Below are positions 1 to 64,000 of a stretch of DNA of 64,000 nt, piece by piece. This stretch comes from Sternotherus odoratus. Taxonomy: Eukaryota > Chordata > Testudines > Kinosternidae. Position 1 is the stretch's first letter. Each line of letters opens with the position of its first letter. Location of the stretch: the NCBI GenBank assembly GCA_032164245.1, contig JAVMKO010000002.1, positions 183,402,920 to 183,466,919 of the forward strand. The letters run 5' to 3'. The translations under genes were made by a program, and so were the position numbers. A model generated the notes under the pieces. That model ran no database searches and had not been told where the DNA came from. It was given only the letters and a program-made list of their open reading frames with translations.

Positions 1-316
1 GTTTAGATTTCAGGTTTATAGTCGCCATGTTCCATAGGAGCTATAATCTGCAGAAAGCCTTTTTTCTAAACTGAAATTTCTAAAGGACTGTGCTAGGCCT
101 GTATCCAACATTAAAGCACCAGTATGCCCTGTTACATGCCTCAATCATAAGACTGAGGTTTTTCTATGGCAAATTAAAACATTATGGCACAGTTCCACCA
201 AGGTAGACTACTAACTTCCATTGACCTCCATGGAAATTAGAAGACTAAATACCTTTGTGGATCTGGGCCTAAATCTTTTTTTCAACTCCACTGGTAATAT
301 TTACATCTTAGTATAG
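1..316. other. intron-like DNA, nothing recognised
   Basis: AT-rich unique-looking sequence upstream of the COL28A1 exons, presumably inside an intron of that gene. I see no exon, repeat end or RNA gene. Confidence 0.4.
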
Positions 317-438
317 TAGGGTGACCAGGCAGCAAATGTGAAAAATCGGGATGAGGTGGGGAGTGATAGGAGCCTATATAAGAAAAAGACCCCAAAATCA
401 GGACTGTCCCTATAAAATCGGGACATCTGATCACCCTA
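317..438. mobile_element. hAT-type MITE, 122 bp
   Basis: Terminal inverted repeats TAGGGTGACCAG and CTGATCACCCTA bound a short element, flanked on both sides by the identical 8-bp duplication TAGTATAG (309-316 and 439-446). An 8-bp duplication is the hAT signature. A decayed copy in the opposite orientation lies at 16716-16841. There is no coding capacity. Confidence 0.85.
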
Positions 439-754
439 TAGTATAGGACAGATACCACCTACTCAGTTAGCCCCTGGACCTGTAATGAAGTCTGCCTGCA
501 CAGACATCTTTGCAGAACTGGAACCTCACTAAGTGGTAACATCACTCTTATACTCTGGCCAGCAGTGACTCAGTGGGGCTCCATGTGGGCTCAGGGGCCA
601 GCCCATGAAGAGTTCATAGCAGGATTGGGATCTTAAAGACAGATTCAGCAACTTTCTCAAGTCACCTGTCCATGTGCTCTTTAGATACTAATGAAGCCCT
701 ATATAGTAGTTCCATTCAGTCAGTAACTGGGAGAGATCATATAATATTTAAATT
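439..754. other. intron-like DNA, nothing recognised
   Basis: No exon, repeat boundary or RNA gene recognised. Probably COL28A1 intron. Confidence 0.35.
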
Positions 755-958
755 AATAAATGGAGATATACCAATCTCCTAGAACTGGAAAGACCTTGAA
801 GGTCATCAAGTCCAGTCCCCTGCCTACACTAGCAGGATCGAGTACTGTCCCCTGACAGATTTTTTGCCCCAGATCCCTAAATGGCCCCCCTCAAGGATTG
901 AACTCACAACGCTGGGTTTAGCAGGCCAATGCTCAAACCACTGAGCTATCCCTCCCCC
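755..958 (-). mobile_element. tRNA-derived SINE with CR1-like tail (Cry I type)
   Basis: Read on the - strand, the head begins GGGATAGCTCAGTGG (A-box region) and continues to GTTGTGAGTTCAATCC (B-box), which is tRNA-like. The tail (755-830) resembles the CR1 3' end, with the motif GACCTTGAAGGTCATCAAGT. Turtle Cry I SINEs are known to have this tRNA head and CR1-type tail; the assignment rests on that memory. It directly abuts the LINE that starts near 961. Confidence 0.75.
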
Positions 959-960
959 CC

Positions 961-1890
961 GTGATTGGGCAACAAAATGGCAAATGAAATTTAATGTGGA
1001 TAAATGTAAAGTAATGCACATTGGAAAAAATAACCCCAACTATACATACAATATGATGGGGGCTAATTTAGCTACAACCAATCAGGAAAAAGACCTGGGA
1101 GTCATTGTGGATAGTTCTCTGAAGGCATCCACGCAGTGTGCAGCGGCAGTCAAAAAAGCAAACAGGATGTTAGGAATCATTAAAAAAGGGATAGAGAATA
1201 AGTCGGAGAATATCTTATTGCCCTTATACAAATCCATGGTGCGCCCACATCTAGAATACTGCGTACAAATGTGGTCTCCTCATCTCAAAAAGGATATACT
1301 GGTACTAGAAAAGGTTCAGAGAAGGGCAACTAAAATGATTAGGGGTTTGGAACGGGTCCCATATGAAGAGAGATTAAAGAGGCTAGGACTTTTTAGCTGG
1401 AAAAGAGGAGACTAAGGGGGGATATGATAGAGGTATATAAAATTATGAGTGGTGTGGAGGAAGTAAATAAGGAAAAATTATTTACTTGTTCCCAAAATAG
1501 AAGAACTAGGGGCCACTCAATGAAATTGGCGTGCAGCAGGTTTAAAACAAATAAAAGGAAGTTCTTCTTCACACAGCGCACAGTCAACCTGTGGAACTCC
1601 TTACCTGAGGAGGCTGTGAAGGCTAGGACTATAACAGGGTTTAAAAGAGAGCTGGATAAATTCATGGAGGCTAAGTCCATAAATGGCTATTAGCCGGGAT
1701 GGGTAATGATGGTGTCCCTAGCCTCTGTCTGTCAGAGGGGGGTGATGGATGGCAGGAGAGAGATCGCTCGATCATACCTGTTAGGTTCACTCACTCCGGG
1801 GCACCTGGCATTGGCCACTGTCGGTAGACAGGATGCTGGGCTAGATGGACCTTTGGTCTGACCCAGTATGGCCATTCTTATGTTCTTATG
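961..1890 (+). mobile_element. 5'-truncated CR1-clade LINE, ORF2 end and 3' UTR
   Basis: 984-1693 encodes the C-terminal part of a non-LTR reverse transcriptase ORF. It includes the stretch WQMKFNVDKCKVMHIGK, then KDLGVIVDSSLK, YKSMVRPHLEYC, QRRATKMI and NLWNSLPEE, ending at a stop near 1693. A one-base frameshift near 1415 separates the two halves, so it is inactive. The 3' UTR follows and ends in TTCTTATG-type terminal repeats (1875-1890), typical of the clade. A second fragment of the same tail is at 37812-37905. Sequence 5' of 961 is missing, as usual for truncated insertions. Confidence 0.85.
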
Positions 1891-2753
1891 ATCATATATA
1901 TATATGAAGCAACGAAAGTAAACAGATTTGAGAATACCCATTTTATATTCTTTTCAGATAAATTTGTGATCTGCTTTTCAAGTCATTCTCTAAGAGGACA
2001 TAATTTTTCAATACATTTCCCCTCTACTAATTAATTCACTGTATTTCAGAGGTAAATACATCTAGGATATACTATATGAAGCAGCTTTCAAGACAAACAG
2101 GTGACTGCCAACCAGATCTACAGACACGAGAACATCGGTTCTCAAACTGGGGTCAGGAACGGGTGTCAGGTGTCATAACCACTCTGCTCTTTCCATATTG
2201 CTAAATAGAATCGGCATCCCAGATAGATACTAAGGGTTTTCTGGGGGAAGGCAATCAAGGGATGGAAAAGGTTGAGAACCACTGCACTGAATTATAGACT
2301 TCTCTTTGTTCATGTGTATGACCACTTTAGAGTAACTCTGGCAACTGTTCCACCTATGCACTGAATTTCCTGTCAGAATCAGAGTAAAATGTGGAAGTGT
2401 TTCATCTCTCTCTCTCTCTCAAACACAAAGATAAAATTGTATATGTTCATGGACACTGGTCCAAGACCAGTAATTAGAAAAGTTAACTGGTCCTTGCAAC
2501 ATTTGTACTGTTTTAACTAAATGTTTCTAACTCTATCAAATGTTGGCGTTTAAAATCAAATCATGCTGAGGACTACATTGTTTTATTCCTTCCCATGGCA
2601 ATTCTGACATGACCTTAGTGGTCAATATCTCACAAACCATTAGAATTAAAGATTCATGCTTAATACCTCAGTGCAAGTATGATTAGACTCAGGCTCCAAG
2701 TTTATGTCGTTTGTTTGCCTCTACAAACGTCCTATTTCTGTTAATCTTTTCAG
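1891..2753. other. intron-like DNA with a (TC)n tract and a decayed hAT copy
   Basis: AT-rich intronic sequence with a (TC)n run near 2405-2420. Apart from the degraded hAT-type copy at 2133-2284, nothing is recognised. Confidence 0.4.
2133..2284. mobile_element. decayed hAT-type MITE
   Basis: The ends read CATCGGTTCTCAA and TTGAGAACCACTG, near-perfect inverted repeats of the CAGTGGTTCTCAA kind common to vertebrate hAT elements. The flanking octamers (2125-2132 and 2285-2292) match only partly, so the copy is old. Confidence 0.6.
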
Positions 2754-2944
2754 CTCTTGAGAATAAGCTCTTCGAACAAATCTGTGAAAATGACTCCAGC
2801 TCATATATCTCCAGAGTCCTCAGTTCATCTTCAACTCCTCATCCTGGCTTTGAAGCACCCAATGAACGTAATGTTGATCAATTTGGTAAAACTCAGACTC
2901 CAGAACTTTATGTCCCTTCACCTACACAAGAAACTATCAATTTT
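2754..2944 (+). CDS. COL28A1: COL28A1 coding exon: end of second VWA domain and linker
   Basis: Collagen XXVIII is an extracellular matrix collagen with two von Willebrand A domains around its collagen region and a C-terminal Kunitz domain. This 191-bp exon follows the acceptor TTAATCTTTTCAG and ends at the donor GTAAGT (2945-2950). It enters after codon position 1 and leaves on a codon boundary (phase 1 to phase 0). It translates as ALENKLFEQICEN followed by a Ser/Pro/Thr-rich linker with no cysteines. The first residues look like the last helix of a VWA domain. The next exon starts in the matching phase. Earlier exons lie left of the window. The gene identity is inferred mainly from the downstream Kunitz exon and from the convergent neighbour C1GALT1. 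Confidence 0.8.
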
Positions 2945-3792
2945 GTAAGTAAAGCATAATTATTGATCATCTTTGAAAAGAACTATGCCTGTATTTACAT
3001 TAAAATAATTTCTTACATTGTTTATTATCCTAATAAGAGGCAACATGATCAAATCATGAATTCTTTCAATAGACAGAAGCAAGATTTGAACAAAGGATAT
3101 TTCAAGTGTGATCTGGAACTTAATTCTAGTTATTAAAAAACTGCTGTTTACCAAAAGAAGTAGATGTTGGAGTCTTCGAATCAAATGGAGATCTGTAAAT
3201 ATATATATTATACCAAGGGTTTTCAAACTTTTCATAGTATGGACACATCTTAAAGTGAGCTTTGTGGGTATCTCTCCTTCCATTCACAATTCTACAAATC
3301 ACCACCCCTTTCACCTAGAACAATTTCTTACATGGAAAAGTACTAGTAGGAAATATAGTTATGTAAGAAAAGAAAATATATGTAGCAAAGTGCACATATA
3401 GTGCACATGAATGTACAGAACATGAAATTCACCCTTAAAGCAACATTTTAATGTTTTAAAGTCTACTTACAACTGACCAAGCACATAGCCAGTATTCATA
3501 ACTTTGAATACAAAACTGACACATACATACAAATAGGATGAACAGATCCAGTGGATCATTATTTTTACATAAATATGCATATATAGCAAAAGCATATTCC
3601 AGTTGTATGATACACACATTTATAGGCACCCCCCATAAAGCCTTATTGGGTACACCATGACAATCCCCCTGCAAATAATGCAGCAAATAGGGTGCCATGC
3701 ATCTCATTGCCTGGATTTGTTAGGTTAAATTAGCTTGTCCTGCTTACCTATTCCACACCCGGATCGTGCGGAGTCGGTCTATCGCTCAAAAC
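2945..3792. other. COL28A1 intron, nothing recognised
   Basis: AT-rich intron. A short stretch near 3217-3240 (GGTTTTCAAACTTTTCATAG) looks like a decayed hAT end, but no partner end was found. Confidence 0.4.
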
Positions 3793-4139
3793 TGTCAGAG
3801 ACCAAGAAACACACAGACAGCTTGTTGATCAAGAAGGGCGTGCACCTTCCTCGGGCCAATAGCTTCGGAAGAGTGCGGCGATTTATTAGATTGACACAGC
3901 AGTATTTATATCCTCCAAAGACAATAACAAGTCTTGCATTTCGACATAGGGGACCATTCTCTGCATGGCCAGGGGGCCTCTTGCTTGAACCGGTTTTGTG
4001 GTTCCTGAAGCAAGTTTGACTGCTGATAAGACAATCTTTGGAAAGATGTCTTGTGCAAGGTCAGGCAGAGTTTACGGTAAGGGGTCTCTTGGCTAACAGT
4101 GAGCAGAGGTTATGGGAAGAGGGGTTTTCTTGACCAACA
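3793..4139 (-). mobile_element. retroviral-type LTR (- strand)
   Basis: On the - strand the element starts TGTTGGTCAAG and ends GTCTCTGACA (TG...CA). It has a TATA-like ATATAAATAC near 3902-3911 and a polyadenylation signal AATAAA near 3878-3883, in the correct order. A purine-rich tract (complement of 4140-4155) lies just upstream on the - strand and looks like a polypurine tract. This suggests a 3' LTR with a remnant of internal sequence rather than a clean solo LTR. No matching target duplication was found. Confidence 0.6.
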
Positions 4140-4671
4140 GTTCACCCCTCCCTTAATATCTGATAAGCAGCAAATGCAAGAATCTCTTTCGATAAGGGCA
4201 TAAAGGATACAGAGAGGTTTGTCTTTTATTGTTCTTACAGATTCAGGATCTAAAATGTCACAAAATCCCTTGGAACTACATACTAAAACTTATGAAAAAT
4301 TTCACAGATTCATTTTACCCTTTCGTCCCTCATATCCCTAATTTCATTTACTTTGCCAACAAAAAGGTTCCTGCAGCATTGATTAACTAGAATTAGGTTT
4401 GACATAGCTTGTGACTGAATTAAGTGGAAAGCACTATAGTGCCTTCCCAGTCCGTCAGCACCCAAGAAGCTCTAAAAACATATTTAGTAAAAATAGCAAC
4501 AGAGATGTGTAGGTTCACAATTCATTAGAGAGGCATGAAACTGCTGACCAGTACTGCTAAATAGCAAATAAGAAAATAGTATTAGCCTCCTACATCTTCT
4601 CAATATTTCTCGTGGTATGAGAGGCTAAGTAGAATTTTACCATTAATGTAAAACTTTGAATCCTTTTGTAG
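4140..4671. other. COL28A1 intron, possible LTR-element remnant at left edge
   Basis: The first bases may be the polypurine tract of the adjacent LTR. The rest is AT-rich with no exon or repeat recognised. Confidence 0.35.
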
Positions 4672-4921
4672 CTGAGCCCTCCAACGACTGACAGAAAGAC
4701 AAAGCTATTGTCTTCCTCGCTGGATTATACTGCTAGCACCCCTTTGCAAAGGAACATTCCTGATAGTCACAGACAACCAGTGACCACTTCTCTTTATGGC
4801 AGACCCAATGACTGGGAAACTAGAGCTCCTAGTCCAGATGTACATCTGCCATTCGGTATAATCACAGATATAGAATGGCCTTCAACAATTTTGCAGCCTC
4901 AAGTAATAGCAACTAGAAAAG
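4672..4921 (+). CDS. COL28A1: COL28A1 coding exon: linker before the Kunitz domain
   Basis: A 250-bp exon between the acceptor ATCCTTTTGTAG and the donor GTAAGG (4922-4927). It starts on a codon boundary, matching the previous exon, and ends after the first base of a codon (phase 1), matching the Kunitz exon. The translation is a low-complexity Ser/Thr/Pro linker with no cysteines or Gly-X-Y repeats, ending VIATRK. It connects the second VWA domain to the Kunitz domain. Its trailing G would make GAT (Asp) with the Kunitz exon, or GCA (Ala) with the candidate alternative exon at 9406. Confidence 0.8.
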
Positions 4922-5784
4922 GTAAGGAGCAAATGCTGCCGCTAAAATTTGGAAAGAACAAAGATCTCATTCTTGTATTGTTACAGTTGGTTTTTGTTTT
5001 ACAGTAGGTATTTTTTAAGGACTTATTTTTTTATCTTCCTAAATGCTGACTACTTTTCACAACACTTTCAATACAAGCTATTTGAAATTTTTTATTGTGG
5101 CAAATGCAGAGTTTATAAGGAGGCAGAGTGGATTAAGTGAATAAGTCGTTTTCATGCTTGGAGACTTGAGTTCCAATCATTTAGCCTAGACAGAGGAAAA
5201 TGTAATAGCTCAATACACAACTGAGAACAATTAGCAAACTCTGCTCAGGCGAACCTGGAGATATTGCAGATGTTTCTAGTCAAGGATGACTGGCATTCAC
5301 AATATTACAGGAGGTAACCTGCTCACTAGACTTTCCTCCATTATTTTTTAGGCTAGGCAGCGTTAAACCTTAATATTTGCTAGACCCTAAATTCACCAGA
5401 TTATATCAGAAACAAAATAAAAGCATGTATTAATTGGGAGTTAAATATTTGCAAACCACTAATTATTTTTATCCTATTGATTGCTGTTCCTTGGCAATGA
5501 CATTTTCTACAATAAGAGTCAAATTCTGGCACCTCAACACTGATTTAGGATCCAAAATAGGGATTTAAGCACCCAAATTTGAAAATTGAGCCACTAGTCC
5601 ATATATCTTTCAATCAATTCACATACCTTCCACTGATATCAATGGGAATTTGATTGAGGACTGTATATGACCACAAGAAATCAAGAGGGTGGAACAGGAG
5701 ATGGTTTTTATTTTCTTTTATAAAGTTCAATTTAACACAATAAAGAAGAAAACTGACAGCTAACTTTACTTGATGTGTTTTCAG
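4922..5784. other. COL28A1 intron, nothing recognised
   Basis: AT-rich sequence without recognised repeat ends or exons. Confidence 0.4.
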
Positions 5785-5957
5785 ATCCTAGGTGCTTGGA
5801 GCTTATGAAACTAGGAGACTGTCGAGATTATCAGGTGAAGTGGTATTATGACAAGGATTCCAATTCTTGTGCCCGATTTTGGTATGGAGGTTGTAATGGC
5901 ACCAGAAATAGGTTTGAGACAGAAAAAGAATGTCAGGAAACCTGTATTCATCGATGA
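5785..5957 (+). CDS. COL28A1: COL28A1 terminal coding exon: Kunitz/BPTI domain
   Basis: A 173-bp coding segment after the acceptor TGTGTTTTCAG, entered in phase 1 and ending at TGA (5955-5957). It encodes about 57 residues with the six cysteines of a Kunitz domain. Landmarks are [13 protein letters not shown], then [22 protein letters not shown] and a final IHR. The residue after the second cysteine, the P1 position in inhibitory Kunitz domains, is Arg. The next residue is Asp rather than the usual small residue, so protease inhibition is doubtful. The domain is complete and ends the protein three residues later, as in collagen XXVIII. A GTAAGT donor-like site lies at 5961-5966, just after the stop, and a MITE begins at 5989. 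Confidence 0.9.
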
Positions 5958-5988
5958 ACAAGTAAGTCACATCTATGTTCCACATCTA

Positions 5989-6124
5989 CCGTGTTTCCCC
6001 GAAAATAAGACAGTGTCTTATATTAAATTTTGCTCCCAAATTACATTACATTATATTACAGCGAGAGGCAAAACTGGAAGTACGTCTTATTTTCGGGGGA
6101 TGTCTTACTTTCGGGGAAACAGGG
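5989..6124. mobile_element. Tc1/mariner-type MITE, 136 bp, TA target site
   Basis: Ends CCGTGTTTCCCCGAAAATAA and TTTCGGGGAAACAGGG form inverted repeats. TA dinucleotides flank both sides (5987-5988, 6125-6126). A copy in the opposite orientation sits at 49393-49529. The element starts 31 bp after the COL28A1 stop codon, so it probably contributes to the 3' UTR. No protein is encoded. Confidence 0.85.
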
Positions 6125-7217
6125 TATGTGGAGGCTTTCCTCACAAATCCATAGTCATCTTTGAAATTGGAAAGATAAGAAAATTAATTGTGAAGCATAT
6201 CGAATGCAGGGACCAGAGGTATTCAACTCTTCAAGTGGACTCCCAAGTATAACTGTCTAAAGGGATGCAAAACCTGATTTACTGAAGTACTACAGTAATT
6301 AAGTTGTCTTGTTGCCATGTGGAATATTTCCCAGACATTGTTTTAACATGCGTCTCCCCAGACAACGAGATATAATTCCTAGCCCTTAGGTAGCATTTTT
6401 TATCCATATATCTTAAAACGCTTTACATCAGATGTGAAAGCATTATTATTACAATTTGACTTATGGAAATGGAAGCTCAGTGATGTTACATACTTTACTT
6501 GGGGAAGAAGTGGAAATATTGGACTGCCTATAGTCTGAAACTTCCAAAGAAAAAATATTGTATTGTCTCATAGCTATAGCTCTCTCTATAATAGCTACCT
6601 CTATATAGATTCATGTTTTAGATATCTCCTTAATGTCCAACACATTTTTTTAAAATTAAGGTTTTGCTGTAAGTGGCATAAGTGTTTACAGTTAAACAAC
6701 CAGAGCTGTGGGTACATCATATGAATTAGGTGATATAGAATCCAACACAGCAACATCTGAATCATTATGCCTGGTATCAGAATTAACTTCCTCATTTTTG
6801 CTTGTGAGTCTAGGAAAGTTTCTACTCATCTAAATCACAGAAAATATATTGCATTTGATCTTTTATTTAAAAAGGTGACTTGAAACTTCAGCAGTGGTAT
6901 TCCTCAAAGCTCTGTAATAATCACATTCATTTTTATTTCCTTCTAGAAACTGTCAGTTGTTTCTGAATGTTTCTGGTGTGTGTACAGGAATGAACACTCG
7001 AGAAGACTCCAGAATGATGTGCCAATATGAACACTACTAGCATACCTAGTGCTTGTCACAATATGACATTCACATTAACTAGAGTGTAGATACACTCATG
7101 TATAGCATGTATTATCTTGATCTTCACAGTAATAATTTTATTATGTATACAAAGGAATATATCTTTTCCCTCCAACTTTGTTGTTTTAATATAGTACTGA
7201 ATATTGCAAATATCACT
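6125..7217. other. COL28A1 3' region, nothing firm
   Basis: AT-rich sequence downstream of the Kunitz exon, part of which is presumably 3' UTR. An acceptor-like TTTCCTTCTAG occurs near 6945. I cannot place the polyadenylation site confidently. Confidence 0.35.
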
Positions 7218-7683
7218 TGTGACAGACCGCCGTCTCCCCCCGCTCAGGAACACAGGCAGGAAACCCTTTTTTTTCTCCAAACAGTGCTCTTTAATTTACA
7301 GTGCAGGACCCCACCACCAATATATACAGGTTAAACAGTTCATTAATAAACAGCTCATTAATACCCACTCAGCTCTTGATAGCTCATTAATACCCAGCTC
7401 TACGGACTCTATGTAGTCCAGCTAACAGTTTACACAGCTCTACGGACTCTATGTAGTCCAGCTAACATACAAACCAGCTCTGAGTAGCTCAAACCACCAC
7501 CACCACTCTGGGCTTCCTTCCTGGCAGCCTTATATCCCCCAGAGGAGGCTGCCAGGTGCAACTCATGCAGGTTGATTAGCCTGCACCTCAGGTGGCTAAT
7601 TAGCCTTCCTGCACCGGGGGTTTGCAGAGGGCTTTTCTCCCTCTTAAAGGGGCAGCAGGCTGGGTCAAGCCCACCCTGCTACA
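7218..7683 (-). repeat. 3' LTR of the non-autonomous element (466 bp)
   Basis: Contains two copies of a 40-bp unit (7396-7475), a TATA-like motif on the - strand near 7530 and an ATTAAA signal near 7290. The purine-rich tract complementary to 7684-7700 (AAGGGGGGAGG) lies just upstream on the - strand, marking this as the 3' LTR. Confidence 0.85.
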
Positions 7684-8456
7684 CACCTCCCCCCTTAGCC
7701 TAGCCCCATAGGGCTGGCTCAGACCCTTCAAGCCTTCAATCAGCTCTACAAGGGCCCCAATGCCCTGCGGACTAGTGTACAGGTGGAGGCTGGGTCCACT
7801 ACCCCCGGTTGGGACTTCCCCCCCACCTGCACCCGCAGAGTGGGTAGCTCAGGGCGGATCAACCAGGGCGGATCAACGCTCTGTGGACAAGCGTACAGGG
7901 GGAGGCTGAGTCCACTACCCCCGGTTGGGACTTCCTCCCCACCTGCACCCGCAGAGTGGGTATCACCCCACATGGTTTCCGTCCCCCAAACCCCAGTCCA
8001 TGGGCCATCGCCCCAAATCCCGGACCCGTCGTGGTCCGTCTTCTCCCCAAGGTCCCTCTGTCTCCATGTACTTCTGATCAGGTGCACCGCAGACTTCACC
8101 GTCTCTGGCTGGTGCCTTTTGACTCCGGTACGGACAGTCTCGGGGAGGCTGAGCAACAACTGCTCCAATATCAGGGAGTCCATAATGTCCCCAAGTCCTG
8201 GGCCTCTGCCCACAAGGTACAGAGCAAGACGGAGGGCCCGGGTGGTCCGCTCCCACCCGGTTGTGGTGGCCGCCCTCTCAAAAGTCCCACAGTACCTTCA
8301 GCTCCAACTGAGCCTGCTGCATCTGGTGGCTTTGCTACAAGGCGTGCCTGGCCTGCTGGGTCCGCTTCTGTAGTTCCTCGAGACACTGCAGGGTTCCCTC
8401 CATCTTGGGGCCACCAGTTGTGTTGCTGGTGTAGCGATCCCACCTCTGACACCATA
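7684..8456 (-). other. internal region of the LTR element, no protein recognised
   Basis: GC-rich, with an imperfect internal duplication of about 110 bp (around 7783-7855 and 7890-7965 share CCACTACCCCCGGTTGGGAC). Several long open frames on both strands follow from the base composition and show no retroviral motifs. Confidence 0.65.
8436..8454 (-). promoter_or_regulatory. primer binding site, tRNA-Leu-like
   Basis: On the - strand, two bases after the 5' LTR end, the sequence is TGGTGTCAGAGGTGGGATC. It is close to the complement of the 3' end of vertebrate tRNA-Leu(CAG), differing by about two bases from my recollection of that tRNA. Confidence 0.65.
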
Positions 8457-9267
8457 TGTGACAGACCGCCGTCTCCCCCCGCTCAGGAACACAGGCAGGA
8501 AACCCTTTTTTTTCTCCAAACAGTGCTCTTTAATTTACAGTGCAGGACCCCACCACCAATATATACAGGTTAAACAGTTCATTAATAAACAGCTCATTAA
8601 TACACACTCAGCTCTTGATAGCTCAAACACACACTCAGCTCTTGATAGCTCATTAATACCCACTCAGCTCTTGATAGCTCATTAATACCCAGCTCTATGG
8701 ACCCTATGTAGTCCAGCTAACAGTTTACACAGCTCTACGGACTCTATGTAGTCCAGCTAACAGTTTACACAGCTCTACGGACTCTATGTAGTCCAGCTAA
8801 CAGTTTACACAGCTCTAGGGACTCTAGGTAGTCCAGCTAACAGTTAACCCAGCTCTAGGGACTCTAGGTAGTCCAGCTAACAGTTAACCCAGCTCTAGGG
8901 ACTCTAGGTAGTCCAGCTAACAGTTAACCCAGCTCTAGGGACTCTAGGTAGTCCAGCTAACAGTTAACACAGCTCTAGGGACTCTAGGTAGTCCAGCTAA
9001 CAGTTAACACAGCTCTAGGGACTCTAGGTAGTCCAGCTAACATACAAACCAGCTCTGAGTAGCTCAAACCACCACCACCACCACCACCACTCTGGGCTTC
9101 CTTCCTGGCAGCCTTATATCCCCCAGAGGAGGCTGCCAGGTGCAACTCATGCAGGTTGATTAGCCTGCACCTCAGGTGGCTAATTAGCCTTCCTGCACCG
9201 GGGGTTTGCAGAGGGCTTTTCTCCCTCTTAAAGGGGCAGCAGGCTGGGTCAAGCCCACCCTGCTACA
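8457..9267 (-). repeat. 5' LTR of the non-autonomous element (811 bp), with an expanded array
   Basis: Same ends as the 3' LTR but 345 bp longer. Most of the difference is a 40-bp tandem array with nine units (8691-9050) instead of two. The rest comes from extra short units (8595-8690) and a longer ACC run. Confidence 0.85.
8691..9050. repeat. 40-bp tandem array, nine units
   Basis: The unit begins AGCTCTANGGACTCTANGTA and continues GTCCAGCTAACAGTT. Units run head to tail without spacers. The first units carry CTATGTAG and the later ones CTAGGTAG, so a variant unit was amplified within the array. Confidence 0.95.
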
Positions 9268-9405
9268 CACTCCAATTTTAGGATTAAGATGTCAAACATT
9301 TTGATACTCAGCATTTAATAATGGAGGCCTTAATCTATTTGAAAAATAAAATGTGCTACGCTAAACAGAAATTAGTGGTGCCTGAACTTATTTCTCTTTT
9401 TACAG

Positions 9406-9471
9406 CACTTAGAGCAGCAAACGAAAATGTGTCATTTATGAGTATCCCTGGGGGATTTAAATACCATGGAG
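9406..9471 (+). CDS. candidate alternative exon of COL28A1 (or of an unknown + strand transcript)
   Basis: A 66-bp open segment between the acceptor CTCTTTTTACAG and the donor GTAACT (9472-9477). It enters and leaves in phase 1. The open frame reads LRAANENVSFMSIPGGF followed by KYHG. The exon at 4672-4921 ends in the matching phase. I do not recognise the peptide. No conservation evidence is available from one sequence, so this is a prediction from splice signals and phase. Confidence 0.4.
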
Positions 9472-9778
9472 GTAACTGAATTAGTGTTTTCTTCTATTGA
9501 AGCAGGTTTGGATTTAACACTAGAATAATTTTGTCAGTTAGAAAGGTAAGCCCTATCAAGTCCTTTTATTATATAATTATGGTAAAATCTGAGAGTCTTC
9601 AACTCATACGTTATTCAACATATTTTGGTTTCTTGGAGCCTCTGTATGATAGAATGAAACAAAAAAGTATATAAACTACAGTTAAATAAAATAAATTATG
9701 TTACAATTAAAAGGGAAAAGCACTGAAAGGTGTTCAGAAATCTTTATTTCTATTATATTTACTACTTTTTACTTTCAG

Positions 9779-9807
9779 ACCCAACCCTTCCTGAAGGCAC
9801 TGTATAA
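9779..9807 (+). CDS. candidate terminal exon partner of the 9406 exon
   Basis: A strong polypyrimidine tract and the acceptor ACTTTCAG precede 9779. Joined in phase to the 66-bp exon it reads DPTLPEGTV and then TAA (9805-9807). An ATTAAA polyadenylation signal follows 22 bases later. Two consecutive exons with matched phase, an early stop and a signal argue for a real alternative 3' end, but transcript support is lacking. Confidence 0.4.
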
Positions 9808-9828
9808 ATTAAAACTGAAGAGCTTCTC

Positions 9829-9834
9829 ATTAAA
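9829..9834 (+). terminator. candidate polyadenylation signal ATTAAA
   Basis: A common variant signal on the + strand just after the candidate terminal exon. Confidence 0.35.
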
Positions 9835-10554
9835 TTAATATAAAGTAGTTTTGCATTGTTATTTGTTTGGAAATACAGTACTTATTCCTGCATAGAACTC
9901 ATACCAATCTTTTACATAATGATCATTATGGTTCGATGGAAGAGAAAATAGTTGCTTACGGAGTTTTAAGTTCCTCTACTTAATTTACCTTTAAGGACAT
10001 CAAAAGTTATATTACTATTTACCTCAGATGTTATGCAAACCTCTTTCATGCAGCTCCCATTGGCTGGAAACAGTGAACTGCAGCCCCTGGGAGTTGCGAG
10101 TGGCTGTATCTGCAGACGGTCAGGTAAACAAAGCGTCCACGGCCCGCCAGGGGCTTACTCTGAACAAGCCGCGAACCAAGTTTTGGAACTTCTGATTTAG
10201 TGTCTGGTTAGAATGCAGAAGTCAAAAATGAGGAGAGTACCAGGGAAACATTGAGCTTCGCAGTGTTGCTTGCTTAAAAACCAGGGGTTCAGAGATTTAG
10301 AACAAAATCAAGCGGTTAAAGCTCAAATACTATTTTATTTCACAATAAAAATAAAAGGAAAATTCTCTTCACTTCTTATTTCAAAAGATACTGAAAGTTA
10401 TTAAGAGGACCACCAAAAATTTGCTATTCTTTTGGCCATTGCAACAGGGGCACTGAAAATGATATGGAAAAACTCTTGTGGGAACTAAAATTTTACTGGC
10501 TCACAGGATAAGTGACCACACTAAGCAGGGCACAATTACACATTCATTCTAATA
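9835..10554. other. intergenic DNA with a hAT-like fragment near 10040-10200
   Basis: The segment 10040-10200 contains CTCCCATTGGCTGGAAACAG and a GC-rich stretch like the interiors of the larger hAT elements in this window, ending CAAGTTTTGGAAC. The remainder is AT-rich with nothing recognised. Confidence 0.45.
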
Positions 10555-10970
10555 CAGTAAACCCTCGATTTAACGGACCTCGATTTAACGGACTTCGGAT
10601 GCAACGGACAAAATTTCTAAGCAACTCTGATGCATCCGAAATCCATTTGTCGAGGGCTGGCTGCCGGCTCCCGGCTCCCGGCTGCCGCCCGGGTCCAGAC
10701 AGCGGGCGGGCTGGCTCCTGGCTGCTGCCTGGGTCCAGGCAGTGGGCGGGCTGGCTGCCGGCTCCCGCCCGGGTCCAGGCATCGGGCGGGCTGGCTGCCG
10801 GCTCCCGCCCGGGTCCAGGCAGCGGGCGGGCTGTGGAGCTGGCGCCCTGGCCCTGTGGCGGGCAGGCTGCTGCTCCGACAGCTCGTTTTTTTTTATTATT
10901 AAATAACAGACTTTCTGATTTAACGGACACCCCCTCGCCCGAATTAGTCCGTTAAATCGAGGTTTGACTG
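10555..10970. mobile_element. pogo/Tigger-type MITE with a GC-rich minisatellite
   Basis: Inverted ends CAGTAAACCCTCGATTTAAC and AATCGAGGTTTGACTG with TA on both sides (10553-10554, 10971-10972). The sub-terminal sequences match those of the longer element at 27502-31782 (for example CGGATGCAACGGACAAAATT and CACCCCCTCGCCCGAATTAG), so it is an internal-deletion derivative of that family. The core (about 10660-10830) is three to four copies of a 40-bp GC-rich unit. Confidence 0.9.
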
Positions 10971-11602
10971 TAATTCAAGACAGAACTCTTTATTTTACAT
11001 GCAATCTCCTCAAATACCACCAGATGGGGCAACTATAAAATTTTTTTACAAAGTCCCTCATAGCATCAATAAAGACAAAGGACAAGAAATTCTCTTTAAT
11101 GGATGGGAATTCTACAAAGCAAGGCAAAGACTAGCCATTCAGATACAGATCAGGTGGAAGAGATACTAAGGACACTTCAGTCACTGCCACAATGGTATGC
11201 ACATGGAACCCAGCCTGTTCAGTCTATTTCTTTAGATATTTGTGTGAAACCAACCAATGCCCACACAGGTTCTATTTTAAGCCAACAGCGTTTTATTTTT
11301 ACATTCTGAAAAACACCAAGTGGGACGCATCTTGTCTGCAACACATGAAACAGGCTCTCCCGGGTTCTTTCATAGATAGCATGGGATGTTAGCAGGAATA
11401 AGTTATATTTTGCTAATTTCAAGTTGACTAGTGTTCACATCACAAAACCAAGGAACTGGTACTACTCTGACGTATTAAAAATGTATCTTTGAAATTTTAA
11501 AATCCTGATTCACATTCAATTGAAAATGCTAATATATTTCCTACATTATATAATTAGGATAATACTTTATACATTGTTATACAAGTCCACATTTATATTT
11601 AA
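10971..11602. other. intergenic AT-rich DNA, nothing recognised
   Basis: No repeat ends, exon or RNA gene recognised. Confidence 0.4.
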
Positions 11603-13565
11603 CTAGCATAAGTGCCCGGCGTTGCTCGGGTCAGTCGGAGGTGGGGAGGGGGCAGACAGTTGACACCCCCTGACCAACCCCAACACCCACCCTTCACCCA
11701 CCCTGACACCTTCCCACCCCCCCCGACCAACCCCAACACCCCCCGGCTCACTTACCCCCCGACCAAACCCGACAACCCCACCTGACCCCCCAAAACAAAC
11801 CCAACACCCCCACCTCACCCCCCGACCAAACCCGACACCCCCACCTCACCCCCTGAGCAAACCCGACACCCCCACCTCACCCCCCGACCGAACAGTGTAT
11901 TTAATAATCTGTGTGCTACACAGTGCACCGTGAGCCGGGGGGGAGGGGGTGTCGGGTTTGGTCGGGGGGTCAGGTGGGGGTGTTGGGTTTACTTGGGGGG
12001 GTCAGGAGGGGTTGTCGGGTTTGGTCGGGGGGTAAGTGAGCCGGGGGGTGTAGGGTTTGGTCTGGGGGGGTGGGAAGGTGTTGGGGTGGGTGAGGGGTGA
12101 GTGTTGCGGTTGGTCAGGGGGTGTTGCGGTTGGTGGGGGGTTGAGGTGGGGGTGTCAGGTTTGCTTGGGGGGATGAGGTAGGGGTGTCGGGTTCGGTCGG
12201 GGGTAAGTGAGCCGGGGGGGTGTCGGGTTTGGTCTGGGGGGGTGGGAAGGTGTCGTGGTGGGTGAGGGGTGAGGGGTGGGTGTTGGGGTTGGTCAGGGGG
12301 TGTTGCGGTTGGTGGGGGTGTGAGGTGGGGGTGTCGGGTTTGCTTGGGGGGGTGAGGTGGGAGTGTCGGGTTCGGTCGGGGGGTAAGTGAGCCAGGGGGT
12401 GTCAGGTTTGGTCTGGGGGTGTTGCGATTGGTGTGGGGGGGGTGAGGTGGGGGTGTCAGGTTCGGTCGGGGGGTAAGTGAGCCAGGGGGTGTCGGGTTTG
12501 GTCTGGGGGGGTGGGAAGGTGTTGGGGTGGGTGAGGGGTGAGTGTTGGGGTTGGTCAGGGGGTGTTGCGGTTGGTGGGGGGGTGAGGTGGCGGTGTCGGG
12601 TTTGGTCGGGGGGTAAGTGAGCCGGGGGGTGGTGGTGTCGGGTTTGGTCTGGGCATCCACCCCAACACCTTCCCCCCCCCAGACCAAACCCAACACCCAC
12701 ACCACACCACACCCCTCACCCCCCTGACACCTTCCCACCCCCCCCCAGACCAACCCCGACACCCCCCCGGCTCACTTACCCCCCGACCAAACCCGACACC
12801 CCCACCTCACCCCCCCCAAGCAAACCCAACACCCCCACCTCACCCCCCCACCAACCGCAACACCCCCTGACCAACCCCAACACCCCCACCTCACCCCCCG
12901 ACCGAACCCGACACCCCCACCTCACTTACCGTCCCACCAAACCCAACTCAGATCCGTCGCTGGGGGGGGAGGGTGCCCAGAGCCGAGGGATTCCGGGGAC
13001 CTTCGCAGGTGGGGGAGGGGCACAGAGCTGATGGAGTCCGGGGTTGAGGTGGGAGGGGCAGAGAACTGAGGGCTCTCCGGGGTTCCGTTGGGAGGGGTAG
13101 AGAACTGAGGGATCTCCGGGGTTCCGTTGGGAGGGGGGAGGAGTAGAGAACTGAGGGATCTCCGGGGTTCCGTTGGGAGGGGGGAGGGGCAGTGAGCTGA
13201 GGGATCTCCGGGGTTCCGTTGGGAGGGGGGAGGGGCAGAGAACTGAGGGATCTCCGGGGTTCCGTTGGAGGAGGGAGGGGTGAGCTGAGCGAGTGAGGTG
13301 TCTGTTGGAGGGGGGTATTATGACATCATCACCACCTAACCGCCCAGCCGATGTGATTGGCCCTGAAAGACTTTCACCCCTGGGGGGCGTCAGAGGTGAG
13401 ATCCGAAAATTTTTCGACCCTTACCAGCATCTAGACCCCAAGACCCCTCACTGTACCAAATTTCAAGTCTCTGGCTCAAACGGTGCGGGAGGAGTTCGCA
13501 GTCATACGTACATACATACATACACACATACATACACCACTTGACTTTTATATATATATAGATAG
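11603..13565 (+). repeat. minisatellite-rich unclassified element, copy 1 (about 2 kb)
   Basis: Starts ACTAGCATAAGTGCCCGGCG with GTTGCTCGGG and ends in a tail with CAAATTTCAAGTCTCTGGCT, then (CATA)n and CTTTTATATATATATAGA. Two more copies share both ends (23605-24375 on the - strand, 56365-57368 on the + strand). The interior is a GC-skewed minisatellite with unit core ACCAAACCCGACACCCCCAC, then a second unit around GTTGGGAGGGGGGAGGGGCA (13060-13310). No terminal inverted repeats or proteins are seen. The tail resembles those of some non-LTR elements, but I cannot classify it. Long open frames here are artefacts of the repeat. Confidence 0.75.
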
Positions 13566-13579
13566 ATAGATTGGTTAAA

Positions 13580-13970
13580 AGTAGGGCTGTGGAGTGATTT
13601 AAAAAAAGTAATCACAATTAATCATGCTGTTAAACAATAGAATACCATTTATTTACATTTTTGGATATTTTCTACATTTTCAAGTATATTGATTTCAGTT
13701 ACAACAGAATACAAAGGGTACAGTGCTCACTATTTTTTATTACAAATATTTGCACTATAAAAACAAAAGAAATAGTATATTTCAATTTACCGAATATAAG
13801 TACTGTAGTGCAATCTCTTAACCGTGAAAGTAGAACTTACAAATGTAGAATTATGTACAAAAAATAACTGCATTCAAAAATAAAACTATGTAAAACTTTT
13901 GAGCCTACAAGTCCACTCAGTCATACTACTGACAGTTTTGGAGCTAATGCTGCCCCTTGTTTACAATAAC
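13580..13970. repeat. probable old interspersed repeat, unclassified
   Basis: AT-rich sequence beginning GTAGGGCTGTGGAGTGATTT. It looks familiar from other amniote genomes, but only one copy is present here and no ends can be defined. Confidence 0.3.
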
Positions 13971-14036
13971 ACCTGAACATGAGAACAGGCATTTGCAAGG
14001 ACAAGGCCACATTGCTTATTGTAGCCGCACTAAAAA

Positions 14037-14430
14037 TCAAACTTTGAATGACAGTTTTCTGTTGCTTGGGCCATCCTCTGGAGTGGACTGGTTGAGTGCC
14101 CAAAGCCTCCCCTTCCCGCCCTCCCCTCTCCCCCCTGCCCGTGTTCTTGGATGTCTGGGTGAGGAGGCTATGGAACATGGGGAGGAGGGGAGGCAGTTAT
14201 AGAGTAGATGCAGTGGGGGTCTGTGCTCTTGTTGGCTTTCCTGCAGCTCCAACAGATGCTTCATCATGTCCGTTTGCTCCCTCATTAGCCTCAGCATTGC
14301 ATTCTGCCTCCGCCCTTCGTGCTCACTTAATTTTTTCCCGGCCTCTGCCGTTGAATGCCTCCATACATTAAACTGTGCCCTATCAGTGCGGGAGGAGTGC
14401 ATGAGCTCGGAAAACATGTCATCGTGAGTG
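14037..14430 (-). pseudogene. Myb/SANT-like accessory protein fragment of a Harbinger-type element
   Basis: The open frame on the - strand contains NAMLRLMREQTDMMKHLL and LELQESQQEH, an amphipathic helical C-terminal region. It resembles the Myb/SANT-like proteins that accompany PIF/Harbinger transposases in turtle genomes. No DNA-binding domain is left and the end is low complexity. The source element's ends were not found. A related C-terminal fragment is at 51434-51900. Confidence 0.5.
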
Positions 14431-15078
14431 CGGTATTTTTTTGCCTTCTAATCTGTGATAATTTCAGGGATGGAGATGATGGGGGGGGGAGGGGGGGGGA
14501 CTGCATGGTCACCAGTGCTGCTGAGTTCGCCACACTGACCAAACAGGAAATGAAATTCAAAAGTTCCTGGGGCTTTTCCTGTGTACCTGGCTAGTGCATC
14601 AGAGTTCAAAGTGCTGTCCAGAGTGGTCACAATGGAGCACTCTGGGATAGCTCCCAGAGGCACTATTTTGAGCGCTACGCCCGTTGCCAGAGAGGAGTAC
14701 AGAAAATCGATTGTAAGAGCCCTTTAAGTTGACAAATAGAAATTAGAACTAAAATATACTTAAAATTCCAAATTGCTAAAGCTGGTGCTCTCCTACCCTT
14801 TGTCTTTTCTCTGAGGCTGATGAGAACTATTTGAGATGTTTTTGCCATTAGGACAAGTGGATGTTTGCAACACTCTTGTGAAAAACATTTACTAACTCCA
14901 CCACCTTGGAAAAAGAAAAGAGGTTCCCACTGCTTAGTTCACCTTCATCAAATTCAACAATACTGTTAAAACATATAGATGATTTAATCTTTCAGGTAAA
15001 TTAAAGTTGATGGTAAATTACTGTGTTCCTCATGAAAGATGACAGGCCTGGGAACTGAAGCAGTCAGTCTCCGAGGAA
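14431..15078. other. intergenic, G-run and probable continuation of the Harbinger remnant
   Basis: A G-rich run (14479-14500) is followed by sequence that could be the upstream part of the decayed element. 14740-15078 holds nothing recognised. Confidence 0.35.
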
Positions 15079-15192
15079 AGGTAACAAAGTCCTGTGGCAC
15101 CTTAAAGACTAACTATAAAGTTTTGAAGCATAAGCTTTCGTGGGCTAATACCCACTTCGTCGGATGCAAGCAGTTCGTCGGATGCAAGCAGT
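15079..15192. repeat. fragment of the interspersed repeat also present at 34445-34621
   Basis: Shares GTCCTGTGGCACCTTAAAGA and GCTTTCGTGGGCTAATACCC with the copy at 34445-34621. The right end shows a short tandem duplication of TTCGTCGGATGCAAGCAG. Confidence 0.7.
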
Positions 15193-16715
15193 CCGAGGAA
15201 GGGAGACAGTGTGAGAATCCTGCTGGGGAGGACCCAAGATAAGAGAGAATCTGCAGGGACCAAGAAACAGAACTTCAGTGGTGCCTGAGAGAGGGAAAAG
15301 AATTATTACTTCAGGTATTTGATTTGGACTTTCAGTTGCATCTTTTATTACCTGGGAAGGACTTTGAGCTTTAGGAGACTTGACTGGTGGGCCAGAGCAC
15401 AGCAGATCTTCAGAAAGAGGAAATGGCCACTGGAGACACCAGAGACAAGGACCCCAAGGGGGGTGTTATGGGTAATGAGTCTAGTTCCTGGTTCTCTTCT
15501 GCCTGACACCTTCTGTGGTTCTCTACTCTTGTGCAACATGAAAGCTCAGTGGAAATAAAATGCTATCAAATCAAAATGGGCAGGTCTTCCACCATGTAAT
15601 GCTCTCTTTGCACTAGCATGAATCACTAGGCAAAGCCATGGAGAATCACTAAACAGAATGTGTAAACAAATTTAATGCAATGTAAATTATGAGCCTTTCA
15701 TTATTTGTATTGGTTACATAGAATCATAGAATATTAGGGTTGGAAGGGACCTCTGGAGGTCATCTAGTCCAACCCCCTGCTCAAAGCAGGACCAATCCCC
15801 AACTAAATCATTCCAGCCAGGGCTTTATCAAGCCTTACCGTAAAAACCTCTAAGGAAGGTGATTCTACCACCTCCCTAGGTAACCCATTCCAGTGCTTGA
15901 CCACCTTCTCGTGAAAAAGTTTTTCCTAATATAAGTCAATTTTCCTAATTTTCCTACATAAGTCAAATGATCTAATTTATGCTCCCTGACTGCAACTTAA
16001 AAGGAGAGAGACGCACTGGCAGAACTGTATTGAGAAATATCCATGCCTGCCCAGTGATTGGTTCCAGATATGGCCATTAGTTCTTAGGCGGCAAGTACTT
16101 TCAAAATGTGGCAATTTGAATTTCTGATTGAATTTTGTGGCTCTACTGGGTTTCATTGTGGTAATGAGAATTGACATGCTGATTGAGTGGCAATGTTTAA
16201 GCCATTGAAATGTACCAATGTAGGAGGTTTTTTTTTAAAAAAAAAAAAAGCTGCAGTGTATATATACAGTATTTGTGAAAACCTCCTAATTTTTTAAATT
16301 ATAGGTATCACTGTGGTTAATGTACTTCCCTGAAAAGTATGGCTAAGAACAGACATTTAATAACATTATTTTATGATGTGCCACGTGCAAAAAAATGTGA
16401 GGCCTTTGAAAATTGACCTGTTTACATGTTTTCCAAAACAGTCAGGATTGTGACAGGGCCCTCTGGCTCCTGACTCTGCTCTGGTCTACAAACGGCTCAG
16501 AGACCTTGGTGCTGGTCAAACACCTTGTGTAGTTTGTTTGCAAGGTGAGTTCCCACCACCTTCATACTATATACAGCTTCGCTCCTACAGCCCTAGGGAG
16601 CACCCAGCTCCTGCAACAAGCAGGGAAGAGCCATTTCTTCTCCCTCCTACTTCCTTCCTCTGCCTAATGGCTTAATTAACCTTCCAGCTCTGCTGCACCC
16701 AAAAATTAGGCACAG
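15193..16715. other. intergenic DNA around the CR1 fragment
   Basis: Apart from the CR1 piece (15717-15945) and a poly(T)/poly(A) junction near 16230-16248, nothing is recognised. Confidence 0.35.
15717..15945 (-). mobile_element. CR1 LINE 3' end, inverted
   Basis: On the + strand it begins ATAGAATCATAGAATATTAG and continues GGACCTCTGGAGGTCATCTA, which is the reverse complement of the classic amniote CR1 3' end. It is truncated near 15945 and has no coding sequence. Confidence 0.88.
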
Positions 16716-16841
16716 CTGTTTGACCAGATGTCCTGATGTTATACAGACAGTCCTGATTTTTGGGCCTTTTTCTTATATAGGCTCCTATTACCCCCACCAT
16801 CCCCCGTCCCAGTTTTTCACATTTTCTGTCTGGTCACCCTA
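16716..16841. mobile_element. decayed copy of the 122-bp hAT MITE (opposite orientation)
   Basis: Ends TTTGACCAGATGTCC and GTCTGGTCACCCTA, with a core that is the reverse complement of 317-438 (CTTTTTCTTATATAGGCTCC). The left end is degraded and no target duplication is evident. Confidence 0.75.
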
Positions 16842-17532
16842 GACCAGCTCCATTCTGAATTGTTTGATTGGAACTGCTGACCAGAATGCTGGCTCAGCTG
16901 TTCTTGCCTAGCCCTCTGTCACTGTGATACTCAGTGTAATGAAAAAACTGGAGTTCTGTGGGCTGTCTGCTGAATCTAGGAAGCGCTAAGTAAGAAGTGG
17001 TCACTTGAAACGGATCATTTTCTCACATGAAAAAAATGCAAAGCTTTTGAAACAAAGTATGAATTTTAGGTATATATGTGAAAATACAAAGAGTTGAAAA
17101 GCATATGGAAACAAAAAGGTGTGGCATTTCACAAAAAGGGTTACTTTCTAACAGTTCTAGTCTAATGTTAAGGAAATTATATAGCACTCAGATCACCGTG
17201 AAATCAATGGGACTCTGGAGCCACACACGCAGATCTTTGTTCCTGAAGTTTACAACACTGGGGCCTAACTTCACACTCAAACATACAACACAAAAAGATG
17301 TTTCCTAGGAAGTTTGCTATTTTGAAAAGAAAATATGAACATGTACATTTATGTATCACAAACAAAAGATAAGCAACAAATGTAAAATGAGATGGTTTTT
17401 GTTTTTCATTCCTTATCTACGTGGTTGAAAAAATTGTAAGGCGATGCCTATGTAAGCAGAGCTGTGCTTCCATCAAGCTCACTTGTATTGAATTAGTAAA
17501 TGAACACAAGAGACAAGCTTTTTGTGATCAAT
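16842..17532. other. intergenic DNA between the convergent genes, nothing recognised
   Basis: No exon or repeat end recognised. Confidence 0.35.
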
Positions 17533-20500
17533 TTTATTTGTGCAGTTATCACTTTAAATTCATTAAAAATGGTCCAAGGCACTTTATTTTTAAATAACTT
17601 CAAACTTTTGTTTATGGTGATCACTTAAAAACACATAAGTCATCAACTACTGTCTACTACAAACTATTTTCTTGTCTCAAATTCCAGAACATTCACTGAT
17701 TTTAATGGAATAGACTGTTCAGCAGCAACATGTGTCTTCCTAAACTATTTTTCATACAAACAGCTGCAGTTCATTTAGCAGAGAATTTTAAACACAACCC
17801 ACAGTACGATGAAAAGCTGCTACAGCTACAATTGTTGGGGTTCACACACAATTTTTTCTTGCCACAGTAAAAACCAGAAAGGTTAATTTCCTAGTCCTAT
17901 ACTGAGGTGACTATTCTCATCATGATGTGTGTGCACCCAAATCATTAATATCAGTGGTAGTTAAGTTATCAAGATGCCACCTCTTACTCCAGATTATCAG
18001 AGTACGTAAATTAAAACAGTGGCTCCTGGCTGTTTTGGGAGTCGTCTGTTAAAATGCATTTATTGAAACTTTCTTTCACTTATGAAAGCGTAACCGGATG
18101 GAGCTGTAGAAACGTTCTCAGAAAGATCGGGAAAAAAAAAATCAAAGGGGAAAGAAAAGTTGGGCAAAAGGACAGACAAGGTATTACTGGGAAGTGTATC
18201 CACTCATGCAAATACAGTGCAATTTGCTAAACTGATAAAAGCAATCATAAATGTTTATTAGGTAGCCAAATTTGGAAAACTATCTGGCAAAATGGCTACC
18301 AAAGTGAAAAACACTTAATCCCTATGTAGATTCATTTTGTTTCCATAATGATATTGGACTTTGACACAAAAAACACAAAACAGTTTTAGAAAATTTTACA
18401 ACAAAGTCAAGTCAATACTTCTCAAACAGTGATACTGGAAGGCAAAGACTTCTGTTCTCCTTTCTGGGCATATGTGGTGGAAGGCAGAGACAGAAGCTTT
18501 CATAGCCAGATACTAAATCAGGGGTGGGCAAACTTTTGGCCAGAGGGCCACATCTGGGTATGGTAATTGTATGTCAGGCCATGAATACTCACAAAATTGG
18601 GGGTTGAGGTACAGGAAAGGATGAGGGCTCCAGGGCCAGAAATGAGGTATTCAGAGTGTGGGAGAGGGCTCCAGGCTGGGGCAGAGGGTTGGGTTGCGGG
18701 GGGGAAGGGAGTAAGAGCTCCAGCTGGGGGTGCGGTCTCTGGGGATAATGGATTTGGGGTGCAGGAGGGTGCTCTGGGCTGGGACAGGAAGTTGGGATGT
18801 AAGAGGGGGTGAGGGGTCCAGTATTTGGGCGGTGCTTACCTCAAGCAGCTCTCAGCGGCATGTCCCCCCTCTGGCTCCTACCCAGAGGCATAGCCAGGCA
18901 GCTCTGTGCGCTGCCCCATCCGCAGGCACCGCTCCTGAAGTTCCCCCTGGCTGCAGTTCCCAGCCAATGGGAGCCATGGGGGCAGCATGTGAAACCCCCT
19001 GGCTGTCCCTATGTGTATGAGTTGGAGAAGGGATATGCTGCTGCTTCTGGGAGCCATGGCAGATGTGGAGCAGGGAAGGCCTAGACCCCACTCCCCAGCA
19101 GGATTAAAAAGTCTGAAGAGCTGGATGTGGCCCCTGGGCTGTAGTTTGCCCACTCCTGTACGAAATGCTTTCTGAAGTCTTCTTGCTAACACTTCACTGG
19201 AGAAGGGTATTTGCATTACTCAGAGACAGCCCACCCAATTCACTAAAATACAAGCTGCCTAACCACAAGCTGGGAAGTTCCTTTTTCGTTATGGGTCTAT
19301 AGGTGATGCTGAAGGAGAGTGAGGGAAGAGAGTGGTAGTGAGGAACTACAGATTTGCAATTCAGTAGGTCTTTTACACTGGCTGAGTATACAGAATTTTA
19401 AATCAAAACCATTAACTTGTTACATTTAGATTAAATGCCATCAGCTGTTAATAAAATGTTTTAGCCAAGAATCTGATCAATCACTATAGCTGTCAGTGCT
19501 TTTAACATACTGATTTAGCATTCCAATTGGCTGTCTCTCAAATATGACCTAATGTTAAGTCTAATGAGTGATACTCACAGGGGAATACCTTGCGAAGGTT
19601 AATCGCCTTTTACAGTTTGGCTGAAACACAAATGATAAATATTCTTCTTTGGACCAGCATCAGCATAATCTCAGACGAAAAGCGCATCTTTTCAATCACC
19701 CACCAGGTTCAAACTTTAAAGATTCTATAGATCAATTCACAGCACACATTAAAACTCTTACCCCTTCCATCCTATGTGTGAGGCAATCCTGCTAGTGAAA
19801 AATAATCAGTATGAAATGTTCAAATTTGAATATGAAATAGCTAAACAATCACTATATGGTAACATCAGCTGTACTAGGGAATATAAATACATCCCGTGTT
19901 CAAACACTGTGGAGCAGCAACGGTGGTTATGTTTACTTCACATTCATGAGATATGGTTATTGGCATCATGTCACATGGCAGAACAGAAGAAAACAAATGA
20001 GTAAATCATGAAGTTGGCAAACAACATTTAGTGTTTCTCAGACATACTACTCCAGAGTCTCCCAAAAATCTTCTAGCAACATCTCCTGGGGAACAGCGGT
20101 AACCATTTTAGTAAGGCCATTTACAACTAGTAATATGACCTCATCAAAACACTGGCTAAGGGAAGTAAGATTTTTGGCCAAACACACCAATATGTTGAAG
20201 ATGAAAACCAGCAAAAAAAAAAAAAAAAAAAAAGGTGATCGAGACTTGTGTGAAACTGAGGACCAACGACAGCCAATGTGTCAAGCTAGACAGAACATAA
20301 AACTGGGCTAATGATGTATATGCTACATCGATCACAAGAGCAAAAATTTAAAGTTGGTGTAACCTTTGATTGTTTTTTAATATATTGATAATCTGTCACA
20401 GTCTCACAGATAAATGGATCCTTTTAGCTAATTAGACAAAGCTACTCCCCATAGCCACATAGTGGATGAAATAAATGCAGTTTTTGAAAGGGTCCTTGCT

Positions 20501-21863
20501 TTCAGGTTGGCTTACCTGAATAACTGTACAAACACATTCACAAGACAGACAATAAAGAGCATTTAAAATGACACATGAAAATCTTAAACCAAAAGGTAGA
20601 GAAAAAAGCCATACCATAAACCAGACAAAACCCAAGAGAGAAGTGGAACTACATATTACAGCCAAATAAAATGGAATTTGGAGGGACCATTCAAAAAAAT
20701 TATAGTAAGATCACACTCATTTAAAATACTATCTTTTTGGGTGCCAGATCACTTCCATAAACAAAAGGACCCTCCCCACCTCTCCTACCCCTCCCAAAAA
20801 CCTACAGTAAAGCAATGTATAAATTAAATAGAAATAAACTAATAGTAACACTGGGTGAATCTGGAAGTTACTGTACACTACTGCATAAATGCCTTGCTGT
20901 CTACAAGTCATTAATGTATGACTGTGGTGTTGTCACACACATTTTTTGGCTTACAGAAGGACTACAAAGGGAGGAAATTGAATTTGTAAGGGGTTTCTTT
21001 CTATCGTATATACATTAAAAAGCTTTTGGATGAATTTTGTGCCCATTCAAGCAAGGAGTACACACCAAGAGGCATAGAGTGGGCAGGTATGTAAGTTTCC
21101 ACACATCTTCAATATACTCCAAGATGTATAGCCTTCCTACTCCTGGGCTTTTCACCAATTAGAGCAAACCAACTGGGTGGTGGTTTTGTGGAACAGATAG
21201 CATCTTGGCAAAGTTTATGATGAGGCCAAGAGTAACAAGTTCATTTCATTTGGGAAGTAATCCAGAATTCAACACTAAATAGGCAGAGTATTACTAATTA
21301 CACCAAATAGTTTAAAATCTGTCTTTAAGACAGGAGTGGTTTTGAAGACTTATTTCTCTCTTTTCAGCCCAGATATTTTATGTCAAATTTCTCCAGTATC
21401 ATCACCATCTTAAAGTGATGGACCAGTGTAGCCCAAGATTTCTAACATTAGTATTTACCCAAACAATGGGAAGGGGAACTGGGGCAAAAAGAAAAACGAC
21501 AAGAAAATACTGTATAATTGTGCTTGAATCTCACCACCATCCATTTGTTTTAATACAATAATATAAACATGAAGAAATTGTAACAAAGCCACCTCAATAG
21601 ATTTCACAGATCATATAAAAGCTTTAGAGCCTGATTCTGCAGTCCCAACATGTGAAAAGTCCCACTATCCCCATGAATAAGAACTGCACAATGAAACCTA
21701 TAGTTTGCAGTCACAGAGGAAGACCCTCAACATAGAATTTTTAAAATTCAAAAGAATTACTACTTGCAATTCCAGAGTCTGAGCTAAATGTAGCAGTTTT
21801 TCACTCCATGATACTTTTCAGTACATTGTTCCACATACTATTGAGTAGAAGTCTGATTCAGTT
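17533..21863 (-). other. C1GALT1: C1GALT1 3' untranslated region (extent uncertain)
   Basis: Sequence downstream of the stop codon on the - strand. AATAAA signals occur on the - strand at 17533-17538 and near 18055, and the first is a plausible distal polyadenylation site. The region holds a complete hAT element (18519-19158) and an A-run (20214-20233). The real 3' end cannot be fixed without transcripts. Confidence 0.4.
18519..19158. mobile_element. hAT element, 640 bp, non-autonomous
   Basis: Inverted ends CAGGGGTGGGCAAACTTTTG and AGTTTGCCCACTCCTG. Flanking octamers TACTAAAT (18511-18518) and TACGAAAT (19159-19166) match at 7 of 8 positions. The GC-rich interior contains CAGCCAATGGGAGCC and, on the - strand, a consensus splice donor at 18834-18839. 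It lies in the presumed C1GALT1 3' UTR. No transposase. Confidence 0.9.
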
Positions 21864-22061
21864 TCAGGAGCTTTCTGCTTTAGCATCATTAGCCACTGCT
21901 TTGCTTTTAATTTGCTTTTCTAGATTCTTGAGTGAATCAGGATTGTACCTGTATAGGTAACCATATGGACGGAGATGATAAATCAAGTATTCCAACTGAT
22001 ACATAGTAATGGAATCAACATAGTGGAATGAAATTGCCAGATCAGAGCAGCATCCGGGACC
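21864..22061 (-). CDS. C1GALT1: C1GALT1 coding exon 3 (C-terminus)
   Basis: T-synthase adds galactose from UDP-Gal in beta-1,3 linkage to GalNAc-Ser/Thr, making the core 1 O-glycan in the Golgi. This last coding exon follows a TTTTTAG acceptor (AG at 22062-22063) and starts on a codon boundary with [14 protein letters not shown], a conserved double-cysteine region of the family. It continues through [12 protein letters not shown] and ends with a Lys-rich, divergent tail and TGA at 21864-21866. It supplies residues 298-362. The total length of 362 residues agrees with the human enzyme at about 363. Confidence 0.93.
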
Positions 22062-22727
22062 CTAAAAATGGGGGGGAAAGTAGAAAAAGAAAAAAAAAAA
22101 AAGACTCAGGACATTTCAAAATGTGCTTAAAGTGTTAAAAATAATTCTCTCTAAAGTGTTAATACATATTTGGCTTCACTTTAGCAAACACTTCACCTTC
22201 ATCAATAATTCACACACTACCATGGACCACATGTTCCCTCCCATTCATGACTGCATAAATACCCAGTTGCAACTATAGTAATTATTGACATGAAAAAGTA
22301 ACATTAGGAACAATATTTACATATTTTAGCTGCCTTTTAATGTGATTTAGAAACAGGAAACAAGAAGCTGCCAACATCCTGTGATAAACCAGTTCTCCAT
22401 ACAGCATAAGTGTCAGTTAGAGACCTACTGGAGCATCCAGTCCATCTTTTACAACATAAGAACAGTGAAAGTAATTCCAGATTAACTTATTTGCATACTA
22501 GGTACTTGCTTTCAAGTATTAAATTTATAAATTGAATATATAATGATTCCACCCTTAAATCTGTCTCAGGCACTCACAACAAAATCATTTTATTTTTCCA
22601 AAATATTTTAATAATTAACAGTTAAATAGCCTAATAACTGTATATATAAAATGATAACTTCAGAAATGTTCTTCATATAATGAACATCCTTTAAAAAACA
22701 ACCACCACCCCCCTAAAAGCCCCTTAC
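22062..22727 (-). other. C1GALT1 intron between coding exons 2 and 3
   Basis: Bounded by donor GTAAGG (22722-22727) and the TTTTTAG acceptor. AT-rich, nothing else recognised. Confidence 0.85.
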
Positions 22728-23395
22728 CTCTATCGCAGGATAATAATTATAATTCCAGTACCAAAATGTTCTAGGCAGATATCCTCTGATTAAGTGATGT
22801 TCTGGCACAAAGGGATGAAAAGTTTCTTTACCACTTGTGTCCCTTGAATCTCCAGCTTCTACATTAATATTCTCCATGCATTTTCCGAGTGCTAGGTCTT
22901 CGATAGAAGAGCTATGAGAACATTTGTTGGTTTTAAATGCATTAACAAATCTCCTTAGTGCTTCTTTGCTCAGTACATATCCTGCTCCTCCACTCATGTA
23001 GCCCTGTTTCACATAAGGCTTAAACCTTCTTCCAAAGTAGATTGGTTGTTCGGGATTGTATTTTGAAAGAAGCCATCTCAAGTTGTCCAGTATAACGTAC
23101 GTATCATCATCTGCTTTCATAAACCAATCAGCATCGTCAAAATAATGGTCATGTACATACTGAAAGGCTTTAATAGTTTTCCAGTAGAGTTGGTCCCTGC
23201 CTTCTTTGGCTTCTAGTCCCACAGTTGGAAAGTCTTTATTCTCCTCAGAGCTCATAAATAGTATTTTATTGCAACGCTGGGCCCAAGTAGCCTTAACATG
23301 CTTTGCTTTTTTCTCTAGATTCTGAGGCCCAGTCATCACCCAACAAAGTATTTTCACCTTCTGATACAGTCCTTCTGCAATATTTTTGTTCTCAT
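22728..23395 (-). CDS. C1GALT1: C1GALT1 coding exon 2 (catalytic domain)
   Basis: A 668-bp exon that encodes residues 75-297 and carries the glycosyltransferase family 31 catalytic domain. It starts after CTGTCCTTTAG with two bases completing an Asp codon from exon 1. Visible landmarks are [18 protein letters not shown], then [16 protein letters not shown], the metal- and UDP-binding DDD motif ([14 protein letters not shown], about residues 170-172), [20 protein letters not shown] and EDLALGKCM. An upstream in-frame ATG at 23423 lies in the intron and is not the start. No stops or frameshifts. The enzyme needs the chaperone Cosmc for folding in vertebrates. Confidence 0.97.
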
Positions 23396-23604
23396 CTAAA
23401 GGACAGAGGGGAAGAAATTCCATGATATGTTAGTGTGTTTGCTAAGGAGTAACACAAATGGAAAAGTACAATAGAAGAGATGTAGCAATGCATAAGAAAA
23501 AATAAGTCTTGTTAGTCATTAAGTACAGAGAGATGAATGGGAAGAAGTCCAGTATATATGTGCATCAGATGAGGCTTTTGTTTTGGACAACTTTTTTTCT
23601 GTCA

Positions 23605-24375
23605 TCTATATATAAAAAAGTCAAATGGTGTATGTATGTATGCGCGTATGTATGCTTACTCCTTCCACAGTGTTTGAGCTAGAGACTTGAAAATTGGTAC
23701 AGTTAGAGGTCTTGGGGTCCTAATGACCGTAAGAGTCGAAAATTTTTCAAATCTCACCTCTGACGCCCCCCAGGGGTGAAATTCTTTAAAGGCCAATCAC
23801 ATCAGCTGGGCAGCTGCTGTTCTCTGTGACATAGTTATGATGTCATAATACCCCCTCCAACAGACACTGCACTCGCTCAGCTCTCTGCCCCCTCCCCCCT
23901 CCAACGGAACCCCGGAATCCCTCAGCTCTCTGCCCCCTCCCCCCTGTTGGGATTGGTCAGGGGGTGCTGGGTTTGGTGGGGGGGGGGGGTAAGGTGGGGA
24001 TGTTGGGTTTGGTTGCGGGGGCGAGGAGGGGGGTCGGGGTTGGTGGAGGGGTAAGTGAGGTGTGGGTGTCGGGTTTGTTTGTGGTGGTAGGTAGGGGTGT
24101 CGGGTTTGGTTGGGGGGGAAGTGAGGTGGGTGTGTCAGGTTTGGTCTCCCGGGGGGTGAGGTGTGGGTGTTGGTCAGGGGGTGTTGGTAGGGGGGTGACG
24201 TGGGGGTGTTGGGTTTGGGTGGAGGGGTGAAAATGTGAGTCGGGGTTGGTCGAGGGGTAAGTGAGGTGGGGGTGTCAGGTTTGCTCTCTGCCCCCTCCCC
24301 CCTCCAATGGTCAGCTCTCTGCCCCCTCCCCACCTCTGACTGACCCGAGCAACGCCAGGTATTTTCGCTAGTATT
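23605..24375 (-). repeat. minisatellite-rich unclassified element, copy 2
   Basis: Reverse-complement copy of the 11603-13565 element. The tail (TCTATATATAAAAAAGTC, then (GTAT)n and AGAGACTTGAAAATTGG) is at the left and the CGAGCAACGCCAGGTATTTT head at the right. The G-rich minisatellite at 23945-24290 is C-rich in the element's own orientation. Confidence 0.8.
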
Positions 24376-25163
24376 TAATACAAGCCAAGCCATACACATC
24401 CCAATTGATATTACCTGAAATTTGGAGACCAACACTTGTCTTTGTATTTTTGTTGTCAGCAAAACCAAAGATCAAAAAGTTAAATTCAGGAATGAAAAAA
24501 ATTAAATTAATTTTTAAATACTTATTTCTACTTAGTTTTACAAGAGAAGTAAAAGGGAAACTATTAATTAAGATATTTTCACAAAAAAACCAAACCTGGT
24601 TTTACAAAACCTTACATGAATTTTAAAAAATTCAACTCAAATTTATTTAAAAGAAGTCTCTGGAAGACTTATGAAGCTAATGATTTTTTTTAAAAAAAAA
24701 CTAACTAAAAATATAAAAATTCGAAGCCAGTCTTTTTTTTTTTAAACACACAGTCCATGCTAAGTAAAAAAATATCAATGGTGAAGAGCAAATTAGATTT
24801 TTTTAAATGTGTAGTTTTAAATACCTAAATGTTGTTAATGACTTATTTTAAAATAACTGTCACCACCTATTGAAACTGGTTTTCAAGTTAAAAGCAGCAA
24901 GACAGACAGAAAATGCAGCTTGTCACCAGAAATCAAATTACATCTTTATTTACTGAAAGGAGACAAGAAATAGGTTCTGCAATACTGTGATAAAAATCAT
25001 CAATGCTGTGTCTGAAATACTTTTCTTTTCCAGATACACTGACAACTTAATCAGAGAAAAGTCTACACCTATTTAAGGTTTAAATACAGTAGGTTTAAGG
25101 TTTAAAATCTCATGCATCAATTCTGCAACTGGACCCAAGTAGATGCACCCTTGTGCCTACCTA

Positions 25164-25963
25164 GGCATGGTCTACACTACAATTACAGCAGTCCCTCGCT
25201 AGAATGCTCATCTATACAGCACAAATTCATGTATAGCGCGGTCACGCCCATGGATCCCACTTTGGATTCCAATTAAAACAACTACAGTAACGTGGTCCCC
25301 GCATTAACACAGTACCGTGCATGGACCCCAAATCCCACATTCTAGCGAGGGGCAGGTGTAGTTAAACTTAAGCCATCTTACTTTGACAGAATTATGTAAG
25401 TGTCTGCACTAAAATGGTGCGCCCACTGACGTAACTGCCCCTCTATGCTGACTTAACTACCTTCATAAGAGGCATAAAATCAATGTAATTAGGTCAATGC
25501 AGTGTCAGGGTAGACAGCATTGCTTTCATCAACTGTTACTAGCTTTAAGAGGCCATTCCACAATGACTCACGCTCATAAGAACAGATTTAAAATTTTATT
25601 AAAGCTAATGTTAAAAATGAAAACATACACAAATTGTTAAGTAAGGTACTGGACATCTGGAGTCAGGCTGGAGTTATGGGTCATGCATATTACATATCCA
25701 GCATAGATCCAGATTGGGGTGTGGAAGTTTTTTAAAGGGTCAGTGTATAGCTGTGTTCGGGTATGCCACCCAAGGGGTGTAGCGAAAGTCCAAGTCAGTG
25801 GTGGTGTAGGCGATAAATACATGGTACAATTGGTACAAGCACTCCTGGTGAGGATATGCAATGTTGACACAAGGAGCTTAATGTGCAAAATCAATTTAAT
25901 TACTACAGTAGCTGTATGCTGATGTAATTTAGGCTGACATAATTTTGTAGTGCAGACATGCCC
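25164..25963. mobile_element. PIF/Harbinger-like DNA element, about 800 bp
   Basis: Ends GGCATGGTCTACACTACAAT and TTGTAGTGCAGACATGCCC form inverted repeats, with CTA flanking both sides (25161-25163, 25964-25966). That would be a three-base target duplication, as in Harbinger elements, although their usual target is TTA or TAA. It contains a Tigger-type MITE at 25186-25358. No transposase. Confidence 0.65.
25186..25358. mobile_element. Tigger-type MITE nested in the Harbinger-like element
   Basis: Ends CAGTCCCTCGCTAGAATG and CATTCTAGCGAGGGGCAG, with TA at 25184-25185 and 25359-25360. It interrupts the host element 22 bp inside its left end. No coding sequence. Confidence 0.75.
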
Positions 25964-27054
25964 CTAGTGTCCCACTGACAATATTTAAGTCAACGAGATT
26001 CTATTCAGGTTCATATCAGATTGCAGGATCGGGGATCTAAAAATGTTTGTTTACCTTTATACAAGGTCAGGACAATTTTCCTTACAATAATTTACTCCAG
26101 TAGTGTGCAGATTTCAGAGAACAAACAGGTTTGTATGTGGTGTGCAGTTTAAATACATTTAGTTTTAAGTTACTGATTAGTGTCATGGCTCTGCAAATCC
26201 TAACCTAAGTAAGTAGTTTACTCACATAAGTAGTCCTGTTGCAGACAAGATTTGGGCCCTAAATTTTACAGTTAAGACTTAAACATATCCACTGTAAAAA
26301 AAAAAAGTGCACAGAACTCGATTTTGTTTTCTGTCACAGATCTGTATAACCTTGAGCAAGTCATTTAAACTTTTCTATGCATCAGTTTTAATACCTTAAA
26401 AATATGTATTTATCTGCCTGACAGAGCTGAGGTGGTTTAGTTAATGTTTGTGAAGCACTCTGAACTTACACAGAACTTTTAATTCAAGTATCTTCAAGTA
26501 TTATATAATGATGTTATATACTAAATGCTTCAGACAACCAATGTCTATAGCATTTTTCCCCTCCCAAAATGTAACCCACTTGACTGAAAAGGTTTAAGGA
26601 ATAGTGGGCTACTTTAAAAGTTTCACTTTTATTTGAAAAGCTTAATCACAAATTATAGATGCTCCTAAATTATCTTAAGTAAAACTAAAAAGCCATCTAG
26701 CTGCCTATGAAGTACTATGAGTGCGTCAAATGAGCAGAAAAAATATTGGTTGTAATTTACCACTTAAGAAGCTCCAGGAGCCAAACTTTAAACCACTACC
26801 TCCATTTCCAAGTCTGGATGCAATAGCTGGCAAGTACTGAGCTCTGAAAAATCACTCATTAGAAAATGCAAGTTAGTAAAGAAAAAACAATCATTAAATG
26901 CCTTAGGAGGGGAAACCTACTTGATTTTATATTTTGTGTGTGGACATAGGACAAGAAAAACTTGTGTATAAATACCTAGCAATGAAGAAACAAACATGTT
27001 AAAGGAAAGGGAACATTATGTTCCAATTTTACGTTGTACATAACATAAAAATAC

Positions 27055-27277
27055 CTTGATGCTGCCCAGCATCAGCATTAAAGTTCATTTGTCCTTCCAG
27101 ATGATCACTTCCAGTTTCTTCTGAGTGCTCACCATGGGGATCATTGTGAAGAATATCAGGTTGTATCACAACCTGTTTTTCCAGCACTATGCTAAATAGC
27201 ACGTAACATGCAAAAAATCCTATTGTTGATCCAAATATGAAGGTTAGAAGATTCAGCAAAGATTTAGAAGAGGCCAT
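27055..27277 (-). CDS. C1GALT1: C1GALT1 coding exon 1 (cytoplasmic tail, signal anchor, stem)
   Basis: Starts MASSKSLLNLLTFIFG. Residues about 8-29 form a hydrophobic signal-anchor segment, giving a type II Golgi membrane protein with a very short cytosolic tail. The stem region follows (LEGQMNFNADAGQHQ). 74 codons plus one base, with donor GTATTT (27049-27054 on the + strand), phase 1 to match exon 2. The ATG at 27275-27277 is 17 bases after a TTCTTGACAG acceptor (exon edge near 27294), so the 5' UTR continues in an upstream exon. Confidence 0.93.
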
Positions 27278-28002
27278 TTCCTGAAGGCAATGTGCTGTCA
27301 AGAAAAAAAAAGTAACATTTACGTTTTTCAAAGCTAACTACGGGACATATAGAGGAGTGTGAAAAAGGTCAAGTGACAAACTTGGGGCCTGATTCTAGAA
27401 CCCTCATTCATGCAGAAATCCCACTACTTGAACAGGAGTCTGGGGTGACTAAGAGTAGCAAGATTAGAACCATTATTTATTCCTTTGTATACAAGGAAAT
27501 ACAGTAAAACCTCGATTTAACGGACTAATTCGGGCGAGGGGGTGTCTGTTAAATCAGAAAGTCCGTTATTTAATAAAGTAGGTTTTCCGAATGCATATGT
27601 TAAAAAATTGACCTTTGTGTAATTAAAATTAAGTACGGTATGTATGAAAAGTTTAATTTCACAGAAAAGTGTTCTATATGTATTATTGCTTATGTACTCA
27701 CCATAGTTTTGAGACTGTAATAAACAAGTATGCGATCTAAATCAAAATAAACAAACATTTTTCTGAAAACACACTTTACTGTACTTATATTTAACTAAAC
27801 AAATAAACAATGTTCTTAAAAACGAAGCAAAATTTAAATTTTATAAAAAAAAAATTTTTTTTTTCCTATTTATTCGTCTTCGGATGATGATACATCCAGA
27901 CACTCCCGTTGTGGCGTGACGTTAATGTTTGATGTCGAGGCGCTTGCTTTAGGTAATCCTGCTTTGAAAAAAACTATCAATTTTTGTTTGAACTTTTGAA
28001 GT

Positions 28003-31000
28003 CTACTGTTTTTTTATAATTAACTCCCTAAAATTACAAAAATGGGTGTAATAAAGCTGAATTTCATTATGTGATGAATTGTCAATAAATGTTATTAGAT
28101 CGTCGAGATGTGATCTAATCACTGATAACTTTATTTTTGGGTGTGTTGTTTCTTCTTCCTCATTATCTTCACTCCCATCCTCATCTTCCAAGGTCATTAC
28201 CTCATCTGCTATTTCACTTTCACTCATGATGGGATACCCAGGGTCACCATCTTCTTCTAACCCCTGTAAAACATCTTCCTCAGCTACTTCTTCTCCACCA
28301 ATATTCTGTATTGTCCTACAGTAATCAGTAACCTCTAGCCCTTCTAAATCCAAGTCTGCATCTTCATTGTCAAGCAAATTCTTCCAACCATTTTCCAATG
28401 TTTGCACTTTCACTTCTTTCCATGCTGCAGCAAAATTAAAAATTGCCGATTTTAAACTGTAGCTCTAAGTTTTGTAAGGTACGCTGTCCTCTTGTATCTT
28501 CTTCATTATCTTCATCCTGCAATATAACCATTACTTCCTCTAAAAACTTTTTGCGGTATATTCGTTTGGTTGCCAGAATTATCCCCTGGTCCATGGGCTG
28601 GATAAGTGATGTTGTATTTTTTGGCAAACACATACATTTAAATTTGCCATCTTCTGAACATAAAATATTTTCGGATGGATGAGCAGGAGCGTTGTCTAAA
28701 AGCAATAAACATTTCACATCTTCCGGTGGTATTCCAAGCTCTTCGCCTTGAAATTTCCTGACTGCAGGTACAAAGTCTTCGAAAAACCAAACTTGGAAAA
28801 TCTTTGAGGTGAACCAGGCCTTTGTAGAGTTATAGTACAAAACGGGCAGATGATCCATTATATTTTTTAAAAACTCTAGGTTTACGAGATTTGCCAACAA
28901 TTACAGGTGTCAGTTTATGCGATCCATTGGCGTTGGCACAAAGCAGCGCCGAGATCCTGTCTTTGCTGATTTTTCTTCCAGGTGTCTATTTTTCATATTT
29001 GGAGGCTTGTGTGTTTTCAGGCAGAGAACGCCAGAACAAACCAGTTTCGTCAGCATTGTAAATCTGAGACCTTAATAGCATTTAGTTATTTATACGTTCT
29101 ATTAATTTTTGCCTAAATGGTTCAATATCTTCTGATACCAGGCAGCTCCGTGTTTGTGGGAGCCAGGGCACAGTTTGATACCAGTCCGCTCTGTGTTTTT
29201 GGGGAACCAGGGCACAGTATCCAGCCTGCCTCATGAAAGACACTCCCCGCCCAGTCTCTGTTTGAACCAAAACTGATCAGAGAAAAGGTCTGCAGAGAAC
29301 AATGAAGGGTATTGGGAGACACGCCTGGACCCCTCCTAACAAGGTGACAAGAATAAGACATCTCGATTAGCATAAGGAATGGAGAACTGAGACCACTCCC
29401 CATGCCTCATCTGCATGAAAGATGGACAGGAATTAGCATGAAGAATGAAGAAAAGAGAACCACACTGAACTCTGGGACCTAAAAAGCAGGGATGCACTGC
29501 ATTCTGGGAATCCCTGCTCCAAATGCTAATGAACCCAGCTCAGCAATTATCAGACCAATTCTAGTAATAGATCTTTGATTGCTATCCCAAAATACTGAAG
29601 CAACCTGGTTACATTGTGAGCTCCCTGAAGAAAACACCTCCCATAGCCAAGAGTGATCAGCTCCTATTGTCTATCCTAAAGAAAACCCTTGAATCCCCAG
29701 TTTACTCCTAAACAAATCTTTGTTCTCCCTTGAACCTTTGTATTTTCTCTATAAAACCCCCTACCTGTGCCCCAGTCAGTGTTCTCATGCAAAGACCCAA
29801 ACTCTGCACCAGTTCCACTCCATCATCACCTAACTGATCATGCTGGGGGCTCTGCCAGTCTCCTACCTTCAGGACCCTGAGCGGCTACCATCACCTGGGA
29901 ACCCCGACTAATTCATGCTGCAGGAGTGGTGAGATCCCCTTTTCTCTCTCTCTCTCTCCGTTTTCCTTCCTGTCTCAGGAATTACCCTTTAATAATGGAT
30001 GCTATGCTGGTTTAGGCTCTCTTTGTCTGGTTATCATTATTATTCAATAAATAACCCCTTATGGTGAAGTTGGTTGTTTCTCTCTCACTCTCTGAATGTT
30101 ACTCATTTGTGTCTGTGGCTTCCCCCCATTTACTCCTCAGCAACGCTTCTTTTACCTCAGCTAAAAGATCCCTGTGGTGCCCAAAGATACTGTGGGGTTT
30201 GCTCATCAAGTTGGTTACTGTAAAAGTGGGATAGGGACGTGTTCAACTTGGGGCACATAAGGGGGGGTGGGGGGGCAGCGGAGAGTGCTGCTCAACTCAG
30301 CCCATTGAGACCAGGAGCACATAAGGGGATCAGCTTGAGAGTGCTGTTTAACCCAGCTCACTGAGCACAGGGACACATAAGGGGATCAGCTGGAAAGTGC
30401 CAATTGACCCAGTCCGCTCAGACTTGCTCTATTAGTGTGTGTGCATGTTCATCTAGTTCTAGGGCTGGAGGACCCCAGTCCCAGGGAACCTAGCAGGATA
30501 GCTCCACTGGGAGGGGACTTGCAGAAGGAAGGAGTAGAGCTCCATATGAACACAAGTGACATAAGCAGCACATTAATAGAATTACAGAACTACGCCCCCC
30601 CCCCCCCAGAAGAGTAACCCGAATAAATGAGCATAGTAAATCCCAAAGTAACAGGCACATTTGGTAACACTTCTGTTGGAGCACTTGAAGCTTCGCCGTA
30701 AATTCATTTGTTCATAAGTCCGTGCCTTTTGCGAAAGCGCCAAAGCCATCCATCACTTGCTTTGAATGGTGTGTTCCTATGATTTGCTAATTTAATTGCT
30801 GCAGATTTCAATTCAACTGCCCGAACTGGAACGCCACAAGAACGTTGTTGTGCGTACCACCTCAACAATGCTTCTTCAACTGAAGTTTCACGTGCCAATT
30901 TCATATGTTTTCTGGGATTGGTGTTTTCACCTACATCACATAGTAACGTAATTTTTTTTATTTTGTCTTTGTTTTTTTTAATGTCCGAAACAGTTTGCTT

Positions 31001-31111
31001 TTTTATGCCATATTGCTCACATATACGAGACACAGCCACTCCCGACTCCAACTTTTGTATGACTTCTAATTTTTGATTTAGCGTTAAATTAACTCTTTTC
31101 CGTTTCTCCAT
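28003..31111 (-). pseudogene. Tigger/jerky-like transposase pseudogene
   Basis: The ATG is at 31111. The first part (31111-30704) has an N-terminal helix-turn-helix (LNQKLEVIQKLESGVAVS, ICEQYGIKKQTVSDIKK) followed by a CENP-B type DNA-binding domain (DGWLWRFRKRHGL). After the LTR insertion the frame resumes near 29128. The catalytic region shows IYNADETGLFW (about 29050), LLLDNAPAHP (about 28690) and PMDQGII (about 28585), so all three catalytic Asp residues remain. Stops near 30702, 29081 and 28988 and frame changes near 28900 and 28430 make it non-functional. The acidic C-terminus is at 28413-28003. It could be mistaken for a host TIGD/JRK gene. Confidence 0.88.
29133..30669 (+). mobile_element. 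solo-type LTR inserted in the Tigger transposase
   Basis: Begins TGATACCAGG and ends TTTGGTAACA, flanked by the 4-bp duplication CTTC (29129-29132 and 30670-30673). A TATA box (TATAAAACCCCC, about 29751) and AATAAA (about 30046) sit in order on the + strand. Two imperfect 43-bp repeats lie at the left end and three copies of a roughly 65-bp unit with ACATAAGGGGATCAGC at 30240-30420. No retroviral genes are present. At 1537 bp it is long for a solo LTR. Confidence 0.85.
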
Positions 31112-31807
31112 ATTTTAAGGTTAGGGTTACACGGATGTGTTTTGCCATACATACATAAATTTAAATTTCTACGGAATAGGTCCAGTACCTTGAGTAAACA
31201 AACGCACAGGGCTGGGGCCTGGCTTACCACAGGTCAGAACATCTACCAGCACGTGTTAAAAGTGCTGCAGAAAGTCACGCCACAAAACTCGTGAGATGTG
31301 TGATCACATGCTCATCCAGCGTTTCCCAAACTGGGGGTCCTGAGCTCCTGCCGCAAAAAAAAAAAAAAAGAAAAAAAAAGAAGAAAAAAAGAAAAAAAAA
31401 CCCAAACCGAGCTGTCGGAGCAGCAGCCCGACCGCCAAATGGTCGGGGCAGCAGCTCCGCAGCCCCCTGCCACCACAGAGAACCCCAGGCGGCAGCAGAG
31501 AGCGGGCAGTCAGCCCGCACGGGTCGCCAGCCAGCAAGACCGCCTGCTGCTGGGAGCCGGGCGGCAGCCCGCCCGCAGCTGAAATCCCGGCGGCCGCAGG
31601 GAGCGGGCAGTCAGCCCGCACGGGTCCCGGCTCCCACCAGCCAGCAAGACCGCCCGCAGCTGGAACCCCGGCGGCCGCAGGGAGCCCGCAGCCAGCCCTC
31701 GACAAACTGATTTCGGATGCATCAGACTTTCTTAAAAATTTTGTCCGTTGCATCCGAAGTCCGTTAAATCGAGGTTTCACTGTACAGAAGGGGAAGCATT
31801 TTACATA

Positions 31808-32681
31808 CCGTATTTTCCGGCGTATAGGACGACTGGGCGTATAAGACGACCCCCAACTTTTCCAGTAAAATATAGAGAAAAGCCGCCGGATTACCAAAAA
31901 AAAAAAAAACCCACACACAAAAAGCGCGTGTGCCCCGCTCTCCCGTCCCCGCCGCGGGCTGCTGGGAGCGCCCCGCTCTCCCGTCCCCGCCGCGGGCGGG
32001 CGGGCGGGCTGCTGGGAGCGCCCCGCTCTCCCGTCCCCGCCGCGGGCGGGCGGGCTGCTGGGAGCGCCCCGCTCTCCCGTCCCCGCCGCGGGCGGGCGGG
32101 CTGCTGGGAGCGCCCCGCTCTCCCGTCCCCGCCGCGGGGGGGCTGCCGGCTGGGCTGCTGGGAGCGCCCCGCTCTCCCGTCCCCGCCGCGGGGGGGCGGG
32201 CGGGCGGGCTGCTGGGAGCGCCCCGCTCTCCCGTCCCCGCCGCGGGCGGGCGGGCGGGCTGCTGGGAGCGCCCCGCTCTCCCGTCCCCGCCGCGGGCGGG
32301 CGGGCGGGCTGCTGGGAGCGCCCCGCTCTCCCGTCCCCGCCGCGGGCGGGCGGGCGGGCTGCTGGGAGCGCCCCGCTCTCCCGTCCCCGCCGCGGGCGGG
32401 CGGGCGGGCTGCTGGGAGCGCCCCGCTCTCCCGTCCCCGCCGCGGGCGGGCGGGCGGGCTGCTGGGAGCGCCCCGCTCTCCCATCCCCGCCGCGGGCGGG
32501 CGGGCTGCTGGGAGCGCCCCGCTCTCCCGTCCCCGCCGCGGGGGGGCTGCCGGCTGATTCCCAGATTCTCTAGTCCGGCGGCACCCGCCCTATAAAACGA
32601 CACCCGGCGTATAAGACGATCCCCAACTTTTGAGACGATTTTCCTGGCTTAAAAAGTCGTCTTATACGCCGGAAAATACGG
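31808..32681. mobile_element. TA-flanked DNA element with a 50-bp GC-rich minisatellite
   Basis: Inverted ends CCGTATTTTCCGGCGTATA and TATACGCCGGAAAATACGG with TA at 31806-31807 and 32682-32683. The core (31935-32550) is about 12 copies of a 46-54 bp unit containing GGAGCGCCCCGCTCTCCCGT. Open frames on both strands are repeat artefacts. It starts only 25 bp after the end of the Tigger element. Confidence 0.9.
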
Positions 32682-33029
32682 TACTATAGAAACATAGAAG
32701 AGGACATATGAAAGACAAAATAGTAGCGTGTGTACAGACACACATCCCCTTTTATTTACATTTTTCTCCAACTGCTCCTGACAAATTTGCATACTACAAG
32801 ACTTAAGGACACAAACAGTGATAATAAAAATAATAATTAAAACATGTGAAACAGAGAAAATAAATCTAGTTAATTCTGGGATTGGGAATATTTTTAGATC
32901 TTATCTCTGTGCATTTTTCTATCAATGTCTTGTCCCCACTCATCCCCTCCAAGAAACGGATAGAGATAGGATGTCCTGAAAGTCACCAAATCCAGGCTCT
33001 GATAAAACAATGAAAAATAAATTCTAAAA

Positions 33030-33503
33030 CAGGGGCGGGTGGGGGTGGCAGAGCGTTCTGTGTGCTGCACTTGGCTGGGAAGGGGAAACTATCCAAAGGC
33101 GTGCAGCACTCTCTTCTCCCCCTCCCCCAGGGGGCCACAGGCATGTGGTGCCAGCCGCTTCCCAGAGTGGTGCAAGCACCACAGTGCTGCTCCAGGTAAG
33201 TGACGCTGGACCGGAGCCCTCACCCCAACTCCCTGCCCTGAGCCCTCTGCTTCCATCCCGCACCTCTTCTGCACCCCAAAGCCCTGAGCCCCGTCTCCTG
33301 CACCCTAACCCCCTTGTACACCCTGCACCCCCTCCCTCCACTCCAACCACTTGCTCTGAGCCCCTTCCTGCACACCACACCCCCTCCCACACCTCTCATT
33401 CTCTCTTGTACCTCAATCCCCTGCCCCGGGGCTAATTTGTGGTCCTACAAACAATTTCCCCACCCAGATGTGGCCTTTGAGCCAAAAAGTTTGCCCATCC
33501 CTG
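33030..33503. mobile_element. hAT element, 474 bp, related to the 18519 copy
   Basis: Ends CAGGGGCGGGTGGGG and AGTTTGCCCATCCCTG. Octamers TTCTAAAA (33022-33029) and TTCTAAAG (33504-33511) flank it. The left inverted repeat is damaged. The GC-rich interior includes a consensus donor AGGTAAGT near 33194. No transposase. Confidence 0.82.
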
Positions 33504-34444
33504 TTCTAAAGCCAAGGAGCTCACCCTGAGAAAACCCTGCTTTCTGCTTCCTCATATTTTAAAGAGAGGGCTGTTAGCTTGGGCATCTGAGACAGTATGC
33601 ATCAGGCGAGAAGTACTTTCTCAAACAGCTAGTAAACCACAAAATGAGTTTTTACAAGAAACCAACACCTTAAAGCTTCTGCTGAAATTCAGCTAGTAGA
33701 TTTGTGTGCGCTTAATTCTTTGCAGGATTGACTAAATATCAATTTCTTTATTAAGAGCGCTTTAAAGTCTAAAAAACCCACTGAGACAGGAGATTTATAT
33801 ATAAACATAACTACAGTTCCTAAAAGCAAACAAGATAAATTATTTTTATTCACAAATAATTGTATCAATGTGGTGCCAGCCGCTTCCCAGAGTGGCGCAA
33901 GGTAATTCCCATTAAAGTTGGTGAATAGGATTTTAGATACAATCAACAGGAGATTAAACCTCAATATGTTCTAGAGTAGAAGTCCTTGTACATACATACA
34001 TGTACAACATTGAGCATTTTTCCGCTTTTTGGGAGCCGTAAAGGCACTCTGAAAGATTTCTTTACTCCCTTCCTCCAGACTTGAATCCCCCACCCACACA
34101 CCCCATTTCTTAGAAACATATGGTGTTCTCAGTTTTCACTAGATGCTTTAGAATTTCTTGGATGACCCAAATGTGCAAGTCAACCTTAACAGTTCTTAAT
34201 TCACAGTCAAATCTTTAAAAAATACTTTTCTCCCAAATGTGAGTTGTAGGTATTAAAAAAACCTCAAATACAGACAATGGTGGGGGAATAGGGGACACAG
34301 AGTGACTAGCATGAGGAAGAGATTGTAGGGAATACCTGAAACAGTGAGGATGAAAAGGTGGCATGCAGAAATGGGGTCTGGAGGAATCCAAGGAGCCCCT
34401 ATTACATGCAATAAGCTTAGTGTACAGAACAACAATTTTTTTTA

Positions 34445-34621
34445 AGGTAACAGAGTCCTGTAGCACCTTAAAGACTAACTACAGTATTGAAGCATACTAC
34501 AGGCTTGCATCCGACGAAGTGGGTATTAGCCCACGAAAGCATATGCTTCAATACTGTAGTTAGTCTTTAATGTGCCACAGGACTCTTTGTTACCTCTGCT
34601 ATTCCAGACTAACACAGCTAC
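34445..34621. repeat. interspersed repeat arranged as a long inverted repeat
   Basis: Arms of about 50 bp (from AGGTAACAGAGTCCTGTAGC near 34445 and its partner ending CTCTTTGTTACCT near 34595) flank a central CATCCGACGAAGTGGGTATT. Beyond the right arm is GCTATTCCAGACTAACACAG, as in the full repeat. A related fragment is at 15079-15192. Confidence 0.75.
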
Positions 34622-35159
34622 CTCTCTGATTCTTGACAATGTTTTTTAAGATGTTAACCTTAGATTTGACTTCACTTCAAACTAAGGGAAATTTTAAATG
34701 TGTTATAGTCTCGGCCCAATCTGTAAGGATGAGCAACTCACTTCCAAGCAAATACAGAACCCTGTACAGCAAATGCATGGCATCAAGCAATTCCCCAGCA
34801 AGGGTGGTTCTATGTCACATTTTTTACATTACAGTAAAGCAGCATTTAAAATGATTGTTTTGTTGTCTGCAATACATTTGGTCTACAGAAGGGGTATAAT
34901 TACTTTTCTACACAATCGATTAGAGAAGCAAAACACCAACGGGTTCTTGAGGTCAAATCCTGACCTGATCCTGCAACAACTTTCCCACAACAGTTATTAT
35001 TATTGATTGCATTACTCTAGTGCCTGAGTATCTGGTTATGGACCAGGACCCACTGGGATTTGCTCTGCCCCTGAGATCTTACAATCAGAATAATCCATTG
35101 ATATCATTGGGTTTACTCACGTGTGTAAAGTTAGGCATGTGTGCAACTCTTGGAACGAT

Positions 35160-35444
35160 TGGGGTCTTGTCTTCACAACAGCGGGGAGGGACTGATCTTT
35201 TGGCAATCGATTTATCGCATCTCATCAAGATGTGATAAATCGATAGCCAGCAGCGCCCCCGTCGACTCCGGAACTCCAGCTTGCCAAAAGGCGCAAGCTG
35301 GAGTCGATGGGGGAGCACGCCGCCGACAGCCGTGAGGACGGCAGGTAAGTCGGCTGTAGATACGCCAATTTCAGCTATGTTATTAATTTAGCTGAAATTA
35401 GGTATCTACAGCCGATCTCCCCCCCCCCCAGTGAAAACCAGCCC
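35160..35444. mobile_element. palindromic DNA MITE, GTCTACACTA superfamily, diverged
   Basis: Imperfect inverted ends (GGGGTCTTGTCTTCACAACA and GTGAAAACCAGCCCTA) enclose two internal hairpins, around AATTTCAGCTATG...AGCTGAAATTAG (35370-35400) and CCAGCTTGCC...GCAAGCTGG (35276-35306). It shares core sequence with 35749-36016. Confidence 0.55.
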
Positions 35445-35748
35445 TATGTGAGCCATTTGCTATAATCTTGTACAAGCACCTTTAACACCTTCTAAAAAAA
35501 TAAAAATGCACTAAACATTAGATTCTACACCAGAGCTATAATTTTTGTAAGAACTGTACACAACAGCCTGCCATTTTTTCCAATAAAAGGGCTGAGAAGC
35601 AACTCATGTTCGAATTCAGACAAATTAACATAAAAGATACTAGAGAAAGCTAATAAAATATTTCTTTGTGAATGCAAACTATAAATTATTAGTCATACAG
35701 GGGTGGCACTCTGTTTCCCATCTTCCAAAACCAGCAATTTACGCCACG

Positions 35749-36016
35749 AAGGCCTGGTCTACACTAGCAGGGAGGGTCAACCTAAGATTCGTAGCTGAAG
35801 TTGATGCATCTTAGGTTGATTTACCTGCTGTCCTCACGGCGGCAGCGATCGGCGGTGGGCTCTCCCGTTGACTCTAGCTTGCACCTTTTGGCGAGCTGGA
35901 GTTCCGGAGTCGACTTTGGGGACTGATTTATCACGTCCTGACAAGATGCAATAAATTGATCCCCAATAGATCGATCTCTACCTTTCGATCCAGCCAGTAG
36001 TGTAGACAAAGCCTTA
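35749..36016. mobile_element. DNA MITE with GGTCTACACTA ends
   Basis: Ends AAGGCCTGGTCTACACTA and TAGTGTAGACAAAGCCTTA are inverted repeats. The core (GGAGTTCCGGAGTCGAC and AAATTGATCCCC) matches 35160-35444 in the opposite orientation. No open frame of interest. Confidence 0.7.
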
Positions 36017-37811
36017 AAATATGTAACATGATAGAAAACAAAAGTACGTTTTATATTTTTGTTCTTCACTGGGTTCCTGCCAAACTAATTAGACACCTAC
36101 TTGAAGTATCACAAACTTCAAGACTGTATTGATCATTAACTCTTAAGAATTGAAACTGGAAAAAAAAACAAAAATGCATTAGCAGTGCACAACTTTAGAT
36201 GAAATAGGGGGGGGGGGAAATTCCATTAGGCTTATAACTACAATAAGTACCTTTGAGTTTGGGATTTCCTTACTGTTAATGATTAGCTGGAACTCCAACT
36301 CACCACAGCAGCGATTAATCCCTAAAAAATATTCTATGCCTCCATCATTATAGCTTTAATAGCTGCCTCGTGATCTGACGTAATAAATAAGCATTTTCAT
36401 GATTAAAATTCCTATATATGCTAAACTAGGCTGAAATTACTTTAAATTTCAACATATTACTACTGCAGCTGGAATTCCCGAACTGAGGGCCACACTTATC
36501 ATTCTACAGAAGTCTGACAGCTGCATCAAATTTGTATATCAGAGCTGGGTGCAGCTGCTCTCATCTGTAATACGGAAAAGTATGATGTGGAGATTATGGC
36601 TCCCAACATATGATACTTTCTTGTGATTAAGACAGCATTCACTTGGATCAAGGTGGAGTACTATACTGGGAGTTATTTTTACTATCACATCTCCACCTTA
36701 AATATCAGGGTGGTATGAGCCATATTATAATACCCCGGTGACTGACAGCTGTGAAAAGACAATGGCTTGATTTATAGTGCTTCTATTATAATCTGATCTG
36801 TTAATCTCGACACAGAAGGCAAGAGGACTTGAGCTAAATGCCCTCTGATAATCAAACTTATAGGATTTACACAAATAAACTGTAACACTGCAAACTGTTC
36901 ACTGTATTAAAATATTTGTGATGGTGCTTCTTTCTGGATGCCCTCCCCCCCCTTCCTCCACACATCTGCTACCAGAGAGAGCCTCAAAACTGACAAGACA
37001 GACAACGAGAGTGTGTGGCCATTTAGGATTATTATTTTTTGTAAAGTTTATACGCACCTGGAACAACTGCCATACTTCATAAAAGAACACATACTCCACC
37101 TCTTTCACACTTAACATTAGTTGCCTCTTTTCCATGCAATGTAAATATTCTGTTTTAACAATCATGGTTAATTTTACTTGCTGGAGAACTATATAATTTC
37201 AGAATGATTTGTTGTAATTTTAAAGTTATTTTAGTATTAATTAAGAACCCTATGTTTGGGCATCAGTAAGTGCCTTAAAAGAAAAATGTCATAACATACA
37301 TTTTCTGCTTCTTAATGTTTTCAATATGTGTATTCCTGAAAAATATTAATCATGTCTGGAAACCACTAGTATTCATTATGGCAGTATTCCAGAAATGTAA
37401 AAGTATTATTTTTGGGGCCAACTACTGGGACAGCATTTTTGAAAAATTCAGCATGGGAGCGTCCCTGCTTGATATACAATTCAAAATATCCTCCCAACCA
37501 TTTAAATAGTTTGTTGTATATCGATTCTGAAAAAACACAAAACAGTCTTAGAGAAATTAATGCATATGAGAATGTTTAAACATATTTATAGGCTTTATTT
37601 TGCAATTTATTTGCATATAATGTTAAGATTTGAAGGGAGTGGAAAATATTTTTACTTCCCAGCAAAACAAAAGGAAGAAGTGTTTTTTAAACACTTTTTT
37701 TTGCATTACATTACAGTATCTGGCAAAAGCCAATCAAATTATATAAAGAAAGATCCTCTCTCATATTTAAGCACCAGTCCTCACACCTACATTCTTTATT
37801 TAATTACTTTC

Positions 37812-37905
37812 ACTCACTCTGAGGCACCTGGCATTGGCCACTGTCAGAAGACAGGATACTGGGCTGGATGGACCTTTGGTCTGACCCAGTACAACTATTC
37901 TTATG
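37812..37905 (+). mobile_element. CR1-clade LINE 3' tail fragment
   Basis: GGCACCTGGCATTGGCCACT and GGACCTTTGGTCTGACCCAG match the 3' UTR of the LINE at 961-1890. 5'-truncated to about 95 bp. Confidence 0.85.
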
Positions 37906-39094
37906 TTCTCTGCAAAATGATTTATTCATATAGTCATTAAGAGTAGAGCCAAGACAAGTGTAGAATCTGTGGGTGGAGTAGCAAAAATCTCCAGTTTACA
38001 CCCACTGGTGCTACCATACTTCTTGTTCTTCTTTAAATTAGATACAAATTAAAGGGTTGATAAACGACAGTGGCCTAAGGCCATGTCCAATATTGTACCT
38101 CATTCCTGCAAACACTTATATATACGCATAACTTTACTCATGCGAGCAGTCCCATTCATGTCAATGAGACTGACTGACTCCTTAGTGTTTCACCTTAAAT
38201 TTGGTCCAAAACTTAAGTTGTGTAAAGATGGGTTTTTATAAAACTCCCAATCCATACAAATTTACAGAATGTATTCAAATTGTGGAAAAATATTTTTTTT
38301 AAAAAGAGGCATTCTTGTTTGAAGCCCAAACACAGCACTATGGTCATACACAGTATGGCTGCCGCCCTGCAACCTGTTCTACACACCCTGTCAGTAGAAC
38401 TCTCTGAAGGTTTTGGAGTCTGTCCATGCAAAACATGACTGAGGCTTGTAAGCAAAGTACAAGATAATTAAATGACTTCCTTTCTCTGAACTGAAAGAAA
38501 TAGAAGAACTAAATGAAGAATATAAAAAGTCACAAGTAATCTGGATTTTTAAAATTGTCATTTATGCTTTTGGCTATTTTATATATTATTTTTATATATT
38601 ATTATTTGATGGCATAGGTACCTAGAGCCTAAATATTTTATAACTGTGTAGAGATATTTTATTTTTACTTAATTTTATTTTTTTATAAACGTAAAGTGAT
38701 ACTAGCAACAGTTAAAAGATTGTTTTTTAAGTTGACTTTGTCCATTTAATTAAATGGAAACACATTACATACACAACTAGGTTCTCTCTAGGGTTTATTC
38801 TACCTCATATAGTGTAGTTTAATAAATAATAAAAAAACCCTAATATAAATATTCCTTAAGAGTTGCATATTTCAGAATGAAATTGATCAATACTGCCATG
38901 CCACTAACACCAAAGCAATGAAACAGAAGGATCTCATTTTTAAGAAAAGATTTGATAATACAAAATCTAACTATGTTTTTAACAGAATCTCATTATTTTA
39001 AGAAACTACAGTACTGTATACTTATAAGTATAATACATTAAAATAAAAAACTACACATCAAAACAAAACAATTCCACCATGTGTACTCATTAAT

Positions 39095-39821
39095 AAGGCC
39101 CTACCAAATTCATGGTCATGAAAAATGCATCACAGACTGTGGAATCTGGTCTTTGATGCGCTTTCTCCCTATACTATACCAATTTCATGGGAGAGACCAG
39201 CATTTCTCCAATAGGGTGTTTTGACCCAAAAGGGAGTTGCGCAGGGACAGGGGGGGGGGGAAGGTGTCACGAGGTTATTTTAGGGATGTTGCAGTATTGC
39301 CAATCATACTTCAGACTGGGCACCCAGAGAGTGGCAGCTCTTGGCCAGTTGTCCAGTTCTTAAGGCAGCCGCAATGCAGAAGGAAGGATGGCAATGCCAT
39401 ACCACATCACCCTTACTTCTGCGCTACTGACTTCGGAACTGGGCGGCCGGAGAGCGATGGCTGCTGACTGAGGGTCCAGCTCTGCAGGCAGCCGCACAGA
39501 AGTAAGGGGGGCAATACCATGCCAGCATTACTTCTGCATTACTGCTTGCAGCAGCACTGCTTTTAGAGCCGGGCCCAGCCAGCAACCGCCACTCTCCAGC
39601 TGGGTAGCTCTGAAGAAAGTGTTGCTGCCAACAGCAGCACAGAAATAATGGTAGAAATACTGCAACCCCCACCTGCAATAGCCTCCCAATTCCTTTTTGG
39701 GTCAGGATCCTTACAATGACACCACCATTAAATTTCAAGTTTAAATAGCTGAAATCATGAAATTCACAACTGTGAAAATCCTGCAAGTGTGAAAATGGAC
39801 CATGAATTTGGTAGGGCCCTA
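39095..39821. mobile_element. hAT element, 727 bp, non-autonomous
   Basis: Ends TAAGGCCCTACCAAATTCAT and ATGAATTTGGTAGGGCCCTA with a perfect 8-bp duplication CTCATTAA (39087-39094 and 39822-39829). The interior has two diverged copies of a roughly 120-bp segment with GGCAGCCGCA and CAGAAG motifs. No transposase. Confidence 0.92.
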
Positions 39822-40179
39822 CTCATTAACTCACATATCTTCATCTGCAATGGGTCTCATTAGTGTGAATCAATGAATTTCAGCTGATAATGAATAAATT
39901 TTTACTTAAAAATAGTTTTATGATAATTTTTCTTTCTAAGGAAATGTAGGTATCTGATACATTCATAGATATAATAAATATAAAGTATCAGCATTAGGTA
40001 ATTTTGAGAGACATCTTTCTGCTTTCAAAACCTAAAAATAAAAATAAAAAGCCAATTGTCACCCATAACATAATCCCATTTCAGAAGAAAAATCTTAGCA
40101 GAAACTTCTCTTCCAGCGGCCAAAATCTGGCCCTCTCGGCAATGAATTCACCTCCCAGTGAATGCCAAATACTGTTTCA

Positions 40180-41180
40180 TTGAACCGGATCAATACTAAG
40201 GGCTGGGCCTACGGGAACGTGACTCTCTGCCTGCCTCTAGGGGGAGTCGCTTCGCCCGCTCTCCTGGAAGGGGCACTGAGAAGCGAAAATGTGAAACTGC
40301 CTCTCGCCTGCCGGAGAGGGGCGAGCCAGGCACCTGCTGGCTAACAAGGGTCTGTGCCTCCCCGCGCCATGCCCGGCCTCTAGCCAGCCGCCTGGGTCAC
40401 AGCCCCCGGCCGGCCCCCACAGCCCCCAGCTCCGCCGGCCCCCGCCTGCCGCGGACAGGGGCCTCCATGGGCTCTGCTGGCCCGGGAGCGGGGACAGCGC
40501 AGGGCGGGGCTAGGGGGCGGCCCGCGGGCTCTTGCCGTTCGCTGGACAGACCGACCTGTCCGCCCGCGCTAGGCCGCTACAGACCCCGCCACGGCTCCCC
40601 TCTTACCGGCTCGGCCCTGCGCCCGCTGGGCGGGTCCCGGCTCTCGGGTGCCCGTTAGCTGGAAGGAGGCGGGGAGGGGAAGCAGCCCGCGGAGCCGCTA
40701 CCCTCGGCCCCCGGCCCCATCGCGCCGCCGACCCAGCGCGCACTGAGGAGTCTCGCAGCGCGTCGGGGCTCCGCGCTCCGTACGTGACCGCCGCGCGGCA
40801 CCAGCGACGCGCTCATTGGTCAGCGACCGGCCGGGCTGGAGGCCTCGCGGTGATCTGCGGAACCAGGCGCCTTCCTCGCGCCACTGAGCCAGCGAACGGC
40901 AGCAGCCTGCGGGCCGCCCTCTAGCTCCGCCCCTCGCTGTCCCCGGACCAAAGCGCCCTGTGGGGTGTGAGCTAAGCGGGGGGCGGACGCGGGGGAGACA
41001 AACGGGTAGGGCGAGGTAGAGGGGAGGGGGCGAGAACGCCCCGCGCGCCTGTCACGTAGCTGCTCTGAGGGGGGTGTGTCTCGAGCTATATAGCACGTGC
41101 CTCGATGTGGCGTGTTCCCTGGGCTGGAGTAAAGGGCCCCGGGCTGGCTCCTCCCCTCCGGCCCCGCGTAGCGTCTGTGG
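40180..41180 (-). promoter_or_regulatory. C1GALT1: CpG island, probable C1GALT1 promoter
   Basis: About 1 kb of GC-rich, CpG-dense sequence in an otherwise AT-rich region, upstream of the C1GALT1 coding exons. It contains ACCAATGAGCG on the - strand (CCAAT at 40815-40819), CACGTG near 41095 and CGTCA/ACGTGAC-like sites near 40780 and 41053. A TATATA sequence is near 41087. Long open frames here are compositional. Assignment to C1GALT1 is by position. Confidence 0.65.
40607..40790 (-). other. C1GALT1: candidate non-coding exon 1 of C1GALT1
   Basis: A strong donor on the - strand (CCG then GTAAGA, complement of 40601-40606) ends a GC-rich segment just downstream of the inverted CCAAT box. The upstream limit is a guess; the transcription start cannot be read from the sequence. 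It would splice to the acceptor near 27295. Confidence 0.4.
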
Positions 41181-42210
41181 CACAGCAGTAGCAGTGGGTT
41201 AATGGCGCTGTTCACCTTTCCACCCTGCCTCGGCCTCAGGCAACGTGACCTCAGCTAGGGTTGAGTCAGGCAACTGGTGGCAGGGTCCCGGGACTAGAGC
41301 CGGAGTGGGACTCTCAGCTGGGCCACTGATCTGCTGTGGGACTTTGAGCTAGGCTGTGTGCCGCAGGTTCCCCATGAGTAAAAGGGGGATCATGAAGAAT
41401 GCCCTCCTTTGTAACTAGCTTTGGGACCTAAGGTGTAACTAGCTGTAGGTGAAAACTCCGGGCACAGTTCAAGGCAGAAGGAATTTGGGAGGGTGGAGGT
41501 GGGGGAACTGGGAAAATGGGAGTATCGTGTTTCTTTTGTCCTTTAAATGATTTCACATTGTAAAACAGATTTTGAAGCAAAACCCTTAAATATCCCCTCC
41601 CCTCCCTCCTGCAACCACACTTGGAATTAAATTCTCTAGAAAATTCGACTCCCTGGTGTACTTCGCTGTTGCCTGCTTTTCCTTCTAATTAGCTGCAGGT
41701 CTGCCTACACTGCAAGTAGGGGTCAGGACTAGATGACTGGGGATTAAGCAGTCTCCACTCATTCATTCTGCTCATTTCAATATGTTGGTTTAAAGTGCCT
41801 GCACTTCAAAAACTAACACTGTAGGATTGAGTTGCTATGAAATTGCACCTTCAGAGATTATTGCCATAGAAACAATTCTTCATTCCTTATCTGATTATGT
41901 TAATTCCATGTATCTATTTAACAACTGCTATGTTATTCTGTAGAACGCCTTGGTTTTGAAAAGCTTAATGAGCAGATAATATCGCTGTATATTATGTATA
42001 TTTCACATTATAATGTGATCAAAGGCTAGAGCTCTTACAAATAGAACAGATAGGTTTTTTTTTCTAGTGCAACTTGGTGGAATTAAGAATTTATTTTTAT
42101 GAATGCCCTAGAGTAGACCGTGGAATGAATTTGCAAACAAAGACTGATTGTTAACATGTAGAGGGTCACACATGTTTTGCTTCTGTAGACTGAGCACGTT
42201 GTGCAAACTA

Positions 42211-42465
42211 AGGGCTAGCCAGTCTATACTAGAAGTGCTACATCAGTGCAACTGTGCTGTGTCTGGTGAAGATGCTCTATGCAGATGGGAGAGAGCACTC
42301 CTGTTGGCAAAATAACTCCATCTCCATGAGAGGCGGTAGCTATATTGGCAGGAGAAATTCTTCTGCCAATATAGCATCCATATCAGAGCTTATGTCCGTG
42401 TAATTTACATTGCTCAGGGGTGTGGATTATACACATGCCCAACTGATATGTAGACAAGACCTAAG
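42211..42465. mobile_element. degraded DNA MITE of the GTCTACACTA superfamily
   Basis: Ends AGGGCTAGCCAGTCTATACT and ATGTAGACAAGACCT are weak inverted repeats. A 13-bp perfect hairpin stem (GCTATATTGGCAG at 42338-42350 and its complement at 42363-42375) lies near the middle. Confidence 0.5.
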
Positions 42466-42989
42466 GGGTTCATCACATTTTTCTGTTTCCCCGAGCATGC
42501 TCCTTATATGCCATCCCCCACATTACCCTCTGTTGAAAGGACTCTCTGCAACTTTCCCACCTCTTCCTTCATGCCGGGGGCTCAGTTTCCTTTTCCCCTG
42601 TGTGTGTCCAGTTGCCTCCCCACCAATTCCAGCAGCTCTGTGTGCACTCCTCAATCCCTATACTCTCATTCTCACCATGTCAGAAGCTTTGGGTGCCCTT
42701 CATCCCCCTGTTCTCCATGTCGGAAGCTCTATATGCTGCCCCTGTCCACTCTGCTGTGCCCTTGTCTTCCATTCTTCCTCTTCCACGGCAGAGGCTGTAT
42801 CCCACCTCATTCTCTGCTTTCCTCCCCTGCCACATGCTGACTTCTTTCTTTTCCCCTCCTCCCCATTCCATTCTTTCAATGCCAGCAGCTCTGTGTACTC
42901 TCTCTCCCCTTTGAAGATGAATGATTCAGGGTGTCAACCTTTTTCAACTGAGATAGGGGTACTTTTATGATGGAAGGTGCTAATGTAGG

Positions 42990-43150
42990 AGTTGGCAACC
43001 TTCAGCACTAATGTACTGGCGGGCCACAAGATGTTTTGTTTACATTGACCATCCGCAGGCACAGCCTTCCACAGCTTCCAGTGGTGGTGGTTCACCATTC
43101 CCAGCCAATGGGAGCTTCAGGAAGTGGCATGGGCTGTAGGGTGTGGTTCT
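42990..43150. mobile_element. hAT fragment
   Basis: Starts GGAGTTGGCAACCTTCAGC and contains TTCCCAGCCAATGGGAGCTT, as in the interiors of the hAT copies at 18519 and 52238. The right end is missing. Confidence 0.5.
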
Positions 43151-44130
43151 GCGATTTTTGAATCAACTAAATGAGAATTCAATGATCTGTCCATGGATAA
43201 TTTGCAAATAGATAAAAAGACAAAAATAGACAAATATGAATTACTCACTCCGCTCTATAAATATAAAATAGTTACAGAGTTAACTAAATGTTTTGGGAAG
43301 ACCACTAGTAGGAAATGTTATATAAAATAGATGGCATATTGTGTGCCAGTTTTGAGAAAATGTCTCCGAGTTCTACTTGGTTTTTAAACACATCTGCAGC
43401 TTTTTTCCTGGTTTGATCAACACTACTTATAAGAATGCCAAAAAAGCCACAAAAAAAAGCATAACTATAGCCAAGTAATCAAATATCTGGATAGTTTAAG
43501 TACCTAGTTGTAAGGAGAATTTCAGCCTGTTACAGTATTCCTTCCCCGCCTTGCCAAATTACAGGGTTTCTGGGACTGGTAATTAGTGAAGGTTCCTGGC
43601 TGGCTCAGTTTCAGTCTCCATGGAAGCTACCTTTTTGAAACAATTACTGATTGTTGTGGCTGAAACTACAGAAGTGTCCATCTAGAAAGCGTTATTACCA
43701 CTGAGAAAACTAAAGGCTGAGATCAGCAATGTGGTGCATTTCTTGTATAACGATGTGAAGATCCACATGACAGATACAGTAATTATGTTCTATCCATTAT
43801 AAATGCAACATCAGTGGGAATTAAACTCAGGCCCTCCACTACCCCAATTTCCCTCAGAAAGCTAAATAATTTTTTAATGTAAAGTATGAAGAGAAATTAT
43901 ATATTCTGGTTCATCTCATTCTAACAGAAGTTAGTGATATTGTATCTTTATACATTTCAGAAACAAGGACCACAGGACACAGCTGTTTGTAATATTAAAT
44001 ACAGCCTATTTAAAGCTAATTTAGGGCAGTGAAAAAGAATAAAAAAGATGGTGGGAAATGAAATGGATTAAGAGGGAAATAAAGGTAAGTGGGAGGAGAC
44101 TGCAATGAAACGTATAGAGATTAGATATGT

Positions 44131-44407
44131 GGGCCTAGTCTACACTGGAAAATTAGGTCAACATAACTACATAGCCCAGGGATGTTGAAAATCCACACCC
44201 CTGAGTGGCCTAGTTAAGTCAATGTAAGTCCGGAGTAGAAAGTGCTAGGTCGACAAAAGAATTCTTCCAGCGACCACCTCTCGGGGAGATGGATTACCTA
44301 AGCTGATGGAAGGATCCTTCCCTCCTTTGAGTATAGGTGGCATCTACACTGAAGTGCTACAGTGTGCAGCTGTGCCGCTGTAGCATTTTAAGTGTAGGCA
44401 AACCCAA
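44131..44407. mobile_element. DNA MITE of the GTCTACACTA superfamily
   Basis: Ends GGGCCTAGTCTACACT and AAGTGTAGGCAAACCC are inverted repeats. No coding sequence and no clear target duplication. Confidence 0.6.
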
Positions 44408-45589
44408 AGTGACTTGAGGAAGCAGGAAAGGAAACAAGATAAATACTAAAGGGCATATTTTCAAAGGCATTCAGGTGCCTAAAGATGCCCATTGGCATCT
44501 AGTGGAATTTGCAAAGGCACCTGCCTGCATCTTTAGGCACCTGAATACCTTTGAACATCTGTCCCAAAATGACTAGAACCAAAGAGAACTGTAGTAGAGG
44601 GAAAGCAAGACAAGAGGAGCAAAGATGGCACCAAAAGAAAGCAGCAGGCCCAAAGATAGATGAGAGAAAAATTAAACCCTCTGTAATGTAGTTTAAAAGT
44701 ATAGGACCAGATAGAGTCTGGCCCTTGTGTAGGTGCGCAAAGAATGGGGAGAGTAAAAGGAGCCTCCCCCCCCCCTCCATGTGTGGTTTGTATATAGGCC
44801 AACCACAATTGCAGTGAACACAGGAACTACTACCTGTTATCTCCCACAGGGTGACAGGGAAGAGCCCCACTGCAGATACACAACTAGCAGAGGTGGTTTG
44901 TGGTTGTAGAATGGTACTTTTTCTACACTTTTCAAAGGGTGTAGTAGTGGATGCACTTTTCCTCTCCCCCGTCGCTCTGGGAAGATATTGCTGATTCCTC
45001 ATAAAAAAAGGCACTGGGATCAGCAACAACAGAGCCAAAATGTTGATTTAAACAAACTACTGATATGTATTGGGTTTATGATGTAGGTAGGTACACATGC
45101 AGATGCTGTTTATCAGCCTTGGGTGTTTGTCCCTCCTTTTTATAGTTTCAGTCTCTGTCTTGAAAGACATTTCCAGCTGAGACACAGGAGACAGAGTCTA
45201 AATGGAAGGATGTTCTCTGCTGATTTTCTTATCTGTTTGAATTTCCTTTGTTTTCCCTTCCTGCTCGATTATTCTGATTATTGCTTAAATGCAAATTACG
45301 GCAAGCACACATTCCTTCCTCTGTCTAGGACAGACCTGACTTCTGCTTAGGCAGGACTGTGGGATTTGGAACATGTTAATAACATCACGCAAGGTAATCT
45401 TGTAACTTCACATACAATGTTGCCAAACATTTTACCAGGACAATACTGGCCAACAATTTATGAGTTTTCAAATGATACCTTACAAGGCAAACTTTGTACA
45501 AAGATTGCTACAACAATGTTTAGGGGAATTCCAAGATGTATTCAGTCACAGTATGCATCTACCCTGGAGACAAAACCATCCTATATAAT

Positions 45590-46305
45590 AATCGGCTAGA
45601 GAAGTTTGTGTGAAGCCATCATGTGCAGTAGAGATGGCCCAGACGAACGGCATGCTGGGGGTTGTAGTTCGGAGGCACAAAATGGCCACCGTGCTTGCCC
45701 GCCTGAGGGATCCTCACTCACAGGGAGCTAGAGCACCAAGGAGCAGTTATACATATAAAGGTAGACATAGTTGGAGGGAGCTGCGCGGGGGTGGGGGAGG
45801 GAGCTGCGCGGGAGGGGAGTGAGGGGGGTGGAGAGGGAGCTGCACGGGGGGGCGTTGGAGGGGGGAGGGAGCTGCGCGGGGGGGGCGTTGGAGGGGGGAG
45901 GGAGCTGAGCGAGGGGGGGCGTTGGAGGGGGGAGGGAGCTGAGCGAGGGGGGGTCATTGGAGGGGAGGGAGCTGAGAGGAGGGGTTGGGGGGGAGGGAGC
46001 TGAGCGAGGAGGGGTCGTTGGAGGGGGAGGGAGCTGAGTGAGGGGGGAGTCGGAGGGGGAGGGAGCTGAGAGGGGGGGTCGTTGGAGGGGGAGGGAGCTG
46101 AGCGAGGGGGGGTCGTTGGAGGGGGAGGGAGCTGAGCGGGGGGGCATTGGGGTGGGGAGGGAGGGAGCTGGGCGAGGGGGGGCGTGCATTGGGGAGGGGG
46201 GAGCTGGGCGAGGGGGGGCGTGGGTTGGGGAGGGGGGAGCTGGGAGAGGGGAGGAGCTGGGGGGGGGGCGCGAGCCCTTACACGGGCTTTTACATTAGTT
46301 ATTCC
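45590..46305. repeat. G-rich minisatellite within an unclassified repeat
   Basis: About 15 variable units of 35-50 bp around GGGAGGGAGCTGAGCGAGGG and GCGTTGGAGG (45770-46270). Flanks are ATAATCGGCTAGAGAAGTTT on the left and CCCTTACACGGGCTTTTACA on the right. The unit resembles the second minisatellite of the 11603, 23605 and 56365 elements, but the flanks differ. The long - strand open frame is an artefact. Confidence 0.7.
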
Positions 46306-46975
46306 ATATTAAGATGTAGCTAAGAGCTGCATAAAGTGACACTCTTAGCTAAGTAAGAGTGCTTTTGAAAGTTAGGAAGGTCATGCATTTTGGCTGACAA
46401 GGAAATAGTTTATAATATCAAATACTGTTAATTGATATGGATAACTTTCTGTGTTTTCCTAATTGCCTGTGCAATTTTAAAGTGACTTTTGTTATCGAGA
46501 TCCTGTTTGCCTTCGTGGCACATAAAGAATTATTCATATTATTCATATGCGTCAGAGACTAACTCCCTGGTAGTCACTTCCTTTAATCCATTATGCACAT
46601 TAGAAGACCACCGACCAGTGCTATGGCACTTATGTTCTTTGGGTTAATACAGAAAATGGTAAGTTTGAACACGAGGACTCCATAATTTACAACACATATG
46701 TTCTGTTTGTGTAGAGAGATCTGTACGTGTGGACTGATTTTCAGCAGGGTTATGCACTGATTCTTTTAGCAAATATGGGTAGCATTAATCCACATGTAAA
46801 CCTGTGTGTGCTTAGTATCGCCATGCCACATCCTGGTTCTTCAATCTAGGATAGGTTTCCTGTTTTATTATCAGAAACAATACAGGCCAGAATAGTAATT
46901 GAGTCACATGCCTCAGTTTTTCCATTTGTAAAATAATACTTTCCTCCTTTGTAAAAGTGCTTTGTGATCTACAGG
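46306..46975. other. intergenic DNA, nothing recognised
   Basis: No repeat ends or exons recognised. Confidence 0.4.
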
Positions 46976-47082
46976 TAGGGTTGCCAGTTTAGGTTGGACA
47001 TATTCCTGGAGGTTTCATCACATGACATAATCTTTAATGAAAGAGTAATGTTTAATTCCTGGAGACTCCAAGGCAACCCTAT
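46976..47082. mobile_element. hAT-type MITE, 107 bp
   Basis: Ends TAGGGTTGCC and GGCAACCCTA are perfect inverted repeats. Flanking octamers TCTACAGG and TCTGCAGA agree at 6 of 8 positions. Confidence 0.75.
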
Positions 47083-48954
47083 CTGCAGATGAAAAGCACC
47101 ATATAAGAGCTAGCTATTTTTAGGGTTAAATCCAGCCCCCACCCCTGTAGCCTCAGATATCCACCATCTCCCCCACCCTATCCACCATCTCCCCCACCCT
47201 ATCCACCTTCTCCCCTATCCTGGAAATAGAATGGAGCAGTCCTGCTGCACAGAAAGAGATTGGAGTTAGGGGTTGAGGGCAGCTGTGCAAGGTGCATCCT
47301 CTATGGTGCAGAGATCTGCTCTGTTGAAGCTCTCTGTGTGGAAGTGCACAATAAGTGTGTTGAGGTGGTGGAGGGGAGGGTTATTTTCCAGTCTCCATGC
47401 TGGAACCACTCTTTTAGGCTTAGGAGGGAGGACATCTTCCCTTTCCCTCAGACATCTACCCACCTCCCTGTTCAGCTCCTCAGGGCTTTTTCTCCCACTT
47501 TCCCTAAGAAGATACCCACTATACATGGGAAATGGGTTCCAAGATTTAACTAAGTGAGAACAAAATATTCAACTGAAGCTGAAGGATCCAAATAGAATAA
47601 TATAAATATATATGGATAGCATTGATCCCTAAATACTCTGCATAGAGCAATTTGTTTTCAAAAAAGCAAAATATAATTAGTATATCTAATTCTCAAGATT
47701 TTTTCATACATCTAGATATTGGACTTTAAAATAAAAGCCAACTTTAGAAACCAACCTTTATATTCAATCTTTTAGTATTATTTTTCTTACTATTCTCCAT
47801 GTCATTTGCATTCATGAACTGAGAACCTCACTTTACATTTAGCTAAATATGGATATATATCAATACAGTAAAGTCAAATGTCAGTCCTAAATTCATGCTG
47901 AATATGTAGGACTTTTCCTCTTGTATTTTATTTTCTTTGTTCTTAGTCTTCTGCAATTTTAAATTTTATTTATATCCTTATGGTGATATTTGCCATTCAG
48001 AGAACCATTTTTTTTAAAGCTATAGAGCCTTATCTACTCTCCTTACTCAGGCCAAAAGTCCCATTAATCAAAGTAATCCATCCCAACAGCCATTGTTCTG
48101 GCCTACTTAGAAGTTGCTATTAAACTAAAATATCTGACAGCAGGAGACCTATGCTACCTTAGTTGCAATGTGGCAGATTCACTCCATGGAAGAAGAGTTG
48201 GGGAAGTGTTTTTCAATAGAATTCTACTTGGAATGATTTTAAACATTAATACAGAGTATTTCAGAATCTGAATTGAAATAGCATTTGTTATTTTAAGAGG
48301 CTTCTGTACCACACCTTCCAAGTCTTACTTCCTCCTTCGTCCTTAACTATTTTGCATCATAGTGACCTTTCTTCTGGCAAAAAAGAGGGTGGTTGCCTTC
48401 AGAGTCCATGCATGTCATATGACAGGGATTTCGCAAGAGAGAAAATGTATAGAAGGCAAATAGAAGGGGCCAAGAATACCACAGAACAAACACATGGTTT
48501 GTATTCTAAAAAGTATCAGCAAATCACTTGTTTTGAGGTCAATGCTCAGCTATAGTTATGAGTATATATTAATCGCTTTGTGCCAAATACTGCTCTCATT
48601 TATAGTGGTTACTTACTTGGTATTACTGTGGATTTATACTGGTGTAGATGAAAGTTGGAGAACTGATGCTGGGCCCCACTCCAGTTGCTTTGTGCCACTT
48701 GGTATGAGGCAGCCAGGGATCAATTAGAGTAGCCTGAAAGCTGCTCCAACTTATATTGGGAATCAAATCTATCCTCTCTCCCTCCCACTATTGGATTATA
48801 AAAATGTGATACTGATTTATAAGCCATTTACAGCTTACCCTTTACAGCCTTGCAACAAGCAGTCTGGCCAGATTTGAACATCTGAGCCAGCATGTAACCC
48901 TTCTTATTTTTATTATACATACCACTTTGCATCATTTTATTGTTTAATACTGGA
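47083..48954. other. intergenic DNA, nothing recognised
   Basis: Contains a short triplicated TATCCACCATCTCCCCCACC motif near 47157-47215. No gene evidence. Confidence 0.4.
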
Positions 48955-49885
48955 AAGGGGCACTCATCTTGAGTGCCTTCTTGTGGCTGGGTGTGATAGT
49001 GCAGTCCTTCTGTTGCTCCTGGTGTCTCCTGTAGGCTGCCAGCTGATCTTGATGGGTCTTCAGTGGCTTACCCCCTCCAGCCGTCACCAACTTCAAATGA
49101 ACCCCTTTCATGGTATTAAAAGAGTCCAATAATAATAAAAAAAACATCACTACCAGACTATCTGCCAGCCACCTGGCCCTGGCCCCTTTAAATTCAGCCC
49201 AGTGTTCAAGCTCCCAAATAAGCTACATCCCCTTCTTAGGATTTATGCCACTTTGCCAGTGGCTGGTAGGGAAATCCAGGCCCACCCAGTACTCTGGGTT
49301 CCAACCCAGGGACCTATAAACAATAACTACATACTGTTTGATTCAATTCATTGTTCCTTCTTCCCTGGGCCTCTTCTTACTTGGCCCTGTTACCCTGTTT
49401 CCCCGAAAGTAAGACATCCCCCGAAAATAAGACGTACTTCCAGTTTTGCCTCTCGCTGTAATATAATGTCATGTAATTTTGGGAGCAAAAATTAATATAA
49501 GACACTGTCTTATTTTCGGGGAAACACGGTAGCTTCACTCTTAGTTCAGGATTAAGGTTCTTAAGTCCTCTCTCTCCTAGCAAACCCCCCAATGCAAAAC
49601 CCAACAATAAAACTCCAACTAGCCCTCAAGTGTCCTTGGCTAAGGAGGAGGACCCTCCATTTATCTGGTCCAGGAGGGCCCTGATTGGCTGTTAGTAGCT
49701 TTTCTAATCCTGGGAGAATCAGGTCTCTGGTTTATAAAATGGCTGTTCCAGAGATTCCTTTCTTGGAAAGCTTTGAGGACCCACCTTTGCTGCTCTTCTC
49801 AGCTGGCTGCTTCTTGAGATGCAGTGTAGTAGGGCTGCAGGGCCCAGCAGGAAGCAACAAAGCCTGAGTACACCCTGTCACAAAT
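48955..49885 (-). mobile_element. possible LTR-like element (low confidence)
   Basis: On the - strand the region begins TGTGACAGGGTGTACTCAGG, has a TATA-like TTTTATAAACC near 49735, and ends near a palindromic GGCACTCATCTTGAGTGCC (48959-48977). It is interrupted by the MITE at 49393-49529. No target duplication or second LTR found. Confidence 0.3.
49393..49529. mobile_element. Tc1/mariner-type MITE, 137 bp (second copy)
   Basis: Ends CCCTGTTTCCCCGAAAGTAA and TTTCGGGGAAACACGG with TA at 49391-49392 and 49530-49531. It is the reverse-complement relative of 5989-6124. Confidence 0.88.
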
Positions 49886-51433
49886 ATTTATGGATATGCT
49901 CAAACAACTTTATTTGATCAATATGTTCTGCTTTGAACTCCAATTCAAACTGAGCCTTGGCTGCATATTTGCTCCCGAAGAGAGACAATATCTGCACAAA
50001 AGTATAAACCAACTGCTAGTGCAAGAGAAGCTGTTTGAGATCCATGAGGGAACTGAGAGGATGGGATTAGTTTAGCACAGCATGTGAGTTTAGCAGAAGC
50101 TGGACAAAGATTTGTCACAGTTAAGGACAACAAAAAATACACAGTGAATGGAGTGATGCAGGTGTTCAAACAGTAACTGGAGTTCAGAGGTTCTCAAGTT
50201 CACACAGTTCAGTTGCCATTATTTTAACAGCTCACAAAAAAGGGGATGGCTGTGCTCACTGACCTACTGAGGTACTGTTTGAACTACTCTAGTTAAAGAT
50301 CTAACAACGCTTCTGTTAAAGCCTTACTAATGCTTCTACAGTTTGGTACTTTTATTCCTGTGTTTTCTGGTAATTTTATTCCTTTTTAGAGAAAAGATCT
50401 TTGGCTGAAATTTCTTATGCTTGTTTTCATTCCAAAAAATTGAAAGTTACAAAAGGTTTAAAAATTACCCGAGTGTGATAAAACTGTTCTTTACACCGAA
50501 TGCAATGCCTACCTTTTGCAATCTCAGCCCAAACTCAGCCTCAGGCTTGAGCCCAACCCCCACTTCCGTCTACACACCAATCTCTAAGATATGGGTCCTA
50601 GGACCCTGTGGTGCTGAAGAGTCTGCTTCCCTGTCAAGCCATGACCCAAGGTTTGAGCCCTATTGCTTTGCAGTATAGATACAGCCCTGCTTGACTTGTT
50701 TTCTGGGCAGTCCATCAAAAGTCTTCCACAATCACATGGGTCAACTTCCTTTGTCCTCTCTCCCATCAATCTCCAATCGACTCAGTTGAAAATGGAAATG
50801 TGTCCGAGCAGGGAGAAGGAAGGTTGTGGAGTTCAGCGTGTTTGCATTCAGCCATAAGAGAGTAAGCTATGTGTAAAATAACCCAGCAGCCTGTTAATTC
50901 CCACATGGATTCTGATCCAGTGCCTTGTAGTGATAGCTGTAAACTTCCTCAAGCAAGAACTCCAGATAGTCACTTTTCAGGGAAGAACATATTTTTAAGG
51001 GCCACTTCCATAGCTAACTAGCTCGCTCCAAGTGCTGTTCAGTCATGATACGTTTAAACACTTTGGCTGCATACACTGCAGATTTCCTGCCAGCAGCTTG
51101 GAATAACATCTCTCTTTGTCAATAGGGGACCCCTGGAACAAGTATGTCCTCCATAATGTGAAAGGCCTGAAATGTCAGAAAAAAAACTTTTGTAGCAAGG
51201 CCACTTGTCCCACCGCAAACAGCTTGTCATTTTAAACTTACCGCTGCCTCTACACTTTTTCTATATCGGTGATTAACTATTCTGTATCTGGGGAGATATT
51301 GTGAACTGAAGCATCCTTTTCACTTCAGGTTTGAAATATAACATTTTATATCCTTGAAATTCCACAAGAATGAATCTTGTGCTCTTCCACTGGGCTATTT
51401 TAGACAATAACCTTCTGTTTCTTGTTCTGTTTC
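49886..51433. other. intergenic DNA, possible left part of the Harbinger element
   Basis: The segment upstream of 51434 may belong to the decayed Harbinger element, whose left end I could not define. Otherwise nothing recognised. Confidence 0.3.
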
Positions 51434-51900
51434 AGGCCCCTTGACCACTGCTGCTACATCCACAACTCGATCCCTGGCCCGACATAGCTTCATGGACCGT
51501 TCCAAGAGGAAGCATTTCTGTGATGAAGTTATGGTTGAAGTTCTTGAGAGGGCTCACAAGTAGGTCCAATACCAGAAGCAGAAGGGCTTAAAACCAGAGA
51601 AATGGCAAACTGAGAAGCAAGAGGAAAGGCCAAAGCTCACTGTGTAGCTGGAGGACAGGATTTCAGCAAGAGAGCAGGCAGTTGCAGTGCAGTTCCTAGA
51701 ACAAACAGTGTCTAAAGGAGGACAGAGTTCAGCAGAGGATCGTCTGGGTGACTCATCTCCATCACACCTGGAAGAGCATCGGCTCCTTCTGCCTCTCCCC
51801 CACTACAATGTGATGACCCAGCAACATACCCTCAGCCCAGAGGTAGCTTGGATAACCCCATGTTGGGGTGGCCTATGCAATCAGGCCCCATGAATGGCTG
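51434..51900 (+). pseudogene. Harbinger accessory (Myb/SANT-like) protein, C-terminal remnant
   Basis: The + strand frame reads SLARHSFMDRSKRKHFCDEV then stop codons near 51561 and 51645, followed by KGGQSSAEDRLGDSS. It is helical and charged, like the C-terminus of the accessory proteins of PIF/Harbinger elements. It precedes the convergent transposase remnant at 53886-54600. Not functional. Confidence 0.45.
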
Positions 51901-52237
51901 CACAAGGCAAATCCCTTACAGCCTTCCTTGTTGAACCCCTCTCCCATGGATACCTCTAGACCCCTCATCCCCAGCACCAAGTGCGTGGGAAAATGAAGAA
52001 AGAAGGGAATGAAGTCTGTGGGGTCAGGGGACGTGCAGCAGTAGGGGGGTTGTGTCACACATATTCTTTTTGTTGTGGTTAATTTTGGAAATGTTCATCT
52101 GTTTTGGGGTGTTGTAATAGCAGCTGGCCTGGCTAGCAATGGGTGACTGTTTGTACTGTTTTAACATGTTTACATAAAACCTTTTATGATGTCAAGAAAA
52201 TGTATTGCCATCATGCATCCCATTATACAGTCATGAT

Positions 52238-53469
52238 TAAGACTATGGTTTAGTCATGGGTATTTTTAGTAAAAGTCATGGACAGGTCACAGGCAGTAAA
52301 CAAAAATTTACGGCCTGTGACCTATCCATGACTTGTACTATATACCCCTGATTAAATCTTGGGGGGTGGGGAGATGGCCTGGGAAACACCATGAGTACTG
52401 AGGGGGCTTGGCCTTGGGGGCGCCATGGGTGCTGGGGTTGAGCGGGGATGGCAGGCTCCCTACATGGCTCCACCTCTCCCAAGAAGTGGCGATTTCCCTC
52501 TTCCTCTGTTCCTAGGTGGAGACATGACCAGACAGCTCTGCTTGCTACCTTCACCCTGAGTGCCTGCTCTGCAGCTTCCATTGGCCAGAAAGTGTGGCCA
52601 ATGGGAGCTGTGGGGGCGGTGCCTGCAGGGGGAGGCAGCGTGCAGAACTCCCTGGCCACGACTCCGCCTATGAGCCAAGGGATGTCATCACTACTGGGGA
52701 GCCCCCTCAGGTAAGTGCCTCCCAGAGCCCTTACCCTGTCCTGTGCCCCAATCCCCAGCCCTGAGCCCCCTCCCACACTCAAACTCCTGCTGCGTCTGGA
52801 GCTGTGTGGTGGCCCGAAACTGCCCCATCAGTGGCCTGTGTGGCTGGGCCAGTGGCTGCCTGAGCTACTCTGGTGGCCCCTGGGCCAGCCACATTGGTTG
52901 CTCCAGACAGGGCCGGTGACAGGGGGGTACTACGGGTACAGCTGTACCGGCCCCCCCGACTTTAGGGGGGACCCGGTACACAGCTGTACCCGTTGTCGTC
53001 CCCCATTGTCGCCGGACCTGGAGAGCGGGGAAGGGGCGGGGAGGCGGCGCGGCTCTCCTCCAGACGAGCGCGCCTGGCCCCGGCAGGAGCACTGAGCCCG
53101 GCCGGCGGCAGCGGCGCAGTCCGGGGGAGAAAGGGCAGGGGGGAGGGGTTACAGCAAGGGCGGCTCACGCCACTCCTGGGCTCTTGCTCCCGCTGCCGCC
53201 AGCTGTCAGCTGGGGGGGGGATCGCCGGCTGGGCTGGGGGGGGGGGAGGCCGGCTGGGCTTCCTCCCCCAGCCGCTGTCAGCTGGGGGGAAGCGCCGGCT
53301 GAGCTGGGGGGGGGGCGGCTGGGCTGGGGGGGCGGCTGGGCTGGGGGGGAGGCCCAAACTATCAGAGTAGGGGGGGCCCAAATTTCTGTCGCCGGCCCTG
53401 GCTCCAGAAGTCATAGAGGTTCTGGAATGTCATGGAATCCATGACCTCTGCGATAAACTCACAGCCTTA
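52238..53469. mobile_element. hAT element (outer), with a second hAT nested inside
   Basis: Ends TAAGACTATGGTTTAGTCATG and CTCACAGCCTTA with a perfect 8-bp duplication GTCATGAT (52230-52237, 53470-53477). Without the nested element it is about 730 bp. The interior has CCATTGGCCAGAAAGTGTGG, GCCAATGGGAGC and a consensus donor CAGGTAAGT (GT at 52711). It lies between the two Harbinger gene remnants. Confidence 0.88.
52908..53400. mobile_element. hAT element (inner), 493 bp
   Basis: Ends CAGGGCCGGTGACAG and CTGTCGCCGGCCCTG are inverted repeats with one mismatch. The perfect 8-bp duplication GCTCCAGA flanks it (52900-52907, 53401-53408). The core is GC-rich with CAGCTGTCAGCTGGGGGG-type repeats (53200-53345). 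I looked for a captured gene in it and recognised none. Confidence 0.95.
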
Positions 53470-53885
53470 GTCATGATTTGAGATAATAAAGCTAACATGA
53501 TCAGAGCAAGTATATATTACTAAGCAGCCACTATTCCTCTATACAGTTAGGTACCGTAAGTCACACTTCAGTAACCTCCTATGTTAACCTATAAGTGTAT
53601 TATGATTCCTCCCTCTTTACCCTCCCGCCCAATTCATTATTTATTCTTTCATTCCTAAGTGCATTACAAGGCAATCAGACCCCACCCCTCCCAAAAACTG
53701 AACCCTGTCCGCAACTAATTAGTCCCTTTCCTCTCAGAAGCACATTCTTACAGATTATTTCCCCCTCTTCAACTGAGCCATGCAACTCTATGGGAGCACA
53801 AAGCATCCCTGACTTCTGTTGCCTGGGTGTGTCCAGCTCCAGTTGTGGGAGGTGCATTTTCTGACTGAGTGTACTGTTTCAGCAG

Positions 53886-54600
53886 CCTCTCACTGTCATA
53901 AATTGTGAAGAGCACAGCAAGTCACAATGATGTGCACAGCACTGATGATATGAGAATCCAATGGGGTCTGCAGACATCTCCAACAAGATTTCAATTTGCC
54001 AAAAACACATTCAACAACCATTTTACCACTGCTGAGAATGCCGGGGCCTCTGAAATCAAAGTGTATGTTCATAAGCCAATGCAAAAGTGGGTATGCAGGG
54101 TCCCCAGAATAACAGTGGGGACAGTAACTCCATTTATGAGAATATCATTTGTGGGGATAGTGACCTAGCCTGTCCATGAATGTAGACCGAACCGGTGAAA
54201 AACTCTGTCACGTGAACATTTCCAGTGCAGCCCACATTGACATTCATAAATCAATCTCAGTGGTCCACAAGGGCCTGCATAGCAATGGAATAGTGCTCTT
54301 TGCAGTTTAGGTGCTCATGATCTCCTTGAGGAGGGCAAACTATGAGCACATGCCTCCCATCAATGACTGTGGTACAGTTTGGAAACCCTATTTTTTCTAA
54401 GCCACCAGTTACCTCAGAAATATCTTTAATGCCCATCACCTTAGGGTAAACCACACACCTGATTGCCTCAGAAACCTCCATCACCACTTTACTCACTGTT
54501 GACTTTTCAACACCAAACTGGCTGTCAGCGGACCTGTAGCAGTCTGGGGTAGCCATCTTCCTGGATAGCCAAGGGTGACCTCTTGCATGTATCTTTATGC
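53886..54600 (-). pseudogene. PIF/Harbinger transposase remnant
   Basis: The - strand reads ATPDCYRSADSQFGVEKSTV, SKVVMEVSEAIR and IGFPNCTTVIDGRHV (first catalytic Asp) with CPPQGDHEHLNCKEHYS in 54556-54257. It then reads [16 protein letters not shown] (catalytic Glu) and TCCALHNL in 54084-53896. The stretch between is frameshifted and its middle Asp motif looks lost (GP where GD is expected). The family is the HARBI1-like DDE_4 transposases. Not functional. Confidence 0.85.
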
Positions 54601-56364
54601 AGGAGGGCTAGGGCAAGCTGCTCACAAAGCTCCAGAAATGTAGCTTTTTGTCATGCAAAAGTTCTGGACCCACTCACTGCTAGTCATCCCATGGCTGCAT
54701 GATGATGTGATCTTACCAGTCTGTGCTTGTGACCTTGCACCAGAAGCCCCAGTCTAGATAGGGGGAGTCTACAGCTATGACCATTGTACTGAGCAGCATC
54801 TGCCAGCGCAAGTCTGCGATGCCAGGGTCCTCTTCCCTCCTTTGTCTTCTCCTGTTGCTGCATCATGAAATCCATCAGGTGCTTTGGAGAATCAGAAACG
54901 CTACCAAAATGTCCACCAGTGTCTCATGGAAGCTGTGCCTATTTCCTGACAGAGGAGTGAAAGTGCAAGTAAGAGAAATTCTTTTAAAAGCATTTCTTCC
55001 ACATTGCTGGAGGAAACGTAGGTGGGCGTTCACTGACCAAAGTAACTTCTCAGCAGGCCGTGTTGCCAGGCTGTTCAAATGTCCTGTAACACGCAGGGTG
55101 GACTGTCAAATTTTCGAACAGGGCATCAAGGGGCAAAAAAGGCCACATTTTGGGAGGGTGCTAGGGAGTATGGAATATGGGTGGTATGAGTTGGGTCTTT
55201 GTGCTGCTTTGCAGACCCAGAACTCCAGGTTCGAGCCTGGCCTAGAAAATTATTAAAATAGGCTTAAAAATTAGTGTAGACTCTCAAACCCTGTGTTCTC
55301 TAACATGGGTAAGTAGACTTTAGGTTGGGGACCTATCATCTCATATAGCCAGGGGAGAGGCCACAGCTACAAAGTGTGAATGCTGCCCCTCTATGGGTCT
55401 CTCTCTCTCTGCACTGCTAGTCAAAAGTTTCCAGGTCAGGGCATGTACACACCTAAGTGGAATACATGTCTACATCACATTTCAAAGACCCACAGTTACT
55501 GTAAGTAACCATTTCTTCTTTTCTCTCCCCTTTTGTATGTATTTGTCTTGTTTTGCCTACCAGGTAGTGGGATCCAACTTTAACAACAACAACCCCCATC
55601 TCAACTCATTTTTTTCCTCTTCCCCCCAAATAAGGACAGTTATTACCATCCCTAATACATTTAAAAGACTGACACATGGGCTGTGGGGATTGTTCCTATG
55701 AAACCTCCCTACAGTTAAAGGGAAATAGAATAGGGGATATTGTGAAAATGAAAGCCTTACTTACTACTTTACATTTTCAAATGTTTTAGCTGTTTTTATT
55801 TTTTTGGTATCTTTAATGAAAGATTTTTTTAAAAAAATTAATGGTGGTGGTTGCCCTGAGACTAAGCAGACAGAGGTATCTGTACTTGAACCCACAACCA
55901 TTGTTTAACTGTTTAATATCCACACTGATAGGGTCATGTTAAAATTTTTGATTGCCTGTGCCCATTTAGTCCATCAAAATTAACACAATGTACTCATGTG
56001 CATGAATGGTCTCCTGTAACAGGGTCCCCCTCTGCTCCCGTCTTCAATTTATCCACAAAGGTTTTCTGCAGGCTGAAACTTCTCCATTACCTTTTTTGTA
56101 CAAAGAAGTCTGCCAGCTAAAGATTCTCATCAGATTGGAATGCCTTGTCCCAATACCTACAGGTCACTGATCTGCAAACTAAGCAGCATTGTCTGTGGGT
56201 AAACATCAAGCAATTTCTAAATGACTATTCATGCTGCAGTAAACCCTTTCATGACAGATTAATTACTTTAATCAAACTGTTGTGGAGTATTGAATAAATA
56301 CCTAGGATGTGCCAAAACTATGATAGGTATAGTATGTGTACTAGAATAAATATTTAACTGATAC
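54601..56364. other. intergenic DNA; start is probably the right part of the Harbinger element
   Basis: 54600-55300 may belong to the Harbinger element but I could not define its end. 55300-56364 is AT-rich with nothing recognised. Confidence 0.35.
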
Positions 56365-57368
56365 TAGTGAAAAGTGAAAATACCCGGCATTGCTCGGGTC
56401 CTTCGGAGGTGGGGAGGGGGCAGAGAGCTGAGCGAGTGCGGGGTCCGTTGGAGGGGGGAGGGGGCAGAGAGCAAACCTGACACCCCCACCTCACCCCCCG
56501 AACCAAACCCGACACCCCCACCTCACTTACCCCTCGACCAACCCCGACTCACATTTTCACCCCCACCCAAACCCAACACCCCCACGTCACCCCTACCAAC
56601 ACCCCTTGACCAACACCCACACCTCACCCCCCGTAGACCAAACCTGATACACCCACCTCACTTTCCCCCCCAACCAAACCCGACACCCCTACCTACCACC
56701 ACAAACAAACCCGACACCCACACCTCACTTACCCCTCCACCAACCCCAACCCCCTTCCTCACCACCCTAACCAAACCCAACACTCCCACCTTACCCCCCC
56801 ACCAAACCCAACACCCCCTGACCAACCCCAACACCCACACCTCACCCCCCACCCAGACCAAACCCGACACCCCCGGCTCACTTACCCCCCGACCAAACCC
56901 GACACACCCACCTCACCCCCCTGACCAAACCCGACACCCCCACCTCGCCCCCCGACCACACCCGACACCCCTACCTCACTTACCCTCTGACCAAACCCAA
57001 CTCTGGTCCGTCGGAGGTGGGGAGGGGGCAGAGAGCTGAGCGAGTGCAGGGTCCGCTGGAGGGGGGGAGGGGGCAGAGAGCTGAGCGAGTGCGGGGTCCG
57101 TTGGAGGGGGTATTATGACATCATAACTATGTCACAGAGAACAGCAGCTCCCAGCTGATGTGAATGGGCTTTAAAGAATTTCACCCCTGGGGGGCATCAG
57201 AGGTGAGATCTGAAAAATTTTCGACTCTTACCCTGATTAGGACCCTAAGACCTCTAACTGTACCAAATTTCAAGTCACTAGCTCAAACGGTGTGGAAGGA
57301 GTAAGTGCACATACATACATACATACACGCACGCATACATACACCATTTGACTTTTATATATATAGAT
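56365..57368 (+). repeat. minisatellite-rich unclassified element, copy 3
   Basis: Head ACTAGTGAAAAGTGAAAATA with CCCGGCATTGCTCGGG, a C-rich minisatellite (56470-57000, core ACCAAACCCGACACCCCCAC), then GTTGGAGGGGG units. The tail has CAAATTTCAAGTCACTAGCT, (CATA)n and CTTTTATATATATAGATA. It is the shortest intact-looking arrangement of the family. Confidence 0.8.
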
Positions 57369-58858
57369 ATTATGCTTCTATCAATATGTATGTAATTATT
57401 TGGGATAGGCAGACTGAAATGGATAAAATAGGGACTAAGTAAGAACTTTAGAAGTTTGAAGTGATTAGCTTTTTGTTTGCTATTTACTTTGGCAGTTCCC
57501 GAGTTTCCTGGTTTTGGCATAGGCTGGAAATATCAATGGGAATGCAGTATAATATATATGTCCCAGGTGAAGCTTGGTAACCCTCACATGATAATTTTTT
57601 ATCAGACTGTTTCCAACCCAATTATAGTCTTGATCCGAAGCCCATTACAGTCAATCTTTCAATGGGATTCGGTGGGTTTTGGAACAGAGGCTTGCAGGCC
57701 AGATTGGCGTAAACACTTAGCTGACCGAATCTGAATCTTTTGATATTCCAGAATCTTATTAATATATATCCATGACACTGGAATGGATTACTTATGGGTC
57801 TAATTCAGGCCATCTGTACTTCATATGCATAAACAAAAAAAGGTAGTCAGGACGGGAAGCAGAGGGTGCACATTTTGTGCTCTGGCAGCCCCTGCAGAAA
57901 CCACACATCAGAAGCATTCCAGGAAGGGGCCCAGAATTCCAAAGTGTGATCAGCACTTGCATGTACATTCCTTTGTCTGGCTATTCCATATTTTGAGCAG
58001 ATTACTATGTCTGTTTACTATGACTTGGTGTAATAAAATAATAATAATATTATTAATAAATAAATATAATTCACAATATATAATTAAAAGTTTTGTAGTG
58101 GGATTATGCATGGAGTTATGGCATTTTAGATAAAGTTCAAAATAATGTAGTTTTAGCAGCATAGCGTGAGGATCTAAGTCTGGAGAAATTGATATAGGGC
58201 CTGAATTTGGCTACCTTGTGTGATCTTTCCATGAAAGATTAAAACTAAAACATACAGAAACTTAAATGTTGAATCTATGTAAAAATTGGTGAGTTTAAGT
58301 TCATGAATTATTTTATCTTAATGATAAATCCTTCTGTCATTAAAGATGGCACATAATAATATGGGTGAGGTACTGCTCAATATAAACTAGCAGCAAAATA
58401 CAGCCTGCTATTACTTAGCAATTCCCAAACATTAACTATTTAGCCCTTAACCACTTCTATTGCATTTTGAGTTATTTTAGAAGTGGTTTATGGTGTGTGA
58501 TGAAACTGATGAAGAGTGGTGAGGCTGGTTATTTTGGAAAACAGCATATTGAACTGGTTTCTGGCTACTGAAGAGTAATGATGGGTTAGGTTTTGTCTTA
58601 CTATTTATATGATAGCAATAATAGTATACCTACTTACAGAATCCAGAATCCCTTACCTAGAAAGAACATAAGCAAATAAGGAGTAAGGCCAAATCCATAA
58701 AGGGACTTAAGTGTTGCAATGTTCAGCGTAACACCACCTTACTTTTTTGAGTCTTGAAAATTTCAGGAATAACACTCAAATCCATGAAGCCTGAGTTATG
58801 GGACTCAGATCCCTATACAATGAATGGGGAGAGAGATAGGCACCTTACAGTATGATCG
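57369..58858. other. intergenic AT-rich DNA, nothing recognised
   Basis: No exon, RNA gene or repeat end recognised. Confidence 0.4.
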
Positions 58859-59363
58859 TGTTGCACTTTGGATTTTGCAGAAACAAGGCACACACACGTG
58901 GTTGTATAAAGTGGATGAGTTTATTAGAAGGCCTCGGTCCCTCGAATAGGCGTTGAGGGGCTCGGGTCTATCAATGAGACCGCAGAAGGGGTGCCTAGCA
59001 CTCCAGAGTCGTTGCTAGGAAGGAAGAGCCCACGAGCAAACTACAGGAGTGGGCTTAAATACACTCACACATTTGCATCTCATACATACCCATATCTCAT
59101 TTGCAAGCAGCAAGCTGATTGGTTACATGCTGTCCTGCCTCAGTTTCCCCATTTAGTTTCCCACGCATTCGTCCTCACACAGACGGGGTAAACACTCATG
59201 CAGCTGGGTAGAGAAAACTTTCTAAGAGCATCTTCCCACAGATAACAGAAAGCCGTTACCTTGAGCACGCTGACTTTGGCTCAGCGCCCTTTCCGGGGGG
59301 TGGCCGAGAGGAGCGCTCCGTTGCCTAGCAACTGCACCGTGACACTCTCTTCCGCTTACTACA
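58859..59363 (-). repeat. 3' LTR of the endogenous retrovirus
   Basis: On the - strand it starts TGTAGTAAGCGG and ends AAAGTGCAACA. A TATTTAA box is near 59055 and AATAAA near 58920. The purine tract GCAGGGGGAGGAG (complement of 59364-59376) lies directly upstream on the - strand. Confidence 0.88.
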
Positions 59364-59378
59364 CTCCTCCCCCTGCTC
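59364..59378 (-). promoter_or_regulatory. polypurine tract
   Basis: Purine-only run next to the 3' LTR on the - strand. Confidence 0.7.
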
Positions 59379-60257
59379 CCTCGAGAGACTCCACGGAAAG
59401 GGCAGGGAAAGACGAGCAGCGGGAGCACAAAACACAAAAACAACCGCCACACACACACAAGAGATCTTGTCAAACTTGACACAAATGGCAACAACAAAAC
59501 AACACAAATATTCGAAGTTAACACTAGCTCTCCCCTTCCCCCGTCGCTTCTTAGATGACTGCAACTACTGCTTCTGTCTTGGAGCAGTCCATCAGACACT
59601 GGCCAGGCACGGGGGGGGGGCGGGGGGGAGAGTGGCCTCCGTGATCCCTGTTGCTTCGCTTTGCACCTGTGAAAGGAGGCAAACAAGCACAGATTACAAA
59701 GCGGTCTCTGCCTCCCACGTGGGGGGAGGCAGCCGCCTGGTTCCCATAGGCCACAGCATCCAGCATCTCATCTTTGCTGTACCCATCCAGGGAGTCAAGG
59801 GTTAACTCTACAAACAAGAAGACAAACAAAAACAAGGCGGGCCATCGGCAGCACATCCCGGCGTTGGCCAGCCAGAGGTGTGCGGTCGTGCCCACATCCA
59901 GAGAGCCTGGGCCCGGACTCAACAATTGGACCAGGTCCTCTTCCACGGTGTCCATCTCGTCTGGAAACTGATGTACTTGCATTCACACACCGCTCGGGCC
60001 CTGCCAGGCTGACTCTTGGCACGGACCATGTAAGCCAGGGCGAGACTCTGGCCCTGTGCCTCCATGGGGTGCCCCTCCGTCTGCATCTTGGCGTTTGCCC
60101 ACGTGGATTCCAACTGCCGGAGGATGGAAGCCAGTTCACCCACACGCCTGTCTGCTGCCAGGGCTTGCCCAAGGTGTGGCGATTCATTCACACCCTCCCC
60201 GCCAACTGTTAGACACAGGAAACACTGCAAGAACATCACAAAAACATTTGGTTAGAC

Positions 60258-60761
60258 CAGTGCTTCTCAATTTTTTTCTGTCGTGCCCCCCCTAGGAAGA
60301 AGAAAACATTTCGCGCCCCCCCGCTCCTCTCCGCCCCTCGCCGGCGCCGCCCCTGCCGGGCGCCAGCCTATATCTAGGGCGCAGCGGCCCGGCGCGCCCG
60401 GCCAGGATGGCAGGCGGGAGGCGGGGGCGCCTCGCCCGGGGGATGCGCGCCCGGCCGGCCGGTGACTGAGCGCGGCTCTGCGCCGGGCCGTGCGCTGCGC
60501 GGGGCCCGCGGGCGGGCTGGTGGGGCGATGCTGCCGTGGCGGCGGAGCCGCGGCAGCCCAGCAAGCCGCAGGGCTACGCGGTGAGGCTGCGCCGCGCCGC
60601 GCCGCGCTCGGCTCGCTGGCCCGCGCCTGCCCCGAGCGCGCGCTGCCCCGCGTGGGCAGCATGTTCCACTCCAAGCGGCGCATGGCGCACGTCAAACGAG
60701 CCCCCCTTTACGGAGCCTCGCGCCCCCCCGGGGGGCGCGCCCCACTATTTGAGAAACACTG
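60258..60761. mobile_element. hAT element, 504 bp, carrying a gene fragment
   Basis: Ends CAGTGCTTCTCAA and TTGAGAAACACTG are inverted repeats with one mismatch. The perfect 8-bp duplication GGTTAGAC flanks it (60250-60257, 60762-60769). The core (about 60300-60745) is extremely GC-rich and CpG-dense, unlike the ends, and contains the FAM43A-like segment. Confidence 0.95.
60528..60712 (+). pseudogene. FAM43A: captured FAM43A N-terminal coding fragment inside the hAT element
   Basis: Starting at an ATG (60528-60530), three frames in order give MLPW, then PRQPSKPQGYAVRL, then SLARACPERALPRVGSMF followed by HSKR, and finally SNEPPFT. These match, in the same order, the start of vertebrate FAM43A as I remember it. 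At least two frame changes and a short deletion after MLPW separate the blocks, so it encodes no protein. FAM43A coding sequence is intronless and GC-rich. The sequence before the ATG (60300-60527) may be its 5' UTR or promoter. FAM43B lacks the SKP-GYAV and SLARACPE blocks. Confidence 0.72.
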
Positions 60762-61004
60762 GGTTAGACAGTGCCAGGAGGCCATCTGGGGGCGGTCCTC
60801 CTGGTCTGGCAACATCACAACCCAGCCTTTTCTCGTGGCAAGGATGGTCTCGGCTTTGGCTTCCCTCCCGGGATGGATCTACCAGACATCGGCCAGGGGG
60901 AACGCTTTCCGAGGTCGCCGTCTCTTCGCCTTGCACCTGTAATAGGGGGGAAGAGTAGACACAGATTACAAAAAACAACCCCCGCCTCCCACTGGAAGGA
61001 AGTG

Positions 61005-61700
61005 TCAGTCTGGTTCCCACAGCACTGGGTGTTTCATCTCTGCTGTGCCAGTACGGGGGTAAAAGGTCAGGCCCTCCATCCGGGAGGGCAGGAAAAACAA
61101 GATGGGTGGCTGGCAATGTCCTGTGGCGTGAGCCGGCCAGTGGTGTGTGGTCGCACCTGCGTCCAGAGCACCGGGCTCGGGCGCAACAAGGCGGACCTGA
61201 TTCTGCGTGGTGTCCAGCTCCCCTGGCACCTGCTGTAACCGCATGCACAAGCGGACCGATGGCGGGATCTGCAGGGCCAAACGTTGGTACGAAGTATGTG
61301 GGCCCACAAAACAGTTATTCAACAACCACACTGCTCTCTTAAGAACACCAGACCACCCTCTCAAAGTCATAGAAGGTGTCAACTGCCTGATTTGGTCTCT
61401 GCACAGGCCATTCATGTACTCAATCAAACCACTCACTGTGGGGGAATATGGAAGGTGGTAAAGCCACTCGATGTTGGCATCTGCGGCCCAATCCCGCACA
61501 CTCTGGGTGGTGGAGTGGGTGCCCTGGTCACTCTGGAGACACCGCGGGGCACCATACCGCTGTATCAGGCGGTCAAGGGCCATCACAGTAGTGGCAGCGC
61601 TGACAGAGGCACTGGGTGCCACAAAGCCACACCCCAGATGGGGCGGTCAGCGAGCTGCCAGTTCTTGGCCTCCCATGTCGCTATCCATGTTCACAGCCTC
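61005..61700 (-). pseudogene. retroviral integrase remnant
   Basis: The - strand frame has the integrase core landmarks LQSDQGTHS (catalytic Asp), LPYSPTVSGLIEYMN (catalytic Glu) and a Trp-rich C-terminal stretch. The N-terminal zinc-binding part is not intact. Degenerate and non-functional. Confidence 0.8.
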
Positions 61701-61813
61701 TTGTATACCACCCAGCTGTCTGTATACAAGTAGGCCTCGGGGGGAGGGGCGTAGGCCTCCAGGGCCGACGCTGCTCCACAGAGCTCGGCCCATTGGCTTG
61801 AGCCCCCCGTGCC

Positions 61814-62350
61814 TCAACTCAGTATGATGTCCTCAGTGTAGGGTGCGTAGGCAACAGCTCTCCACTGTCGCACCCCATGATCGGTGTACAAAGCGGAGCC
61901 GTCAATGAACCAGATGTACGGCTGCTCACTGGCCACCAAGGCCCCGGGCTCTGGAGCCTCTGTCACGGGAGGCAGGGACACTGGTGGGTCGTCCTCAGGT
62001 AGCTCATCTGCGAAGGTCGGAGCATGCTCAAAGGTGATCGCCCCCACAGCAGAGCATGGAGATGGCTGCCTTGACTAGCAGCATGTGCTGCTGATGATAG
62101 TGCTTCCATTTGAACAGGGTTGCCGCCTAGGCCACCCCTGTCTGCTCCTGGGTGGCCTCTGCCCGGGCCCAGCTGCTCAGGAGAATCGGTGTCCGGACAG
62201 TCACGGGGGCAGGCCCGGTGATGCACTCCGTATCCTGTAGGGCCCAGACAACTGCAACCAATTGTTTCTCTAGTGGGGTGTACCCACTCTCTGCCCCTCA
62301 TAGGGTGCGTGACCAGAACTCGATGGTCTCTTTCTATTGGGAACTCACTT
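61814..62350 (-). pseudogene. retroviral RNase H region remnant
   Basis: The - strand frame contains WFIDGSALYTD, the first catalytic Asp region of retroviral RNase H, lying between the RT and integrase remnants as expected. Frameshifts follow on both sides. Confidence 0.65.
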
Positions 62351-62501
62351 GCTGCCATAGGCCCCAGGAGGCCATGTCAGCTACAGTAGTCACTTCCAGT
62401 TCAAAAGTCCACTCCCCCCCTGGGGGGGGGGGGGTGGCATGGAGGCGAACATGCGTGGTCAGTGCCTCCGTGCTCAAATTAAAAGCCTGCTGGTGGTGGG
62501 C

Positions 62502-62860
62502 CTACCACTGCCCGGGGGTGGTGGCCCTGCACACCAAGGCTTGGAAAGGGTGCGTCACAAAGGCCAGGTGGGGGATGAAGACACGCCAAAAACCCACAAG
62601 GCCCAGGTAAACTTGTAGCTCCCTCCTGTCCTGGGACATAGGGTAACTCTGTATGGTGTGGTGCACCTTTGGGGGAATCTGGCACTCTGGCCCCACCCAG
62701 AGGCTTCTCAAATACACCATAGTGCGGGCAGGCCCCTGGATCTTCTTGGGGTTTAGGGCCCAGCCCTGCCCCTCGAGTCCCTCCGTGACTCGATACAGTG
62801 CCTCAGTGCCTTCCCCCACGAGGGCCTGAGAACATAACATCATCAAGATACTAATACAGG
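62502..62860 (-). pseudogene. retroviral reverse transcriptase C-terminal remnant
   Basis: A YLDD catalytic box is readable on the - strand at 62839-62850. The frame shifts directly after it and continues with WALNPKKIQGPA and LGLVGFWRVFIP, typical of the RT connection to RNase H. The rest of RT is absent upstream. Confidence 0.78.
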
Positions 62861-63752
62861 TGTGTGCCTGCCGGCAGGACTACACCAACAAAATCTACCT
62901 GCACCAACTGCTGGCAGCTGGCAGGCAAGCACTTCAACTAATTTTCCGCCGCTTCTACCCCCCCCCCCCACTCCCCGCCGGGGGAAGGGGAGGGGCCGCT
63001 GTCCAGGCCAGCTGCAAACTGCGTGCTCCAGGCTGCCTGCCAGCTCCGGGACATTTGCCAACCAGCCCGATAACAATCCTGGCACTGAGCCTCCACAACC
63101 TACTGCAGTCGTCTCTTAAAGATGTATGCAACTTCAAACTGCAACACTATCATTACCGCAGTACATTGCCACTACCGCCCCCCCCCCCACACTTATACTG
63201 GGCGGGGGGGGGGGGGGCAGGCCTCCTCACTGTCCAGCCCGAGGAGAAATTCCAGATGCTACCCACCTCAGATCCCAGGGTCCCAACAGGCTACTGTAGC
63301 CACCCTGACCTGGGCATCTAGAACGGGCTTTTGCCCCTGCCTTCCCAGCGTCTGCTGACAACATACTACCAGTACCTCACAGCGGCCTGCGAGGGCCTCT
63401 ACCCTCTCCGCCTGCGAGATAACCACCTCCTGCGCTCCAGCCCGCGCCTCTGCCTATGCCAAACATTCCTGCACAATACCCTCTAAGAGCTTCTCCCATC
63501 TCCGGAGCTCGCTGCTCTGGACACAGAGCAGGATTAAACACAGCCACGGCAACTCACCCTTAGCGCGCCGCTCCGTCCCAGACTGCCGGCTCACTCGGTG
63601 TAACCCCGCTACAAGCTGCTCTGGGATACCGGCCACCATGCATGCCACAGGCCCCCATCGCTCCGCAGAGGGCCCTCCGGGCACGCGCTGCAGGGCCAGC
63701 GGTTGCTGCCCTCCTACCCCAACCTTCGACCACAGAGGCATTGTCCCAGCAA
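62861..63752 (-). other. 5' internal region of the provirus, no gag recognised
   Basis: GC-rich sequence between the RT remnant and the primer site. Open frames occur on both strands but no gag, protease or zinc-knuckle motif is visible. Confidence 0.4.
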
Positions 63753-63771
63753 AATCCTGTTCGTGACGCCA
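63753..63771 (-). promoter_or_regulatory. primer binding site (tRNA not assigned)
   Basis: TGGCGTCACGAACAGGATT on the - strand, two bases after the 5' LTR. It begins TGG as primer sites do. The closest tRNA I can recall is a serine type, with several mismatches. Confidence 0.55.
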
Positions 63772-63773
63772 GA

Positions 63774-64000
63774 TGTTGCAAGGTACTTTGGATTTTGCGA
63801 GACAAGGCACACACACGTAGTTGTATAAAGTGGATGAGTTTATTAGAAGGCCTCGGTCCCTCGAATAGGCATTGAGGGGCTCGGGTCTATCAACCCGACC
63901 GCAGAAGGGGTGCCTAGCACTCCAGAGTCGTTGCTAGGAAGGAAGAGCCCACGAGCAAACTACAGGAGTGGGCTTAAATACACTCACACATTTGCACCTC
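63774..64000 (-). repeat. 5' LTR of the endogenous retrovirus (partial)
   Basis: Nearly identical to 58859-59085 of the 3' LTR, with small differences such as an extra AGGT near 63780. The remaining half lies beyond the window. Confidence 0.9.

Follow-up and report, generated by a model that had tools for sequence, protein, structure and literature searches.

How did the start of a host gene come to lie inside a short DNA transposon? The question is raised by one small element in a 64,000-nucleotide stretch of Sternotherus odoratus DNA (the window, whose first letter is position 1 below). The element is of hAT type, non-autonomous and 504 bp long (60258–60761), and its ends, CAGTGCTTCTCAA and TTGAGAAACACTG, are complementary at 12 of 13 bases. 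Direct reading gives a perfect 8-bp target-site duplication (TSD), GGTTAGAC, on both sides (60250–60257 and 60762–60769). A scan for end pairs with at most two mismatches per end, less than 3 kb apart and flanked by a perfect 8-bp duplication returned this pair as the only one in the whole window, and none in 20 shuffled windows. The first-pass annotation had taken the limits as certain from the inverted ends and the perfect duplication, and these results uphold it. Neither the end-pair scan nor the other window searches found further copies of the element within the window. Its parts and its neighbour are as follows.

60250–60257, no strand: left TSD GGTTAGAC, by direct reading; fits nnnTAnnn
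60258–60270, plus strand: left terminal inverted repeat (TIR) CAGTGCTTCTCAA, 12 of whose 13 bases pair with the right end
60258–60323, plus strand: left hAT arm (GC 53%), from the TIR to the end of the first 13-bp repeat copy, a putative inner limit
60311–60323, plus strand: left copy of the 13-bp direct repeat TCGCGCCCCCCCG, bounding the left arm on its inner side (repeat search)
60324–60527, plus strand: 204 bp, GC-rich (84%) and CpG-rich, ahead of the FAM43A ATG; candidate 5′ UTR/promoter from composition and position
60528–60693, plus strand: captured FAM43A coding start, codons 1–4 and about 12–62 (frames, protein search, frameshift alignment, tblastn, shuffles)
60694–60712, plus strand: possible extra FAM43A homology (SNEPPFT) or hAT right arm; weak
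60718–60730, plus strand: right copy of TCGCGCCCCCCCG, bounding the right arm on its inner side (repeat search)
60718–60761, plus strand: right hAT arm with a putative inner limit and the palindrome CGCGCCCCCCCGGGGGGCGCG (sequence reading, repeat search)
60749–60761, minus strand: right TIR (complementarity and pair scan)
60762–60769, no strand: right TSD GGTTAGAC, by direct reading
61005–61622, minus strand: integrase-like open frame that marks an endogenous-retrovirus-like tract next to the element (PF00665, E 1.6e-6)

The PF00665 match in this last feature scores 28.7 bits, under the curated cut-off of 32.6. The element sits between two copies of a diverged direct duplication formed by its flanks (59638–59987 and 60908–61249; 66% over 358 aligned columns, E 2.8e-14). 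Elsewhere in the window, an open frame at 22713–23423 on the minus strand matches Fringe and Galactosyl_T and presumably resembles C1GALT1. Two transposase remnants, 28436–28900 and 30704–31111, both on the minus strand, carry DDE_1 and CENP-B/Tc5-type DNA-binding domains, and we take them to be Tigger-like. No RNA family reached its gathering score in the window.

Both marks of a hAT element were found at 60258–60761: the 8-bp TSD, and short TIRs (13 bp with 12 matching, in a superfamily range given as 5–27 bp; PMC3517528). All six frames of the element lack a transposase and, as it is moreover only 504 bp long, one would have to be supplied in trans. The TSD, GGT-TA-GAC, fits the consensus nnnTAnnn described for the Buster group (PMC3517528, PMC3499496), a fit that comes from a single TSD whose central TA has a chance of about 1/16. 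The element thus shares the nnnTAnnn form of 8-bp TSD with Buster hATs such as TcBuster and Mar, but has no transposase, and the Mar ends, CAG(G/A)GGTAGGC, are unlike CAGTGCTTCTCAA and TTGAGAAACACTG (PMC3499496, PMC3517528). At the other end of the window, CATCGGTTCTCAA (2133–2145) and TTGAGAACCACTG (2272–2284) are complementary by eye at 11 of 13 bases, and the region 2133–2284 may be what is left of a decayed hAT-like element about 150 bp long; inspection by eye showed no matching 8-bp duplication beside the two ends, and the pair scan did not report them.

The core of the element carries a broken start of the FAM43A coding sequence, distributed over three frames. In the six-frame reading, words of FAM43A follow one another in order, with MLPW in frame 0, SKPQGYAV in frame 2, SLARACPERALPRVGSMF in frame 1 and SNEPPFT in frame 2, the third-frame piece also being read as SLARACPERALPRVGSMFHSKRRM. 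MLPW begins at 60528, about codons 12–62 occupy 60536–60693, and one frame change falls near 60584–60600. A protein search with SLARACPERALPRVGSMFHSKRRM gave two matches at E ≤ 10 among 33 candidates, both of them FAM43A proteins from side-necked turtles: Emydura macquarii (E 2.4e-6) and Pelusios castaneus (E 2.7e-5). When residues 1–90 of Emydura FAM43A were aligned to the element with frameshifts allowed, the score was 184 across about codons 12–71, again with one frame change. The corresponding scores were 40 on average and 57 at most for 60 dinucleotide shuffles, 35 for the reverse strand, and 27–48 for six further GC-rich parts of the window read on both strands. Furthermore, when three FAM43A proteins were compared by tblastn with the whole window under default filters, the element was the sole matching place (Emys, E 4e-12; the loris Nycticebus, E 5e-10; Emydura, just 0.07); with the filters off and the element alone as target, Emydura FAM43A reached E 2e-15.

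The two edges of the piece differ in how well they are defined. At the start, MLPW arose in none of 20000 shuffles of the stretch preceding the FAM43A homology, and it stands 8 nt ahead of codon 12 in the element as against 33 nt in the gene; hence about 25 nt are missing. The end is uncertain, the homology appearing secure to about 60693. Beyond that point the score of SNEPPFT was equalled by 224 of 3000 shuffles of 60691–60761 and by 58 of 3000 of 60691–60717, so that SNEPPFT is weak as FAM43A and may instead form part of the right hAT arm. The ordered match across three frames proposed in the first-pass annotation therefore stands for MLPW, and for SKPQGYAV and SLARACPERALPRVGSMF (184 against a maximum of 57), whereas its last word, SNEPPFT, is doubtful. 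In FAM43A of Emydura, as in that of Emys, PID_2 begins at residue 68, so the secure homology ends shortly ahead of this domain; scans of two frame readings taken from the core matched neither PID_2 nor any other Pfam domain.

The affinity of the fragment was assessed against a larger set. This search yielded 348 proteins at E ≤ 1e-40 out of 7994 scored candidates; 120 of the 348, together with Pelusios, made up the 121 FAM43A-like proteins compared. Among the 45 best-ranked of these 121, Emydura was closest to the 49-residue fragment with 41 identical residues; the sea turtle Eretmochelys came second with 38, and Pelusios and three more turtles had 37 each. The ranks after these turtles had 34–35. 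A tree built from 18 selected proteins and the fragment placed the latter with six turtles; support was 85/90, under the tool's strict mark, and the position of the fragment inside this group had no resolution. The Q in PQGY and RRAA are common to the fragment and Emydura, PER is common to the fragment and both side-necked turtles, and AVRL is as in other turtles. On this identity ranking, the turtle grouping and the residues in common with side-necked turtles, the piece likely came from a side-necked turtle lineage, the branch being uncertain. A turtle source for the captured start, as the first-pass annotation had it, agrees with the ranking of the 121 proteins, the tree, tblastn and the protein search alike.

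The element is richer in GC than its surroundings, at 76% against 45% for the window, with a CpG observed/expected ratio of 1.03 against 0.39. GC content is 84% in 60324–60527 and 77% in 60528–60712. By composition and position, the 204 bp ahead of the ATG may represent the 5′ UTR and promoter of FAM43A. Three GC-box words (either strand) and no TATAAA were found in the element, and for this reason we do not press a reading of 60324–60527 from promoter motifs. Elsewhere, at 31954–32547, a GC-rich unit of 50 bp occurs 12 times in an array, within a stretch whose CpG ratio is about 0.9.

The junctions of the filler bear on how it was acquired. A 13-mer common to the first 80 and last 60 bases of the element, as TCGCGCCCCCCCG is, was seen in none of 5000 mononucleotide shuffles. 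Before capture, the hAT element would have been about 97 bp long, its two arms having one copy of TCGCGCCCCCCCG in common; a filler of about 394 bp would then have been put in at TCGCGCCCCCCCG, doubling the 13-mer. The repeat may also predate the capture, as repeated motifs are possible in hAT arms and shuffles are no control for that. A point for template switching is that the two copies lie at the inner ends of the putative arms, and 190 of the 281 gene-capturing TIR elements (Pack-TIRs) examined in a survey of animal genomes had microhomology at one or both breakpoints (PMC8277862).

That survey distinguishes two routes to such elements. Gap filling in a resident element accounts for most of the single-copy cases, whereas multicopy ones are put down to fork switching with subsequent transposition (PMC8277862). 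With moderate confidence we favour a new Pack-hAT in which the FAM43A start was gained by template switching inside a short hAT element and was then moved as a unit to the present site. Template switching during repair or replication would have supplied the filler, and after capture the whole element would have moved into the endogenous-retrovirus-like tract, probably by means of a Buster-type transposase acting in trans. This order of events is favoured because FAM43A is absent elsewhere in the window, because the filler is very GC-rich, and because a perfect TSD accompanies a diverged piece. The first point comes from tblastn, which covered 60 kb on the left of the element but only 3.2 kb on its right and found no parent gene there, while 160 of 281 Pack-TIRs sit within 15 kb of their parent (PMC8277862). 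On the second, the authors of the survey describe GC-rich filler in multicopy Pack-TIRs but not in single-copy ones, with just four multicopy cases known (PMC8277862). As to the third, a perfect TSD around a diverged, frame-broken fragment suggests that the capture is older than the present insertion, the divergence from Emydura being due in part to the use of another species' gene as reference and hence no measure of the age of capture. The CpG ratio near 1 suggests youth or absent methylation rather than age; it speaks against great age, and so weakens the reading of an old capture.

Against movement stands the single copy seen in the window scans and in a limited protein search. In the latter, a six-frame composite of 60535–60714, used to look for copies hidden in annotated proteins, matched Emydura FAM43A alone, the search being a weak one, with 7987 scored candidates of about 198–630 aa. 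The core and the arms, searched as exact patterns, had no match in viral_contigs, nor did the exact right-arm pattern in genome_contigs, and both results say little, the collections being non-vertebrate; a FAM43A pattern matched three stretches of viral_contigs, likewise a non-vertebrate collection, none of which encodes a relative.

The same single copy lends something to another account, in which a resident hAT element in the tract broke, was repaired with FAM43A filler and has likely never moved since. Gap filling of this kind is the usual route for animal single-copy Pack-TIRs (PMC8277862), and we regard it as possible but rather unlikely here: the parental gene is absent from the window, the very GC-rich filler suits the multicopy class (PMC8277862), and the perfect TSD is found alongside diverged filler.

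Very improbable, in our estimation, is a processed, RNA-derived copy of FAM43A that fell into, or was captured by, a hAT element. FAM43A is an intronless gene, so that DNA and RNA sources would look alike here, and to this extent the proposal fits. Retrocopies, however, are usually 5′-truncated, and the piece in the element is the opposite, a 5′ end without a 3′ end or poly(A); around it, moreover, there is no insertion duplication beyond the 13-bp C-rich repeat. A shade less probable again is a composite element, in which two hAT ends flanking the FAM43A start in an ancestor moved jointly with the interior. This would likewise leave a gene piece between two hAT arms, but it requires a hAT end within the FAM43A coding exon, and both arms fit a single small element with a common 13-mer. 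Finally, a random GC-rich origin of the core, for which its GC content of 77–84% might speak, was rejected, as the shuffles and the other GC-rich window stretches fall far below 184 (at most 57 in 60 shuffles and 48 in six stretches) and the database match has E 2.4e-6; chance likeness to FAM43A is practically negligible.

The element has counterparts among known systems. In the survey, 55 of 100 animal genomes together contained 370 Pack-TIRs, and hAT elements made up 208 of these (PMC8277862). The first-pass annotation thus overstated how seldom captures of this kind have been described in vertebrate hATs, and the FAM43A element is a new case of a capture type already known in animals. Its internal sequence between the putative arms, about 394 bp, lies within the 100–5000 bp used to define Pack-TIRs, and it has 13-bp ends; on each flank the definition asks for at least 10 bp of the ends of a consensus element, to which these ends may correspond (PMC8277862). 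Like other animal Pack-TIRs, it has a gene piece between the ends of one TIR element and a short breakpoint repeat; whereas the survey required a unique parent with at least 90% DNA identity, the present match rests on FAM43A proteins of other species (PMC8277862).

The multicopy cases include frog and alligator (PMC8277862). The closest parallel is Pack-hAT-N8_XT of the western clawed frog, also a hAT element, whose host-gene cargo is a 5′ part of CAPSL, 291 bp from its 5′ UTR, and which spread this captured 5′ UTR to three chromosomes; the frog copies have distinct TSDs, whereas one copy of the turtle element was seen, and its gene is FAM43A, coding sequence included (PMC8277862). Plant Pack-MULEs similarly hold GC-rich gene fragments in a DNA transposon, but belong to another superfamily and are oftener multicopy (481 of 1337 in rice; PMC8277862). 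In Caenorhabditis elegans, transduplication by Turmoil-1 also placed protein-coding pieces in an animal DNA transposon, yet there they lie within the inverted repeats, and both element and animal differ (PMC2572040). Our search of the open-licence literature found neither FAM43A capture by a transposon nor a turtle Pack-TIR; turtles are unnamed in the main text of the survey, and its figures or supplementary species lists may include turtle cases (PMC8277862).

The element would encode nothing useful, the piece being frame-broken and ending before the PID domain; any effect would therefore stem from its CpG-rich DNA. Capture of gene pieces by animal DNA transposons is known and thinly sampled, and a single frame-broken fragment is by itself a modest find. 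With limits known exactly, a source gene that can be named and a cargo that is a candidate CpG island, the element can nevertheless serve as a clean test case for the spread of promoter-like DNA by hAT elements in vertebrates. That a dispersed turtle Pack-hAT family spreads the CpG island of FAM43A genome-wide, together with its start codon and upstream promoter, seems doubtful to us; were it so, unmethylated promoter-like islands would have been seeded at new sites, one of them inside an endogenous retrovirus.
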